Part shown: piece after piece, positions 1 through 53,409 of the stretch
How the letters are laid out: each line of letters begins with the position of its first letter
Numbering within the stretch: position 1 is the stretch's first letter
Assembly: GCA_030038655.1 (NCBI GenBank)
Contig: JASHSP010000042.1
Span: forward strand, 1 to 53,409
Origin: Thermoplasmata archaeon
GTDB taxonomy: Archaea; Thermoplasmatota; Thermoplasmata; Lutacidiplasmatales; UBA184
DNA length: 53,409 nt
Reading direction: 5' to 3'
Translations under genes and position numbers: made by a program
The notes under the pieces: model-generated
The model's input: the letters and a program-made list of their open reading frames with translations, nothing else
Told to the model about the DNA's origin: nothing
Database searches by the model: none

Positions 1-101
1 TCGAGTTCTTCTACGATCGTTCCCCCTGGTGGAAGGCGAACCGAGTCGGTGAGTATCCTGTGGGACGGCTCGATGCGCTCGATAGCCTCCCGTTGGGCTG
101 A
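1..101 (+). CDS. C-terminal fragment of an unrecognised protein
   Basis: The window opens inside an open frame that reads EFFYDRSPWWKANRVGEYPV and runs to a TGA at 99-101. About 32 residues are visible and the frame has no stop before that. The aromatic-rich, protein-like composition suggests the true end of a gene that begins left of the window. It is too short to assign to a family. The ORF track does not list it because it has no start codon here. The next gene on the same strand begins 280 bases further on. Confidence 0.5.
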   Translation, partial: EFFYDRSPWWKANRVGEYPVGRLDALDSLPLG

Positions 102-381
102 CCGGGACCGAGTTACCACGCCGCGTCGCGGACCGCCGGGGTCGAAGCTCCGGGGGAGCCCCTTCGGCTCGGGCCGTGTCGGGTCGAGTTCCACTGCTGG
201 CGGCGACTCTCGGATGGATGAACCTTCGGCGCGGACCGGTGAGGCACGCACCGGTCGGACGTGGGGGCGCACGAGCCATAGAGGAGCGCTGGGGGCATCG
301 GCAACTCGTCAACGTGCCGTGCTGGCTTCGCACCGGCGGGCCTCATATCGCCGCGCGGCCCTTGGCGGATCGGACCGACCC

Positions 382-747
382 GTGACAACCCTCGGGAGAC
401 TGCGGGCTCTGATCGCCAGCGTTCCTCGAGGAAGGGTGATCACATACGGCCAGGTCGCAGCCGCCGGTGGCCACCCGGGCGCGGCGCGTCTGACGGTACG
501 GGCTTTGAACACGGGAGGGGCGCTGCCATGGCACCGCGTGGTCGCGGCCGGCGGCCGGATCGCGCTGTCGGGAGTTCTCGGTCAGGAACAACGGCTCCGG
601 CTTAGCTTGGAGGGTGTTACGTTTCGTGGGGCCCGGGTCCGGATGGAAATCCACAACTGGACTCCGAAGTCCGCTCGCGCGGCTCGAACGGGCGATGGCC
701 GTTCTGGTCCCGCTCGTGGCAGGCCGGACTCGGAATTGTCGCGCTAA
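382..747 (+). CDS. Alkyltransferase-like protein (MGMT DNA-binding fold, Cys replaced by Trp)
   Basis: This 121-residue protein is homologous to the DNA-binding domain of O6-alkylguanine-DNA alkyltransferases. It has the helix-turn-helix segment RGRVITYGQVA (about 16-26, with the nucleotide-flipping Tyr22) and the active-site loop PWHRVV (49-54). The acceptor Cys of the usual PCHRV is Trp, which is the signature of alkyltransferase-like (ATL) proteins. Known ATLs bind O6-alkylguanine without removing it and pass the lesion to nucleotide excision repair. I chose the GTG at 382 because the track start at 49 adds about 110 low-complexity, Arg-rich residues outside the fold. The Arg-rich tail after about residue 95 is not part of the family core. 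There is no operon partner. Confidence 0.85.
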   Translation: MTTLGRLRALIASVPRGRVITYGQVAAAGGHPGAARLTVRALNTGGALPWHRVVAAGGRIALSGVLGQEQRLRLSLEGVTFRGARVRMEIHNWTPKSARAARTGDGRSGPARGRPDSELSR

Positions 748-899
748 CAGTCGGCCCTCGAACTCATCGCGATGGCGCGAAGACCGATCGAGACCCCGGT
801 TCGACTGAAGGTCGCCGATTCACCTCCGACCGATTGAGGTGCGTGCTTCGAGGCCGACAAACCTTAGCTCTCGGCGAAGGAGTCGGGGGCTGGAGTCGG

Positions 900-1190
900 G
901 TGTCGGACGCGCGTATTCGGTTGTGGGTGAAATCCGGCCGTCGGGTCGATTCCCTGGCATGGGATCCGTGGCGGTCCTGCTGGGTCGTGTCCTGTCGTGC
1001 CCAAGCCTCCGCGGGCGAAGCGAATCGGGCCGTAAAGGGCTTGATCGCCGCTTGGCTTGGACTGCCCGTCTCCTCGGTGCGCTGGGATCGGGCGGGAACG
1101 TCTCGAGCGAAGGTGCTCGCGGTGGACGGAATCACGGACTTGCAGGCCGACGATCGGTTGCGCTCCCGTCTCGCGTCCGACGAGAATTGA
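900..1190 (+). CDS. DUF167 (YggU-like) family protein
   Basis: A 96-residue protein that matches the DUF167/YggU fold. It starts with a beta strand (RIRLWVKSG) and has the family core ASAGEANRAVKGLIAAWLGL, where the G-x-A-N pattern is usual, and then a final strand and helix (GTSRAKVLAVDGI). Family members are small single-domain proteins of unknown function, often about 95-105 residues. The GTG at 900 gives a normal length; the track start at 834 adds 22 residues unlike the family. The gene stands alone and converges on the methyltransferase gene that follows on the other strand. Confidence 0.8.
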   Translation: MSDARIRLWVKSGRRVDSLAWDPWRSCWVVSCRAQASAGEANRAVKGLIAAWLGLPVSSVRWDRAGTSRAKVLAVDGITDLQADDRLRSRLASDEN

Positions 1191-1248
1191 GTTCAGGCCA
1201 TCCCGCCCGGCACGAAGTACTCGCCCGGCGGCGGCGTCCGGAATCGGC

Positions 1249-1878
1249 TCAAGCCCTTCGAGGCTTTTCGAGTATCACTTCGAAATAGTGCCACCGCTTG
1301 GGGCCCTCGAACGAGCGACCCTCCTCCTCTATCTCTCGGAAGAGCTCGACGTGGTAGCCCCTGGCGAGCGCTCGTACCTCCCGGGCCGAGTGGAAGGTCA
1401 AGGGTCGCTTCCCGCACCACTCGTCGCGGTCGCCGAACAGCTGACCGGCGAAGTGACCCCCGGGGACGAGCCCGCGCCGGATGCACTTCCAAAGAGCGCC
1501 GAACTGGTCGGGAAGGCAGAAGGGGAGGGAGAAGCTCGCGTAGATCAGATCCGCCCGGGGAAACGACAACCCCTCCATGGGGGCGGACAGCAGCGTGAGT
1601 CGACCCCGGTGACGGACCGGGACGCGGCGGGCCAGGAGTTTCAGGGCGGATGGCTGCTGGTCGATCGACAGAACCTGCCATCCTTGGCGAAGCAACTCCA
1701 GCGTGTCGTTACCGGCTCCGCAGCCCAGGTCGACGGCGCGCCTCTCGCGACGACTCTTCGGTTCCCAATTGACGTGGTCCAGCGCGCGAAGCAGCAGCTC
1801 TCGCGGCGGTCGACCCGCCGTCCAGCGGTAGTACCCCGTCCAGTTGGCCGTGAGGGTGGGCCGACTGTCGGTCGACAA
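1249..1878 (-). CDS. Class I SAM-dependent methyltransferase (TehB-like)
   Basis: A 209-residue Rossmann-fold methyltransferase. Motif I, AVDLGCGAGNDTLELL, lies at about 48-63, the ribose-binding acidic end of strand 2 is in LSIDQQPSA, and SAPMEGLSFPRADLIYASFSLPF covers motifs II/III. Similar proteins are annotated as tellurite-resistance or generic class I methyltransferases; the substrate cannot be told. The track frame opens at 2115, but a TTG at 1878 (MSTDSRPTLTANW) has a TATA-like element (GATTTACC on the minus strand, about 1901-1909) centred 27 bases upstream, which fits a leaderless start. The VOC gene just upstream is on the same strand, with 158 bases between. Confidence 0.8.
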   Translation of the reverse strand: MSTDSRPTLTANWTGYYRWTAGRPPRELLLRALDHVNWEPKSRRERRAVDLGCGAGNDTLELLRQGWQVLSIDQQPSALKLLARRVPVRHRGRLTLLSAPMEGLSFPRADLIYASFSLPFCLPDQFGALWKCIRRGLVPGGHFAGQLFGDRDEWCGKRPLTFHSAREVRALARGYHVELFREIEEEGRSFEGPKRWHYFEVILEKPRRA

Positions 1879-2036
1879 GGCAGTGCCTGCACAATCCCAC
1901 GGTAAATCAGACTGATGGTCTCGACGTGGCGCCGGTGGCGCTCGCGCGGGCCGCAGGAGACCCGGCAGCTCCTCGCCGGGTGGTGCCGGGCGGTCGGCGG
2001 ACCCACATGAGGTGCGACGGCGTCGCTCTCTTGCGT

Positions 2037-2453
2037 CTAGGGCCGGGCGCCGGGCGGCTGGCTCATCGAGAACAGGTTCCCGTCCGGGTCCTTGAACGTA
2101 GCGACCGTCCCCCACGGATGATCCGTGGGGGACGAGACGAACTCAACGCCGCGCACGCTGAGCTCCTGGTGAACTTTCCGGCAGTCGGCGACTCGCAGGA
2201 GTATGGGAGGAGCCTTACCGGGAGACCAGTTCTTCGACAACTCCTTCTGCGATGGATCGGCTGGGGAGCCGACCTCCCAAAGGGCAATCTCGAGGTCCTG
2301 CCCCTTCAGACCGACCGAGACCCAGCGGGACGCTCCGGGAGGGTGGACGTCGGTCCTCTTCTCAAAGCCCGCTCTTTCGGTGAAGAATGCGAGCGAGCGG
2401 GCCTGGTCGGTGACCGCCAGCGTCAGCACCGTTATCTTTCCGTCCAGCGACAT
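2037..2453 (-). CDS. VOC (glyoxalase/bleomycin-resistance fold) family protein
   Basis: A 138-residue two-module VOC protein. The first strand (ITVLTLAVTDQARSLAFFTERAGF) is followed by VGLKGQDLEIALWE, and the second module ends in the typical WGTVATFKDPDGNLFSMSQPP. The FKDPDGN turn is the strongest family mark. Members bind a divalent metal and act as dioxygenases, isomerases or antibiotic-binding proteins; the reaction cannot be deduced here. It is one of five VOC genes in the window. A long perfect palindrome lies within its coding sequence and is listed separately. Confidence 0.85.
   Translation of the reverse strand: MSLDGKITVLTLAVTDQARSLAFFTERAGFEKRTDVHPPGASRWVSVGLKGQDLEIALWEVGSPADPSQKELSKNWSPGKAPPILLRVADCRKVHQELSVRGVEFVSSPTDHPWGTVATFKDPDGNLFSMSQPPGARP
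2106..2134. repeat. Perfect 29-bp palindrome inside the VOC gene
   Basis: The bases CGTCCCCCACGGAT (2106-2119) and ATCCGTGGGGGACG (2121-2134) are exact reverse complements separated by one G. Such a long perfect palindrome inside a coding sequence is unusual. It encodes the SSPTDHPWGT stretch on the minus strand. In RNA it would form a very stable hairpin. Confidence 0.9.
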
Positions 2454-2716
2454 GCTCCTCTCGATGCCGTTCGCAGGACCGGGAAGGCCGAGTTGCGCTG
2501 ACTACTTATTGGCTCGGAGTCGGAGAAGCAGGCGGGCGGGACCCCTCGAAAATCCTGAGGTGCGGCGCCGCGAGGTTGTCGTCCTCACGCTCGGCGGTGA
2601 GGTGCGACGGAGGCTTCGACGCCCACCCGCTGGAGGCTGCCCGAGGGGCCGCCGCAGGGGTCGCTCCTACAGCTGCCCCGCGACGAACTTAGAGTGGCCC
2701 CATCCCTGATTCTGCG

Positions 2717-3814
2717 CTAGTAAAGACGGCCGGCTTTCGCGAGAGTCCTGCCGTCGAGCGTAATCGTACCCCGGCCGAGCATCGCGAACGACGAGAACGG
2801 GATCCGAGATTTGCCCCCGGCGATCGCGTTGCCTCCGATGCCGACGAGGATCGCTCCCTCCTCGCAATCCTCGCACGGAGGGAGTTCCCGGGCCATCGGA
2901 TTCAGCCCGATGGTCAGGTAGCCGATCCGATCGCGTCCCTTGGGCGCGGCTCGGAACGCCTTTTCGAAGGTGGCACGACCAACCCCCGTGGAACGACCGG
3001 TGAGACGCCCGGCGCGGAAGCTCCAGCGGCTCTGGGCGAACATCTCGTATCGACCCATGTCGTAGACCGCCCGGTTGCTCACCAGAACGCCGGAGGCATC
3101 GCAGCCATCGAGCGCCGCAAACACCTGTCCGGAAGGGTTGCCCTCGAGCATCCCCCGGGGTTGCACCTTGGTGGCGCCTCTCGGAATCCCGGAGGCGACG
3201 ATCGGGCGGCTTCCTCGGAGAGTAATGCGTAGGTCGGTTCCGTTGGGGTGCCGAACCCGCAATTCGGAGCCGTGAGCGAGCCGATCCGCGAGGCGATTCC
3301 CCTTGACCTGCATCTGGTGCGCGTCGACCGCTCCGGCCGTAACGAGCCGAGCGCGCCATTCCGGACCACGCAATCCGAACAGCCTGGCCGTTTCATCGCT
3401 CGCGAGGCCGAGGGACATCCGATAACCTCGAAGTCGGCCCTCCCGCGCGGAAGCGTACCACTCTTCGTTGTATCCGGTGAACTTGGAGGCGAAGATCCCC
3501 AGATCGAGCGCCCGGCGCATCTCGGCCGGCCCCCAGAAGTAGATGTAGGCGGACGCCTCCTGCACCGCGGCGCGTTCCGACCGAGAAAGTCGTTGGAACG
3601 GCCCCGTCGTCCTTGCCTTGACGGCATCCCACCAGGCGGGCTCGTCCTCGAAAAGCACCGTCGGTTGGGCTCCGAGGCGGCGTGCTTCTTCCACGAAAAC
3701 GCGCGTGTACTCGAGCGTGTGATTCCAGGATTCGATGAGGACGGAATCCCCCTTCTGGACGCGAAGGTTTCTGGCCAGGAGCGCGCGGGCGAGCGAGGCC
3801 GGGGAGCCGTTCAC
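2717..3814 (-). CDS. M29 (aminopeptidase T)-like protein lacking metal ligands
   Basis: A 365-residue protein with the shape of peptidase family M29: an N-terminal LARALLARNLRVQKGDSVLIES region, a central domain, and the C-terminal IGLNPMARELPPCEDCEEGAILVGIGGN stretch that matches the family's TNP-x-A....EDEK..G..H.A.G segment. In M29 enzymes this part holds two Glu and two His/Asp metal ligands. Here the GELG Glu is GYLT, the TVHIA His is LVGIG, and the DLHWD segment is PFSSFA, so the cocatalytic metal site seems to be lost. It is probably not an aminopeptidase. The GTG at 3814 is supported by a TATA-like GTAAATAC (3835-3843) centred 25 bases upstream. Confidence 0.75.
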   Translation of the reverse strand: MNGSPASLARALLARNLRVQKGDSVLIESWNHTLEYTRVFVEEARRLGAQPTVLFEDEPAWWDAVKARTTGPFQRLSRSERAAVQEASAYIYFWGPAEMRRALDLGIFASKFTGYNEEWYASAREGRLRGYRMSLGLASDETARLFGLRGPEWRARLVTAGAVDAHQMQVKGNRLADRLAHGSELRVRHPNGTDLRITLRGSRPIVASGIPRGATKVQPRGMLEGNPSGQVFAALDGCDASGVLVSNRAVYDMGRYEMFAQSRWSFRAGRLTGRSTGVGRATFEKAFRAAPKGRDRIGYLTIGLNPMARELPPCEDCEEGAILVGIGGNAIAGGKSRIPFSSFAMLGRGTITLDGRTLAKAGRLY

Positions 3815-3834
3815 ACCCCCCCGAGGCGAATCGG

Positions 3835-3843
3835 GTATTTACG
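3835..3843 (-). promoter_or_regulatory. TATA-like element of the M29-like gene
   Basis: On the minus strand the sequence reads CGTAAATAC, centred about 25 bases upstream of the GTG at 3814. This matches the archaeal TATA position for a leaderless transcript. Confidence 0.55.
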
Positions 3844-4120
3844 GGGACTTTCGAGCGACGGACGGACCCGGCGGCGCACGCTCGCCGTTCGAGACGGCGT
3901 GCGTCGGTCCGCGAACATCGGGGCATCGCAGGGCCAGTCCACGCCCGTCCGCTGAGGTCGTCGTCCAACGTCCATCCGGCGGGATTGCCCGACGCCTGGA
4001 TCGTCGAGTCCCTAAGCGGTTTCGCGGGCAGGTCCTGCGCGGGCGCGTCCCATTCCCCCGGGCCTCGTAGCTTTCCACCGCCACCGAAGCGCTTAATCCT
4101 CCGGTCTCGGCTCCGCCGAC

Positions 4121-6097
4121 GTGGTCGCGTCCCGCCGGCTCGCCGCCATCATGTTCACCGACCTGGTGGGATTCACCCGGCTCGGCCAGGAGGACGAGAA
4201 TGCCGCGCTCCTCCTCCGACGGGAGCACCAAGCGCTGCTGCGCCCGATCTTCGCCGCCTTCGGTGGGCGCGAGGTGAAGACACTCGGCGACGGATTCCTG
4301 GTGGAGTTCGCGAGCGCGGTCGAGTCGGTCCGATGCGCTGTTGAGATCCAGCGGGCCATCGCCGCGCGAAACTCCGCACGCGGCCCGGAGGACCCGCTGT
4401 TGCTGCGCATCGGCCTCCACGCCGGGGACGTCGTCGAGGAGGACGGTGATGTCGTGGGCGACGCGGTGAACGTGGCTTCCCGGATCGAGCCGCTGGCAGA
4501 TCCGGGAGGCGTGTGTCTCTCCGCGACCGTCTACCAGCAGGTGAGGAACAAGCTTCCGATGGTCTTCGAGCACGTCGGGGCGCGAATCCTGAAGAACGTC
4601 CGGGAACCGGTCGAGATCTACCGGGTCGCGCTCGAAGGGCGGAGACCGACCCCTCCCCCGGCGGTGGACCATGCCCCGGAGCCCGTTCGCCTGGCGGTCT
4701 TGCCGCTGGCGAACCTGAGCACCGACCCCGACGACGTGTACTTCGCGGACGGACTGACCGACGAGCTGATCACGAGGACGTCACAGGTGCCCCAGGTCCG
4801 GGTGATTGCCCGCACCTCCGTCCAACGCTACAAGGGCTCTCCGAAGTCGATCCGGGAGGTGGGGGAAGAGCTCGGGGTCGGTGTCGCGCTCGAAGGGAGC
4901 GTGCGCAAATCGGGCCGTCAGGTTCGGATCTCGGTGCAGCTGATCGACGTCCGTTCGGAAGCGCATGTGTGGTCGATGCGGTACGACCGGCCCCTCGACG
5001 ACATCTTCGCGATTCAGGACGACATCGCCGGGCACATCGCGGGGTCCGTCGCGGCCCACCTGACCGGCCAGGCCCCGACAGGGGCACTGCCGCCCGTGCC
5101 CGGTGGCTCGGAGACATCCGACATGGAAGCGTACTCGCTGTTCCTTCACGGCCGCCAGCTCTTCGGGGAGAAGGGCTCGATCGAGGCGATTCGAACCGCT
5201 CTCTCCCTCTTCGAAGCCGCCGCCGTACGGGATCCCGGGTTCGCCCGCGCGCACGTCCTGATCGCCGAGACGCTACTTTGGCTCGCGACGGAGGGCGCCG
5301 TCGCGTTCCAAGAGGCCGAGGCGCGGGCGGAAGACGAACTTCGGCGGGCTCTCCGGCTGAACGACCGGATCGCGGAGGCCCATTCGGTCCAGGCGGCCCT
5401 CTACCTGGGATCGGACCGGTTTGACGAGTGTGAGAGGGAGGCCCGTCGAGCGATGGAACTGAACCCAAGCCTCGCGGACCCGTACCGGTGGCTCGCGCAG
5501 CTCGAGGCGGGAACCGGTCGCATCCACGAGGCGGTCGGCCTTCTCGAGGCCGCACGACTTCTGAACCCCGACGACGTCAACGTCCTGTCGTTCCTGGGGC
5601 GCGCCCTGGCATACGCCGGCCGGGAGGCCGACGCGGTCGCCTTCTGGGAGGCGTCGAAGTCGCGCATTCGCTATCGGACGAATGCGCACATGAGCGAGTT
5701 CTACCTCGGGAAGGGTGACCTCGCAAGGGCGGAGACGTCGGTCCAGGAGCTGGAGCGCGTTCGCCCCAACAGCCCCTGGACGTACGTCTACCGCGGGGAA
5801 CTCGAGGTGCGCAAGGGGAACCCGCAGATGGCCCGCCGCCTCATCGAGCAGCTCCGAGAGCGGCAGAAGCGCGGGGAGATGGTGGTGTTCTTCATCGGCT
5901 TTCTGGAGTACGCTCTGGGCGAGATGGACGAATTCGTCGAGTCCATGGAAGAGGCCCTTCGGTGCCGGGTGTTGCCCCTCCTGGAGCTGCTCTACTCGCC
6001 CCTCTACGCGGCCGCGCGGGCGGATCCCCGCATCCAGGACATCCTTCGCCGCCAGCGAGAAACCCAGAGTCGGCGGGCACCGGGCGGACCGGGATAG
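4121..6097 (+). CDS. Class III adenylate cyclase with TolB-like domain and TPR repeats
   Basis: A 658-residue multidomain protein. Residues 1-165 are a class III cyclase catalytic domain: the metal Asp14 (AIMFTDLVGF) and Asp57 (KTLGDGF), the adenine-selecting Lys53 and the Asp of DGDVVG, and the transition-state Asn and Arg of VNVASRIE are all present. Residues 185-300 form a TolB N-terminal-like domain (LAVLPLANLSTDPDDVYFADGLTDELI). The rest (about 320-650) is helical TPR repeats, for example EREARRAMELNPSLADPYRWLAQL. There is no transmembrane segment, so it is cytosolic. It should make cAMP from ATP. The GTG at 4121 is preceded by a TATA-like GCTTAATCC centred 27 bases upstream. A 649-residue paralogue lies at 12957-14906. 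Confidence 0.9.
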   Translation: MVASRRLAAIMFTDLVGFTRLGQEDENAALLLRREHQALLRPIFAAFGGREVKTLGDGFLVEFASAVESVRCAVEIQRAIAARNSARGPEDPLLLRIGLHAGDVVEEDGDVVGDAVNVASRIEPLADPGGVCLSATVYQQVRNKLPMVFEHVGARILKNVREPVEIYRVALEGRRPTPPPAVDHAPEPVRLAVLPLANLSTDPDDVYFADGLTDELITRTSQVPQVRVIARTSVQRYKGSPKSIREVGEELGVGVALEGSVRKSGRQVRISVQLIDVRSEAHVWSMRYDRPLDDIFAIQDDIAGHIAGSVAAHLTGQAPTGALPPVPGGSETSDMEAYSLFLHGRQLFGEKGSIEAIRTALSLFEAAAVRDPGFARAHVLIAETLLWLATEGAVAFQEAEARAEDELRRALRLNDRIAEAHSVQAALYLGSDRFDECEREARRAMELNPSLADPYRWLAQLEAGTGRIHEAVGLLEAARLLNPDDVNVLSFLGRALAYAGREADAVAFWEASKSRIRYRTNAHMSEFYLGKGDLARAETSVQELERVRPNSPWTYVYRGELEVRKGNPQMARRLIEQLRERQKRGEMVVFFIGFLEYALGEMDEFVESMEEALRCRVLPLLELLYSPLYAAARADPRIQDILRRQRETQSRRAPGGPG

Positions 6098-6453
6098 GCC
6101 GGCCCAGGTTCCACCAATACGGGCCACTCGGACCGGTGGGTGTGAACGCTGTCCGGCGGCGGCAGCCCGTCGCGGTGAGATTGTCTACGCCGCGGGGGTT
6201 TGGAGCGGCGAGCCGCGGGGCCCCACGCGCGACACCCCCGGCGCTTTCGGACCCGGCCGGAAAGGTTTGAAGTGAGGACTCCTCCCAGTCATTCTCGACG
6301 CTCGTGGCCCTCGGTTCGAGCGAACCGTCTGAAACTGACGCGTCGCTCTCGAGCGAGTGAGCCGCTTGGGAGAGGCGGCTCCCGCCCTGGCCGTGCCGTG
6401 CGAGGTAGGCCCGGGAAGAAGCCTGACGTTGCTGTGGTCCCATCGGTCCTGGC
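6098..6453 (+). other. Intergenic region without a recognisable gene
   Basis: This is a 356-base spacer. The track ORFs crossing it (for example 5892..6629 minus and 5962..6270 plus) are low-complexity frames without family features. I see no RNA gene or repeat. Confidence 0.5.
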
Positions 6454-6669
6454 ATGCTAAGGATGCTGGGGGCGTGGAACCTCCCGCCGAAGGCCCAGAT
6501 TCTGCTTCTTCTCGCGATCGGCTTGATCGTCCTGGGTCTTCTGGTCAGTGTCGTGGCGAGGGCAGTGCCCTCGAACCCATTCTTGGTACTCGGTGCTTTG
6601 TTCGCGGCCGCCGGTGCCGCATGCGGCATTGCCGTCGCCGTAGTGATCAGTAAGGCGAGCGGACCCTAA
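6454..6669 (+). CDS. Small two-helix membrane protein
   Basis: A 71-residue protein with two clear transmembrane segments, QILLLLAIGLIVLGLLVSVVA (about 14-35) and FLVLGALFAAAGAACGIAVAVVI (about 43-65), and very short tails. No family is recognised. A second ATG (6463) would remove three residues. It is flanked by unrelated plus-strand genes. The hydrophobic periodicity and short loop make it a likely real gene, but no start signal confirms it. Confidence 0.5.
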   Translation: MLRMLGAWNLPPKAQILLLLAIGLIVLGLLVSVVARAVPSNPFLVLGALFAAAGAACGIAVAVVISKASGP

Positions 6670-6783
6670 CGGTTACAAAGCCCCGCCGGTCTCGGCTTGG
6701 CACCCCGGGGGGGTTGAGGCGGGCCCAGGGTTCTACCACCCAAGAACATCTAATCCGCCCCAACGACCTCGCCCAGTAGGCAC

Positions 6784-7308
6784 GTGAGGGATACCGTTTC
6801 GCCTCGAATTTTCCGCATTCTTATTCCCGCAACCGACTTGGACAGATCCCGACAGTTCTTCGAGACCCTGCTATCGAGTAAGGGAAGAGCGGTGGGAGGG
6901 GGTCGGGTCTACTTCGATTGCGGGACAGTGATTCTTGCGTTGCTCGATACCTCCGGGGCAGGGGAGGCTGCGGGTGCGTGCCTACCCGAGCCCCTCTACT
7001 TTGCGACCGACGACCTCGAGGCCGTCTATCGACGGGCGTCGCGGCTGGGCTGTCTGTCGTCCGACCTGATACACAACGATCCTTCGAACCCGGCGGGTAG
7101 GATCGTAACCCGCCCGTGGGGAGAGCGCTCGTTCTATGCCACCGATCCCTCGGGAAACCCGCTGTGCTTCGTCGATTCCGCGACCCTCTTCACAGGCATT
7201 GCGCGACGGGCAGCCGGGGTCCCACCCAATCGAACGGGTAGGCGCCGCGGATCCGGAGTACGACGGCCTCTCCTGCGACGACCTGCTTCAGGACGAGCTT
7301 CGCGATAG
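6784..7308 (+). CDS. VOC family protein with an Arg-rich C-terminal extension
   Basis: The first ~135 residues are a VOC fold: FRILIPATDLDRSRQFFETLL begins module one, and module two ends in WGERSFYATDPSGNPLCFVDSATLFTG. The last ~40 residues (RTGRRRGSGVRRPLLRRP) are basic and unlike the family, so the reading frame may run past an ancestral stop. The GTG at 6784 follows a CATCTAATCC element about 35 bases upstream. The substrate is unknown. The gene stands apart from the other VOC genes. Confidence 0.75.
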   Translation: MRDTVSPRIFRILIPATDLDRSRQFFETLLSSKGRAVGGGRVYFDCGTVILALLDTSGAGEAAGACLPEPLYFATDDLEAVYRRASRLGCLSSDLIHNDPSNPAGRIVTRPWGERSFYATDPSGNPLCFVDSATLFTGIARRAAGVPPNRTGRRRGSGVRRPLLRRPASGRASR

Positions 7309-7563
7309 ACCCGTGGTGCGCTCCGGGTCCGAGCCCAGAAAAGACAGTTTCCCCGGACCGTGGCCCAAAACACGGGGGTGGGAGAGTCGGGCGCCCTCCA
7401 CAGATGGGAGGGAAGCCTTGCGCACCTGCGCAGAGCCCCCGGGCCGACCGGTCTAACCGAGCACGCGATCGAGCTTCCCGCACCTCCGTCTCGAGCCTTT
7501 CGTAAACTCGATTTGACCGACCGTTTTACTGGGCTGTACTCCGATGCTTTGAGTCGGATTGCC

Positions 7564-8199
7564 ATGGCGGCCGTGCGACAGATTGTCAACTTCGTCGTCC
7601 TATTGTTCTTCATCATTGCCGGCGCTGTGACCGAAGTCTTCGTCAGCATCATCCTTGGCGCTTTGGTTTGCGTGATCCCGCTTGTCGTGTTCGCGATGTT
7701 CTCTCCGACGACGAGCTCGTCCCCGATCGCACGTTCGCTACGACACAGCCCGCTCCTCTTGCTCATCGTGATCGTTTGCGGATCCGGATTCATGGTCATG
7801 ATCGGTGGGTCCGCCGCCTTGGATCTGGGGGCGATACTTGTGGGCCTCTTCTTCTTCATCGTAGGGCTAGCGGTGCTAATCCCGAGACTCCGGTGGATTC
7901 AGTCGGGAGCCGGGATGGGTCCGGTGCGAGATCCGACCTCCGTTTTCCTGCCGCGGCCGACGCCGATGGTCCCGCCGGCGGTCTACGGGCAGCCCGCACC
8001 CATCCCGCCTTCCTCCACAGATCCACCCGCTCCTCCGGCCGTCCCTCCTCCGGCGCAGTTTGCTCCCGCCCCGCAGCCTTCGAGGGCAGTCCCTTCGGCC
8101 GCCTCGGCCGAGCGATACTGCCCCGCCTGCGGTACGGGAAACGCAAGGGTTTCCAGCTTCTGCCAGAAGTGCGGCAGTGCGTTGCCCCCCGCAATGTAG
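7564..8199 (+). CDS. Multi-pass membrane protein with C-terminal zinc ribbon
   Basis: From the ATG at 7564 this is a 211-residue protein with hydrophobic helices (IVNFVVLLFFIIAGAV, FVSIILGALVCVIPLVVFAMF, LLLLIVIVCGSGFMVMIGGSA, LGAILVGLFFFIVGLAVLI), a Pro-rich linker, and a terminal zinc ribbon, YCPACGTGNARVSSFCQKCG. The track start at 7360 would add 68 polar residues before the first helix and is unlikely. The TM-Pro linker-ribbon architecture recurs at 42384-42806. The function is unknown; the ribbon would be on the cytoplasmic side if the topology has an even number of helices. Confidence 0.75.
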   Translation: MAAVRQIVNFVVLLFFIIAGAVTEVFVSIILGALVCVIPLVVFAMFSPTTSSSPIARSLRHSPLLLLIVIVCGSGFMVMIGGSAALDLGAILVGLFFFIVGLAVLIPRLRWIQSGAGMGPVRDPTSVFLPRPTPMVPPAVYGQPAPIPPSSTDPPAPPAVPPPAQFAPAPQPSRAVPSAASAERYCPACGTGNARVSSFCQKCGSALPPAM

Positions 8200-8350
8200 T
8201 CCTCGGTCGAGCCGATTGCCTTCCGCGCCCGCGAGTTCGAACTCGCCACAGACCGGGCTCAGGGCTCTGCAAAGTGGTCAACGTATTCCTCTAGACGCTC
8301 GAGGGACAGGGAGAGATCGGGTCGTCGGCCCCCGGTCTCTGGCGACGGTA

Positions 8351-8378
8351 GGGTCTCGTGGCCTGAGCCGCGAGACCC
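8351..8378 (+). ncRNA. Strong hairpin upstream of the SHOCT membrane gene
   Basis: GGGTCTCGTGGC and GCCGCGAGACCC pair over 12 base pairs around a CTGA tetraloop. The one non-Watson-Crick pair is U-G if the plus strand is the RNA and A-C if the minus strand is, so it favours a plus-strand RNA. It lies in the 270-base gap between 8199 and 8470, 91 bases before the next start. It may be a 5' leader structure or a processing/termination element. Confidence 0.45.
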
Positions 8379-8469
8379 CTCTCGTACGGCAGGGCCAAGA
8401 GTAGAGGGGGCGCAAGCTCCGAAGCGTCCAAGTATCGGCAGGCGCTGGCTCTGGGGAAGGGACCAGACG

Positions 8470-9474
8470 TTGAGCACGTACCCTGCAGCTCCGCAGATTG
8501 CTGGCCCCGCTCCGAACTCTTCGAGATCAATCGCACCATCATCTGGCGCTTTCAGCTCGGGTCGATTCGTTTCCGCCACTCTTGCGCTGGTCGCCGGGGT
8601 TCTCGGAGGAGTATCCACCGCTGTGGCCTGGTGGTCCGATTCCTTCCCCTCGAGCATCGTCTACTTTCTCCCGGGGGGTTCACTGACCGGCTCGGGTAGC
8701 AGCGGTACCGCCACCGCTACGTATGCGTCAGTGGGGTTTGGCCCGGTCGGTGCGCTCTACGAATCAGTACTCGCGATGGCTCTCGCCGTCACGGTCCTCA
8801 CGCTCATCGGAGGATCCGTCGGAGTCGTCGCCGCGTGGGGTAAGATCCGGAATCCCAGGGGGAAGGGAATGTTGCGCGGCCTGATCATCTCGGGTCTGGT
8901 GGTCGCCCTTGCCTCGCTCATCATCGTGCCGCCACTCCAACCGTACACCTTGTCCCAGTCCTCCGGTGGGTGTTCGGGGTATGGGTCCGAGTCACCCTGC
9001 AACTCGTTCTGGGGGGCGGGTGCCACGGGCGGTGTCAGTTCCTCGTGGGGTGCGAATCTGGGGTTCTATCTCATGGCCGCCGCCGCGATTCTCCTCGTCG
9101 TTTCCCTCCTGTTCTGGATCCGCGCCTGGTCCTCACCGTGGGGAAGTTCGCCCGAAGGATCGGTCGGGATTGCGGCCCAACCGCTCGCCCCCGGGGGGAG
9201 TACGCCAGAGTCAGCGGTGCCGGGGCCCGACCCGATCGAACGGCTGCTGCAGCTCAAGCAGCTCTTGGACTCCGGGCGTATCACAGAAGCGGAGTTTCAG
9301 CAGGCCAAATCGGGGCTGTTTACCAAATCTCCCACCGCGCAGCCGCAGCTCGGGAGCGGTCCACCAACGGGTGTTGAGGAGTCCTTAGCCCGATTAAGGG
9401 CCATGCGTGACTCGGGCCAGCTGAGCGAGGCAGAATACGCCGAGCTCCGCGCCCGGGTCCTCGCGCGGCTATGA
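8470..9474 (+). CDS. Multi-pass membrane protein with two C-terminal SHOCT domains
   Basis: A 334-residue protein with a Ser/Pro-rich N-terminus, about four transmembrane helices (ATLALVAGVLGGVSTAVAWW; LAMALAVTVLTLIGGSVGVVAAW; LRGLIISGLVVALASLIIVP; LGFYLMAAAAILLVVSLLFWI), a Ser/Gly-rich loop with Cys residues, and two SHOCT modules: RLLQLKQLLDSGRITEAEFQQAK and SLARLRAMRDSGQLSEAEYAELR. SHOCT domains are short oligomerisation modules. The TTG start at 8470 is the only good in-frame start at the right place. It follows the zinc-ribbon membrane gene on the same strand. Confidence 0.8.
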   Translation: MSTYPAAPQIAGPAPNSSRSIAPSSGAFSSGRFVSATLALVAGVLGGVSTAVAWWSDSFPSSIVYFLPGGSLTGSGSSGTATATYASVGFGPVGALYESVLAMALAVTVLTLIGGSVGVVAAWGKIRNPRGKGMLRGLIISGLVVALASLIIVPPLQPYTLSQSSGGCSGYGSESPCNSFWGAGATGGVSSSWGANLGFYLMAAAAILLVVSLLFWIRAWSSPWGSSPEGSVGIAAQPLAPGGSTPESAVPGPDPIERLLQLKQLLDSGRITEAEFQQAKSGLFTKSPTAQPQLGSGPPTGVEESLARLRAMRDSGQLSEAEYAELRARVLARL

Positions 9475-9817
9475 TCCGGGCGGAGTAGCACCTCGTCTCC
9501 GGCCTTCCGGGCTGGGTTCGGTGAGAATCGAACGCCACGGGTCCCTGCGACCCGCGCCCGACCGAGTTTGAACGGGAACCGACGACGGCTCCAACGAGAG
9601 ACGAGTCGATCGGCGTTACTCTGAGATTGGGGACGGGCTGTGGGAGTGGTGGGAGACAAGGCCGCGAGAAAAACTCCGCAGCAGGGTCACCGTTCGGGTC
9701 CCGGCCAAGACCTACCGCGAGGCGGAGCCCGAGGAGATGGGTGTGCTCCCCCCTTGCTGTAGGTGGAAACGGGGGGCTAGCCCGGTCCTCGACGGTTGTG
9801 GACCCTCAACGACCGCA
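9475..9817. other. Intergenic region without a recognisable gene
   Basis: This gap of about 340 bases separates the SHOCT gene from the nucleotidyltransferase operon promoter. I see no coding frame with family features, no tRNA and no repeat. G+C remains high until the abrupt A/T stretch at 9818. Confidence 0.5.
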
Positions 9818-9837
9818 ATATAATATTTATATTTAAT
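9818..9837 (+). promoter_or_regulatory. Very A/T-rich promoter of the nucleotidyltransferase operon
   Basis: The stretch ATATAATATTTATATTTAAT is pure A/T in an otherwise very G+C-rich sequence. It is centred about 28 bases before the ATG at 9856, the expected position for an archaeal TATA box and leaderless start. Its length, well over a normal TATA box, leaves room for a minor-groove (AT-hook) regulator. Confidence 0.75.
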
Positions 9838-9855
9838 AGGAACATTACTGGTACG

Positions 9856-10422
9856 ATGCGAGTCGAAGCGGGCTTGTTCCGAGAAACGGGAGAGCGCCCG
9901 CTCCCTCGGGAAATGCTCTCCAGGTGGCCGCGAGTACGGGGGCGTCCCAGGAAGGAGTATCGGCCTCGAATACGGTCGGCGGGAGACGTCGACCGGCTTC
10001 GGCGCCACCATGTTCCCGCCCTGCTGATCACTCCTGAGTGGGTTACGAGCTCGGGCTACCCCGTACATTTCCGCCCGTGGCTGGCGCTGCCCGAACAACT
10101 ATCGATCAAGGTCTCGTCGGATTTCCGAGTCCTTCCCGTGAAGGATGCCGAGGCTCTCCGGGATCCCGGAGTCGAGGAGCTCGTGGCCCTGCTGCTTCGA
10201 TTCGATCCTTTGGCAGCGCGAGTGGTCGCCTCCCGAAACCGGACGAAGCTCAACCCGAACGAGCTTTACCGACGGATCCGGAACGAAGGTCTCGATCGGG
10301 CTGCGACCAAGGTCCGGCTCCAGGACTTCGCCCGGTCGCTCCCGGTCGTCGGGGCGTCGTTACCGCGTGAGGAGCTTCTCTGGGTCGAACGAAACAATCC
10401 GCCTGTCGCGGAGATGCCGTGA
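9856..10422 (+). CDS. Putative antitoxin/partner protein with AT-hook-like motif
   Basis: A 188-residue protein not assigned to a family. Near its N-terminus it has RVRGRPRKEYRPR (about 26-38), a close match to the AT-hook core RGRP flanked by basic residues. The remainder is mixed helix and strand, with the helical segment VEELVALLLRFDPLAARVVASR. The ATG at 9856 was chosen because the A/T-rich promoter ends just before it; the track start at 9796 lies upstream of the TATA element. Its stop overlaps the next start as GTGA, so the two are translationally coupled. This gene order, with a putative DNA binder first and a nucleotidyltransferase second, resembles type IV AbiE-like pairs, but homology to AbiEi is not shown. 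Confidence 0.6.
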   Translation: MRVEAGLFRETGERPLPREMLSRWPRVRGRPRKEYRPRIRSAGDVDRLRRHHVPALLITPEWVTSSGYPVHFRPWLALPEQLSIKVSSDFRVLPVKDAEALRDPGVEELVALLLRFDPLAARVVASRNRTKLNPNELYRRIRNEGLDRAATKVRLQDFARSLPVVGASLPREELLWVERNNPPVAEMP

Positions 10423-10997
10423 CCGAACCGGGAGTCGCGGCAGCCCGCGACATCCTTCGGCGGCGGGGTATCCTTTTCGTCGTGATCGGGGGCCAGGCGG
10501 TCGCACGGGAGGCGGCGACCAGCACGCGCGATGTCGACGTGATGGTGGCGACCGACTCGTTCGGCAGGACGGTCGCACTCCTCCGAGAGGAGAAGGACCT
10601 CGCATTCGACTGGGAGACCGAACAACTTGCCCGTTTCCGGATACTTCCCCTCGGAGGCGTTCCGTTCGATGTGATCAACGCTGCCACCTTTTCCGGGGCG
10701 AGGCCCGGTGACGAATTCTTCCACTTTCTCGCTCGAGAGAGCTCGACGGGAGAGGACGGGATCGCGTACGCATCCCCCGAGGCGGTGTGGTATACGCGAC
10801 TGATGACCAAGCGTTGGAGGGCGTACGCCGAGAAGATCGTCACGAACGTGATCGATGGCGTCGCCCCCCACCGGCTGACTGGGGTCGAAGAGATCGCGCG
10901 ACTCTTCGGAACCGAGGCTACGATCCGGACGCGTCTCGCCTACGTGAGAGAGGAGCTGGCGAGACCGGACGTCGGGCCGCTCCTCCGCCGCCCGTAG
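10419..10997 (+). CDS. Nucleotidyltransferase-fold protein (AbiEii/MNT-like)
   Basis: A 192-residue protein with the Pol-beta nucleotidyltransferase signature: VVIGGQAVAREAATSTRDVDVMV places Gly24-Gly25 and Asp38/Asp40, and VPFDVI (Asp84) gives the third carboxylate. The pattern fits small nucleotidyltransferases of toxin-antitoxin and antiphage systems (AbiEii, MNT-HEPN and DUF6036-like groups). The helical C-terminus includes RLTGVEEIARLFGTEATIRTRLAYV. The GTG at 10419 overlaps the preceding gene by four bases. If active it would transfer an NMP to an RNA or protein target. The catalytic residues are all present, so it is not obviously dead. Confidence 0.8.
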   Translation: MTEPGVAAARDILRRRGILFVVIGGQAVAREAATSTRDVDVMVATDSFGRTVALLREEKDLAFDWETEQLARFRILPLGGVPFDVINAATFSGARPGDEFFHFLARESSTGEDGIAYASPEAVWYTRLMTKRWRAYAEKIVTNVIDGVAPHRLTGVEEIARLFGTEATIRTRLAYVREELARPDVGPLLRRP

Positions 10998-11154
10998 GTG
11001 ACTAGCGCCGGTGCCCTCGGCCTCGGCAATTGTCGGACGCAACACCGTTCGGGTCATAGCGGAGGACGGCGATTGACGACGAAAGCCGCCCGGCGCAGCG
11101 CCCACGGGACCAAGGATTATGAACAGCTCCGCGGAGAAAACTACGGTGAGTGCC

Positions 11155-11514
11155 ATGCCGACGCTGTTCGTCCGATGCGCCTCGTGCCGGTCGGGATTCC
11201 CGACCCCCATCGCCGTGCCGTCCGCAGTCGAGGAAGGGATGTTGGTGAGCGGACTAACCCTCACCTGCCCCCGCTGTGGAACTGAGCACAACTACTACAC
11301 GAAGGACTTCAGGGTTCCGGAGACTGTCGCAGGAAGCGGGGATCCTCCTCCGAGCATGCCCCTCCAGGATGCAGCCCCCAGCGAATCTCCTCCGCTGGAG
11401 CAGAACCCGGCCCTCGCGGCCGGACTCCGCCAAGGGGTGCGGTCCACGGGACTGTCGTGCCAGTCCGCAGCGCCGAACCCGCTTCCCCGCAAGAGACGAA
11501 CGGCTCGCTCGTGA
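11155..11514 (+). CDS. Small zinc-ribbon protein with a disordered tail
   Basis: Residues 1-50 make a zinc-binding unit: FVRCASCRSGF gives the first CxxC and LTCPRCGTEHNYYTKDF the second, with a beta-rich linker. The tail of about 70 residues is Pro/Ser/Ala-rich and ends in basic residues. The ATG at 11155 (MPTLFVRCASC) is preferred; the one at 11119 adds 12 polar residues. A GGATTATGAA element at about 11113-11122 could be the TATA box. No function is recognised. Confidence 0.55.
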   Translation: MPTLFVRCASCRSGFPTPIAVPSAVEEGMLVSGLTLTCPRCGTEHNYYTKDFRVPETVAGSGDPPPSMPLQDAAPSESPPLEQNPALAAGLRQGVRSTGLSCQSAAPNPLPRKRRTARS

Positions 11515-11743
11515 CGGGAGTTCACGGGGTGCGAGCGCACGGGGCCGGAACGCGGTCTGGCCATGGAGGGGGTACCTCCGGGGCCGAGCGCCGCGCGCGT
11601 CGCCCCTCTCTCAAGGGTCGACCAGGGCTCGCTCGGTTCGGCCCGGTTCCGGTGGCTCAACCGGATTCGGTCAGTTCCGTCCGCTCACTCCCCCGGTTCC
11701 GAGGGGTTGGAAGCACGCAGACGGTGCGTTCATCGCAGTCCTC

Positions 11744-12763
11744 TCACCCTACTCCCGTTCTCTCCCGGTTTTGTTGCTCCTCGGCTCTCTTGTCGTAGGG
11801 GTAGGTGACCTCGAGCTCGCTGGCCCGGTCCAATGTCGCGATCTGGTCCTTGCCGAGCGACCAGTCCGCCGAGCCCAGGTTCTCCGATAGTTGATCGAGA
11901 TTTCGTGCCCCGATGATCGGTGCGGTGACCCCCGGTCGCTGCAACAGCCAGTTCAGCGCGACCTGGGACATCGGCTTGCCCGCCTCCTGAGCGACTTGCT
12001 CGACGGCCCGAACGATGCGGCTCGTACGGTCGTTATCAAACCGGCCCGAGTAGAATTCGATATCCTCGGCATCGGCGATCCGGGTGCCGGCCGGAGGGTT
12101 GCGAATCCCGTTCTTGTACTTCCCCGAGAGAACCCCGCCGGCCATAGGACTCCAGGGAAGCACCGCGATATCCTCCGCCCTGCACATCGGGAGGAGCTCG
12201 AACTCGGTCGCCCGCGCGTACAGGCTGTACTGGGGCTGAAGGCTCACGGGCTCGTGCCAGCCGCGCGATCGGCAGAGTTGGAGCGCCTTCTCAAACTGCC
12301 AGGCCCGGTAGTTGCTCACGCCCACGTAGCGGATCGATCCGTCTTCAACCAGGGTGTTGAGCGCCCCGAAGGTCTCGCCCAGCGGTGTGAGCGGGTCCCA
12401 GGCGTGGACCTGCAGCAGGTCGATGTAGTCGGTCTGCAAGCGATGAAGGCTGTCGGCAACGGCGTGGAAGAGGTGCTTTCGGGAAAGACCCACGCTGTTC
12501 GCCCCTTCGCCGGTCCGGAACCGGGCCTTTGTGGCTAGGACGATGTTCTGCCGGTCGTGGTGGATAAGCCACCTGCCGATGATCTCTTCGGAGGCACCGG
12601 ACGAGTAGACGTTCGACGTATCCAGAAAGTTGCCCCCTACCCCGGTGAATCGGTCAATCATGCGGTGAGCGGTCTCCTCGTTGGTCTGCCAGGCGAACGT
12701 CATCGTTCCGAGGCAGAGCTCGCTGACCAGCGTTCCGGTCCGTCCCAGCTTCCTCAGCTTCAT
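11744..12763 (-). CDS. Aldo/keto reductase
   Basis: A 339-residue TIM-barrel NADPH-dependent oxidoreductase. The catalytic tetrad is complete: Asp48 and Tyr53 (NFLDTSNVY), Lys in LATKARF and His in DLLQVHAWD. The NADPH-binding C-terminal part contains APIIGARNLDQLSENLG. It resembles the YajO/AKR11-type soluble reductases that reduce aldehydes and ketones. The ATG at 12763 (MKLRKLGRTGTLVSEL) has a TATA-like GAATATTCG centred 23 bases upstream, so the track start at 12808 is rejected. Upstream and in the same direction is the second cyclase gene. Confidence 0.9.
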   Translation of the reverse strand: MKLRKLGRTGTLVSELCLGTMTFAWQTNEETAHRMIDRFTGVGGNFLDTSNVYSSGASEEIIGRWLIHHDRQNIVLATKARFRTGEGANSVGLSRKHLFHAVADSLHRLQTDYIDLLQVHAWDPLTPLGETFGALNTLVEDGSIRYVGVSNYRAWQFEKALQLCRSRGWHEPVSLQPQYSLYARATEFELLPMCRAEDIAVLPWSPMAGGVLSGKYKNGIRNPPAGTRIADAEDIEFYSGRFDNDRTSRIVRAVEQVAQEAGKPMSQVALNWLLQRPGVTAPIIGARNLDQLSENLGSADWSLGKDQIATLDRASELEVTYPYDKRAEEQQNRERTGVG

Positions 12764-12956
12764 GAGTACCCGAACGTTCGGCGAATATTGACGCTTCTCG
12801 CCGCCCATTCGGCGGCATTCCGAACGATTCGCTCCGCGGAGGATGGCCGCGGGCAGGGTGAGAGCGGGCGACTTCGGTCAGGTCGACTGTCCAAGAGTTC
12901 GTCGTCGAAGCATCCAAGGACGGGTGAGTCCGCCGGACTTTCGGCACACCGGGCCG

Positions 12957-14906
12957 TCACGAAGAGCGCGGAAGGGCCAGGCCCACGGATTCCAGGAGCG
13001 ACCTGAGACGGGGATCTTTTCGAACTTCGGCGAAGAGAGGCGAGTACATCAGTTGGGGCGCGGGGAGTCTGTGGTCCTTCGCTGCGGCCGACATGTGCTC
13101 GAAGAATCTGTCCGCCTCCCCGAGCGCCAGATAGACGAAGCCTGCTCGAGTCGCCCCCACCCCGCCGGATTGTTGGGGGGAATCCAACTTTGCGATCATC
13201 CGCATCGCCGCGGACCGGTCACCCTTGAGGGCGGCGAGGTACCCCAGATACAGGTAGGTGTCGAGATCGGTAGGGCTAAGCCTCTCAACCTCGCTCACCA
13301 TCTCGCCGGCCTTCTGCAAGTCCCCCTTCGCGAAGTAGTAATCGGCCATCCGGCGGTACGTGTTGGAGGGATCCAAGTGGAGCGTCCGCTTCCAATGCTC
13401 CAGGGCTTCCGCATCCCTCCCCGCGTAAAAGTACGCGGCCCCGAGAATCCGGATCGTGCGGGGGGAAAGGGGGTCCAGCTGGTAGGCCATCTCGCTCTGA
13501 CGGACCAATTCTCCCAAGTTCCCCTTCAAGGACTCGATACTCCCCAGCACGATGTGTACGTCCGCGAGGTTGGGGTTCAGTTCCAGCGCCTCCCTCGCCT
13601 CCTTCTCTTGCATCTCGAGTGGGTCGTCCGCCATGGCGGACAGCTCGGCAAGCACGGCATGCGCTTCGGCGAGGTCGGGAGCCAGGGTGCGGGCCCTCTC
13701 TGCGGCGGCCCGACCGTGTTCGATGGCTTCCGGCCAAGGTATCAAGCCTCGGAATCCCAGATTCCGATAGCAGATCGCTAGGCCGGCGAGCGCCCGGGAA
13801 AAGGAAGGGTCCTTCGCAACGGCGTGCTCGAAGAGTCTCAGCGATTGCCGTAGCGCCTGCTCTTCTCGGCGCCAGAGGAGCGCGCTCCCCTGAAGGAAGT
13901 ACAGGTAGGCCTCGGTGTCCTCGGTCCCTCTCGGACGTGCGACCGGAGCGGCCGCCGCCAGCAGTTCGCTCGGAAGCGACTCGGTGACCTTGGCCGCGAT
14001 CGCGCTCTGGACCGCAAAAATGTCGTCCAAGGTGTCATCGTAGGTCGATGCCGACAGATGCGCCTCGGAAGCGACGTCGATCACTTGGACCGTGACCCGG
14101 ATCCGGTTCCCGACCTTCCGGACGCTCCCCTCGACGGCCGTCCCGACCCCGAGCTCTCGACCGATTTCGGAGACGTGCTTCTTGCCCCCCTTGTAGGCCA
14201 TTACGGAGGTCCGCGCGATGACTTGGAGCCCCTTCACTAGCGAGAGGCTCCCGATCAATTCCTCGGTGAGTCCGTCGGAGAAGTATTCGTCATTCGGGTC
14301 CGGACTCATGCTCACGAACGGGAGGACGGCGACACGGTTCCTATCCAGGGGGATCGAAGCGCGGCCGGTGGAAGGGAGTTCCCGCGGGGTCCGAGTCAGC
14401 AGGAGCCGGTAGACATCGACCGGGAACAGCACGCCCTTGAGTGCTCTCGGTTCCAGCTTCTCCAGTCGGTTTCTGATCTTGTTCCGGACAAGGCCGAACA
14501 CCGGCTCGGAGATGCAGATTCCTCCCGGATCCGCGAGCGGTTCGATCCGGGACGCGACGTTGACGGAGTCTCCAAAGACGTCTCCGGCCCGCTCCTCGAT
14601 GTCCCCGAGGTGGACACCGATTCGGATCCGGATGGGCTCGCTCTCCGGTTGCGAGTTGCGGGCGAGCAGACGTTCCTGGACCTCGATCGCGCATTCCACG
14701 GCCCGCAGGGCGCTGTCGAACACGACCAGGAAACCGTCGCCGGTCGACTTGATCTCGCGACCCTGGTGGGAGGAGAAGAGCGGTCGGACGATCGCCTCCT
14801 GCTCGTCCCGCAGCCGGAGTGCGTTCGCTTCGTCGACCTGAGCGGCGGCCGTCGAACCGACCGTGTCCGTGAACATGATGGCGGCGAGCCGACGTGTCGA
14901 GGCCAC
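12957..14906 (-). CDS. Second class III adenylate cyclase-TolB-like-TPR protein
   Basis: A 649-residue paralogue of the 4121-6097 protein with the same order of domains. The cyclase domain has AAIMFTDTVGST (first metal Asp), REIKSTGDGFLVVF (specificity Lys and second Asp), GDVFG (specificity Asp) and VNVASRIE (Asn, Arg). The TolB-like domain reads VAVLPFVSMSPDPNDEYFSDGLTEELI, and TPR repeats fill the rest (for example LVRQSEMAYQLDPLSPRTIRILGAAYFYAGRDAEALEHW). The GTG at 14906 (MASTRRLAAIMF) aligns with the paralogue's start and has a TATA element 25 bases upstream; the track ATG at 14921 would lie too close to that element. It is predicted to make cAMP. Both copies seem catalytically intact. 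Confidence 0.9.
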   Translation of the reverse strand: MASTRRLAAIMFTDTVGSTAAAQVDEANALRLRDEQEAIVRPLFSSHQGREIKSTGDGFLVVFDSALRAVECAIEVQERLLARNSQPESEPIRIRIGVHLGDIEERAGDVFGDSVNVASRIEPLADPGGICISEPVFGLVRNKIRNRLEKLEPRALKGVLFPVDVYRLLLTRTPRELPSTGRASIPLDRNRVAVLPFVSMSPDPNDEYFSDGLTEELIGSLSLVKGLQVIARTSVMAYKGGKKHVSEIGRELGVGTAVEGSVRKVGNRIRVTVQVIDVASEAHLSASTYDDTLDDIFAVQSAIAAKVTESLPSELLAAAAPVARPRGTEDTEAYLYFLQGSALLWRREEQALRQSLRLFEHAVAKDPSFSRALAGLAICYRNLGFRGLIPWPEAIEHGRAAAERARTLAPDLAEAHAVLAELSAMADDPLEMQEKEAREALELNPNLADVHIVLGSIESLKGNLGELVRQSEMAYQLDPLSPRTIRILGAAYFYAGRDAEALEHWKRTLHLDPSNTYRRMADYYFAKGDLQKAGEMVSEVERLSPTDLDTYLYLGYLAALKGDRSAAMRMIAKLDSPQQSGGVGATRAGFVYLALGEADRFFEHMSAAAKDHRLPAPQLMYSPLFAEVRKDPRLRSLLESVGLALPRSS

Positions 14907-14925
14907 ATCCCAAAATCGCATCGCT

Positions 14926-14937
14926 TAGATTAATTCC
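14926..14937 (-). promoter_or_regulatory. TATA-like element of the second cyclase gene
   Basis: The minus strand reads GGAATTAATCTA, centred about 25 bases upstream of the GTG at 14906. This decides the start: transcription would begin at or near that GTG and exclude the ATG at 14921. Confidence 0.6.
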
Positions 14938-15685
14938 CGGTTCGGGCGAACGCTTCGGAAGCTGACCTGAGAGGCGAGGAGTCGTGGGTTCTCGAGCATC
15001 CTACAGAGTTCACCCGCATCGCAGCGGGAGCTGGCTAGTTCCTCCTCCGATACCTCAGAGCCCGTGCAGAATCAGCGCCACTTCCCCCTCGCCTACGCTT
15101 TCAGCTCGTAGCGATGGTTTGGCGCTTGGAGCAGCGCGAGTTGCGAGAGGGTGTGGACGTCCTCCGAGACGTACCCCCCATCTTCACGCACGAGAGGGCG
15201 CGATCGACCGAGAGCCGACCGCCGGGTCCTCTCGGAGCAGGCTCGAGATAGGCTCGGAGGGGGTTCGGGGGTAAAGGAGGGTCCTCGCCAGCTCTCCCCC
15301 GACCCTTCCCCGACTCCTCATCGCGATCCCCATCCTGACCGACTTCGCGGCCGCGCTGACGATGACCCGGTCGGGGACCTCAGGGCTCCCGTAGCCCGCC
15401 ATGGCCTCGATCTTGCGGCTGTGCCCCCCGTTCGTGAGGTTTTACCGGAGGGGGCTGTTCCGGGCGGTCACCTCGCAATGCCCGCGAGATTGCCGCGGGG
15501 GACTGCACCGATCGCGTGCAGCGAGCCCACACTTCCCTGGGAGCGCCGTAGTCGACGATACCGCCCGGGCCCGGCCGGGACGGCAATCGCCGGGTCAATT
15601 CGGCTTGACGAGACACTTAACGATTTCCCGATAGGGATGGAGGTAGCGGGACGAGACGACGAGCCAGCACTGCCAGAGCGGGCGT
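14938..15685. other. Long intergenic region, no convincing gene
   Basis: About 750 bases. An ATG frame at 15114-15251 (45 codons, VWRLEQRELREGVDVLRDVP) looks mildly protein-like but has no family match or start signal and could be a gene remnant. The long track frame 15151..16500 is low-complexity and overlaps the better gene at 15686. No tRNA or repeat was found. Confidence 0.45.
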
Positions 15686-16426
15686 ATGGCGACAGACTTG
15701 GACGCTGTCCGCGAGGAGATTGGCCGCGAGCACCAGGTGATAGTTTACCCGCTTCTCGATCGGCTGATCCAGATGTCCGCCGAGGTTCCGCCGGATGTCG
15801 ACTATCCGCTGGCGTACCTACGAGAAGGCCTCGAACTCCTGAGCCGATACCTGGCAAACCTGCGCGACCGCTGGGTTTCGGGGGTGTTCGTCCGTCTCGG
15901 AGCGCGGCCCAAGAGAACCTCACCCGTATCCGAGTTCCACCAGATCCGCGAGGAACAATCCGTGGAGCAAGACCACGTGGTTGCCTTGGAGGACCTGGTC
16001 GAGGGGGTCCGAGAGAACCGGTTTCACGCCCGTTGGCGGTTGGAGATAAACCTGCGAAACGACGCTCTCGCCGAAAAAGCCTGGGCCGAGGAAGAGGAGC
16101 GGTTCGCCCGCGAGTGCCTGCCGGGAGGGACCGATGCGGACACGGGTCGCTCCTTGCGCGATATGCTCGAACTGCTGCGGCCCGAGGCTACGGCGCTGGC
16201 CGAGGCCGTCAAGTCCTACATCGCGCGCCCCGTCCATGGGCTCCCCCCGGCTTCCCCCCGCAGCACCTTACCGGCTGTCCCGAAGTTCGCGACTTCTCGG
16301 GCGGTACGGGCCAGCGCAGCTGGGGAGGCCCTGGCACGCTGTGCTCCCGGAAGTGCGATGCTGCTGCTGAGCCGGCCCAGCGCTTTTCGAGTGGGGAAGG
16401 TCACCAGTCTGTCCGGGCCTCTTTAA
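15686..16426 (+). CDS. Helical protein, possibly hemerythrin-like
   Basis: A 246-residue protein. Residues 1-150 are strongly helical with charged heptad-like segments: VREEIGREHQVIVYPLLDRLIQMSAE, LREGLELLSRYLANLRDRWV, FHQIREEQSVEQDHVVALEDLVEGV and NDALAEKAWAEEEERFARECLPG. The spacing of His and Glu (EHQ, FHQIREEQ, EQDH, EEEERF) resembles a hemerythrin HHE four-helix bundle, but not all ligands can be matched. The C-terminal ~70 residues are Pro/Ala/Ser-rich and probably disordered. The ATG at 15686 follows GGCGT and gives the bundle a normal N-terminus. Treat the oxygen- or metal-binding role as a guess. Confidence 0.6.
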   Translation: MATDLDAVREEIGREHQVIVYPLLDRLIQMSAEVPPDVDYPLAYLREGLELLSRYLANLRDRWVSGVFVRLGARPKRTSPVSEFHQIREEQSVEQDHVVALEDLVEGVRENRFHARWRLEINLRNDALAEKAWAEEEERFARECLPGGTDADTGRSLRDMLELLRPEATALAEAVKSYIARPVHGLPPASPRSTLPAVPKFATSRAVRASAAGEALARCAPGSAMLLLSRPSAFRVGKVTSLSGPL

Positions 16427-16859
16427 ACCTCATTCGGGGCCCGCCGTCAGGTCCCCACGATGGGCCGGGAGCGACTTCCACCAGGATGCCGGGGTGGTAG
16501 CGAGACCGCCGGCCGCGTCGGAGTGCCAAGCGGCGGATGGTCGCACTAGCGTGAATCACACTCCGACGGGGTTCAGTCGTCACGGAATCTACCGGTTGCT
16601 CGCCGGGAATGGAGCGCGGCGAGGCTCGTACTTAGTCCCTCTGTGAGGCAGAGAAAATCAGGGGCCATCGGGGCACCTCACGCTTGAGGTTTGAACCACC
16701 TCGACCAGGGCAGGTGACATACACCCCGGACGTCGAAGACGATCACGTCGGCAACGGCTGGATGGGTCGTGGAGACGCGGAAGTCTGAGGGGAGTCCGTC
16801 AAACCGGATCCGGAATCGTTCGACCGAAGTTCTAAGAACCGAGAACGATACGGTTCGGC
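16427..16859. other. Intergenic region with two small hairpins
   Basis: No gene is seen in these ~430 bases. Two short perfect stems occur close together: CTCTG-TGAGG-CAGAG (16639-16653) and CCTCA-CGCT-TGAGG (16676-16689). A third, GAGGT-TTGAACC-ACCTC, overlaps the second and mimics a tRNA T-arm but no acceptor stem fits. The arrangement could be a structured RNA or chance. Confidence 0.35.
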
Positions 16860-18089
16860 GTGTCGCGGCTCGTCTTGGCAGGATTGGTGTTGGGCAGTGT
16901 GATTCTGGTGATGACCGGAGGGGTCTACTCGCCGGCGACGTCGATGAGCTCCGGCCATGCGGCCGGTACTGCGGCCCAAGGCGGCTCGCTTTCCAGCAGC
17001 AACGGCGTCGGAGCTACGAGCGTACGGACGTTCGTTCCCACCGGAGGTTCGACATCGGGCCCCGGAAACTACTCCGTGACCTTCAACCTCACGCAGCCGG
17101 AGCAACCGGCGGCTCCGCTTGTTAGTCCCTCCGGGGCGCACGCTTCCTCGCTCGTGAAGACTCAGATATGCATCGGGTGCGGCAGCCAAACCGTCTGCAA
17201 CATCTACACGTATTTCGACGGGGGCGAGTACATGATCTGCTGTACCACGACCTGGAATTACTGGGGCTTGTCGTACAGCGTGTCGTGCGAGACGTTTGAT
17301 GGCATCATCGGCTACACCGGTTCGGGCAGCCCCATCTACTCGGTTGCCAACATCAGCGTCACGACCAACAATACGTCGGTCACGTTCCACGTCCCCAACG
17401 GGACCTACTGGTACATGATCCACGGACCGCCCGGTCAACTCGTTTCCGGCATAGCTCCCAGCGGGAACATCACCGTGAGCGGGGCGAACGTCACCAAATC
17501 CTACGACCTGGTCAGCGGCAAAACGGTCGATCTTCTGTACGTAGAGAAGGGCTTGATCGCCGGAACCACCTGGTGCGTGAACTTCTTCGGACTCTGCTCC
17601 ACGACCACGAAGATTGCGAGCGAAAATCTGTCCCTCACACCGGGAACGTATCCGTTCTGGGTCGGGGCGGTGGCAGGGTACACCGCGAGCACGCAGGTGA
17701 ACGGGCAGAAGTACGGCTCCTTCGGATGGGTGACCCTCAATGCCCGCAAGACCACGATCTCGGTGCAGTTCACGCCGCCTCTCTATGCGGTGACCTTCAA
17801 CGAGACCGGGCTCGCGACCGGCATCACCTGGCATCTCAGGGCCACGTGCGCCGATAGCCGGGAGAACACCAGCGGCTGCGGTGGCATGGCCGCCAAAGGA
17901 AGTGACGAGGCCTCCTCCACGGGGGGGACCATCACGTTGATGCTGCGGAACGGGACCTATACCTGGAAGATCACTCCGATCAAGGGCTACGAGCTCGAGT
18001 TCGGCGGAGTGGTCGACCCCACGTGGTCCGGGTCCATCACGGTCGCGGCTCGGGGGGCCAACAGCCTCAACGTGTTCTTTCAGCGTTGA
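16860..18089 (+). CDS. Exported cell-surface protein with ETGL-type repeat
   Basis: A 409-residue protein with an N-terminal signal/anchor helix (VLAGLVLGSVILVMTGGVY) followed by Ser/Gly/Thr-rich sequence and many Asn-x-Ser/Thr sites, as expected for an archaeal surface glycoprotein. A Cys-rich segment (CIGCGSQTVC...MICCTTTW) may hold disulfides. The C-terminal part has a repeat of the type AVTFNETGLATGITWHLRA...NGTYTWKITPIKGYE, shared with the protein at 21502-22986; a divergent copy (VEKGLIAGTTWCVNF) precedes it. There is no C-terminal membrane anchor. The GTG at 16860 sits directly before the signal helix. Confidence 0.75.
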   Translation: MSRLVLAGLVLGSVILVMTGGVYSPATSMSSGHAAGTAAQGGSLSSSNGVGATSVRTFVPTGGSTSGPGNYSVTFNLTQPEQPAAPLVSPSGAHASSLVKTQICIGCGSQTVCNIYTYFDGGEYMICCTTTWNYWGLSYSVSCETFDGIIGYTGSGSPIYSVANISVTTNNTSVTFHVPNGTYWYMIHGPPGQLVSGIAPSGNITVSGANVTKSYDLVSGKTVDLLYVEKGLIAGTTWCVNFFGLCSTTTKIASENLSLTPGTYPFWVGAVAGYTASTQVNGQKYGSFGWVTLNARKTTISVQFTPPLYAVTFNETGLATGITWHLRATCADSRENTSGCGGMAAKGSDEASSTGGTITLMLRNGTYTWKITPIKGYELEFGGVVDPTWSGSITVAARGANSLNVFFQR

Positions 18090-18230
18090 ATGATGCCGAA
18101 GTCCAGGCCGGGGGCTCCCGCATCGATCGAACCCCTCGTCCGTTGCGACCGAGCCCCGGTGCGGGGGACCGGCGAATCCACATCCTGTTCGGGTCCGTGA
18201 TCACGGCCCCGCGCTGGGAAGCGGCGGCGG

Positions 18231-18878
18231 TCACGCTCGCGACTTCCTCCGACGTCCCACCCCGTGACCTGCGGGTCGTTGCCCGGGGGGCGTCATCCCG
18301 CCCGGCGGGATCCTGCGACGAACGACCCACCGGTGCATCGCGATCCTTCGATCCCTCTCGAACCCGGCCTTCTCGAACATCCCCAAGGTCCCGCTGCAGA
18401 GAAACGACCGAGAGACCTTGCGGCCGGCGGTGTCCTCCGGATACGCTTCGACCGTTCCGCCTCCGAGCCGGGCGATCTCCCGAAGCGCCTCGCGAAGGGC
18501 GACGTTGGCGATCCCCTCTCCTCGGCGGTCTCGATCGATGAAGAAACAGGTGATGCGCCAATCGGGCAGTTCCCGCAACCCCTCTTCGTACGCCTTCCGA
18601 CTCCGAATGTTCGGAAGTTCCGCAGTTGGCCCGAACTGACACCACCCTACGGCGTTCGAGCCATCGAACACGAGCGCCGCGTGGGCACGCCCGTCCCGGA
18701 CTCGTGCTTCCTTCATGGCCCGGTAATCGGCCGCCGTGCGCTTCCCGTCTCCGGGGCCGAGATGAAACGAGATGCACCAACACCCCCCGAAGATTCCGTT
18801 GTGCTTCTCCACGAGTCGAGCGAACGCCGGCCAGGTGCCCGGCGAGAGCGGCCTCGAAGTGAGCGACGGGGGAGGCAC
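18231..18878 (-). CDS. GNAT-family N-acetyltransferase
   Basis: A protein of about 215 residues with GNAT features: a substrate-side segment GGCWCISFH, beta strand 4 (WRITCFFIDRDRRGEGIANVALREAL), where R-x-x-G-x-G/A is the acetyl-CoA pyrophosphate loop, and the C-terminal SFLCSGTLGMFEKAGFERDRRIAMHRWVV typical of this subfamily. The track start at 18956 would add an Arg-rich N-terminus not seen in the family; the GTG at 18878 is preferred but not proven. The substrate is unknown. It lies head to tail behind the hydrolase gene on the same strand, with about 90 bases between. Confidence 0.75.
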   Translation of the reverse strand: MPPPSLTSRPLSPGTWPAFARLVEKHNGIFGGCWCISFHLGPGDGKRTAADYRAMKEARVRDGRAHAALVFDGSNAVGWCQFGPTAELPNIRSRKAYEEGLRELPDWRITCFFIDRDRRGEGIANVALREALREIARLGGGTVEAYPEDTAGRKVSRSFLCSGTLGMFEKAGFERDRRIAMHRWVVRRRIPPGGMTPPGQRPAGHGVGRRRKSRA

Positions 18879-18967
18879 CCGACTATCGTCCGGCCGTCGC
18901 ACCGGATCTTCCCTCGATACGGTGCGACGGAGACTTGCCCCACCCGGCATAGGCAATCTCCCGCCGC

Positions 18968-19810
18968 CTACTTGCCGCCGCCCGAACGGGCCCTGACCAT
19001 TGCCCGGAGGGCGGCGTCGAACGCATCGGGTGCGGAGAGGTTCAAGAGATGGTCGGCACCGGGAACGAGCTGGACGTGCGAGCCCGCGATCCCTCGAGCT
19101 AGAAAGTTGGCTAGGTGGGGCATTACGGGGTTGTCGCGGTCTCCCACCAAAATCCGGGTTGGGATGCGGACCTCGTTCAGCCGACCGGCGGCGGGCTTAC
19201 CCTCCCTTTTTTCGAACTGACCGGAACGCTCCCCGAAGACCTCCGCCGCATTGTCCCGGACCATGGTACGGAAGAGGTCCAGGGCGCTGCCCGTCAGGGA
19301 AGAGGCCCACAACTGCCGAAGGTGTTCGGTGGCTTCATCGAGCTTACCCACGGACCATGCATCGGCCGCCGCCTTGGAGAGCGTTTCGTCGCGCTCGAAA
19401 GCGGACTTCCCGCCGGGGACGTGGTCGTAATCCATCCCGGAGTACGCCGGGGCGATGAGCAACAGCGCTCCTACCTTGTCGGGATGGGAAAGTGTCAGGT
19501 CGAGGGATATCTTGCCCCCCATGCTGGGACCCACGATCAGCGGTCTCGTCAGTCCGAGGTGATCGATGAGGGCTACGAGGTCACCCACGGGAGAGTACTC
19601 CGACTTCGCGGGGGAGGAGCTACCGTACCCCCGTAGATCGTAGCGCACGACCCGGTGGTCGCGCGCAAGAATCGGGAACTCGCGATTCCACATGCGTCGG
19701 TCGGCAATTCCCTCGTGGAGGAGCACGATGGGCTGACCCCTGCCTCCCACGTCATACGCAATCTCCCCACCGGCAACTTCCAGGGTGTTCTTCGCGGTTG
19801 GATCGTTCAT
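18968..19810 (-). CDS. Alpha/beta-fold hydrolase
   Basis: A 280-residue serine hydrolase. The oxyanion region is VLLHEGIADRRMW, the nucleophile elbow VGPSMGG places Ser96, VGDRDNP holds the acidic residue, and GADHLLNL the His. The domain order (fold, cap at about 120-190, fold) resembles 3-oxoadipate enol-lactonase and related esterases. The ATG at 19810 (MNDPTAKNTLEV) has a TATA-like CGATTATG (about 19836-19843) centred 29 bases upstream, so the six extra residues of the track are dropped. It probably forms a small transcription unit with the following GNAT gene. Confidence 0.9.
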   Translation of the reverse strand: MNDPTAKNTLEVAGGEIAYDVGGRGQPIVLLHEGIADRRMWNREFPILARDHRVVRYDLRGYGSSSPAKSEYSPVGDLVALIDHLGLTRPLIVGPSMGGKISLDLTLSHPDKVGALLLIAPAYSGMDYDHVPGGKSAFERDETLSKAAADAWSVGKLDEATEHLRQLWASSLTGSALDLFRTMVRDNAAEVFGERSGQFEKREGKPAAGRLNEVRIPTRILVGDRDNPVMPHLANFLARGIAGSHVQLVPGADHLLNLSAPDAFDAALRAMVRARSGGGK

Positions 19811-20363
19811 CCAACGCCGGGACGGCACTCTCCCTCATAATCGAAGAGGAGGGATGCTGGAACGGCCCGGGGCCGCCCTGTTCGGATCCTGAAAGCGTAT
19901 GGTTGGCCCATCCTCCGCCAGCGCCCGGCCGTTCGCCACAACGGCGCAGATCGCCATCCCCGGTCGGCCGCGGCACGGCGGCCGCCGAACTCACCCAGCG
20001 ATGAGTCGGAACGAGACCCACGGTTGCCGGTGAAGGCAGGCTCGGCAGGTTTCTCCGTGCGTGGGTTCCTGCGATACTGCAGTGCCACCTCACGGCTGCG
20101 CCGGTGAGGGCACCAAAAGTCCGAAACGAGTTTGTACGGAGCCATCGCGCCGCCGTCCGTGCTTCACTCAACTGAGCCGGCGACCCGAATCACGAAGGAA
20201 GGATCGACCCGTGCCTCGACCGGGCCAACGGCGAACCGCGGCCGACCGTCCTAAGCTCGTGAGAGTTTCCCTGCCGGGTCCAGTGGAGCGACCGGCGTCG
20301 GTAACGAGTGCCCGTGCCGAAGCGGGCGGGTAGCTAGATTAGTCATCGCGGACTCGGTAGCCC
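19811..20363. other. Intergenic region with an imperfect hairpin
   Basis: About 550 bases between divergent genes. The promoters of the hydrolase (about 19840) and cupin (about 20338) genes are at the two ends. An imperfect stem (GTGCCACCTCAC with GTGAGGGCAC, 20082-20113) lies in the middle. The track frames here lack family features. Confidence 0.45.
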
Positions 20364-20777
20364 ATGCCCGAACCGGAAGTAGTCTTCGCTCCGATGGTCG
20401 ATCGATCCGTCGGCAGTCCCAGCAGCACCTTCGTCGTTCAGGAGTGTCTCGCGAGGGCCCGCCCCGGCGGGGCGGATCACGGCGAGGTCCCGCTGCACCG
20501 GCATCGGCTTGAGGACGAAGCCTGGTACGTCCTCCAGGGAACGCTCCGCTTCGAGTACGGAACTCGAACGCTGACGGCAACCGCGGGAGCCGGGGTCTTC
20601 CTTCCACGAGGGACCCCCCACACATTCTGGAACCCGGGACCGGACCCTGCCCGCTACCTTCTGATCACGGGGCCCAAGACCGCGGGTCTCCTGGAGGCGC
20701 TTCACGGCCCGAACCGTCCATCCCCGGCCGGTTTGAAAGCGCTCTACGATACCTTCGAGATCGATCTCTTGGAGTAA
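20364..20777 (+). CDS. Single-domain cupin protein
   Basis: A 137-residue protein with both cupin motifs: VPLHRHRLEDEAWYVLQGTLRFEYG (His, His, Glu metal ligands) and FLPRGTPHTFWNPG (fourth His). Such proteins bind a metal and may be small dioxygenases or binding proteins; the ligand is unknown. The ATG at 20364 has a TATA-like CTAGATTAGT (20334-20343) centred 26 bases upstream. It converges with the SRPBCC gene that follows. Confidence 0.85.
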   Translation: MPEPEVVFAPMVDRSVGSPSSTFVVQECLARARPGGADHGEVPLHRHRLEDEAWYVLQGTLRFEYGTRTLTATAGAGVFLPRGTPHTFWNPGPDPARYLLITGPKTAGLLEALHGPNRPSPAGLKALYDTFEIDLLE

Positions 20778-20835
20778 CGGGGGGGCCGGCGGGCGTTCCG
20801 CGCCCAACGCCCCCGCGTGCCCTCCCGATCCTGGG

Positions 20836-21318
20836 TCAACCCGAACCGGATCCGATCGCGGCGGAGAACCGGTCCCAGAGTCGAGAGTCTTCCCGTCTTA
20901 GCTCGCGGGCTCGACGCTTGAGCGACGCCGCTGTCGCGGCCCGAGCGACCCGCTCGACCTGCGATCCGGTGAAGTGCAGCGTGCAGGCGGCGGGTCCCGA
21001 CGGCGTCAGCCGGTAGAGAAACTGCGAATACCGCGCGGGCCCGCTCACGTGCGTGGATGTCCACGCCCACCGGTCCGGATAAAGATGTACCAACTTTGCC
21101 TTGACCGACCGGGTCCCTCGCCGTGCGCTGAAGGGGTCGGCGTCGAACGTGTCCGTGAGCAGAACGAGGTCCTTCGCCAGGTGCTCCACCTTGCGCGTCG
21201 CCGTGATGCCCGCGAGCTTCAGGTCGTTAGGCCGGAAATCGGTCGCCCACCGAAAAGCCCGGTCTCGGGAGACGGGCAGTCGGGTTGAGAACCGGTAGGT
21301 CGACCTCTGAAGCGGCAT
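20836..21318 (-). CDS. SRPBCC (START-like) family protein
   Basis: A 160-residue protein with the helix-grip pattern: a first strand RSTYRFSTRLPVSRDRAFRWATDF, central strands (VEHLAKDLVLLTDTF, KAKLVHLYPDRWAWTSTHVSG) and a long C-terminal helix (AATAASLKRRARELRREDSRLWDRF). The ATG at 21318 (MPLQRSTYRF) is preferred over the track start at 21417 because a TATA-like AACTTATC lies about 31 bases upstream and the extra residues are basic and low-complexity. The ligand is unknown. Confidence 0.65.
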   Translation of the reverse strand: MPLQRSTYRFSTRLPVSRDRAFRWATDFRPNDLKLAGITATRKVEHLAKDLVLLTDTFDADPFSARRGTRSVKAKLVHLYPDRWAWTSTHVSGPARYSQFLYRLTPSGPAACTLHFTGSQVERVARAATAASLKRRARELRREDSRLWDRFSAAIGSGSG

Positions 21319-21501
21319 CCAGCTGCTCCGAGTGCCCCTCTTGAGGATAAGTTCGCGGGACCGGGAGTTGGACACTCTTCCAGCTCGGACGAAAGAACTG
21401 GATGAGTCGCCAGCCACTACCGGCGCGAGCCCCGAGGACAGGGCCGGGCCGGACAGAGGGAAGGGGTTGGGAGGGGGCCGGAAGGGAGGTACCGACCTTG
21501 A

Positions 21502-22986
21502 CTAAGCCCTGGGCGAGAACCCGACCGTGATCACGGGGGGCGACGCTCCGGAAACGGTGATCGGACCGGCCGGGAATCCCGAGCTCACGTAGTAGCCGTG
21601 CACGCCGTAGATCGTGTAGCAGTACGAGCCGTTCGGGAGCGCAACCGACACCGAGCTCGTGTTGGTCCTCAGGATGTCGCGGACGGGCCAGAGCGAGGAT
21701 CCCGTGTACTGGGTCTTGACGAGGATCGTCCAGTTGGTTCCGTTCGGAAGTCCCGTCTCGTTGAAGGTCACCGTGTACGTCGGCTTCGCGGTGAAGTCGA
21801 CGACCTGAACGCCCGGTGCGGAACCGCTTATAGTGAACTCTCCCGATCCGCCGGAGACCAAGGTGTACTGGATCGGTCCGTGGACCGTGAACCGGTACGT
21901 TCCGTTCTGAAGCAGGAAGTAGATCGTCGAGCCCGTCGTCGACTGTTCGGCCGTTCGGCTGTGGCCGAACGTGTGGGTTGCGGTGACCGTCACGGCCCAG
22001 TGGGTGCCGCTGGCGAGACCGACCTCCTGGAAAGCGACCGCGTAGAACGCTCCCAGCGCGACCGCGGCGTAGGTGACGGCGACCGATTGGGCGACGCCCG
22101 CCACCACGAGAGTGCCCGTGACGGAACTGACCACGTTGAAGCCCAGCACCTCACCGATCGCGTAAACGAACGACCCGTTCGGGAGCGAGAACGTGATGTT
22201 GGCTGTCGTCGACGATTCCGTTTCGGTGATCGGTATCGCGCCCGACTCGTGCACCCGAACGCTCCAGTTCGTCCCGGTCGCCAGTCCGGATTCCGAGAAG
22301 GTCACGGAGTAGGTCGGAGGCGTCGTAAACGGAATCACGATGGTCGGTGGCGTGCCGCCCGCGACCTGGAACTTCCCCTTCGACGAGTGGCCCACGAAGT
22401 ACGACCCGGGAACCGGGCTCACGACGTAGTGATACGTGCCGTTCGGGAGCATGAAATCCATCGACGTTTCAACGGTCGTCTCGGTCTGGGTCTCCACGTT
22501 CTTCAGCTGGCCCGTTCCGTTCCCGGTCAGGCTCACCGTCCACGCCGTGGCGTTCGGTAGCCCGGTCTCGGAGAACACGACATCGTACGAGATGACCGGA
22601 AGGAACGACATCGAGATCGGCCCCGCATCGCTCCCCGCGATGGTGAACATCCCGTGCGCGGTACCGTTGACGTAGTAGCCCGTTACCTTTCGGACCTGGT
22701 ACTTGTACGTCCCGTTCGATACCGAGATGGTGATGGAGGAGGTGTTGGATTTCGCCGTGGTCGTGACGCCCTGGCAGCCGCAACCGAGGAACGCGATATG
22801 GACGCTCCAGTTGGTCCCCGACGGCAGACCGGTCTCGGTGAAGGTCACGGTGTAGGGCCGAGCGAAGCTCGGCGCCACGGTTCCCGCGCTGCGGTCTCCG
22901 CTCGCCGGGGAGACGGCAAGCGAAAACACGACCGCGACCAGGACAACGGCTAGCGCTATCGCTGAGAGCTTGGCGAAAGCTCGCAT
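21502..22986 (-). CDS. Exported surface protein with five ETGL-type repeats
   Basis: A protein of about 494 residues with a signal helix (LSAIALAVVLVAVVFSLAV) followed by five tandem copies of an ~85-95-residue beta domain: Y-x-V-x-F-x-ETGLPxGTxWxV, then a central NGTYxYxV, then GYxV and G-x-F-x-I-x-G. Copies begin at YTVTFTETGLPSG, YDVVFSETGLPNA, YSVTFSESGLATG, YAVAFQEVGLASG and YTVTFNETGLPNG. Asn-glycosylation sites are abundant. There is no C-terminal membrane anchor. The ATG at 22986 has a TATA-like GTGTAAGTA (23008-23016) centred 26 bases upstream, which rules out the track GTG at 23004. Confidence 0.8.
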   Translation of the reverse strand: MRAFAKLSAIALAVVLVAVVFSLAVSPASGDRSAGTVAPSFARPYTVTFTETGLPSGTNWSVHIAFLGCGCQGVTTTAKSNTSSITISVSNGTYKYQVRKVTGYYVNGTAHGMFTIAGSDAGPISMSFLPVISYDVVFSETGLPNATAWTVSLTGNGTGQLKNVETQTETTVETSMDFMLPNGTYHYVVSPVPGSYFVGHSSKGKFQVAGGTPPTIVIPFTTPPTYSVTFSESGLATGTNWSVRVHESGAIPITETESSTTANITFSLPNGSFVYAIGEVLGFNVVSSVTGTLVVAGVAQSVAVTYAAVALGAFYAVAFQEVGLASGTHWAVTVTATHTFGHSRTAEQSTTGSTIYFLLQNGTYRFTVHGPIQYTLVSGGSGEFTISGSAPGVQVVDFTAKPTYTVTFNETGLPNGTNWTILVKTQYTGSSLWPVRDILRTNTSSVSVALPNGSYCYTIYGVHGYYVSSGFPAGPITVSGASPPVITVGFSPRA

Positions 22987-23007
22987 GGCGTTCCGAACGG
23001 CCACCCC

Positions 23008-23016
23008 TACTTACAC
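23008..23016 (-). promoter_or_regulatory. TATA-like element of the five-repeat surface protein
   Basis: The minus strand reads GTGTAAGTAG, centred about 26 bases before the ATG at 22986. It places the transcription start next to that ATG. Confidence 0.55.
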
Positions 23017-23191
23017 CTTCGTGGGGGCGAGCCGTGCGATGAGCCTCCGTCCCGAATTCTGTCGAAGTCGAAGCGCGGCGGCACGCCCCCAGTTCCTCCG
23101 CCTCCATCGCGCGGGCCGGCGGAAGGGGGGAAGGGCCGGGAACAGCTCCGTGCCGCAATACCTATCCCAAATCCACTCTGGTGGGAGCACC

Positions 23192-24817
23192 ATGGACACG
23201 GGGCACGACGATCGGCTGTCGCCGCTGGAGAAAGAGATCGTCACGCACCTGTTCGTGATCAACCCAACGAGGGCCGTCGACCTCGGGCTGCACGAATACG
23301 ACGGCCGCCTGCCCGACCTATCCCGGGAGAGCTCCGACCGCTGGGTCGCCACGGCCAAGGAGCTCCGGGAGCAACTCGACAGGATCCCCGAAACCGAGCT
23401 CCCGACGCCGCGCCGATACGACCGCCGTCTGCTGCGGCTCCTCCTCGAAACGACCCTCTTCAACATCGAAGAGGTCCGCGCGCCCCTCCGGAACCCGATG
23501 GGCTATCTCCGACAGATCGACCTCACGAACTATGTCATCCGAGATTACGCGCCAGTCGACGACCGCGCCGAGGCGGTCGGTCGGTTGATGGACGCCTTTC
23601 CCGCGGTTCTGGAGGCCGGAAGGCAACGCCTGGAGCCGGTCCTTCCCCGGCCGTTCGTAACGCTCTCCATCCGCATCGCGGAGGGTCTGCCCTCGCACTT
23701 CGAGGAGGGGGAGGCGTTCGCCTCCGGCGCTTCCGCCTCGGTCCGCGACGGGGTCCGTGCTGCCGCCAAGCGGGCCGCCGCGGCCGCACGCTCGTTCGGC
23801 GCATGGCTCCGGACGGAGAGACTGACTCAAGCGAACGATGACTTTGCGCTCGGGACCGAACGGTTCCAACGTCTCCTGCGGGTCCGGGAAGGGCTCGCGT
23901 TGACGGTCTCGGACCTGTGGGCCCGCGGACGCGAGGACCTGAAGCGAAACCAGGAACGTCTCCACGAGATCGCGCGGAGAGAAGGCGCCACGGTGGAGTC
24001 GCTCATTCGACGACTCCACGACAGCCACCCCACGCCGGCGGAACTCGTTCCGCTTGTACGACGGCTCACCGACGAGGCCCGCGAGTTCGTCCGTCAAAAA
24101 GACTTCGTGACCGTTCCCGAACCGCAGAACTGTCTCGTACGCGAGACCCCGCCGTTCGCCCGGGACCTCTGGACGGCGGCGTGCAGCTCCCCCGGCCCCT
24201 TCGAGAAGACGGTAGACGGCGTCTACTGGGTCACCGGCGTCGATCCGTCCTGGGCCCCGGAGCAGGCCGAAGGCTGGCTGCGGACCCTCAACCACGCGAA
24301 ACTGAAGAACATCACGATCCACGAGGTGTGGCCGGGGCACTACCTTCAGCGGCTGCACTCGCGCGCCTCGGCCCAGTCGCTCACACGACAGGTGTGGTCG
24401 TCGCCCTCGTTTTCGGAGGGATGGGCCCACTACTGCGAACAGGCGGCGCTGGAGGCGGGCTACGACGGGGGGTCCGTTTCGGCCGCGGTCTCCCAGCTGC
24501 ACGACGCCCTGCTGCGCGACTGCCGGCTGCTGGCGTCCATCGGGATGCACACGCGGGGAATGTCCGTGACCGACGCGGCCAACCTCCTTCGGACGGAAGG
24601 GTACCTCGAGGAAGTGACGGCGCAGCGCGAGGCGATCCGCGGCACCTACAACCCCGAGTACTTCTGCTACACCCTGGGAAAACTCGAGATCCTCAACGTC
24701 CGTTCGAAGTACCTGACGAGCAAGTTCCACGGCTCGCTCAAAGCGTTCCACGACGCGCTGCTGGGGTTCGGCGCACCGCCGGTCGGCTATCTCGACTCCC
24801 TGGTCGCGGGCGCGTAA
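23192..24817 (+). CDS. DUF885 family metallopeptidase-like protein
   Basis: A 541-residue, mostly helical protein. It has the DUF885 mark HEVWPGHYLQ (His377-Glu378-x-x-x-x-His383) and, 30-40 residues on, SEGWAHYCEQ with the likely third ligand Glu. DUF885 proteins are related to M2/M3-type zinc peptidases, and the HE-x4-H spacing is family-specific. The helical C-terminal half ends FGAPPVGYLDSL. The track start at 22970 adds 74 Arg-rich residues; the ATG at 23192 (MDTGHDDRLSPLEKEIV) is preceded by GGTGGGAG. No signal peptide is seen, so it is cytosolic. Confidence 0.85.
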   Translation: MDTGHDDRLSPLEKEIVTHLFVINPTRAVDLGLHEYDGRLPDLSRESSDRWVATAKELREQLDRIPETELPTPRRYDRRLLRLLLETTLFNIEEVRAPLRNPMGYLRQIDLTNYVIRDYAPVDDRAEAVGRLMDAFPAVLEAGRQRLEPVLPRPFVTLSIRIAEGLPSHFEEGEAFASGASASVRDGVRAAAKRAAAAARSFGAWLRTERLTQANDDFALGTERFQRLLRVREGLALTVSDLWARGREDLKRNQERLHEIARREGATVESLIRRLHDSHPTPAELVPLVRRLTDEAREFVRQKDFVTVPEPQNCLVRETPPFARDLWTAACSSPGPFEKTVDGVYWVTGVDPSWAPEQAEGWLRTLNHAKLKNITIHEVWPGHYLQRLHSRASAQSLTRQVWSSPSFSEGWAHYCEQAALEAGYDGGSVSAAVSQLHDALLRDCRLLASIGMHTRGMSVTDAANLLRTEGYLEEVTAQREAIRGTYNPEYFCYTLGKLEILNVRSKYLTSKFHGSLKAFHDALLGFGAPPVGYLDSLVAGA

Positions 24818-24962
24818 CGGGAAGACCCCCGAACTCGATTCCGAACGGGGTCGCGCGGAACCGGCCGGTTCGTCGGCGACGCGGCTGGGACGCCAGGTCG
24901 CCGAGCTCGGAGACGGCAACGGGTCGACAACCTCTTCCCCGGAACCGGCTGGGGCGAAGCCG

Positions 24963-25253
24963 ATGGAACTCTCCGGAGCGTCGGTCGTTCTCGTGGGTTC
25001 GATTGCGGCGGCGTGTACCACGGCGGCGTTCGTACCTCAGGTGGTCCGGGTGTGGCGGCTGAAGCGCGCGGACGAGATCTCGTTCGCGACGTTCCTTGTG
25101 TTCTCCGTCGGGACTTTCTTGTGGTTCGTGTACGGAGTGTGGATCGGATCGTATCCCGTGATCCTGGCCAACGGGGTTACGTTCGCCCTCGCCCTCTCCA
25201 TGGTCGGATTGAAGTTGAAGTACGGGCGAGACTCCCGGGATTCGACCCCGTAG
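24963..25253 (+). CDS. SemiSWEET-type small sugar transporter
   Basis: A 96-residue protein with three transmembrane helices. The first carries the PQ-loop motif (AAFVPQVVRVWRLKRADEISF, Pro25-Gln26), the second is LVFSVGTFLWFVYGVWIG and the third PVILANGVTFALALSMVGLKLKY. Length and motif fit SemiSWEET/MtN3 half-transporters, which work as dimers and let sugars pass down a gradient. The ATG at 24963 gives a normal N-terminus. It lies 145 bases after the DUF885 gene on the same strand. Confidence 0.9.
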   Translation: MELSGASVVLVGSIAAACTTAAFVPQVVRVWRLKRADEISFATFLVFSVGTFLWFVYGVWIGSYPVILANGVTFALALSMVGLKLKYGRDSRDSTP

Positions 25254-25388
25254 GTGGGTCCATGAGGGGCCTCAAGCCCCGGTCCTGAGTCGCCGACACA
25301 GCGCAACGTCGTGGGTCGGGAGTCGGTTGCCGGCGACTACCTTCGACGAGGGAGGGACAGGTCCCGGAACCGACCTCGGTCCGCACGC

Positions 25389-25934
25389 TCACAGACGGAG
25401 TGCCGGATGCTTCGGGCCAGAACGACCGGCGCGAGAACGGGGCCCGACGGACGGACCGGGGGCGCTCCCGGGCGCGCCGCGGGTCGCGATCTCGGGGTGT
25501 AGGCCGAGCATTTTGTCCAGGTGCCGGAGGACCCCCGGCCATGCGTCCTCGTGTCGGGACCTCGAGCGCTCGTCCGGGAACCCCGAATGCGTCAACCGCA
25601 GTCCTGCGCCCCGGGAGTACGGCGTGATCGTCACCTCCACGACGGTCTCGCAACCGCCCGTCGCGGCGGTGACCCACGTCAGCTCGATCCGTTCGTCCGG
25701 TACCAGGCGGAGGAACCGGCCATAGTGCGGATGCCTCCGACCCTCGAACTCGGTCTCGAAGAAGAAGACCGAGCCGACCGTCCCTTCCATCCGGACCGAG
25801 CCGGGCACCGCGAACCACAGGTCGAACCGTTCGGTCCACGCCCGGAAGATAGCGTGCGGGTCGGCTGCCATCCTTCGCTCCACAGTAAAGCCCAACGGGC
25901 CGGGGCGGGGTCCGGGGGGTGTACCCTTCGTCAC
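25389..25934 (-). CDS. AHSA1/SRPBCC-type activator-like protein
   Basis: A protein of about 181 residues. The core is an AHSA1-type START-like fold: [89 protein letters not shown] and a C-terminal [14 protein letters not shown] helix. The last ~30 residues are disordered and basic. The GTG at 25934 ([16 protein letters not shown]) is the likely start; the track frame runs on to 26555 in low-complexity sequence. Family members bind small ligands or assist chaperones; the role here is unknown. Confidence 0.8.
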
Positions 25935-26236
25935 GACGTCAATCCCCGTGAGAAGCCGGGTCGGGAACGACAGCGGGGCGGATGAGAACGCGCCCGAAGG
26001 GTCCCACTGCGACCCACCGACCCGACACGCCGGGTCAACTCGGCGCCCCGCCGCGTGGGGGCTCGACAACCGGCCGGCTCTCCTCCCAACGGCTCGAATC
26101 GCCCCCCGCCTGGTCCTTCCCGGGGGCTGCAATCGTACCCGGAGCCGGGCCTTCGACCATGCTCCACCGGAGGCGGCGGGACGGCCCCATGAACGCCTCT
26201 GTCCCCACGGGCCGGCCAGGTCCGTACCGCCCGGGC
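25935..26236. other. Intergenic region without a recognisable gene
   Basis: About 300 bases separate the AHSA1 gene from the YciI gene, both on the minus strand. The frames crossing it are Arg/Pro/Gly-rich shadows. No repeat or RNA gene is seen. Confidence 0.5.
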
Positions 26237-26593
26237 TCACCGGCGGGGTTGTTCGGTCGTTGCCGGCGTGGTCCTCTCCGCGAAGAACGAGGCTAGCTTG
26301 TCGTCGCCGACGAGGATGGTCCATCGCTGTACGCTGCCGATCCGAAGAATTCCGTCCCGGATCCACGGATCCGTCTCGAGGCGCTCGCGCGCGGCCGACT
26401 CCGACTCGGCGGAGACGACGAGGAGAGCTCGATGGGGCTTGCCGCTCCCGATCGGCCCACCCAGGACGGCGAAGCCGTCGGACATCAGACCGTTGACGAA
26501 GTCCGCGTGTGCGTTCCACAACTCCTGACCCCGCATCGATCGGCCGTCGACCCATGACGGGCCCTGTTCCTCGATGACCACGAAAACCGCCAT
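26237..26593 (-). CDS. YciI-like protein
   Basis: A 118-residue protein with a dimeric alpha/beta YciI fold: [44 protein letters not shown], then [41 protein letters not shown]. Family members are small ferredoxin-like proteins, sometimes with hydrolase activity; no function is assigned. The gene lies 45 bases downstream of the VOC gene on the same strand and probably shares its transcript. Confidence 0.8.
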
Positions 26594-26638
26594 GGTGCCG
26601 GCGCTCCGACCTGTCAGTCCGGAGGGTTGTCTCGTGGT

Positions 26639-27133
26639 CTACCGTCCTCGGATCGGAGCGGCTCGCGTCTCCTCACGGCGCCGGGCTCCCTTGCTGGTTC
26701 GGGCAGCACTCCGTCGGACCGGGGGCGAGGCGGGGCGAGGAGGCGACACCGCTCTCTTCCGCGTCTGGGCCCGAATGAACGCCGTGGGTGCCCCCATCAG
26801 CCAGAAGACGTTCCCGTCCGGGTCGGCAAACTTCGCCAGGCCACCCCACGCTTCCCGCTTCATTGGTTCCGGAAACGTAACGCCCGCGGCCTCCATTCGA
26901 CGAACCATTCCTTCGAGGTCGTCGGTGACGAACGCCACCCCCGAGTTGCCCGGCTCCACCGACCCGAATCCCTCGCACAGGTGGAGCACGAATCGGTCTC
27001 CCGGTGGGGCGATCATGATGGCGTGGCCTCCGCTTCCGACCGTGTGGACGGCGAACCCCAGTTTCTCGGTCCACCACCGGGCGGCGGCCTTCGCGTCGGT
27101 GACGGTTATCGCGCAATCAGCCAGCGCGATCAC
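26639..27133 (-). CDS. VOC family protein
   Basis: A 164-residue protein whose first ~120 residues are a VOC fold: [28 protein letters not shown] opens it, [12 protein letters not shown] and [23 protein letters not shown] follow, and [18 protein letters not shown] closes it. The tail is an Arg/Pro-rich extension. The GTG at 27133 is in the right place for the first strand. The gene precedes the YciI gene by 45 bases, and the pair may be a small operon. Confidence 0.85.
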
Positions 27134-27238
27134 GACTCTGCCTCATGCCGGTCAGTTCCGGTGGGGGCTTAACGCCCTCCGGGAGGTCGCGGAACGCCAG
27201 CGCTCCCCGCTCCGCCATCGATACGGAGAGGTACGGGG

Positions 27239-27400
27239 CTAGAGACCGAAGAATCCCTCGGCTCCGCGCAGAACTTCGTGGAAAGTGAGGCCCACATGGT
27301 ACAAGAGGAACGAACCGAGTAGGATGACCCCGAGCCCGAGAATCGTGTCGAGCACGGCCCCGCCCCGTCGGTCGGTGCGGAGGCTTGGTAGCGGCCTCAC
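27239..27400 (-). CDS. Small single-pass membrane protein not in the ORF track
   Basis: A 53-residue frame from GTG 27400 to TAG 27239-27241, too short for the track. It reads RTDRRGGAVLDTILGLG then VILLGSFLLYHVGLTF, followed by HEVLRGAEGFFGL. One transmembrane helix follows a basic (inside-positive) N-terminus. A strong TATA-like GGTAAATATCGC lies at about 27436-27447, roughly 42 bases upstream, with a purine-rich GGGGGAAAGG between, so a short leader with a ribosome-binding site is possible. No family is recognised. Confidence 0.6.
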   Translation of the reverse strand: MRPLPSLRTDRRGGAVLDTILGLGVILLGSFLLYHVGLTFHEVLRGAEGFFGL

Positions 27401-27435
27401 GAGCGCCTTTCCCCCACTCGAACCGCGTAGGTGCG

Positions 27436-27447
27436 ATATTTACCTAG
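27436..27447 (-). promoter_or_regulatory. TATA-like element before the 53-residue membrane protein
   Basis: The sequence GCGATATTTACC reads GGTAAATATCGC on the minus strand, a good archaeal TATA box in a G+C-rich context. It is about 42 bases from the GTG at 27400, so the transcript would have a leader of about 15 bases. Confidence 0.5.
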
Positions 27448-27604
27448 CCGTCCCCGGTTATACTTCGAGAGGGGTCGCTTCCATCCCTCCCTCGTCCTTT
27501 CTCGCCGTCCGCGTCTCTCCGGACGGCCGGCCCGGCTACGATCATGAAGGAGGTCCCGCAACAAGGTATTTTACCCCGTTCTCGGCATAATCGCGCCGAT
27601 TGAC

Positions 27605-29038
27605 ATGACGCAGAGCGTCTCTCCGTTCCCCAAACGCGCGGTCGTCCTCGCGAGTCTCGGCGTGGCGTTGATCATGTTCGTGGGGGGCGCGGCTGCGGCG
27701 TCGCACGCCATCGCCCCGTCGGACGACGCGGTCCTGGCCGCCACCGTCCATCCGGCGTCCGGCGCTCCCGAGCAGTGGGCGTTCGGGGGTTCTGCCTCGG
27801 TCACCGAAACCTGCAGTGCCTCGAGCTGCTTGGGCGAGAACCTCACCAACGAGACTTTCAGCTTCAGCATCCATTACTACATCGAGTGGGTCGTGATCTA
27901 CACGCTCACCAACATCTCTTCCACGCAGACCCAGATCGAGGGCCAGTCGGCCATCAACCTCTCGGCGTCCTACGACCTCTCGGTCTGTCAGAACGTCAGC
28001 GAGGGCCAGCCGTGCCAGACGACTTCGATCGCGATCGGCCTGGGCGGCAAGGAGACGGCCAACGGGTTCACAAACGTTACCAACGGCACGGTCGACCTGA
28101 CCGCGGGAACGGGCAGCCCCGCCGAGGTGACCGCCCTGGCGATCATGAACGCCGCGTCCCACGCAGCTCTCAACTTCAGCGGCTCCTACTCGATCCAGTC
28201 CGAGAACGTGTCGATAGGCAACGAGTCCGCCAGCTTCGATGTCGGGTCCTCGGAGAGCTCCGCCATCACGTTCTCGGAGCCTCTCGGGATCGTCCCGTTC
28301 AACCCCGCGCCCGGCGACGACTGGTCCGCCAACGAGTCGTACACGTCGAGCGGGTCGGTGACGTACGGTTACTCCGTTTCCGCGTCGGAAGACGGTATCC
28401 CCGTCACCGAGTCCCAGTGGAACACCACGGCGGTGCCGGGGTCCGGGACGTTGTACGAGAACGGCAGCGACCTCGGTGCGTACACGCTCTGGGACAACTA
28501 CACCCACCCCGCGACGACCGTCACGGCCCAGGAGATCCTGCTCTCGTTCAGCGCGGGTAACTACTCGGGTTGGGACGGCTGGATCTTGATCCCGGACGTG
28601 TTCTACGGCGGTCTCCTCTCCTCCTTGGACGAGAGCCGGACGGTGGGCCTTCCGATGCCGGCCGCCAGCACCCCGCAGGCGAGCACGGAGTCGTCCTCGG
28701 AAACGGCCTACTACCACGAGGGTTCTGGCTTCATCGGCGGTGCCGAAGTCGGCAACACCAGCATCCCGACCGGACTCGGCTCCGCCTCGATCCACCTCAC
28801 GGCCGGCCCGGAGCCCGTCAGCGTGGCCCAGGGTCAGTACGCCGCGATCACCGCCGGGCCCGCCGCCAGCAAGCTCCCCTGGGACCTGATCGCGGGCGTC
28901 GTCGTGGTGGCCGTGGTCGTGGCGGCGATTGGTCTCCTGATGTGGCGGCGCTCGATGAGCCGCCGAAGACCCCCCGCCCCGATGCCTCCGGCGGATGCCT
29001 CCGCTCCGACCTCGCCCCCGAACCCTCCCCTGAATTAG
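27605..29038 (+). CDS. Membrane-anchored surface glycoprotein-like protein
   Basis: A 477-residue protein: signal/anchor helix (AVVLASLGVALIMFVGGAAAASHA), a large outside domain rich in Ser/Thr with many N-x-S/T sequons (NLTNETF, NFSGSY, NESASF, NYSGWDGW), then a transmembrane helix (LIAGVVVVAVVVAAIGLLMW), a basic RRSMSRRR stop and a Pro-rich tail (PPAPMPPADASAPTSPPNPP). The ATG at 27605 is preceded by TATA-like GGTATTTTACC (27565-27575) about 35 bases upstream. No enzymatic motif is seen. The Pro-rich tail is of the kind that elsewhere in the window carries a zinc ribbon, and a broken ribbon sequence follows the stop. Confidence 0.75.
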   Translation: MTQSVSPFPKRAVVLASLGVALIMFVGGAAAASHAIAPSDDAVLAATVHPASGAPEQWAFGGSASVTETCSASSCLGENLTNETFSFSIHYYIEWVVIYTLTNISSTQTQIEGQSAINLSASYDLSVCQNVSEGQPCQTTSIAIGLGGKETANGFTNVTNGTVDLTAGTGSPAEVTALAIMNAASHAALNFSGSYSIQSENVSIGNESASFDVGSSESSAITFSEPLGIVPFNPAPGDDWSANESYTSSGSVTYGYSVSASEDGIPVTESQWNTTAVPGSGTLYENGSDLGAYTLWDNYTHPATTVTAQEILLSFSAGNYSGWDGWILIPDVFYGGLLSSLDESRTVGLPMPAASTPQASTESSSETAYYHEGSGFIGGAEVGNTSIPTGLGSASIHLTAGPEPVSVAQGQYAAITAGPAASKLPWDLIAGVVVVAVVVAAIGLLMWRRSMSRRRPPAPMPPADASAPTSPPNPPLN

Positions 29039-29042
29039 GCGG

Positions 29043-29099
29043 ACCCAGAACGCGCCCGGGGCGACGTTCTGCGCGCGGTGCGGCAAGGCGCTGGGATGG
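29043..29099 (+). pseudogene. Remnant of a zinc ribbon after the surface protein stop
   Basis: In a different frame from the 27605 gene, directly after its stop, the sequence encodes TQNAPGATFCARCGKALGW. This is the typical second half of a C-terminal zinc ribbon (compare FCQKCG at 7564-8199 and FCAYCG at 39227-39811). The first CxxC half is missing, and the reading frame has a stop just upstream. The likely history is a frameshift or small deletion that cut the ribbon from the protein. Confidence 0.5.
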
Positions 29100-29220
29100 G
29101 CCCCGGCGTCCGACCCCGTCGCGGTCTTTCCGGCGCGGCTCGACTGCGGCCTCCGCCGGGGTTCCGCCCGGCTCTCACCCGGGGTGGGTGCGGAGAGCCG
29201 TTCGCGCGGGGTTCTGCTCG

Positions 29221-29676
29221 ATGAGCCCCGGACCCGCTGCCGTACCGCCGCCCGACGACCCCACGCGCGAGATCGTCGGTCGGCCCTGGTCGCCCTGGTT
29301 TCCTTACATCGACAAGAAGGGCCTATTCCCGGAGACGGCCCCCCATCCGGGTAAGATACCCTACGAGGGCCCCGGCACCGCTCGGCCCGCGGTCTATGAG
29401 ATCGCTCGGCAGAAGTCCGGGAAGGGGGATCTCGAGGTCCTGTACCTGGGGAAGACCACCCACCCCGCGCAGGGAGTTCGCAGGCGGCTCCGGGATCACT
29501 ACACGATCGACGACGCCCTCTACGATCGGATCGTCGAGATGCTCATTCGACGGTACGTACTACTCGCTCGGTTCGTTCAATTCGATCGGGGCGAGGTAGG
29601 GGAAGCGGACCGGGTCGAGGGGGCGCTCCGCTCGCGCCTGGGAGCCGTGCGGTACCCGTGGAACGGGCCGATCTAG
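29221..29676 (+). CDS. GIY-YIG-like nuclease-domain protein
   Basis: A 151-residue protein. Residues 60-150 look like a GIY-YIG fold: AVYEIARQKSGKGDLEVLYLGKTT (strand 1, then the Y-x-G-K-T turn that replaces YIG), VRRRLRDHYT (conserved Arg and His), and a late acidic residue in EADRVEGALRSRLGAVRYPWN. The first ~50 residues are Pro-rich with an aromatic segment (RPWSPWFPYIDKKGLFP). The ATG at 29221 is used because the track frame 28570..29676 opens inside the previous gene. Whether it cuts DNA is unknown. Confidence 0.6.
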   Translation: MSPGPAAVPPPDDPTREIVGRPWSPWFPYIDKKGLFPETAPHPGKIPYEGPGTARPAVYEIARQKSGKGDLEVLYLGKTTHPAQGVRRRLRDHYTIDDALYDRIVEMLIRRYVLLARFVQFDRGEVGEADRVEGALRSRLGAVRYPWNGPI

Positions 29677-29773
29677 CGCACCGGCTGCCGAGTACTGGCG
29701 GACGAGCCGACCGGCGTGCCGAGTCCCGCGCCGCTCCCACGGCTGCGATGCCAGCGGACGGCGGCGCTCGCCG

Positions 29774-30457
29774 CTACTCCGCCGTGGGGGTGTTCAGCGT
29801 CATCGACTGCAGCGCGATCCGGCCCGGGCCGGTGAACTGGTTGAGATAGACCGTCGCGCCCGCGAGGAGCCCCGTCTTTAGGCCGAGGCTCACCAGGGTC
29901 ATCTGGACCGAAGCGTCCCGATACAACCACGCCCCGGGCTCGACCAGCATCGTTTCCCCCGGTGCGAGCATTCGCTCGAACACGTTCCCGTGCCCGTGGA
30001 GCGCGAGATATCCCTGTCCGTCGAAGACGTCCACCCACATGCCCGAGTGCCCGAACATCAGGCTCGCGAGACCCTTCACCCGGTAGTACGCGTAGTTCAC
30101 GGACGCCGTGGCGAAGAGGAACTGGTGTTCCCGAACGTGGAGCGGCTGACCGGGCTGGATCTCCCGGAACAGGATCTGGCCGGGCCCGTCGCGCGAGAAC
30201 GCGATCCGCCCCGGTCCGTGGGCCTCGGTCACGATCACGGGAAGGCCCGCCATGATGCGGCGGGCCGCCCCCTTGAGCATCTTGGCGGAGATCGTGACCG
30301 TGGGATCCATCCAGAGCAGGATGTGGTGTTCGAAGTAGATCGTGTCGCTCGGGCCCAGGGTCAGCTCGGTCACGGGGACAAGTTCGCCGTTCGTCTTCAC
30401 CTGGATCGAGCCGAAGCTGACGGTGGTGTTGGCGCCCGAGGACGGGAGGGGCATCAT
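29774..30457 (-). CDS. AIM24 family protein
   Basis: A 227-residue beta-rich protein of the AIM24/TIGR00266 family. It has the family pattern LGPSDTIYFEHHILLWMDPTVTISAKMLKGAARRIMAGLPVIVTEAHGPGRIAFSRDGPGQILF, then FATASVNYAYYRVKG and GHGNVFERMLAPGETMLVEPGAWLYRDASVQM. In bacteria and archaea such proteins are often near membrane-stress genes; the biochemical role is unknown. The ATG at 30457 has a TATA-like TCGATATGC centred 26 bases upstream. The track frame running to 31744 is an artefact. Confidence 0.85.
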   Translation of the reverse strand: MMPLPSSGANTTVSFGSIQVKTNGELVPVTELTLGPSDTIYFEHHILLWMDPTVTISAKMLKGAARRIMAGLPVIVTEAHGPGRIAFSRDGPGQILFREIQPGQPLHVREHQFLFATASVNYAYYRVKGLASLMFGHSGMWVDVFDGQGYLALHGHGNVFERMLAPGETMLVEPGAWLYRDASVQMTLVSLGLKTGLLAGATVYLNQFTGPGRIALQSMTLNTPTAE

Positions 30458-30663
30458 CGGCCGAGCGACGAGGGAACCGCATATCGAACTTTCGGCGGGC
30501 ACCGCGACCCCGGCACGGACTGCGCGGGGGGGGAGCCCAATCCCCCCGGGCCCTCGCAGGATCGCGGCGCGGGCCGCCACCTCGCGCCCGGTCGACCCGG
30601 TCGGTGGGTCGCCGTTAGATATCCCCCCGGGCTCCGAGCGCCGGAGCGAGCGACCCCATCGAC

Positions 30664-31224
30664 ATGCCTCCTCTCTCTCCCCGGCCCGACGCCGCCGAGG
30701 GTCCCACCGTCCCCGACCCGATCGACCCCGGCGCCCGCGACGAACTGGAGCTGCTGGGCGGGGAGCGGATCGTCCGGTGCTGGCGCACCCCGTTCGGGTT
30801 CCTCGTGATGACCAACCTCCGATGCGTCCGGGTCTGGCGGAAGGCCGAGCTGTTCGCCCGGCCGGAATGGCATACGGGCCCCACGTTCCTCTTCTACAAC
30901 CTGTCCGCGCCCCGGGTAGTCGCGGACCGGTTCGTCCAGCTCTCCGAGGGACGCGACGGGACCGGTGCGTCCAGCCGCTTCCTGGTCCGCAATCCCCGTG
31001 AGGTCTGCCAGGAGATCGACGACGCCCGCTCGGCTGGCCGGGCGGAGTGGGAGACTCGAAAGGAATCGGCCGACCGGGAGCTGAGACGACCCCGATCTCT
31101 CCCGGCACCTCCGGGCACCACGGTGATCGTTCGGGAAGTCGTGAAGGTCCGCTGCAGCTACTGCGGCGCGTTGATGGACACGACGGCCTCTCTCTGCCCG
31201 GCGTGCGGCGCGCCGGTCCGATGA
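30664..31224 (+). CDS. PH-like domain protein with C-terminal zinc ribbon
   Basis: A 186-residue protein. Residues 28-125 look like a bacterial PH-type domain (GGERIVRCWRTPFGFLVMTNLRCVRVWRK, then FLFYNLSAPRVVADRFVQLSEGRDG and FLVRNPREVCQEIDDARSA), and the C-terminus carries VKVRCSYCGALMDTTASLCPACGAPV, a zinc ribbon. A TATA-like TTAGATATC lies at about 30614-30623. It is divergent from the AIM24 gene. The domain pairing suggests a membrane-surface adaptor. Confidence 0.65.
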   Translation: MPPLSPRPDAAEGPTVPDPIDPGARDELELLGGERIVRCWRTPFGFLVMTNLRCVRVWRKAELFARPEWHTGPTFLFYNLSAPRVVADRFVQLSEGRDGTGASSRFLVRNPREVCQEIDDARSAGRAEWETRKESADRELRRPRSLPAPPGTTVIVREVVKVRCSYCGALMDTTASLCPACGAPVR

Positions 31225-31279
31225 TCGGGGGAAGCCGAGCACCGACCACCGTTATTCCCCGACGGCTCCTGGGCCCCCC

Positions 31280-31660
31280 ATGGAGCCAACCCTGGCGCCG
31301 AAACTGGCTCCCTACCTCGTGGCTCGTGATGCGCGCGGACTGATCCGCTTCATCGAGAAGGCGATCGGCGGCCGTCTGAGCTTCGAGCTCCACGACCCCG
31401 AGGGGCGACTCGCGCACGCCGAAGTGACGGTGGCGGACGGCGTGGTGATGATCGGGGAGCAACCTCCCGGTCGAAGCGCCTTCCCCGCGATGCTGCATCT
31501 GTACGTCGACGACTCCGACGCGGCGTTCCGCCGCGCTCTCGAGGGCGGGGCCACCGCGGTCCGCGAGCCGGGCGACTCGGGGGACGGCCTGCGCCGGGGC
31601 GGCGTGCGCGACCCGTGGGGCAACGAGTGGTGGTTCTCCGCCCCCGTGAAGACGGAGTGA
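31280..31660 (+). CDS. VOC family protein (PhnB-like)
   Basis: A 126-residue protein resembling PhnB-type VOC members: PYLVARDARGLIRFIEKAIGGRLSFELHDPEGRLAHAEVTVADGVVMIGE, a second half LYVDDSDAAFRRALEGGATAVREPGDS, and the close GGVRDPWGNEWWFS. The ATG at 31280 gives the normal N-terminus. The substrate is unknown. It lies 55 bases after the PH/zinc-ribbon gene and may share its transcript. Confidence 0.85.
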   Translation: MEPTLAPKLAPYLVARDARGLIRFIEKAIGGRLSFELHDPEGRLAHAEVTVADGVVMIGEQPPGRSAFPAMLHLYVDDSDAAFRRALEGGATAVREPGDSGDGLRRGGVRDPWGNEWWFSAPVKTE

Positions 31661-31769
31661 GGACCGCGGAGTCCGATCCGACCGGCCCAGTCCCTCGTCA
31701 AGCCCCCGCGCCCGAACACGGTTGCCCGGCGGGAACGCCCCCACCCGGGGGGCTCGTTCCGCGCCCGGC

Positions 31770-32000
31770 CTAGGAGTCCTTCTTGCCTTCGAGGTCCTTG
31801 AGGCCCTTCTTCGCGCCGGACCCGACGGCCTTCGCCCCGCTCCAGAGACCCTTGCCGATCTTTCCCGCGACGGCCCCAGTTTCCTTGGCCACGTGAAGCG
31901 ACTCCTCGCCCACTTTCTGACCGAGCCCGAGTTCGCGGCCGCACGACGAGCATTTCATGGTCCCTTCCGCCAACTCCGCTCCGCATCCCGAACACTTCAT
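31770..32000 (-). CDS. Small zinc-ribbon protein with amphipathic helix
   Basis: A 76-residue protein: MKCSGCGAELAEGTMKCSSCGREL is a compact zinc ribbon, followed by an amphipathic Gly/Ala/Lys segment (LHVAKETGAVAGKIGKGLWSGAKAVGSGAKKGLKDLEGKK). The ATG at 32000 opens directly on the ribbon; the track frame to 32285 does not fit the family. The same ribbon-then-helix plan is seen in the 104-residue protein at 42925-43239. No function is known. Confidence 0.75.
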   Translation of the reverse strand: MKCSGCGAELAEGTMKCSSCGRELGLGQKVGEESLHVAKETGAVAGKIGKGLWSGAKAVGSGAKKGLKDLEGKKDS

Positions 32001-32288
32001 GGAACTAGCGACCTCCGCGTGTCCGGTGCAGCACTCTCGAGGAGATAAGTCAAACCCGACGCCGCCGCCAGACTGCTCGGTCGGCTCCAGGACCCAGGGG
32101 TCGCGGGATACCGCGCCGGCGGCGGACCAGCAACAGTTTGCGAGGTGCCATCGGCCGCGATCGTTTTGAGCCTCGCCGAGCGGTTCGAAGCGAAGGTGCC
32201 GTTGGAGGGTGACTTCGGCCCCCCAAGGTCCCGGCGCAGTCTCGAACGCTGGAGTCCGACGCGACCGCGACGCCGATCGCTCCATCGG

Positions 32289-32684
32289 TCAGGATACTCG
32301 GGGACTGTACCTTCGAACGCCGTAGGCGATGAGCCCGCCCCCGATGATCAGCATCACGATCCCCACCGCCGCGATCCCCCCGCTCGGGTTGGACTGCTGG
32401 TTTCCCTGGCAGGCAGGGTTTTGGGAGCACGCTTGGTTGTAGGAATTGACCCCGTCGTTGACCACCGCGGCGGCTGCCAGAGCGATCAACCCGAAGACGA
32501 TCAGAAGAACTCCACCGATGACCGCTCCGGGGGAGCCGTAGGGTCTTCGGTAGGTGGCCGGCAAGCGGAGCGGCTGGTAACCGCTCGGCGGGGGCGCCAG
32601 AGCCAGGGCCCCGCCACACCACTGGCAGGAGGTGGCCGTCGCCGGGTTCGGACCCCCGCATCGTGCGCACGCCCCCGGGGCCAT
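32289..32684 (-). CDS. Zinc-ribbon protein with two transmembrane helices
   Basis: A 131-residue protein: an N-terminal zinc ribbon (CARCGGPNPATATSCQWCGGAL), a Pro/Tyr-rich linker, helix one (GAVIGGVLLIVFGLIALAAAAVV), an outside loop with two Cys (YNQACSQNPACQGNQQ), and helix two (IAAVGIVMLIIGGGLIAYGVRR). The ATG at 32684 has a TATA-like AGTTTATCGC centred about 25 bases upstream; the TTG at 32693 in the track is rejected. Its initiator ATG lies in CCATGG, which also offers an ATG to the opposite strand. Confidence 0.8.
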   Translation of the reverse strand: MAPGACARCGGPNPATATSCQWCGGALALAPPPSGYQPLRLPATYRRPYGSPGAVIGGVLLIVFGLIALAAAAVVNDGVNSYNQACSQNPACQGNQQSNPSGGIAAVGIVMLIIGGGLIAYGVRRYSPRVS

Positions 32685-32718
32685 GGCCGGCAATCTTCTT
32701 GTCGGCGATAAACTCTCG

Positions 32719-33153
32719 GTGCAGGATGCGGCTTCCGAGTCACGGCGGGGAGCGCCGGAAGGGGGCGCGGTCTACGCGTTCGAGGCGATCATGCGCTCGC
32801 TGCTGATCCACGGTGAGATCGGTCCCAACGAGCTCGGAGACAGCCTTCCCGCCGCGGGGGCGAAGGTGCAGACCGCGGTCGCGTACGCGTTCGGTACCAC
32901 GCGGGTCTGCCTGTTCGTCGGGCGGAAGTTCACGTTCCGGTCCAACGACTACCTCGGAATCATCGTACTCGCCGCCACCGACGGCACGACGCAGCGGATC
33001 GATGTCACGTACTCCGGAGGTGGGTCCGGGCTGATCGGCATGGTGTGGGGGGCCGGCCAGGACATCGAGAACGAGGTCGGCAACGCGATCTTGAGCATGG
33101 CGCAGCAAAGGGGGCTTCAAGTGGAGGAGGTCCCCCCCGACGGAAACGTCTAG
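32719..33153 (+). CDS. DUF6054-like protein
   Basis: A protein of about 144 residues. The stretch AYAFGTTRVCLFVGRKFTFRSNDYLGIIVLAATDGTTQRIDVTYSGGGSGLIGMVWGAGQDIENEVGNAI resembles the DUF6054 core, in which a TYSGGGxG turn is followed by W-G-A and a C-terminal helix. The start is uncertain. The track ATG at 32683 overlaps the opposite-strand start, the GTG at 32719 keeps the whole domain, and the ATG at 32791 would cut it. It sits divergently from the zinc-ribbon/TM gene. Function unknown. Confidence 0.6.
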   Translation: MQDAASESRRGAPEGGAVYAFEAIMRSLLIHGEIGPNELGDSLPAAGAKVQTAVAYAFGTTRVCLFVGRKFTFRSNDYLGIIVLAATDGTTQRIDVTYSGGGSGLIGMVWGAGQDIENEVGNAILSMAQQRGLQVEEVPPDGNV

Positions 33154-33313
33154 CCGGGCCGGACCGACTCCGACGGTCCCTTCCTCCACTCGACCGACAG
33201 CTCCGGCCAGCGCCGTAGGGCCCCGGCGGATGGGCTCGTTCCGAACCGGCCCATCGGCGCGTCGGATCAGGCGAGAGCGCACGTGATGTAGGGGGGCGCC
33301 TCCGTCGCCGGTC

Positions 33314-34132
33314 ATGGCCGGACGACGAGCGACGCCGCGGTCGCGCCGGGCCGCCGCCGCGTTCTCCGGACGATCGGTTCGGCGCCACGTCCGGAAGAAC
33401 CTCGCCCTATGGCAGGAGCAGAGCGAACGGTACGAGCGACGCTGCGCCGGGGTCCTCGGGGGTCGGCGTGCGATGGCATGGGGGGTCTGGCGAATTCCCG
33501 AGCTTCGACTGCGTGCGCTCGGTGACCCCCGTGGCAACGACCTCCTCGAGCTCGGTTGCGGCGCGGCGAGATGGTCCATCGCGCTGGCTCGAAGGGGAGC
33601 GCGCGCCGTGGGAATCGATCTCTCTCCCGCCCAGCTCGCCCACGCCGTACGTCTCGTGCGACGGTCGGGGCGGAACGTGCCCCTCGTTCGGGGGGATGCG
33701 GAGCACCTCCCGCTGCGGGACGCCTCGTTCGACACCGTGTTCTGCGATTGGGGGGCGATGACGTTCTGCGACCCCCTCCGGACCGTGCCGGAGGCGGCGC
33801 GGGTGCTTCGGCCGGGAGGGCGGCTGGTCTTCGCCACCGCCTCTCCGTTTCGAAATCTGCTGCAGGACCGTCGGACCGATCGAATGGGTCGAACCCTCCG
33901 GTACGACTACTTCGGGCTGCACCGAATCGACTACGGGAACGAGGTCAACTTCCAGCTGACCTACGGCGGATGGATCCGCCTGTTCGCGGAGAACGGGCTC
34001 GTGGTCGAGTCGCTCACCGAAACGCGCCCGGCCCCGGGCGCGAAGACCCCCTACCTCTCTCCGAGCGAGTCCCGCACGGCCCGCCACTGGCCCGTGGAAG
34101 CGATCTGGCAGGTCCGCAAGGCCGGCCGGTAG
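33314..34132 (+). CDS. Class I SAM-dependent methyltransferase
   Basis: A 272-residue protein with a Methyltransf_11-type core: DLLELGCGAARWSIALARRGARAVGIDLSP (motif I and the acidic residue of strand 2), LVRGDAEHLPLRDASFDTVFCDWGAM (motifs II/III) and ARVLRPGGRLVFATASP. The N-terminal basic helix and the aromatic C-terminal region (YDYFGLHRIDYGNEVNFQLTYGGWIRLF) would shape the substrate site, which is unknown. The ATG at 33314 is followed by a basic segment; a later start is possible. Confidence 0.85.
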   Translation: MAGRRATPRSRRAAAAFSGRSVRRHVRKNLALWQEQSERYERRCAGVLGGRRAMAWGVWRIPELRLRALGDPRGNDLLELGCGAARWSIALARRGARAVGIDLSPAQLAHAVRLVRRSGRNVPLVRGDAEHLPLRDASFDTVFCDWGAMTFCDPLRTVPEAARVLRPGGRLVFATASPFRNLLQDRRTDRMGRTLRYDYFGLHRIDYGNEVNFQLTYGGWIRLFAENGLVVESLTETRPAPGAKTPYLSPSESRTARHWPVEAIWQVRKAGR

Positions 34133-34141
34133 GGGTTCGGG

Positions 34142-34546
34142 TCAGTCCTTCCGGGCCGGAGGGTGCCCCGAGGAAATGACGAACTCGTTGCCGTCCGGGT
34201 CGGCGACGGCAGCGCGAAACATCGTCCCGCCGGGGAGGGGTACCTCCACCGGTTCCATCGTGATCGTCCCGCCGCGGCGGCGGATCTCCTCGACCGCGGC
34301 CCTGGGGTCGTGGTGGTGGAATATGATGCCGCTGACGGTGCCGGGTTCCCGCCCGCCCTCGCCAGGCCGCTGGACGTGCATCGCCAGCACGGTCGGGTTC
34401 CCGGGGAGGGTGAACACCGCCCGCCCGGACTGCTCGGTGAAGCCGGCCTCGTTCAGCCCGAGCACTTCGCGGTAGAACTTCCGGGCGACGTGGATATCGC
34501 GCACATGGACGGTCACGGAGCTGAGGCCCTCGATCGGGTCCACCAT
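34142..34546 (-). CDS. VOC family protein
   Basis: A 134-residue VOC protein: LSSVTVHVRDIHVARKFYREVLGLNEAGF, then FTLPGNPTVLAMHVQRP, GIIFHHHDPRAAVEEIRRRGGTITMEP and the close FRAAVADPDGNEFVISSG. The ATG at 34546 has a TATA-like CAAATCTAAA (34571-34579) centred 29 bases upstream. It converges on the methyltransferase gene with only 9 bases between stops. Substrate unknown. Confidence 0.9.
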   Translation of the reverse strand: MVDPIEGLSSVTVHVRDIHVARKFYREVLGLNEAGFTEQSGRAVFTLPGNPTVLAMHVQRPGEGGREPGTVSGIIFHHHDPRAAVEEIRRRGGTITMEPVEVPLPGGTMFRAAVADPDGNEFVISSGHPPARKD

Positions 34547-34675
34547 GGTGGGGCCAACCCGGCGGGTGAGTTTAGATTTGGGAGGGGGCGCGCCCCCGAC
34601 CCCACCGCCACTTGGATATGACGGGAGGTCTTCCGGGCGTTCGCCCCCCGGGGGCAGCGACGGCTCGGATCGCGG

Positions 34676-35089
34676 ATGGCAGAGACCGACGCAGGGCGTG
34701 TGGTGATCCGGTTCGTGAACGAGATCAACCGTCACGACGTGCCGGCACTCGTGGGATTGATGGCTCCGGATTTCCGGTTCGTCGACAGTCTGGGCCAGGA
34801 GCTGATCGGTCCGGACCGGATGCGGGCCGCCTGGGCCGCCTATTTCGAGCGGTTCCCCGACTATCAGATCACCATCCGCCATCATCTCAGCCAGGGGCAA
34901 CTGGTCGCCCTCTTCGGCACCGCGAGCGGAACGTTGGTGGCCCAGGAAGGCGGGCTGCCCCATCGCAATCACTGGACCCTCCCCGCCGCGTGGCGCGCGG
35001 TCGTACGCGACGGACGCGTGGTCGACTGGCAGGTGTACACGGACAACACGCCCGTCCAGAAGCTGCTCGACGAAGCGGGCGCCCCGTAA
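34676..35089 (+). CDS. NTF2-like/SnoaL-type protein
   Basis: A 137-residue cone-shaped NTF2-fold protein: VIRFVNEINRHDVPALVGLMAPDFRFVDSLGQELIGPDRMRAAWAAYFERFPDYQI has the typical helix-helix-strand opening, and HHLSQGQLVALFGTASGT and RAVVRDGRVVDWQVYTDNTPV the sheet. Family members bind small ligands or act as isomerases/cyclases. The ATG at 34676 gives a normal N-terminus. It is divergent from the VOC gene. Confidence 0.85.
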   Translation: MAETDAGRVVIRFVNEINRHDVPALVGLMAPDFRFVDSLGQELIGPDRMRAAWAAYFERFPDYQITIRHHLSQGQLVALFGTASGTLVAQEGGLPHRNHWTLPAAWRAVVRDGRVVDWQVYTDNTPVQKLLDEAGAP

Positions 35090-35309
35090 GTCCCCGGGCG
35101 GGGGTCGGGTCGTCGCCTTTCACCCCCTCCCCCGCTTATAGCTGTCAATCCCGGATGACCATCGGAAGAAATACCGAGGCGGGGCTCGTTGGCCCGAGGT
35201 TCGGTCCATGTTGGGTCCGTGGTCGCCGCACAGTCACGCTACCGACGTCGAGCTCCGGGAGGGCCCCAAGGGCCTTTCGCAGCCCGGCCGCACCGTCGAG
35301 GAGTGGCCG

Positions 35310-35780
35310 ATGGCGGAGGGGAAGGAGCGACCCCTGCTCTGCCAGAGGATCACGGTGGCAGTGGACGGCTCGCGGCCGTCGCTGATGGCGTTCGAGTTCG
35401 CGCTCGGATTGGCCCGCAGCTTCCGCGCCAGCATGGCGCTCGTGACCGTGGTCCCGACGCCGCCCCCCTACGGGACGCCGTTCTTTCCGGAGGAGACCTG
35501 GAAGGCGATCTGCCAAGCCTACGCCGATGAGCTCGCGAAGCTGGAACGACGGGCCCGGCGGCAGGGGCTCTCGAAGGTGACGGCCGAATGCCGGCAGGGG
35601 ATCGCGGTCGACCAGATCCTCGAGTACCTTGGCCAACACCCGACGGACCTTCTCGTGGTCGGGGCCCGGGGACTCTCGGCGTCGCGCCGTGAGGTGCTGG
35701 GGAGCGTCTCGGACGCGCTGGTGCACGATGCGCCGTGCCCGGTGCTCGTGGTCCGCGAGTACGTCAAGCCGGAGACCTAG
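35310..35780 (+). CDS. Universal stress protein (UspA family), ATP-binding type
   Basis: A 156-residue UspA-fold protein: RITVAVDGSRPSLMAFEFALGLARSFRASMALVTVV opens the fold, DQILEYLGQHPTDLLVVGARG follows, and GARGLSASRREVLGSVSDALVHDAPCPVLVVR contains the G-x2-G-x9-G-S nucleotide-binding pattern of ATP-binding members. The ATG at 35310 directly precedes the fold; the track start at 35208 adds 34 residues without family features. A TATA-like CTTATAGC at about 35134-35141 would give a leader of roughly 145 bases. Confidence 0.85.
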   Translation: MAEGKERPLLCQRITVAVDGSRPSLMAFEFALGLARSFRASMALVTVVPTPPPYGTPFFPEETWKAICQAYADELAKLERRARRQGLSKVTAECRQGIAVDQILEYLGQHPTDLLVVGARGLSASRREVLGSVSDALVHDAPCPVLVVREYVKPET

Positions 35781-35802
35781 GGTCCCGAGTCCCGACCGGG
35801 CC

Positions 35803-37824
35803 TCACTCTTCGGGCTCTTCCTGGTACGGTGCCCCGCCCCGCCCTCGTCGGCGGTCGCGATCGTCGCGGCCGGTCGCGGTCCGCTTGTCGAGGGCGGACG
35901 CGATGGCGCTCGCCAGGCCCGCCGTGCCGCCCCCGCCCCCTCCGGCCGCGGCCTCGTGCCAGTTTCGGGGCGGAGGCTGCCGACGACGGCGGAGCGTGAA
36001 GGCGAGCACGAGGAGCGCCACGAACGCCGCGACCAGGAGGAGCACGACCCAGAACGGGATCGGGTACGCGAACCCCTGCCCGCCGCCCGACGAGGTCGAC
36101 GCGGCCGGAACCAGCGCGACGGTGAGGTGGGCCCCCTGGCCGGCATCGAGCGTCACGTTCGTGGAGAACGTATCGTACCCGACCAGGGACGCCTGGAACG
36201 TGTGGGTACCGGCCGTGACCGTTTGGTTGAACTGCCCGGAAACCAGCAGTACGGCAGCGCCGTCGATCAGCACCTGCGCGGACTCGGGGGCCACGGTTCC
36301 CGCCAGCCAAGCGCTTCCGGAGGTGGCGGTGACCTCGTTGATCCAGGTATGCCAGTAGTCCAGGGTAGAGTCGGAGGCGGTGTACTCCCCGGCCACCCAG
36401 AAGTTCGATGTGCTCAGCGGGTCGAACGTCGCACCGAACCACAGACCGTAGGGGCACACCGCGGGGAGTCCGGAACAGGCGGGCGTGGGGATGTCCGGGC
36501 CGCTTCCCTCCAGCAGGAGGCGGGGACCCTCGAGCGTATCGGCGGGGTCGGTCGTCGACTGCGAGGCGACGTAGAGGCTGGGGTACTCGGTGTCCGTCGC
36601 CGACGATTCGCCGTAGACCACGACGAGATCCCCGGCCGGGTCGGTCGCGACGGCGGGGTAGAAGTCGTAGTACCCGGCCCCCCGGCTCCAGTAGAACTGC
36701 TCCGCGATCGAATCGTTGGTCGTATAGATCTTCCACAGGTGCAGGCAGGATCGGACGGCGGTGTCGCCCGTCGGAGTGCACCCGTTGGTCGCCGCCACCC
36801 ACAGCGTTCCACCGCGCCAGGTGGCGCTCGTGATGTTCGCGGAGGTCTGGATGAGGTCGGTGGTGCCCGGCTGGGCGGCGTCCGGCGTGAGGGTGGTGTT
36901 CGTCACGAGGGGCTTGGCGGCCGAAAGGGTGCAGACGGTCGGGGAGCCGGTGAGGGTCCGGAGATTAAGCCAGGTGGTGTTCCCGGAGTTGTCGCTGACC
37001 AGGAACGTCGTGTTGGTCGGGCTCGCAACGAGCGCGGGCACATACGACGCGTCGGCGCTGCCCCCGACGAGCCCCGTGTTGCACGTCTGGGGGGTCGCCC
37101 CCGTGGTCAGTTGCGTGACGTTGGCGGCCAGGACCTCGAACCCGACCGGGGTCGTCGGGCTGCTCCAGAGGTTGGCCGAGATCACGGCCTCGTCGCCGTC
37201 GACCGAGAGCCGGGGTTGGCTGAACGTGTCCCCGGGCCCGGGTCCCATGGTGGGGACGTTGAAGTGCTGGAAATTCCAGTAGGCCGTCCCGGTGGTCGCG
37301 GGATCGCTCGTCAGGCTTCCGCCGTAGTAGATCTCGTTGTTGGTCGTGTCGAGGACGGAGAGGAACCAACGTTGGTCGAAGCTGTCGTAGACGAGCTGGG
37401 GTTGTACCAGGTGGTCGGTCTCCTGGACGTCCACAATCGTGTTGAGCGACCCGTTGAGGACGAGCGTCCCTCCCGTGGTCCACGCGCGGAGCACGGAGTT
37501 CGTGAGCTCGACGACGTATCCGTTCCCGCTGGCCAAGGCGACGTCCGGGGGTACGCAAGAGGAGCAGCTGCCGGTGCCATGATAATCGATGCCCGCCCAT
37601 CCGTTTCCGATCGAGACGTCGCTCGGTTGCGTTGAGCTCCGGAGGCTGGTGGTGGCCTCCGCGGTCCCCTGGACCGACACGCCGTCGGTACCGGTGAGGA
37701 GTACCGAAGGACGGTCCGAACCCGTCCCGTTCGCGGAGGCGAGGAGCGAGAGACCGACGAGGCACAGGACGGTCCCCGCGGCGAACACCCGCGCCCAACG
37801 ATGCGTGCAAATGACCCTTCGCAT
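35803..37824 (-). CDS. Surface protein with propeller-like region, PEGA domain and TM anchor
   Basis: A 673-residue protein. After a signal helix (VFAAGTVLCLVGLSLLASA) comes a ~430-residue region with repeated short beta motifs (DSFDQRWFLSVLD, TFSQPRLSVDGDEAVISANLW, YPAVATDPAGDLVVVYG), possibly a beta-propeller. Then follows a PEGA domain (LAGTVAPESAQVLIDGAAVLLVSGQFNQTVTAGTHTFQASLVGYD), a transmembrane helix (FWVVLLLVAAFVALLVLAF), a basic stop, and a Gly-rich, then charged cytoplasmic tail. N-x-S/T sites are common. The ATG at 37824 follows a TATA-like GTTTAGTGG about 47 bases upstream. It converges on the Usp gene. Confidence 0.8.
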   Translation of the reverse strand: MRRVICTHRWARVFAAGTVLCLVGLSLLASANGTGSDRPSVLLTGTDGVSVQGTAEATTSLRSSTQPSDVSIGNGWAGIDYHGTGSCSSCVPPDVALASGNGYVVELTNSVLRAWTTGGTLVLNGSLNTIVDVQETDHLVQPQLVYDSFDQRWFLSVLDTTNNEIYYGGSLTSDPATTGTAYWNFQHFNVPTMGPGPGDTFSQPRLSVDGDEAVISANLWSSPTTPVGFEVLAANVTQLTTGATPQTCNTGLVGGSADASYVPALVASPTNTTFLVSDNSGNTTWLNLRTLTGSPTVCTLSAAKPLVTNTTLTPDAAQPGTTDLIQTSANITSATWRGGTLWVAATNGCTPTGDTAVRSCLHLWKIYTTNDSIAEQFYWSRGAGYYDFYPAVATDPAGDLVVVYGESSATDTEYPSLYVASQSTTDPADTLEGPRLLLEGSGPDIPTPACSGLPAVCPYGLWFGATFDPLSTSNFWVAGEYTASDSTLDYWHTWINEVTATSGSAWLAGTVAPESAQVLIDGAAVLLVSGQFNQTVTAGTHTFQASLVGYDTFSTNVTLDAGQGAHLTVALVPAASTSSGGGQGFAYPIPFWVVLLLVAAFVALLVLAFTLRRRRQPPPRNWHEAAAGGGGGGTAGLASAIASALDKRTATGRDDRDRRRGRGGAPYQEEPEE

Positions 37825-38112
37825 GGGACCGCGACCCGGACGGTGCCGTAGAGATGCGCCGTCCGGCCACTAAACCCTTCGCATCGCGAAAAACGGGCAA
37901 AACGCCGCCGGTACCCCCGTCCCCGGAGCCGCGACGTCTCCCCCGCCGTCCCCGGGCTCGCTCGGGGCCGTCCGCAGAGGCCGGCGCCCCCCGGTCGGAC
38001 GGCCGCGTGCCCGCGACCGGGTCGGCCGCGGCCCTCGGCCGATTTGGCCCCCGCGGGGGCCCGCTCCGTGGGATTCCCCTGCGGATCATGGGATTGCCGC
38101 TCGGATGGGTAC
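37825..38112. other. Intergenic region between divergent genes
   Basis: About 290 bases, very G+C-rich, with no coding frame that has family features. The core promoter of the surface protein is close to 37870. Confidence 0.45.
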
Positions 38113-38116
38113 GGGA

Positions 38117-38138
38117 TATACTGCACCCGCCCAGTATA
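38117..38138 (+). promoter_or_regulatory. Perfect inverted repeat overlapping the TATA box of the Cys-rich gene
   Basis: TATACTG (38117-38123) and CAGTATA (38132-38138) are exact reverse complements, 8 bases apart. The left arm is part of the TATA-like GGATATAC that sits about 27 bases before the GTG at 38145. A dimeric regulator bound here would block transcription, so this is a good operator candidate. Confidence 0.6.
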
Positions 38139-38144
38139 GAGGGA

Positions 38145-38309
38145 GTGACGACCGAGTGCGAGACCCCCGGCTGCCTTCACCAACGGCGGCTGCACGGCGA
38201 GGACGGACGCTGCCGGGCATGCGCTTGCACGTCCTACACGCGAGACGCCCCCCGGCATCAAACGAGGGCGGAGAGGAAGCAGGTCGCCCAAGCCCTTCGA
38301 CGTTGGTAG
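38145..38309 (+). CDS. 54-residue Cys-rich (zinc-binding?) protein
   Basis: A short protein from GTG 38145 to TAG, reading TECETPGCLHQRRLHGEDGR, then CRACACTSYTRDAPRHQTRA and ERKQVAQALRRW. Cys residues are arranged CxxxxC...CxxCxC with nearby His, which suggests one treble-clef-like or knuckle zinc site, followed by a basic helix. The frame is the tail of the track ORF 37854..38309. The start is supported by a TATA-like GATATA about 27 bases upstream and by the repeat that frames it. No family is recognised; a small nucleic-acid-binding regulator is one possibility. Confidence 0.65.
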   Translation: MTTECETPGCLHQRRLHGEDGRCRACACTSYTRDAPRHQTRAERKQVAQALRRW

Positions 38310-38394
38310 CGACGGCCGGCGTCGTGGCCCCCGTATCCAGGGATGGGGGAACCTGAAAGGGCCGGCCGGGTATCCTCGACTCAACCGATCGCAC

Positions 38395-39084
38395 ATGCCT
38401 CCGCACGGGAAGGACGGGGACCGCCCGCGAGCGTGGCTCTCGTGGAGCAGCGGAAAGGACTCCGCCTTCGCGCTCGGGGAGGTCCTACGGTCGCGAGAGT
38501 ACGACGTGGTCGCCTTGCTGACCACGCTCAGCTCCGAGTTCGGCCGAGTGTCGATGCACGGCGTCCGCGAAGACCTCCTGGACCGTCAGGCGCGGACCGT
38601 GGGGCTACCGCTCGAGAAGATCTGGATCCCGTACCCCTGCCCGAACGAAGTGTACGAGCGCGAGATGTCGAGGGGGCTCGAAAAGGCGAAGTCGGACGGG
38701 GTTCGGCACGTGGTGTTCGGCGATCTCTTCCTCGAGGACATCCGACGCTACCGCGAGTCGCGTCTCGAGTCGGTCGGAATGCGCGGGCTCTTCCCGCTCT
38801 GGGGGCGGAACACCGCCGAGCTGGCCCGGGCGATGATCGCGGGCGGGATCCGGGCCCGGATCGCGTCGCTCGATACCCGACAGCTTCCTCGTACGTTCGC
38901 GGGGCGGGAGTTCAACGAGGAGCTCCTCGAAGCGCTTCCCCCGAACGTCGACCCGTGCGGGGAACGAGGCGAGTTCCATACCTTTGTCACCGACGCCCGT
39001 TACTTCCACGAGCCCGTGAGCGTGAAGGTCGGCCCGGTGGTCGAGCGAGACGGGTTCGCGTTCGCCGACCTGACCGCCGCGTGA
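38395..39084 (+). CDS. PP-loop ATPase of the Dph6-like (diphthine-ammonia ligase) family
   Basis: A 229-residue protein with the PP-loop SWSSGKDSAFAL (SSGKDS at about 18-23) and the family marks GVRHVVFGDLFLEDIRRYRE and PCGERGEFHTFVTDARYF. It belongs to the adenine nucleotide alpha-hydrolase group with Dph6, which amidates diphthine on translation elongation factor 2. Archaea often have more than one member, so this copy may act on a different substrate. The ATG at 38395 fits the family. Confidence 0.85.
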   Translation: MPPHGKDGDRPRAWLSWSSGKDSAFALGEVLRSREYDVVALLTTLSSEFGRVSMHGVREDLLDRQARTVGLPLEKIWIPYPCPNEVYEREMSRGLEKAKSDGVRHVVFGDLFLEDIRRYRESRLESVGMRGLFPLWGRNTAELARAMIAGGIRARIASLDTRQLPRTFAGREFNEELLEALPPNVDPCGERGEFHTFVTDARYFHEPVSVKVGPVVERDGFAFADLTAA

Positions 39085-39226
39085 GGACGCCGAGCCGCCG
39101 GGGGCGCCCGCGGCCACGTACCGGGCTCGCCCGGCAGGGTCGGCCCCGGCCCTCGTCCCCCCCAGGGCGGCAGCGCGGGCATAGGGGTAAGCCCGGGTAG
39201 AAATACTCCCGCCGTTAGCCACGGGC

Positions 39227-39811
39227 ATGCAGGGGGCGAATTGCGCCAACTGCGGGGCCCCGGGGACTCCCGGCGCCGCGTTCTGCGCTTACTGCGGGAG
39301 CCCGATGCCGGGGGCTCCCGCACCCCTTCCGAGCGCTACAGGTCCCGCGTTCGCTCGTCCGCCACCCGGCTACTCAATGCCCTACGGGCAACCACCGCCA
39401 CCGCGGCGGCGCTCCCGATTGGTCATCACCGTCGTCGTGATCGTAGTGGTCCTGCTGGTCGTCGGGGCCATCGCGTTCGTCTTCCTCCTTCCCGCCCCGG
39501 CGCCGATCCAGGTCGGACAGATCAACATCTACGCCCCGGACTTGGTGTGCGGGCTGGCCGCGACCCCTCCGTACTACTACCCGGGATTCAACAACTCGAC
39601 CGGGGTCAACATGAGCTTCGAGTTCTACGTGCCGAACTTCAACGCCACCAACTGCACCGTGCACTCGCTCGTCACGAACACGTCGGGGTTCAAGGTCACC
39701 TACGCGCAGCTGCCCCTGCCGATCGTCGCGCGCTCGAACGCCACGATGAACGTTTCCATACTCCTTCCCGGCTCGTCGTTCTCGGGCAATCTCAACCTCG
39801 TCTTCGATTGA
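39227..39811 (+). CDS. Zinc ribbon, TM helix and outside beta domain
   Basis: A 194-residue protein: an N-terminal zinc ribbon (CANCGAPGTPGAAFCAYCGSPM), a Pro-rich linker, basic residues (PPRRRSR), a transmembrane helix (LVITVVVIVVVLLVVGAIAFVFLL) and an outside domain with N-x-S/T sites (NNSTGVNMSFEFYVPNFNATNC). The ribbon would be in the cytoplasm and the beta domain outside. The ATG at 39227 has a TATA-like GAAATACTC centred 23 bases upstream. Same general plan as the other ribbon membrane proteins. Confidence 0.8.
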   Translation: MQGANCANCGAPGTPGAAFCAYCGSPMPGAPAPLPSATGPAFARPPPGYSMPYGQPPPPRRRSRLVITVVVIVVVLLVVGAIAFVFLLPAPAPIQVGQINIYAPDLVCGLAATPPYYYPGFNNSTGVNMSFEFYVPNFNATNCTVHSLVTNTSGFKVTYAQLPLPIVARSNATMNVSILLPGSSFSGNLNLVFD

Positions 39812-39825
39812 GCCCGGACCGGTCG

Positions 39826-40221
39826 TCAGCGAAGGGCGACCGGCTGCGGGGCGGTCGGGTCGGCCTCGACTAGCACGGCGGTCCCGTAGGCCAGGATCTC
39901 GCTCATGACCTCGCTGAGCTCGGAGGAGGCGAAGCCCACGCCGATCACGGCGTTCGCCCCGAGCGCCTGTGCGTGCTGCTGGAGCCGCTCGAGGGCCTGG
40001 TGGCGGGTCTGATCGAGCAGCTGGGTGTACTCGGTGATCTCGCCGCCGCCCAGCGCCCGCAGCCCGGCCGTGATGTTTCGTCCGAGCCCGCGCGACCGGA
40101 CGATGAGCCCCCACGTGACGCCGAGCACCCGTACGATCCGGCATCCCGGAACGTACGGTGTCGTCACGGCGATCACGCTCGGGGGAGGGACGCCGGACTG
40201 CAGCGGGGGGGTCGCCGTCAT
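39826..40221 (-). CDS. YbjQ/UPF0145 family protein
   Basis: A 131-residue protein with the YbjQ pattern: YVPGCRIVRVLGVTWGLIVRSRGLGRNITAGLRALGGGEITEYTQLLDQTRHQALERLQQHAQALGANAVIGVGFASSELSEVMSEILAYGTAVLVE. Members form pentameric rings and are of unknown function, often named heavy-metal-binding. The gene converges with the zinc-ribbon/TM gene, 15 bases between ends. Confidence 0.9.
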   Translation of the reverse strand: MTATPPLQSGVPPPSVIAVTTPYVPGCRIVRVLGVTWGLIVRSRGLGRNITAGLRALGGGEITEYTQLLDQTRHQALERLQQHAQALGANAVIGVGFASSELSEVMSEILAYGTAVLVEADPTAPQPVALR

Positions 40222-40276
40222 GCCGCCGCGAGGCCGCGGGGTTCCATAAGCTTCGTTCCGGGGTGCCTCCCAGCGG

Positions 40277-41026
40277 CTACGGCGGGCCTCGCCCCCCGGG
40301 CAGGCCCCCCGGGGAGCGCAGGAACGCCGCGGCGACCGACCCGACCGCCGAGAGGGGAATCTTGTCCCCCGCCCGGATCGACGTCCAGGCCGGGGACTTC
40401 TCGCAGATCAGCCACCCTTCGCGCCAGTGCGCCGGGTCGGTGAGTCGCACCTCGAGGACCATGTCCATCGCCATCCGCCCCAGTCCGCTCGTGCCGGACA
40501 ATCCGAACATCGGGATCAATCCTGCGGCGAGGTGGGCGTCGATCAGCGGCCGGACCGCTTCGGGCGAGCGGGGATAGTAATCGCGCACCCGCTCCGAGTT
40601 CGATACCACTAGAACTCGGCCCCGCGGGGCCGGACCGAGATCGGCGACGATCGTCTGCGTCAGCGACGGCAGGCGAAGAAAGTCGGCGAAGGCGCCCACG
40701 TCCTGGTTCGGGTCGTCGGATCGGACCACCCGGACAATCGCCTCGGGCTTGAGCGCCTGGGGCGGCGTGAGATCGGCCATCCGTCGGGTGAAGAACAGGC
40801 GGTGGTCCGGGATCCACCCCAGCTCCACCGGACCGGCCTCCTCCGGTTCGTCCGTGGGAAGCCGGATGTCCAGCCACGCGAACTCGGGGTCGATCTCAGT
40901 CGCGATCGCGAACAGGACCCGGTTCACCGCCGCCCGCGAGCTCCCCCAGACGAACGTGGGGCACCGGGCTCCGCCCATCGGGTCGAACCCGTTGGGCCGG
41001 CTTGTCGGAGGGCTGGCGCGCACCAC
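40277..41026 (-). CDS. Unrecognised alpha/beta protein, possibly RecA-like
   Basis: A protein of about 249 residues. It has alternating hydrophobic strands and helices (CPTFVWGSSRAAVNRVLFAIA; RGRVLVVSNSERVRDYYPRSPEAVRPLIDAHLAAGLIPMFGLSGTSGLGRMAMDMVLEVRL; HWREGWLICEKSP), which resembles a degenerate RecA/KaiC-like fold without a Walker A lysine. A family cannot be named. The GTG at 41026 has a TATA-like GGGTTATCTC centred 24 bases upstream; the longer track frame 40277..41788 is not credible before that point. Confidence 0.6.
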   Translation of the reverse strand: MVRASPPTSRPNGFDPMGGARCPTFVWGSSRAAVNRVLFAIATEIDPEFAWLDIRLPTDEPEEAGPVELGWIPDHRLFFTRRMADLTPPQALKPEAIVRVVRSDDPNQDVGAFADFLRLPSLTQTIVADLGPAPRGRVLVVSNSERVRDYYPRSPEAVRPLIDAHLAAGLIPMFGLSGTSGLGRMAMDMVLEVRLTDPAHWREGWLICEKSPAWTSIRAGDKIPLSAVGSVAAAFLRSPGGLPGGRGPP

Positions 41027-41106
41027 ACTCGGAAGCGGGAACGGAGAGATAACCCGGCGGACCGCCCGCACCCGAGCGGACCGTACGGTAAAGGAGTAAT
41101 TCGGGG

Positions 41107-41688
41107 TTACCGGCCCCGTCGCGCGCGGTGGGGCCGCGCGCGGACCGTCCGAGAGGAGGGGCGCTTCCGGGCGGGGAGGACTCCCAAGCGACGTGCCAGC
41201 CGCAGGTGATCGGCCTCGTCGACCCACTCCACCTTCAGGTACTCGAGGAGCTGGGCGTTCGACATCCCGATCCGCCGACCCTCCTTGACGGTGAACGCGT
41301 ACGCCTCGATCTCGGTGGGCGTGTCGACGTACTTCCTCTTCCGGTCGAACAAGGGACGACCGGCGCGGAACTGCTTCACGTGGCAGAGCTCGTGCACGAC
41401 GTCGAGGTAGAGGGTCCGGAGATCGCTCGTCCGCAGGTGATGGCTGCTGACGATCAGGTGGCCGTCCTCGTCGCTGGTCCCCATGTATCCGAACGGCGGG
41501 GAGAAGAACTCGACCTTGAGGGCCCTCAGGATGGTCGGCGCGCTCCGCCCGAACAGCTCGCGGATCGGGGGCGTGCTCGCAAACCCTCGAAAGAACTGCT
41601 CGAACGGGTAGAGCCGGATCGGAGCGCGTCGGTGTACGCGCACGCCGAACCCAGACTCGATCCTCGGGTATCGGGGCTTCCGCGGCAC
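41107..41688 (-). CDS. HExxH zincin-like metallopeptidase
   Basis: A 193-residue protein with VVHELCHVKQF (HELCH, residues 99-103) and, downstream, TEIEAYAF (Glu126/Glu128) as a possible third zinc ligand, a layout like small gluzincin-type proteases. A signal peptide or TM helix is not seen. The basic C-terminus (RTVRARPHRARRGR) is unusual. The GTG at 41688 is supported by a TATA-like CGATAAGCA centred about 26 bases upstream. The next gene on the minus strand, 40277-41026, lies 80 bases downstream but has its own promoter. Confidence 0.7.
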   Translation of the reverse strand: MPRKPRYPRIESGFGVRVHRRAPIRLYPFEQFFRGFASTPPIRELFGRSAPTILRALKVEFFSPPFGYMGTSDEDGHLIVSSHHLRTSDLRTLYLDVVHELCHVKQFRAGRPLFDRKRKYVDTPTEIEAYAFTVKEGRRIGMSNAQLLEYLKVEWVDEADHLRLARRLGVLPARKRPSSRTVRARPHRARRGR

Positions 41689-41829
41689 GCTCGAGGGAGC
41701 CGCGACGGTGCTTATCGGCTTCGCCGGGCGCGAGACGGGCGGGGCGGGAACCGCCGGCCCGCGTCCGACCCGGGGACTGCGGGACCATCCTTTTTATCCC
41801 GGGGCCACGGGTCTTCGTCCGCGAACGCG

Positions 41830-42240
41830 ATGAACGGCCCGGGATCCTACTACCGCATGCCGGGCGCGGACCCTCGGGATCGGCTGCGTCGACTCCGCCG
41901 GACGATCCTCGTCGTGACCGCGGCGTTCGTCCTCGGCGCAGCGCTGGTCCTGCTGGTACTCCTGGACCCCACCCTGTTCGGTCTGGCGGCCCCGACCTAC
42001 CCGTACCGCTTCGGCGTGTTCGGGGGCGTTTTCTTCGTGTTCTTCATCCTGATCGTCGGGTTCTTCATCGTCCGGGTCCTGTTCTGGAGCTCCCGCGCCG
42101 CGCGGTATGGTGGGCGTGGCGGCTCCGGTCCGAATCGCCCGGCGATGATCGCCCGCATGCGGTACGCTCGCGGGGAGATCTCGCGGGAACAGTACGAGCA
42201 GATCATGCAGGACCTCGGCCGACGCCCCGGAGCCCCGTAG
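41830..42240 (+). CDS. Membrane protein with two helices and C-terminal SHOCT domain
   Basis: A 136-residue protein: basic segment (RLRRLRR), helix one (TILVVTAAFVLGAALVLLVLL), helix two (FGVFGGVFFVFFILIVGFFIVRVLFW) and a terminal SHOCT-like module (MIARMRYARGEISREQYEQIMQDL). The ATG at 41830 is preceded by CTTTTTATCC about 35 bases upstream. SHOCT modules are also present at 8470-9474. Confidence 0.8.
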   Translation: MNGPGSYYRMPGADPRDRLRRLRRTILVVTAAFVLGAALVLLVLLDPTLFGLAAPTYPYRFGVFGGVFFVFFILIVGFFIVRVLFWSSRAARYGGRGGSGPNRPAMIARMRYARGEISREQYEQIMQDLGRRPGAP

Positions 42241-42383
42241 ACGGTCCCCTTCGTACCGCCGGCGGATTCCGCGGGCCGGAGCCTTCGCCGCTCGAACGCC
42301 GCTCGGTCGCGGCGGATGCCTCGGCTCCCGGAGCCGCGGGTTGCCGGGAACGATTAAACGCGCAGGCGGCGTCCGCGCGACCG

Positions 42384-42806
42384 ATGATCTGGGACCGCAG
42401 GCGGGTGGTCGTCGGGTACATCCTGACCCTCGTGGGACTTCTCCTTGCGTTCATCGTCGCGGACCTGATCCCGACCCCCCAACCGCCGGCCTGCTACACC
42501 GCCGTGTGCAACCTGGCATACGTCGTGGACCTGATCGGCCTCGCCGTGATCATCGCCGGGATGGTCGCGATGGGCCTGGCGCTGTTCCCGCGGGGACCGG
42601 CGATCCGGGGCCCCGCCGATGCCCCGGCGAACCCTCAGTACTCCTTCCTCCCACCGGGACCGTCCTCGGGAACCGGTGGCGGGGCTCCGCCAGCGCAACC
42701 CTCCGCGCTCCCGTCACGCGCCGTTACGAACTGCCCCGGGTGCGGCGCTCCGGTCACCTCGGCGTACGGTTTCTGCCCCCGCTGCGGACGAAACCTCCCG
42801 AAGTAG
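42384..42806 (+). CDS. Two-helix membrane protein with C-terminal zinc ribbon
   Basis: A 140-residue protein: helix one (VVVGYILTLVGLLLAFIVADLI), an outside Cys-containing loop (ACYTAVCNLAYV), helix two (LIGLAVIIAGMVAMGLALF), a Pro/Gly-rich linker and the zinc ribbon CPGCGAPVTSAYGFCPRCGRNL. Same plan as 7564-8199. The ATG at 42384 has CGATTAAACG about 30 bases upstream. It is the second gene in a plus-strand run of small membrane-associated proteins. Confidence 0.85.
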   Translation: MIWDRRRVVVGYILTLVGLLLAFIVADLIPTPQPPACYTAVCNLAYVVDLIGLAVIIAGMVAMGLALFPRGPAIRGPADAPANPQYSFLPPGPSSGTGGGAPPAQPSALPSRAVTNCPGCGAPVTSAYGFCPRCGRNLPK

Positions 42807-42924
42807 GGTGACCCGATCGGCCCCACCGGTGACGTGCGCCGAAGCCGAACCGACACGACCCGGGGCCCACGGAAACCCCGGCGGGCGTAAGTACTGCACC
42901 GCGCTTCCCCCGTAGGTAGCGCGC

Positions 42925-43239
42925 ATGTACTGTCAGAACTGCGCCCACGAACTGCCGTCCGGAGCGACAGCCTGTCCCTCGTGCGGCTTCGCCGTGCCGG
43001 GGTCCGGATCCCACGCCGGGTCTTCCGGCCCGTCGTCGCTCGACCAGGTCCTCCACGAGACCAAACGGGCGGCCCAGGACCTTGCGGCGTCCGCCGGCAA
43101 ACTGTCCGAGCGTCTCCTGGCGAAGGCCGGCACGGCGGCGAAGGACCCCACGGGCTCGGCCAAGAAGGCAGTCAAGCGGGTCGCGCACGAGCTCGAGGAA
43201 GCCTCCCGCGAGATCGACCGCATCCTCCGCGACCTCTGA
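42925..43239 (+). CDS. Zinc ribbon followed by an amphipathic helical tail
   Basis: A 104-residue protein: MYCQNCAHELPSGATACPSCGFAV is a zinc ribbon, followed by a Gly/Ser linker and a long amphipathic helical stretch (LDQVLHETKRAAQDLAASAGKLSERLLAKAG; SAKKAVKRVAHELEEASREIDRILRDL) that may bind a membrane or a partner. It resembles the 76-residue protein at 31770-32000. The ATG at 42925 is the natural start. The function is unknown. Confidence 0.8.
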   Translation: MYCQNCAHELPSGATACPSCGFAVPGSGSHAGSSGPSSLDQVLHETKRAAQDLAASAGKLSERLLAKAGTAAKDPTGSAKKAVKRVAHELEEASREIDRILRDL

Positions 43240-43346
43240 ACGGGCTTGACCCCCGGGGTCCCGGTCTCCGCGCGACCCGGTGGGGGGTCGGGGGCCCGGC
43301 CGCAACCGTTTACCGGCCGGCCTCCATGCCGCCGCGAGGTGGCGAC

Positions 43347-43547
43347 ATGGTCCAGAAAGTGTCCGAAGTGGTCGGGACTTCGACGACGGGGTTCGCGAAG
43401 GCGGCCGAGAACGCCGTGGAGACGGCCGCGAAGACGGTTCGCAACCTGCGATGGTTCCGGGTGACCGAGCTCGAGGGGAAGGTCGAGAACCAGCGGATCA
43501 AGGAGTATCACGCGACGGTCAAGATCTACTTCGACCTGGAGTCGTAG
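43347..43547 (+). CDS. Dodecin family flavin/CoA-binding protein
   Basis: A 66-residue protein: VQKVSEVVGTSTTGFAKAAENAVETAAKTVRNLRWFRVTELEGKVENQRIKEYHATVKIYFDLE is the complete dodecin pattern, with the flavin-stacking Trp in LRWFRV. Dodecins form hollow dodecamers that store riboflavin, FMN or, in some, CoA. The ATG at 43347 gives the normal length; a TATA-like CCGTTTACC lies about 35 bases upstream. It appears only as part of a longer frame (42981..43547) in the track. Confidence 0.95.
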   Translation: MVQKVSEVVGTSTTGFAKAAENAVETAAKTVRNLRWFRVTELEGKVENQRIKEYHATVKIYFDLES

Positions 43548-43726
43548 GGCGGGCGCACCCCCGCAGACCCCCCCCGACGGGCCCGAGGCAAGGGGCCGAC
43601 TGGGACCCTCCTCCTGGTGCGCCGGCGGACCAGCACCGGGTCGTAGCCCTCCGGAGGAGTGACCGGGCGAGCCGCTAATATCCGGACCCCGGCTCCCTCC
43701 GGCCGACGGGATCCGCCCGCGGAGCG

Positions 43727-45028
43727 ATGTTCACGGTCTACAACGGACTCTCCGTCGCCATCACGGCGGTCTTCGCGGTCATCGGCTTGCTGATGCTGCT
43801 CGACCGGTCCCCTCCCGGGAGCCGATGGCGCGGCGTCCTTTCCGACCGCGCTCGGAGGCTCCTGGGGCCGGGCGGCATCGCACGGATCACCTGGGTCCCC
43901 ATCGCCCTCGCGGCCGCGGTAGGGTACGCGGCCGTGGTGGGGTTCAACCTCTCCGTTGGGCTCTACGCCTGCCACGGGACGTCGGGCTCGGCGGACCTGG
44001 TCGGGATGTACCACTCGGGCCAGGCGTTCTGGGGGGGCCGCGACCCGTTCAACGTTCCCGACTGCGGTGGGTCCACGATCCAGGTCCCGTACGGGCTGAC
44101 CGCGGTGATCCTGGACGCCCTCGGGAGCCTCGGCGGGCTCGCGGGGACCAGCGCGGTCTGGGGACTCGTGGCCGTCGCCCTGGTCCCCCTCGCGTGGTTC
44201 TCGACCGACGGTGACCGGCGATACCTCACCCTCTTCCTCGCGTTCTCGCCCGTCTACTTCCCCCTCGTCTCGGGACAGATCGATGGCGCCTCCAACGCGA
44301 TCACGCCGGTCGCGGTGCTCACCGCCGTGATCCTCGGCGCGCGGTCGGAGAAGATCGGAGGGGCGCTCGGAGGCGTCCTGGCAACCGCGCGCTTTCCGTC
44401 GCTCTTCCCCATCCTCGCCGCGATGGGCGGGTTCCGGCGCCGATTCCTGGGCGCGGCCGTGGCGGCCGCGACGTTCGGGGCCGTCACCGCCGTCGCCTAC
44501 CTCGTCTGGCGCTCGCAGTTCCTCGACGTCGTCTTCCTCTCGCAGGTGAACCGACGGTCGTTCTCCCTCAACGCCTGGGGGATCCTGTTCGACCACGGCT
44601 GGCTGCCGGCCAGCACGGGCGTCTCGCTCCTGCAGGCCGGGCTCACCCTGGCCGTCACGGTGGCCGCGTTCTTCATCGCCCGCTCCGCGCTCCGTTCCGC
44701 TGCGATCACGCTCACGGGGGTCGCGCTCGTGACGCAGTTCCTGTCGTTCAACATCCTCGCGGGGCTCCTCCCGGTCGGGCTGGTCGGGCATCGCCCCCGA
44801 TGGTGGCTGTGGGCCGTCGCGACCGTGGGCGCGATGAACTACGACGTCGCGCTCAACGTGCTCGCCTGGAACGACGGGATCTACTGGCCGACCGAGCTCC
44901 TGGACGCGCTGCTCACGGTCCTGCTGGTAGGGCTCTTCGTCGAGCTCTGGAAAGGCGGCCGGGCGACCTCACCGGCGCCGTCGGCCGGTCCCGGCGGCGA
45001 CGGAGCGACGGCCGCGCGGAGCCTGTAG
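43727..45028 (+). CDS. Polytopic membrane protein, GT-C/GT87-like
   Basis: A 433-residue protein with about ten transmembrane helices and a first loop containing acidic and aromatic residues (YHSGQAFWGGRDPFNVPDCGG), as in GT87-like GT-C polyprenol-sugar mannosyltransferases. The helices include IARITWVPIALAAAVGYAAVVGF, LLQAGLTLAVTVAAFFIARSAL and LLDALLTVLLVGLFVELW. The target is likely a surface glycan or lipid. Its last 60 bases overlap the convergent GNAT gene. The ATG at 43727 is the first good start. Confidence 0.65.
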   Translation: MFTVYNGLSVAITAVFAVIGLLMLLDRSPPGSRWRGVLSDRARRLLGPGGIARITWVPIALAAAVGYAAVVGFNLSVGLYACHGTSGSADLVGMYHSGQAFWGGRDPFNVPDCGGSTIQVPYGLTAVILDALGSLGGLAGTSAVWGLVAVALVPLAWFSTDGDRRYLTLFLAFSPVYFPLVSGQIDGASNAITPVAVLTAVILGARSEKIGGALGGVLATARFPSLFPILAAMGGFRRRFLGAAVAAATFGAVTAVAYLVWRSQFLDVVFLSQVNRRSFSLNAWGILFDHGWLPASTGVSLLQAGLTLAVTVAAFFIARSALRSAAITLTGVALVTQFLSFNILAGLLPVGLVGHRPRWWLWAVATVGAMNYDVALNVLAWNDGIYWPTELLDALLTVLLVGLFVELWKGGRATSPAPSAGPGGDGATAARSL

Positions 45029-45574
45029 GTCGAGCCGCATCTCGTTCCCCGAGACGAACCCGAGCTTCGCGTACACGGGGCGGCCCATCGTAGAGGCGTT
45101 GAGGTAGATCCGGGCGTAGCCGCGGGCCCTCGCCCACGCCACCATCCAGGTCACGATCCGGGACGCCAGTCCGAGCCGCCGGAACGCGGGATCCGTGTAC
45201 ATCGACATGATCGTCGGGGTCGTCAGGCGGGCGAACCGCCCGGGACGAGGATGGGCGGGCGCGATCCACAGGACCCCGCTCGCGGCCGCCCGGCCGATCG
45301 GGTCGACCGCGAGGAGGCCGAGGAACTTCCCCCCGGCCATCTCCCGGCGCGCCCAGCGGCGGTACACCCCGTCGGCCCGGTCGAGGTCGCGCGCGGTGCG
45401 CCCTCCGATCTCCTCCCACATGCCGCGCCGGTGGCGGACGAGCACCGGGAGGTCGGCGATGGTGGCGCGGCGCAGCGTGATCGGCCCGCGAGCCTCCCCG
45501 CGCGCGGAGCCCGTGCGCCCCGGGCGGACCGGGACGGCCCGAGGGAGCGCGGGGGGAGCGGCGCGCCGGGCCAT
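44969..45574 (-). CDS. GNAT-family N-acetyltransferase
   Basis: A 201-residue protein. The GNAT core is ITLRRATIADLPVLVRHRRGMWEEIGG, then TTPTIMSMYTDPAFRRLGLASRIVTWMVAWARARG (acetyl-CoA loop R-x-x-G-L-A) and YLNASTMGRPVYAKLGFVSGNEMRLDL. The N-terminal ~28 residues and the basic C-terminus are extensions. The ATG at 45574 is 8 bases after the pntB stop, so it is likely the fourth gene of that operon. Substrate unknown. Confidence 0.8.
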   Translation of the reverse strand: MARRAAPPALPRAVPVRPGRTGSARGEARGPITLRRATIADLPVLVRHRRGMWEEIGGRTARDLDRADGVYRRWARREMAGGKFLGLLAVDPIGRAAASGVLWIAPAHPRPGRFARLTTPTIMSMYTDPAFRRLGLASRIVTWMVAWARARGYARIYLNASTMGRPVYAKLGFVSGNEMRLDLQAPRGRRSVAAGTGRRRR

Positions 45575-45581
45575 CGCCGTC

Positions 45582-46976
45582 CTACGTCGCGCTCTTCTTG
45601 ACGTTCGAGACGAGGGCCGCCACGACCGCCTGCGCGTCGCCGTAGACCATCCGCGTGTTGTCCTTGTAGAACAGCTCGTTCTCGAGGCCGGAGAATCCCT
45701 TCCCCTGCCCTCGCTTGATCACGAGCACGTTCTTCGCCTGGTCGACGTCCAGGATCGGCATGCCGTAGAGCGCGCTCCCCTGCCGCCGCGCGGCGGGGTT
45801 CACGACGTCGTTCGCCCCGATGACGAGCACGACGTCGGCGTGCGGGAACTCGGCGTCGATCTCGTCCCGGTCGAACAGCTTGTCGTAGGCGACGCCCGCC
45901 TCGGCGAGCAGGACGTTCATGTGCCCCGGCATCCGGCCCGCGACCGGGTGGATCGCGAACTTGACCGTCACGCCCTTCGCCTCGAGCGCGTCCGCGAGCT
46001 CCTTCACCTTGCCCTGGGCCTGCGCGACCGCCATGCCGTAGCCGGGCGCGATGATCACCTCGCTCGCGTACTCCATCATGACCGCGGCGTCCGCGACGTC
46101 GATCGGCTTCATCGAGCCGGCGATCGTCCCGGCCGCCTCCTCGGTCGCGCCGTAGGCACCAAAGAAGACGTTGCCGATCGACCGGTTCATCGCCCGCGCC
46201 ATGAGCGCGGTGAGGAGCGAGCCCGCGGCGCCGACGAGCACGCCCGCGATCACCATCGCGTACCCCGCGTCGCCGAGGGGGCCGTTGACCAGCGCGAAGC
46301 CGTCCAACCCGACCGCGACGCCCGTGAGCGCGTTGAACAGGCTGATCACGACCGGCATGTCGGCGCCGCCGATCGGCAGCGTGAACAGCACGCCGTAGAG
46401 GATGAGGAACAGGAAGAACGGCAGGAGGTAGAACGCGTGGAGCGTCCAGAACGCGACCCCGCCGAACCCGAGCGAGACCGCCAGGGCCGCGAAGTTGACG
46501 ACCTGGCGCGCCGGGATCACGATCGGCTTCTGGGGCATCCACCCCTGGAGCTTCAGGAACGCGATCATGCTCCCCGAGATCGAGATCGACCCGATCACGG
46601 CCCCGGCGGCGCTCAGGTACGCGGTCGCTCCGCTCGTCAGGCTCCCGAGGAGCTCGACGGCGCCGATCGCGGCGGCGGCCCCCCCGCCCATGCCGTTGAA
46701 GACGGCGACCATCTGCGGCATCGCGGTCATCTTCACGACGCGGGCCCAGTAGTATCCCGCGCCGCCCCCGACGACCACCCCGAGGGCGATCAGCGCGAAG
46801 TTCGAGAACCCCGGCGAGGCGAGGGTCGCGGCCACAGCGACCAGCATCGCGATGCCGGCGTAGACGATCCCCCGGCGGGCGGTCGCGGGGGAACTCATCG
46901 CGCGCAGGCCGAGAATGAACACGATGACCGCCGCGACGTAGACGGCGTCGATCGCGGTCGCGACCCACGCGGTCAC
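45582..46976 (-). CDS. pntB: NAD(P) transhydrogenase subunit beta
   Basis: A 464-residue protein with the full PntB plan: about eight or nine transmembrane helices in the first ~260 residues (domain II) and an NADP(H)-binding Rossmann domain III (EVIIAPGYGMAVAQAQGKVKELADALEAKGVTVKFAIHPVAGRMPGHMNVLLAEAGV, VVLVIGANDVVNPAARRQGSALYGMPILDVDQAKNVLVIKRG). It uses the proton gradient to drive hydride transfer from NADH to NADP+. Its ATG overlaps the pntAB stop by 4 bases. Transhydrogenases are common in bacteria and scarce in archaea. Confidence 0.97.
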   Translation of the reverse strand: MTAWVATAIDAVYVAAVIVFILGLRAMSSPATARRGIVYAGIAMLVAVAATLASPGFSNFALIALGVVVGGGAGYYWARVVKMTAMPQMVAVFNGMGGGAAAAIGAVELLGSLTSGATAYLSAAGAVIGSISISGSMIAFLKLQGWMPQKPIVIPARQVVNFAALAVSLGFGGVAFWTLHAFYLLPFFLFLILYGVLFTLPIGGADMPVVISLFNALTGVAVGLDGFALVNGPLGDAGYAMVIAGVLVGAAGSLLTALMARAMNRSIGNVFFGAYGATEEAAGTIAGSMKPIDVADAAVMMEYASEVIIAPGYGMAVAQAQGKVKELADALEAKGVTVKFAIHPVAGRMPGHMNVLLAEAGVAYDKLFDRDEIDAEFPHADVVLVIGANDVVNPAARRQGSALYGMPILDVDQAKNVLVIKRGQGKGFSGLENELFYKDNTRMVYGDAQAVVAALVSNVKKSAT

Positions 46977-47275
46977 TTCGAGCCTCCCTTCGACTTCGAC
47001 CGGTCGAACATCGCGAGGATCCGCTCCGTGACGACGTACCCGCCCGTCACGTTCATCGCGCCCATGATCACGGCGACCAGCCCGATTCCCCGTTCGATGT
47101 CGTCCGTGGACAGGCCGAGGGCCACGATCGCCCCGACGAGCACGATCCCGTGGATGAAGTTCGAGCCGCTCATCAGCGGCGTGTGGAGCAGCACGGGCAC
47201 CCGGCTGATCACCTCGTAGCCGACGAACGCGGCGAGGATTGCGATGAACAGGGCCGTCCAGATGTCGGCCGTCAT
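46973..47275 (-). CDS. pntAB: NAD(P) transhydrogenase alpha-2 (membrane) subunit
   Basis: A 100-residue protein with three or four transmembrane helices (IWTALFIAILAAFVGYEVISRVPVLLHTPLMSGSNFIHGIVLVGAIVALGL, GIGLVAVIMGAMNVTGGYVVTERILAMF). It is the separate C-terminal membrane part of subunit alpha seen in three-polypeptide transhydrogenases such as that of Rhodospirillum. It overlaps pntAA and pntB by 4 bases each. The track shows it only as the end of 46973..48436. Confidence 0.95.
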   Translation of the reverse strand: MTADIWTALFIAILAAFVGYEVISRVPVLLHTPLMSGSNFIHGIVLVGAIVALGLSTDDIERGIGLVAVIMGAMNVTGGYVVTERILAMFDRSKSKGGSK

Positions 47276-48414
47276 GCTGTCGCTCCGGCGAGCAGGTCGG
47301 CGGTCGGCTTGTGGACCACGGCGCCGTCCTTCGTCAGGAGGCTCGCCGCCAGGATCTCGTCGGCGTAGTCGCCGACCAGCGCGCCCTCCTTCGTGAGGAG
47401 GAGTCCGAGGAACGACTGGAGGTTCCGCGCGAACATCTGGCTCGCGTGGTAGGCGAGCTCGCTCGGAAGGTTCAGGGGGCCGGCGACCGCCACGCCGCCG
47501 CTGTCGACCGTCTCGCCCGGCTTCGTGAGCTCGCAGTTGCCGCCGGACTCGGCCGCGAGGTCGACGATGACGGACCCGGGGTGCATCCGGGCGACCATCT
47601 CGCGTCGGACGAGCAGCGGTGCCTTGCGTCCGGGGATGTTCGCGGTCGTGATCACGATGTCCGACTCGGCGACCGCGCCCGCCACCATCGCCTGCTCCTG
47701 CTGCTTCTCCTCGTCGGTGAGCTCGCGGGCGTACCCCCCCGCCCCCTCGGCGTTGATCGCGAGCTCGAGAAACTTCGCCCCCAGGCTGCGGACCTGCTCG
47801 CCGGCGGCACGGCGCACGTCGTACCCGGAGACGATCGCCCCCATCCGGTGGGCGGTGGCAATCGCCATGAGTCCGGCGACGCCCGCCCCCAGGATCAGCA
47901 CCTTCGCCGGCCGGATCGTGCCCGCCGCCGTCGTGAGCATCGGGAGGAACTTGGGCGAGAGTTCCGCGCCGAGCAGCATCGCGCGGTACCCGGCGACCGT
48001 CGCCTGAGAGGAAAGGACGTCCATGCTCTGCGCGCGTGTGATCCGCGGGAGGAGCTCGAGGGCGAACGTCGTCAGTCGGCGGTCGCGCAGCGCCCGGACT
48101 CGGTCGAGGTTGCGGGTCGCGTTGACCACGGCGACCACCACGGTCCCGGCGGCGAGCCCCTTCGCCTCGTCCGCGGTGGGGGCCTGCAGCTTGAGCACCA
48201 CCGACGCGGACCGGTAGAGCGCGGCCGGGTCGGCCTCGACCGAGGCACCCGCCGCGACGAACTCCTCGTCGGGGTAACCGGCGCGTAGGCCGGCGCCGCG
48301 CTCGATCGCGATCTCGACCCCCGGCCGCAGGAGCTTCTTGACGACTTCGGGGACGAGCGCGACGCGGCGTTCGCCCGTCGCGACTTCCTTCGGAACCGCG
48401 AGACGAATCGCCAT
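47272..48414 (-). CDS. pntAA: NAD(P) transhydrogenase alpha-1 (NAD-binding) subunit
   Basis: A 380-residue soluble subunit (domain I): N-terminal LAVPKEVATGERRVALVPEVVKKLLRPG, the NAD Rossmann site VLILGAGVAGLMAIATAHRMGAIVSGYDVR, the mobile-loop region (EEKQQEQAMVAGAVAESDIVITTANIPGRKAPLLV) and GGNCELTKPGETV. It resembles alanine dehydrogenase in fold, but the downstream genes and the loop identify it. The ATG at 48414 has a TATA-like CGTATAATC (48441-48449) about 32 bases upstream; the track frame to 49731 is false upstream of that. Confidence 0.95.
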   Translation of the reverse strand: MAIRLAVPKEVATGERRVALVPEVVKKLLRPGVEIAIERGAGLRAGYPDEEFVAAGASVEADPAALYRSASVVLKLQAPTADEAKGLAAGTVVVAVVNATRNLDRVRALRDRRLTTFALELLPRITRAQSMDVLSSQATVAGYRAMLLGAELSPKFLPMLTTAAGTIRPAKVLILGAGVAGLMAIATAHRMGAIVSGYDVRRAAGEQVRSLGAKFLELAINAEGAGGYARELTDEEKQQEQAMVAGAVAESDIVITTANIPGRKAPLLVRREMVARMHPGSVIVDLAAESGGNCELTKPGETVDSGGVAVAGPLNLPSELAYHASQMFARNLQSFLGLLLTKEGALVGDYADEILAASLLTKDGAVVHKPTADLLAGATA

Positions 48415-48440
48415 TGAATCGGCCGGGTGGTGGCAAACGA

Positions 48441-48449
48441 GATTATACG
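48441..48449 (-). promoter_or_regulatory. Promoter of the pnt operon
   Basis: The minus strand reads CGTATAATC, about 32 bases before the pntAA ATG, within the 47-base gap behind the upstream GT-like gene. It provides a separate start for pntAA-pntAB-pntB and the GNAT gene. Confidence 0.6.
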
Positions 48450-48461
48450 GTTGATGCCGCG

Positions 48462-49553
48462 TCAGGGCGAAACACGGTCGTCCGGCCGGCGCGCGGACTC
48501 CGGTGGCGCGCCGACGGACCCCGGGGAGGACGAGACCTCCGGACCGTCGGGCGACGGCGCGGCGGCCGTCCGGACCCGAGCCCAGGAGCGGCGGGACCAC
48601 GCGGCGATCGGCACGTAGAACAGGGCCAGGCCCCAGAGCGGCCAGAGGTAGTAGTTGGTGTGCGCGTAGAAGTCCGCGGTGCTGGCGCTCCCGCAGCTGT
48701 GGGGAGTGAGCGGAAGCGTCTCGCACGCGAACGCGGACGGGTTCCAGAGAACGAACGGGAGCACGATCACGACCGTGATCCCGACGGCGATCAGCGCTCG
48801 CCGAAAGTCCCGGCGGAGGAGGTGGTAGCCGATCACGAAGGCGTTCGCGAACTGCTTGCACCCCAGCGCGAGCGCCTCCGCCCACCACGATCGTTGGCTC
48901 CCGACCCCCACGTAGGCGAGGGTCAGGAGGAGGAGGACCGGGAAGTCGTTGAAACCGTTGGCTGCGAGGAGCGCGACGAACGGCTGTCCGAGGGCGACCC
49001 GCGCGAATGGCCGGCGCCAGACCAGCGCGACGCTCGCGCCCCACGCCGCGAGGGCGAAGACCTTGTACGGGACGACGAACGGCTGAAGGACAAGGTAGAG
49101 CGGCAGGTAGACGAACCCCGTCCGGACGCTGAGCGTCGTACCGTACTGCTGGTAGGTGTAGGTGCGGACCACCGTGTACGGGTCGATGCCGTGCAGCAGC
49201 GGGCCGACCAGCTGCGGCATGACGTACGGCTCGTCCGTGAGGCCGTTGTAGCGGCCGGTGAGGAACGAGGCGACCGCGAGCACCGCGCTCGCCGCGACCA
49301 GCACGGGGGCGAACCAGCGCGACGGGCCGAGGCCGGAGCGCTGCACGCCCAGCGCGTAGAGGATCGCGCCGACCCCGACGACCGGAGAGAACGCGAGGCC
49401 GAGCCCCGTGATGTACGACAGCGCGCCGATCGGCAGCGCGAGGCCGGCGGCCCAGAGCAGGGGGTGGAGGGTCGTCCGGCCCCAGCTTCCGTGCTTCCCG
49501 GGGGTCGTTCCGGTGGGCTTCGCGTTCGGGTCCTCCCCGCCGACGCCGGTCAT
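48462..49553 (-). CDS. Polytopic membrane protein, GT-C/GT87-like
   Basis: A 363-residue protein with about nine transmembrane helices. A first loop (LTDEPYVMPQLVGPLLHGIDPYTVVRTYTYQQYGTTLSVRTGF) has an acidic residue and YxxG-like elements typical of GT-C glycosyltransferases, and CKQFANAFVIGYHLLRRDFRRALIAVGITVVIVLPFVLWNPSAFACETL is similar to the GT87 family. It resembles the protein at 43727-45028 in plan. The disordered ends suggest a cytoplasmic tail. The sugar and target are unknown. Confidence 0.65.
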   Translation of the reverse strand: MTGVGGEDPNAKPTGTTPGKHGSWGRTTLHPLLWAAGLALPIGALSYITGLGLAFSPVVGVGAILYALGVQRSGLGPSRWFAPVLVAASAVLAVASFLTGRYNGLTDEPYVMPQLVGPLLHGIDPYTVVRTYTYQQYGTTLSVRTGFVYLPLYLVLQPFVVPYKVFALAAWGASVALVWRRPFARVALGQPFVALLAANGFNDFPVLLLLTLAYVGVGSQRSWWAEALALGCKQFANAFVIGYHLLRRDFRRALIAVGITVVIVLPFVLWNPSAFACETLPLTPHSCGSASTADFYAHTNYYLWPLWGLALFYVPIAAWSRRSWARVRTAAAPSPDGPEVSSSPGSVGAPPESARRPDDRVSP

Positions 49554-49615
49554 GCCCGAATCGATCGCCGGGCTCCGGGCGAACCCTCATCCCACCGCGG
49601 TTTCTGCGGCCCGAG

Positions 49616-50467
49616 ATGCCGAGGACGGTCGCCCTCCCCCGCACGGTGGGAAAGGTCGACCGGATCATCCACGGCGATGCGCGCGCGGTCCTGGACCGGC
49701 TGCCGAAGGAGTCCGTGCATCTCGCGATCACGAGTCCGCCCTACAACCTCCGGATCCCCTACCGAGGCTACACGGACGACCTTCCGCCGGAGGAGTACCT
49801 CGCCTGGTTGCGCGGCGTGTGGCGCGCGCTCCTCCGGGTCCTCGTCCCCGGCGGGCGGTTCGTGCTCAACGTCGCCCCGACGTCGATCAAGAACTTCCGC
49901 CCGATCCATCACGACCTCTCCCGGGACCTGCGCGACCTCGGGTTCATCATGCGGACGGAGATCATCTGGTATAAGCAGACGATGGGCCGGCGCACCGCCT
50001 GGGGCAGCTGGAGGAGCCCGTCCAACCCGCACATCGTCCCGTCCTGGGAGTACGTGCTCGTCTTCTCCAAGGACCAGTGGCGGCTGCCGGGAGACCGGGC
50101 GGCGATCGACATCGGGCCGAAGGAGTTCGAGCAGTTCTCGGACGGGTTCTGGCCGATCCCGCCGGAGCGAAAGCGGGCCGGGCATCCCGCACCGTTCCCC
50201 GAGCTACTGATCGAGCGGCTCGTGAAGTTCTACTCGTACCGCGGGAACGTCGTCCTCGACATGTTCGGGGGAACGGGCACGGTCGCGGCCGTGGCCCGCC
50301 GGCTCGGTCGCCACTACCTCCACATCGACTCGTCCGAGGAGTACTGCCGGATTGCGGCCGCCCGCGTCGCCGCCGCCCGGCCGCCCCCGGAGTACCCGAT
50401 CCCACCGCCCGTCGTGCGCCCGGGGATCGCGCGGTCGGAGCGGCGGGGCGGAGCGGGAACGGATTGA
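49616..50467 (+). CDS. Orphan DNA methyltransferase (N4-cytosine or N6-adenine, beta class)
   Basis: A 283-residue protein. Motif IV TSPPY (residues 39-43) precedes motif I DMFGGTGT (215-222), the order of beta-class enzymes, and TSPPYN is usual for N4-cytosine methyltransferases. Other marks are LRVLVPGGRFVLNVAPTS (motif VI region) and FPELLIERLVKFYSYRGNVVLD (motif X). No restriction endonuclease or specificity gene is next to it. Its target cannot be read from the sequence. The ATG at 49616 fits. Confidence 0.85.
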   Translation: MPRTVALPRTVGKVDRIIHGDARAVLDRLPKESVHLAITSPPYNLRIPYRGYTDDLPPEEYLAWLRGVWRALLRVLVPGGRFVLNVAPTSIKNFRPIHHDLSRDLRDLGFIMRTEIIWYKQTMGRRTAWGSWRSPSNPHIVPSWEYVLVFSKDQWRLPGDRAAIDIGPKEFEQFSDGFWPIPPERKRAGHPAPFPELLIERLVKFYSYRGNVVLDMFGGTGTVAAVARRLGRHYLHIDSSEEYCRIAAARVAAARPPPEYPIPPPVVRPGIARSERRGGAGTD

Positions 50468-50485
50468 GCCCACGCCGGCTGACGA

Positions 50486-51544
50486 TCAGCCGGTCGTGGC
50501 GACGGCCGATCGCCACGCGGTGGGCCGGGTCCGCGCGACCCGGCGCGTCGCCGACGGCGCGAGCGCGTAGGCGATCCCGTATCCTCCCGCCGCCCACACT
50601 TCGAGGGCCAGCGCGCGCTCCCACGCGTTCCGCCCGAGGAACCGAAGGTACCCCGCGGTCAGGCGGGCGACCTCGGCCCGCGAAGCACCCTCGGCGATCC
50701 GGTCGACGAGCGTCGTGCCGAGGAACATCCGGCGGTAGTGCTGGCTTTCGCCCTGGTACCAGGCCGCGAAATCCGGGCGGGCGTGGCGCTCGGCCAGCCG
50801 GGCCATCACCGCGAGCGACTCCGCGGTCAGCCCGAGCCAGAACGTCTCGCGGGTGGTGTTCCCGCCGTAGAACCGGAATCGTGTGAGCCGACGGTCGTCC
50901 AGGAAGAGCCCGTGCGGCGATAGGGCGGCCGCGAGGAAGAGGAACGTGTCCGCGCTGATGCGCGCCTCGTCGAACGCGGCCCCGACGTCGCCGTCCAGGA
51001 GCTCCCGGCGGATCGCCATCGTCCCCGTGTTGAACGTGGCGGTCGTGGTGCGGGTACCGAGCGTGAGGAGGCCGGCCTTCCCGTCGGGGGGCACGTGGAC
51101 CGGTCCGGAGGCGTCGAGCCCGGCGTCGCGTTCGTGGACGCGCCACCGGTCCGTCGGGATCGGACGCCCCGACTCGTCGATCACGTTCACGCGGTTGCGG
51201 TAGAAGCCGATGTCGGGGAGCTGCCGGAACGACGCGAGGACGCGCTCGAGGCGGTCGGGCTCGTACTCGTCGTCGTCGTCCAGGAACGTCACGATGGGCG
51301 CACGCGCGGCGCGGACGGCCCGGTGGAGGCAGCGGCTGTTCCATCGGTCCTCGTCACGGAGCAGGAGGCCGCCGAGCGCACCGACCGCCCGCTCGATCGC
51401 GGGGTCGTGGAAGCTCGTCACCACCAGCAGCTCGAACCGGTCCCGGGGGAGGGTCTGCGCCGCGATCGAACGGAGGGCGCTCGGCAGGTACGCCCGGCGC
51501 TCGTAGGCGTGCACCACGACCGCGAGCTCCGAGTCCGAGGTCAC
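50486..51544 (-). CDS. Family 2 glycosyltransferase
   Basis: A 352-residue protein with a GT-A fold: LAVVVHAYERRAYLPSALRSIAAQ opens it, and APIVTFLDDDDEYEPDRLERVLA contains the DxD motif that binds nucleotide-sugar and metal. TFNTGTMAIRRELLDGDVGAAFDE is an acceptor-side segment. The C-terminal ~120 residues are helical and may be an extra domain (RLTRFRFYGGNTTRETFWLGL). The GTG at 51544 starts 6 bases after the stop of the RNase H-like gene upstream, so the two form an operon. Confidence 0.9.
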   Translation of the reverse strand: MTSDSELAVVVHAYERRAYLPSALRSIAAQTLPRDRFELLVVTSFHDPAIERAVGALGGLLLRDEDRWNSRCLHRAVRAARAPIVTFLDDDDEYEPDRLERVLASFRQLPDIGFYRNRVNVIDESGRPIPTDRWRVHERDAGLDASGPVHVPPDGKAGLLTLGTRTTTATFNTGTMAIRRELLDGDVGAAFDEARISADTFLFLAAALSPHGLFLDDRRLTRFRFYGGNTTRETFWLGLTAESLAVMARLAERHARPDFAAWYQGESQHYRRMFLGTTLVDRIAEGASRAEVARLTAGYLRFLGRNAWERALALEVWAAGGYGIAYALAPSATRRVARTRPTAWRSAVATTG

Positions 51545-51550
51545 CCGCGC

Positions 51551-52357
51551 TCACGCCCCCGCGCCGGAAGCGGCCCCGACCGCGCCGGCCGGCGCCCCCA
51601 CGGGGTGCCCCGCGCCGAGGAGGCGCGAGGAGAGCCGGTCGACGGCCAGCTTCAGCAGCGGCTCGAGGTTCTTCGTGTCGGCCCGGTTGTAGCGGACGAG
51701 GGTCTCCAGCGCGGCCCGGCTCCCGCGCCGGTACTCCTGCCAGAGGCGCACGGCCTCGAGCCCGTCGATCCCCTCGACCCCCGAGCGGTCGCCGAGACCC
51801 AGCGTCGACTCGATCCGCTTGAGCCCGCCCGATAGGCCGATCCGGTAGAGCAGGAACCGCAGGTCGATGTGCACCGGGGGCTCCCCCATCGTCGGGAACA
51901 CGGCGTGGAGGAACGGGACGTCGAACCGGCTCCCGTTGAACGTCACGAGCACGGGGAACCGCCCGAGGTACGCCGGCAGCTCCTCGAGGTCCTCGCCGGC
52001 GAGGAACGTCCGGTTCTCGCCCCGGGCGTAGACGCTCGCGACGGTGACGATCCCCCCGTACGGCGAGAGCCCGGTGGTCTCGATGTCGAGATACATGGTC
52101 TCGGCGGCGAACTCGGGGAACAGCCGCCAGTGCTCGCGGTCCGGCAGGCGTCGCCCGAACCAGGCGACGTCCCGCTCGGCGAACGCCCGCTCGCTCGCGA
52201 CGAGCTCGCGTCGGATCCTGGCGCGCGCGGCGTCGGGGAGCGAGCGCGTCACCGGAGCGTCCGCGAGGTCGGTCCAGTCCCGCACGCCGTGCCGCCACAG
52301 CTCGACCTCCGTCGCGGGCCCGACGCCGGGAAGATGCTGGAACGTCGCGCGGATCAC
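51551..52357 (-). CDS. RNase H-like (DEDD) exonuclease with N-terminal HhH
   Basis: A 268-residue protein: a helix-hairpin-helix start (FQHLPGVGPATEVELWRHGV), then the RNase_H_2/YprB-type fold with TMYLDIETTGLSPYGG (Asp91, Glu93), LVTFNGSRFDVPFL (Asp) and LVRYNRADTKNLEPLL (Asp). All four acidic residues are present. Family members are predicted 3'-5' exonucleases. The C-terminus is Gly/Ala-rich. The GTG at 52357 has a TATA-like AGAATAAGA centred about 29 bases upstream. The GT2 gene follows in an operon. Confidence 0.85.
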   Translation of the reverse strand: MIRATFQHLPGVGPATEVELWRHGVRDWTDLADAPVTRSLPDAARARIRRELVASERAFAERDVAWFGRRLPDREHWRLFPEFAAETMYLDIETTGLSPYGGIVTVASVYARGENRTFLAGEDLEELPAYLGRFPVLVTFNGSRFDVPFLHAVFPTMGEPPVHIDLRFLLYRIGLSGGLKRIESTLGLGDRSGVEGIDGLEAVRLWQEYRRGSRAALETLVRYNRADTKNLEPLLKLAVDRLSSRLLGAGHPVGAPAGAVGAASGAGA

Positions 52358-52402
52358 GGCCCGGCGGAGCGGGGGCTGGCTCTTATTCTATTGGTCCGCG
52401 GC

Positions 52403-52783
52403 TCACGGACGGGGGTCGGCGGACTCGACCGGCAGCGGGCCGATCGGCGCGAGGAGCGCCTTCACCGCGGCCCAGAACTTCGGGAGCTCGGCCTTCGGCA
52501 GGCGCTGGCCGTAGAGTGGGGCCCGGCACTCGGCCTCGAGGAGGAGCGGGTCGTCGGCGTCCCAGACGAGGCGGACGACCCAGGCGCCGTGCTCCTCCTC
52601 GTAGGCGAACACGCGTTTCCGGGGGTCGGTCGCGACCGGGTTCGGGGCGAGCAGCTCGAGCGGCGGGTCCGGCGGCGGGGGCGGTCCGGGCATGAGCAGC
52701 ATCGGCGCGGGGCGCTCGGGGAGCCGTAGGCGGATCCACGCCACGACCGGCCAGTGGGTCCGCGACGCGCCGAGCGACGGCAC
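52403..52783 (-). CDS. Hypothetical protein
   Basis: A protein of about 126 residues with a Pro-rich N-terminal half (PMLLMPGPPPPPDPPLELL) and a compact alpha/beta C-terminal part (RVFAYEEEHGAWVVRLVWDADDPLLLEAECRAPLYGQRLPKAELPKFWAAVKALLAPI). No family is recognised. The GTG at 52783 is preferred because a TATA-like GGCTTAATC lies about 28 bases upstream; the GTG at 52795 in the track is too close to it. It sits between the rRNA terminator and the RNase H-like gene. Confidence 0.55.
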   Translation of the reverse strand: MPSLGASRTHWPVVAWIRLRLPERPAPMLLMPGPPPPPDPPLELLAPNPVATDPRKRVFAYEEEHGAWVVRLVWDADDPLLLEAECRAPLYGQRLPKAELPKFWAAVKALLAPIGPLPVESADPRP

Positions 52784-52862
52784 GCCGACGGCCACGCGCC
52801 CGGGCGATTAAGCCCCGCGGGACCGGGATGCGGCGGGCGCCGGGGCCCCTTGGCCTCTCCGG

Positions 52863-52881
52863 GGTTCTAAAAAAAAGAACC
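52863..52881 (-). terminator. Terminator of the 23S rRNA gene
   Basis: On the minus strand the sequence is GGTTCTTTTTTTTAGAACC. It contains eight T in a row, the archaeal termination signal, flanked by a 5-bp inverted repeat (GGTTC and GAACC). It lies a few tens of bases beyond the rRNA 3' end. Confidence 0.65.
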
Positions 52882-52904
52882 ACACGCGTTCTGCGTAACT
52901 GTCG

Positions 52905-53409
52905 AACGAATCCAGTATGCGTAGCTGCGGACGTTAGTGGCCGCGGGCTGAACAGATCGCCCGAAGGCTTTCTGCGTACACCCCGGCTCTATCGAACTCG
53001 TCTTCTACGAATGTCCTCGAAGGTCTCTCTTTTTCGAGAGGGTTTCGGGCTTAGATGCTTTCAGCCCTTATCCCGTAGCGCGTGGCTGCTCAGCGATGCC
53101 CTGCCGGACAACTGATGGACTAGAGGCGCCGATTCCCCGTTCCTCTCGTACTGTGGGAACCTTCTCGTCAGAGACCCTTGCACTTCCGCCAAAAAGCAAC
53201 ACACCTGTCTCACGACGGTGTAAACCCAGCTCACGATCCCTTTTAATGGGCGAACAACCCCACCCTTGGTAGCTGCTGCACCACCAGGATAGGCAGAACC
53301 GACATCGAAGTAGCAAGCCTCCAGGTCGATAGGGACTCTTGCTGGAGACAACTCAGTTATCCCCGGGGTAACTTTTCTCTTATCACTGGCCCCTACAGGG
53401 GAGGCACAG
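52905..53409 (-). rRNA. 23S ribosomal RNA, 3' part (partial)
   Basis: The reverse complement reads through the conserved peptidyl-transferase part of 23S rRNA: TACCCCGGGGATAACTGAGT, CTTGCTACTTCGATGTCGG and CAGTACGAGAGGAACGGGG, the sarcin-ricin loop, then the domain VI end GCCACTAAC. The 3' end is estimated at about 52905, roughly 25 bases after ACTAA, as in other 23S genes. The 5' part lies beyond the window. No 5S gene follows it. The archaeal character rests on domain VI and the terminator. Confidence 0.95.

Follow-up and report, generated by a model that had tools for sequence, protein, structure and literature searches.

The closest described systems belong to, derive from or share the fold of the M29 aminopeptidases (AmpT, PDB 2ayi; AmpS, 1zjc; PepS, 4icq, 4icr and 4ics; Pfam PF02073), in which five ligands, E-E-H-H-D, define a dinuclear metal centre. 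In the Listeria enzyme AmpII (LmAmpII), replacing E250, E316, H345, Y352, H378 or D380 singly by Ala abolished activity, and Y352, which is Y355 in AmpS, is the catalytic Tyr (PMC7023490). CgnE, from crocagin biosynthesis, is derived from M29, has lost two of the metal ligands, is metal-free and binds the precursor peptide, apparently without catalytic activity. It acts beside its active homologue CgnB; both are M29-derived peptide binders, monomers without much of the N-terminal part, and are encoded in RiPP gene clusters (PMC10070186). NicX (7cn3) is a 2,5-dihydroxypyridine 5,6-dioxygenase with the Fe(II) ligands His265, Ser302, His318 and Asp320, and in its N-terminal third Leu104 and His105 position the substrate (PMC7910607).

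The window, a 53,409-nucleotide stretch of DNA from a Thermoplasmata archaeon, holds a gene at 2717-3814, where the sequence-only reading of this DNA placed it; the gene is on the minus strand, has no internal stops, starts with GTG and encodes 365 amino acids. The kinship with aminopeptidase T that the same reading proposed is borne out at several levels. The protein matches PF02073 at 32.3 bits (cut-off 27), with the best-scoring stretch in the N-terminal part (residues 7-96), and 57 of 60 members of its gene family match at an E-value of 0.01 or better. An NCBIfam search with the window protein returned no family and phmmer with this single protein returned no match in the PDB, so that a profile was required; the family profile matched NicX with an E-value of 4e-8. 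When the profile of the 60 family members (A2) was compared with one built from 33 canonical Thermoplasmata M29 proteins (A3), the two aligned over 347 columns with a probability of 100 and an E-value of 9e-45. AlphaFold2, given the family alignment, modelled the window protein with a mean pLDDT of 96.3 and a pTM of 0.93, and the only full-length PDB matches that Foldseek found with this model were PepS, AmpS and AmpT (E 1e-16 to 8e-19) and NicX (E 6e-18). A control model of a canonical Thermoplasmata M29 protein found the same PDB entries with E-values of 2e-22 to 1e-25, and its TM-score to the peptidases reached 0.83, as against 0.69 at best for the window model. Foldseek matches of the N-terminal domain region to PLP enzymes and other Rossmann-like proteins, with a TM-score of about 0.2, were set aside as generic. 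As far as a predicted structure can show, the two-domain fold common to M29 and NicX is retained, and homology to the M29 peptidases, at about 365 versus about 410 residues, is near full length.

The metal centre of M29 lies in the C-terminal beta-rich domain, which in the window protein, from the alignments and site rates, comprises residues 166-365 (2720-3319, minus strand). The Gly, Asn and Pro residues of its scaffold are kept, but the ligands are gone. In a MAFFT alignment the canonical E-E-H-H-D columns fall on Q230 (the Glu of GEV; 3125-3127), Y299 (the Glu of GExG; 2918-2920), L323 (the His of IHIA; 2846-2848) and, in S341-S342-F343 (the HxD of LHWD; 2786-2794), on S341 and F343, all on the minus strand. 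The sequence-only reading had listed four of these losses and had the motifs in the right places, but it overlooked ligand 1: the Glu in P-x-G-E-V, numbered Glu250 in Listeria AmpII, has become Q230. The profile-profile comparison agrees, and by that comparison the placement of the motifs is unambiguous. Because His occurs in the window protein only at positions 32, 166, 181 and 189, the two His ligands cannot sit elsewhere in the C-terminal domain. The NicX His and Asp ligands are likewise absent, their columns being taken as those of the M29 H-H-D, namely L323, S341 and F343.

We use "own family" for the GTDB-type family of Thermoplasmata archaea that contains the window's genome. Its homologues repeat the losses: 61 of 62 sequences have none of the five ligands and the remaining one keeps a single ligand. 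Of the 34 canonical sequences aligned with them, none lacks any of the five. Given these counts, the absence of the ligands, as read from the alignment, is neither chance nor sequencing error. The alignments thus show a window protein that has lost its dinuclear metal centre and is, since the defining E-E-H-H-D feature was tested for and is absent, an M29 member by homology and fold and not in the functional sense. One such change suffices to inactivate LmAmpII, whereas the window protein has lost five of five ligands, from columns that are no longer constrained; loss of the M29 peptidase chemistry is thus strongly supported.

Site rates, estimated separately for the ligandless and canonical sets, tell where constraint lies in each. 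In canonical M29 proteins few columns evolve as slowly as those of the five ligands (percentile 1-3), whereas in the ligandless set columns 1 to 5 stand at percentiles 81, 77, 54, 80 and 65, ordinary to fast, with F, W, T, L, S and other residues in the homologues. The opposite change is seen in the N-terminal Rossmann-like domain, residues 1-165 (3320-3814, minus strand), which we delimited by conservation, site rates and predicted secondary structure. Its conserved residues are E28, W30, H32, R45, E56-D57-E58, W62, Y90, G95-P96, E/D98, R101, W119-Y120, R129, R132 and W153. Between the canonical and the ligandless set the rates of E28, R45, E56, D57, E58, W62, Y90, R101, W119, R129 and R132 fall from percentile 33-93 to 1-13, those of E28, R45, D57, E58, R101 and R132 to 1-6, although these residues were picked for their conservation in the ligandless clade and only the domain-wide tests are unbiased. 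In those tests the N-terminal domain accounts for 19 of the 40 slowest sites in the ligandless set and for 8 of 40 in the canonical set (Fisher p 0.017), and the change in rate rank differs between the N- and C-terminal domains with p 7e-6. Within single canonical subfamilies, where mean identity is much higher (0.64-0.70 vs 0.41), the ligands are conserved at 100%, and at the N-domain positions the residue differs between subfamilies and is often mixed. A point to the contrary is that some of the canonical relatives conserve H32 and residue 98 as well. By these rate comparisons, selective constraint is shown to have moved from the metal centre to the N-terminal Rossmann-like domain.

The N-terminal domain is predicted to have strands at residues 24-30, 50-56, 89-93 and 129-133. 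In this predicted secondary structure W30/H32, E56-E58, G95-D98 and R129/R132 lie at or near the C-terminal ends of strands, which is the usual ligand-binding or active-site edge of a Rossmann-like sheet. From this arrangement we infer that the conserved residues would form one pocket. Our preferred reading, to which we give a probability of roughly 0.6, is that the window protein is an M29-derived pseudopeptidase, a metal-independent binding protein that uses a crevice in its N-terminal domain. The dinuclear metal centre is gone, and its place as the functional site would have been taken by a crevice, acidic and aromatic in character, along the C-terminal edge of the N-domain strands. E28, W30 and H32 of strand 1, E56-D57-E58 after strand 2, G95-P96-D98 after strand 3 and R129 and R132 of strand 4 would build it, with W62, R101, W119 and Y120 close by in sequence, and what it holds, in the former cavity between the domains, may be a small ligand that is cationic or resembles a peptide. 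We conclude, on the ligand columns, that the protein should be classed as neither a metalloprotein nor an M29-type peptidase; it probably binds something instead of cutting peptides.

CgnE, compared by its description, appears to be the closest precedent: like CgnE, the window protein has an M29-derived fold and has lost metal ligands. It differs from CgnB and CgnE in being archaeal, in keeping and conserving the N-terminal domain and in having lost all the ligands. No RiPP gene cluster was seen around the window family; the neighbours of the window gene are a VOC (glyoxalase-family) protein and a cyclase-TPR protein. Another point of comparison is a canonical subfamily of Thermoplasmata M29 proteins with the pattern GGKN...LHWD (loci L102-L104, L113, L115 and L116), among the highest-scoring ligand-bearing relatives, which shares the scaffold motifs GLNP/GINP and GGxN with the window family but keeps E-E-H-H-D and is without most of the conserved N-domain residues.

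The sequence-only reading had proposed a non-peptidase role such as binding or regulation. Binding or regulation is indeed the likeliest class of function, but the same residues leave catalysis relocated to the N-terminal domain as the main rival, in that the conserved E, D, R and H there would suit catalysis no less than binding. In that case the protein would be an enzyme with a metal-free, or differently metallated, active site in the N-domain crevice and with the C-terminal domain as a scaffold. E28, H32, D57, E58, R101, R129 and R132, all newly constrained, are the kinds of residue that catalytic sites use, several of the newly constrained residues lie at the C-terminal ends of parallel strands, the edge where Rossmann active sites are found, and one group of paralogues adjoins urocanase. 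NicX, with a fold in common with the window protein and a chemistry different from that of M29, is a precedent for such a change (PMC7910607). Nonetheless, searches with the N-terminal domain matched none of the known catalytic motifs or families, conservation of H32 within the own family reaches only 79%, and no consistent metabolic operon was seen around 73 family genes; we consider such an enzyme somewhat unlikely.

Returning to the binding pseudopeptidase, its paralogues could serve different ligands or partners, and their surroundings bear on this. No universal neighbour was found around the 73 family genes. The window gene is followed after 264 bases by a VOC gene of the same strand, and upstream, at a distance of 307 bases, stands a divergent class III cyclase-TPR gene; VOC and class III cyclase genes recur beside some family members, each at few loci. 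One orthologue group, C117, lies in a conserved cluster with a GNAT acetyltransferase, an unknown protein of about 450 residues and a methylpurine-DNA glycosylase, and another, C85, adjoins urocanase at L049 (in the window's own genome, C85), L065 and L158. Urocanase belongs to histidine degradation. Because the C117 and C85 groups differ in their neighbours, separate roles for the paralogues are suggested.

Some further details of these loci can be recorded. The C117 group was found at L122 (own genome, C117), L040, L042, L046, L074, L108 and L157; the protein of about 450 residues (L108:4063-5439) has no Pfam match, and an Sm-like gene and others are often near the cluster, with the gene set incomplete or uncalled at some loci. 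At L049 and L065 the ligandless M29-like gene is 23-52 bases downstream of urocanase on the same strand. In three cases two ligandless M29-like genes are close together, in tandem at L036, with one gene between them at L055 and on opposite strands at L069. The window itself has, within 9 kb of each other, a pair of genes of the class III cyclase type whose cyclase domains are N-terminal, at 4121-6097 (with TPR repeats) and 12957-14876.

Pseudopeptidases can also work as regulatory subunits or chaperones that pair with an active enzyme. M29 enzymes are dimers (PMC7023490), which would allow an inactive protein to join an active one, and CgnE does work alongside its active homologue CgnB (PMC10070186). 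A canonical-profile search of 20 own-family genomes, in which the positive control worked, gave no canonical M29 motif in the 30 matches fetched. We therefore rejected a heterodimer with an active M29 protein of the same genome, which is unlikely in these assemblies, and a stable partner gene was not found around the 73 family genes either. Pairing of this kind is in our judgement quite improbable.

Ligandless homologues are common in this lineage. In a search of 60 relatives, 35 of 36 genomes of the same genus had homologues, with up to eight matches per genome, some of which are contig-end fragments; the window's own genome has five matches, and own-family genomes have up to eight paralogues. 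A scan of genome contigs returned one close relative only (L004, 60% identity). A profile search of 293 genomes across the phylum scored 240 up to 529 bits in the own family and at most 117 bits in the other matches listed, a list that contains none of the genomes with ligandless relatives from other families and so has no bearing on these. Other Thermoplasmata families (f16, f20, f25, f28 and others) do hold ligandless relatives: 15 were examined, of which eight keep one ligand, mostly the first Glu, and seven keep none. The ligand-bearing M29 proteins, some in the same genomes (e.g. L113 in G052), keep all five. A single remaining Glu is the most that can be said for a metallopeptidase with misaligned ligands or ligands replaced by nearby residues, a reading that we regard as barely credible for the window protein given a C-terminal domain without His after residue 189, ex-ligand columns of mixed residues evolving at ordinary to fast rates and the unambiguous profile alignment.

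In an 82-row tree built without the ligand columns, for which the program flagged differences in letter make-up and two long rows (L114 and L121), one branch with an SH-aLRT support of 100 separates the 62 ligandless rows from the 20 canonical rows. Because there is one branch with a support of 100 and ligandless homologues are many, the loss of the ligands is, on this tree, old and common to the clade, and is no private accident or decay of a single gene. By sequence criteria, total loss of the ligands, a single branch and the relocation of constraint together define a clade of M29-fold pseudopeptidases. A wider history can be put forward tentatively, in which the metallopeptidase centre was abandoned class-wide, a new site, possibly catalytic, arose in the other domain, and up to eight paralogues with different roles followed in a lineage without a detectable active M29 protein.

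Because proteins of this kind score above the M29 cut-off, annotation would label them aminopeptidases and overstate the capacity of these uncultured archaea for peptide degradation. The family also offers a clean natural experiment in the relocation of a site, one fold and one branch, in which five ligand positions are no longer constrained and other residues have come under constraint in the other domain. For the same reason, function and switch can be tested directly by mutating a few residues.

The gene also appears to be in use. In the closest family pairs dN/dS (Nei-Gojobori) is 0.16-0.28, and the window gene compared with its relative at 60% identity gives about 0.32, dS being near 1. 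A TATA-like box, TAAATA (3836-3841, minus strand), begins at -27 from the GTG, and AT content peaks at -25 to -27 across the 57 family genes whose upstream DNA could be used; in archaea such a pattern suggests a leaderless mRNA that starts at the GTG. Loss of active-site residues may be a first stage of decay, but open frames, the dN/dS values of close relatives, the promoter AT peak, the confident fold and many intact paralogues make a decaying pseudogene extremely improbable, and the selection data rule out decay across the family. As far as sequence comparison can establish it, the gene family is intact, under selection and expanded in this archaeal lineage. Purifying selection, the promoter, the expansion and a very confidently predicted fold support the view that the window protein still does something. 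Apart from this clade, the NicX-like M29-fold proteins of other Thermoplasmata (L156, L161, L118, L119 and L123) seem to be short of some ligands; their ligand strings, such as ERSHE and EKNHL, may reflect separate partial losses or shifts in the alignment.

Follow-up and report, generated by a model that had tools for sequence, protein, structure and literature searches.

A conserved gene pair of soil Thermoplasmata as a predicted nucleotidyltransferase toxin-antitoxin module with an operator-like promoter element

The stretch of DNA analyzed in this work (hereafter the window; 53,409 nt) belongs to the 1.5-Mb genome of an uncultured soil archaeon and carries two overlapping genes, designated A and B, which constitute a real two-gene module. 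With a probability of roughly 0.7, we interpret this module as a self-regulating toxin-antitoxin system of the nucleotidyltransferase (AbiE/MenAT-like) kind. Very probably, the pair combines a predicted MenT1-like toxin with a predicted AbiEi-like antitoxin that lacks a wHTH domain and bears a basic arm, both being governed by a module-specific palindromic TATA operator. An earlier note, made from the sequence alone, had put the pair forward as a toxin-antitoxin candidate, and the proposal gained substance in that the two genes proved to be a conserved module with the hallmarks of such systems. For the antiphage role that the note named as an alternative, the analysis yielded neither direct support nor a counterargument. 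The features considered below are located in the window as follows.

9817-9838, no strand assigned: 22-nt run of pure A/T, the sole run over 9 nt in the window
9820-9835, + strand: palindrome-like candidate promoter/operator element ATAATATTTATATTTA, conserved upstream of A in 41 copies
9856-10422, + strand: gene A, proposed antitoxin (ATG start, 188 aa)
9937-9954, + strand: RGRPRK, AT-hook-like core, residues 28-33 of A (GRP in 31 of 47 relatives)
10419-10997, + strand: gene B, proposed nucleotidyltransferase toxin (GTG start, 192 aa)
10488-10493, + strand: G24-G25 of the Pol-beta nucleotidyltransferase site of B, invariant in the alignment
10524-10538, + strand: T36-R-D38-V-D40 of B with the catalytic Asp pair, located by alignment
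10668-10670, + strand: D84 of B, probably the third catalytic carboxylate, with Glu in its place in some distant copies

Conservation of the gene pair

The end of A and the start of B share the GTGA overlap described earlier, and an overlap of 4 nt recurs in 35 of the 41 pairs scored. Gene A gave about 49 strong matches across 103 genomes of the family, with B alongside, while the profiles of A and B detected the same 30 of the 350 genomes of the class Thermoplasmata, the copy numbers of the two agreeing in nearly all of these 30 genomes. The distribution is patchy: the module is present in part of the genus only, occurs once in the genome of the window and reaches a maximum of three diverged pairs in one genome. 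At the copies checked, B or its edge-cut remnant adjoined A, and the few loci where A had no obvious adjoining B were all contig ends or contained a very diverged B. Adjacent A/B pairs also occur beyond the family, in two further families of the class (one with low G+C), while a sample taken from the remainder of the phylum gave none. A synteny survey, which the earlier note had suggested as a check, thus found the two genes kept together, and since dozens of genomes retain both proteins together, A and B are not a chance pair of open reading frames. The distances between A proteins and those between their B partners were strongly correlated in a mirror-tree comparison (r = 0.94; maximum of 0.37 in 2000 Mantel permutations).

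Among the 25 loci compared, only A and B were widely common and the flanks differed, except for a family of class III adenylate/guanylate cyclase-TPR proteins. Genes of this family, which is multi-copy in these archaea, lie on both sides of the module in the window (4121-6097, + strand; 12957-14921, - strand), and related ones (38-43% identity) occur near the module at five other loci. No defence island surrounds the copy in the window, its neighbours being the cyclase-TPR proteins, a glyoxalase, a SHOCT protein and an aldo/keto reductase, and no tRNA insertion site was found within the window. The gene at 8470-9474 (+ strand) codes for a protein predicted to be of membrane type, whose C-terminus holds two SHOCT repeats that also match the gas vesicle protein GvpG. 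The named relatives are Thermoplasmata MAGs; several, SubAcS15-120 and AcS4-93 among them, have been described as Ca. Lutacidiplasmatales of acidic soils under forest and grassland (PMC9287336).

The promoter element and the basic arm of A

The stretch of pure A/T noticed earlier upstream of A is real, its length being 22 nt and not 20. At 32% A+T, the expected number of runs of at least 20 such nucleotides in the window is about 5e-6, and the second-longest run is 9 nt. Within the stretch lies a 16-nt element, spanning -36 to -21 relative to the start of A and overlapping the expected TATA position; its family form is TWATATAWATAYTTA, and the most symmetric copies read TAAGTATATATACTTA. The palindromy of the element amounts to 5.15 of 8 pairs, as compared to 3.45 +/- 0.21 in shuffles, and could be partly due to the self-complementary TATATA core. 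All 54 matches to the element in the 292 kb scanned are located upstream of A. The strict pattern has one match in the entire 1.5-Mb genome, at 9820-9835, and occurs in 13 relatives at module promoters only; with one mismatch allowed, two further sites were found across six genomes devoid of the module. Although the pattern was derived from the module promoters, the finding that it is missing elsewhere in the genomes is independent of that derivation. The earlier view of the A/T stretch as the promoter of the pair is therefore upheld, in the form of a conserved and module-specific promoter element.

The element lies about 20-36 nt ahead of the start codon, in the place expected for the TATA box of an archaeal transcript that has a short leader or none, and therefore a protein bound there would exclude TBP/TFB. 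The same position would also suit an ordinary archaeal TATA box, with the pair being perhaps a toxin-antitoxin system but its operon not regulated by A; we consider this unlikely, as the element is absent elsewhere in the flanks scanned, matches almost only module promoters in 14 genomes, and is palindrome-like, its conservation extending over three families of the class. At four loci a second copy of the A/T element is found 90-310 nt upstream of the first (L065:3669, L078:214, L080:5821, L083:5336), which suggests two operator sites there.

A candidate for the operator-binding part is the N-terminus of A, residues 1-41 of which form a disordered basic arm, modelled with low confidence and almost free of structure, and contain no wHTH; the net charge of the first 42 residues is +8. 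The AT-hook proposed earlier for this region did not hold in that form: the RGRPRK core is there, while a conserved R-G-R-P is absent. R30 and P31 are invariant and R36 is nearly so, and GRP is replaced by HRP or YRP outside the 31 relatives mentioned above, for which reason the family cannot be defined by a classical AT-hook. Nevertheless, it is plausible that the arm reads its own promoter. The GRP-containing copies have longer pure A/T tracts (median 13 vs 8 nt, p 2e-7, raw counts), and a G/C pair at symmetric operator positions is found in 14 of the 16 non-GRP copies vs 5 of the 31 GRP copies (p 3e-6). GRP changes about four times on the tree, and the three independent contrasts available, too few for significance, point in the same direction or are neutral. 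Because of this number of contrasts, we treat the co-variation of arm and operator as a working hypothesis.

Protein B as the predicted toxin

The Pol-beta site recognized earlier in B is present (G24-G25, D38-V-D40 and D84). Its GG, D-x-D and the Ser/Thr two residues before the first Asp are conserved in the alignment of 41 copies, and the pattern GG.A...[ST].[DE].D was found in 44 of 47 copies, two of the three exceptions being decayed. The AlphaFold model of B is confident (mean pLDDT 91.7). In a Foldseek comparison with 350,542 PDB chains, MenT1 from the MenAT1 complex came first (E 1.5e-5, probability 1.00, TM 0.66), with ANT(2'')-Ia and other nucleotidyltransferases ranking behind, and a profile of 25 B members also gave MenT1 as its top PDB profile match (E 5e-4). 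The fold and profile searches recommended in the earlier note thus agreed on a Pol-beta nucleotidyltransferase with MenT1 on top, and the site features of the MenT type, that is the Pol-beta fold, GG, D-x-D and the preceding Ser/Thr, are all found in B.

Known families accommodate B less well. No Pfam family scored over the cut-off, AbiEii of Pfam being recognized in 0 of 25 members, and the AbiEii matches in PADLOC (E 0.0016 at best) and by hhalign (P 0.005 over 30 columns) were weak. Some members share weak profile matches with DUF6036, NTP_transf_5 and PDC-S09 (best E 0.0002 to 0.01), but these do not cover the partner A, and we know of no A-like partner for the three families.

The closest counterpart of B by fold is the toxin of MenAT1 (Rv0078B-Rv0078A) from Mycobacterium tuberculosis. 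The two proteins have the same fold, similar length (192 vs about 196 aa) and the D-x-D pair with Thr/Ser two residues earlier, whereas their identity is about 14%. Inactivation of the toxins by the antitoxin involves phosphorylation of T39 in MenT1 and of S78 in MenT3 (PMC11375011); Thr36 of B sits at the position of these phosphoacceptors and, by analogy, may play the same part. MenA1 is a helical protein of 68 aa without a DNA-binding domain, and the MenAT1 operon is not autoregulated (PMC10435456, PMC11375011), whereas A comprises 188 aa of mixed alpha/beta structure and is preceded by the operator-like element. Since the antitoxins differ, the pair cannot be filed as MenAT1.

The structural matches to ANT(2'')-Ia and LnuA, with probabilities of about 1.00, might also be taken to mean that the pair is no toxin-antitoxin system at all, B being a small-molecule (antibiotic-modifying) nucleotidyltransferase and A a DNA-binding repressor. 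This appears quite improbable: the E-values of both matches are more than 10-fold weaker than that of MenT1, and the strict co-occurrence, the multiple diverged copies, the coevolution and the decay of the active site with A being kept are better suited to a toxin-antitoxin system.

The decay concerns three copies of B, in genomes G078 (stops), G014 (in-frame TAG) and G120, where a deletion that keeps the frame has removed just the GG...DxD catalytic loop from the homologue (L143:2560-3081), the rest being intact. A is intact beside the decayed B in G078 and G120, its place in G014 being beyond the contig end, and no broken A was seen among the copies found in the family genomes. Such a pattern, although three decayed toxins are few, is what one would predict with B as the toxin and A as its antitoxin.

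Protein A and the proposed mode of action

No sequence relatives of A were detected in Pfam, NCBIfam, PADLOC, PHROGs or PDB sequences, nor in viral contigs or viral structures. A match to an unrelated enzyme family, named in the earlier note as an outcome that would speak against the proposal, was not obtained in the libraries searched. The core of A (residues 42-180) is well predicted. In the model it starts with a helix (42-50), continues with strands 56-58, 75-79, 87-88 and 91-95 interspersed with short helices, and is closed by six helices (99-102 to 171-179). The C-terminal domain of AbiEi, which is sufficient for antitoxicity in AbiE, comprises one helix, four strands and a six-helix bundle (PMC7319586), and the modelled core of A has the same order of elements. 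The AbiEi homologue of M. tuberculosis, Rv2827c, provides the top PDB fold matches of A with both of its chains, and AbiEi comes next (Foldseek, 1zel/6y8q), with scores that are weak and not significant (E 0.045-1.0, TM about 0.32). Twenty-five AbiEi proteins of the same phylum, compared profile to profile with A, gave no match, and no sequence-profile similarity to AbiEi_1 or AbiEi_2 was found, which rules out the assignment of A to either by sequence. Considering the weak fold scores and the empty profile-profile comparison, we regard the likeness of the modelled core to the AbiEi C-terminal domain as probable only. The earlier remark that the partner does not look like AbiEi thus holds for its sequence, while the predicted core does resemble the AbiEi C-terminal domain, with weak scores. 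A was also considered as a degenerate nucleotidyltransferase fold: the hhalign score between A and B (21.9) was high relative to 60 shuffles, but 19 of 400 shuffles reached it, and the idea was dropped.

In gene order (antitoxin first, nucleotidyltransferase toxin second, overlapping or abutting) the pair follows AbiE and MenAT3/MenAT4 (COG5340-DUF1814). AbiE is autoregulated through inverted repeats in its promoter, for which the conserved, module-specific palindrome-like element would be a candidate counterpart here. It differs from AbiE in that A has neither the N-terminal winged helix nor detectable AbiEi sequence similarity, B falls short of the length of most AbiEii toxins in the phylum by about 100 aa, and a single short A/T palindrome is the operator candidate where AbiE has paired 23-bp repeats. 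As both the DUF1814/AbiEii profile match and the winged helix are missing, the pair cannot be filed as AbiE either. Canonical AbiEi-AbiEii pairs are found separately at four loci in other genera of the same family, and hence both kinds coexist in the lineage. Among archaea, PygAT of Pyrococcus yayanosii (DUF2253 toxin) is described in PMC11375011 as a functional nucleotidyltransferase toxin-antitoxin system, to which A/B is likened here by that description only.

In HEPN-MNT (type VII) modules the nucleotidyltransferase is the antitoxin and modifies the partner toxin (PMC7641770). Reverse roles of this sort, with B modifying a toxic A, would fit a two-gene operon containing a nucleotidyltransferase, yet they are the least probable of the readings weighed here, given that A is of mixed alpha/beta structure in the model and not an all-helical HEPN, that it has neither a HEPN profile match nor a conserved His (HEPN motif R-x4-6-H), that B is closest to a toxin, and that the decayed partner is B, whereas a toxin kept without its antitoxin would be lethal.

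Under the toxin-antitoxin interpretation, A would be made first, and the translation of B would be coupled to it via the GTGA overlap. B, with its intact active site and a fold closest to MenT1, would act as the toxin, most likely blocking translation by adding nucleotides to tRNA ends, as judged only by analogy with the tRNA-modifying toxin MenT1. A would neutralize it as the antitoxin, through a core similar to the AbiEi C-terminal domain, the short basic arm taking the place of the winged helix. In addition, A or the A-B complex probably represses its own operon from the A/T palindrome that covers the TATA position, where its binding would exclude TBP/TFB. A further-reaching proposal, which we offer tentatively and with some doubt, is that of a new archaeal toxin-antitoxin family, in which an AbiEi-type antitoxicity domain that has lost, or never possessed, the winged helix is combined with a short disordered arm (RGRP/HRP) reading a palindromic TATA-box operator, the arm and the operator co-varying (GRP with pure A/T, HRP with a symmetric G/C pair).

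Pairs of this kind are missed by the standard libraries (Pfam, NCBIfam, PADLOC). If our interpretation is right, a profile-invisible antitoxin family would be added to the nucleotidyltransferase toxin-antitoxin systems, and a MenT1-like toxin would be found paired with an AbiEi-like antitoxin. The module would also be a compact example of an archaeal repressor site within a TATA box, and it would provide the Thermoplasmatota of soils (Lutacidiplasmatales) with a stress or defence system that can be tested.
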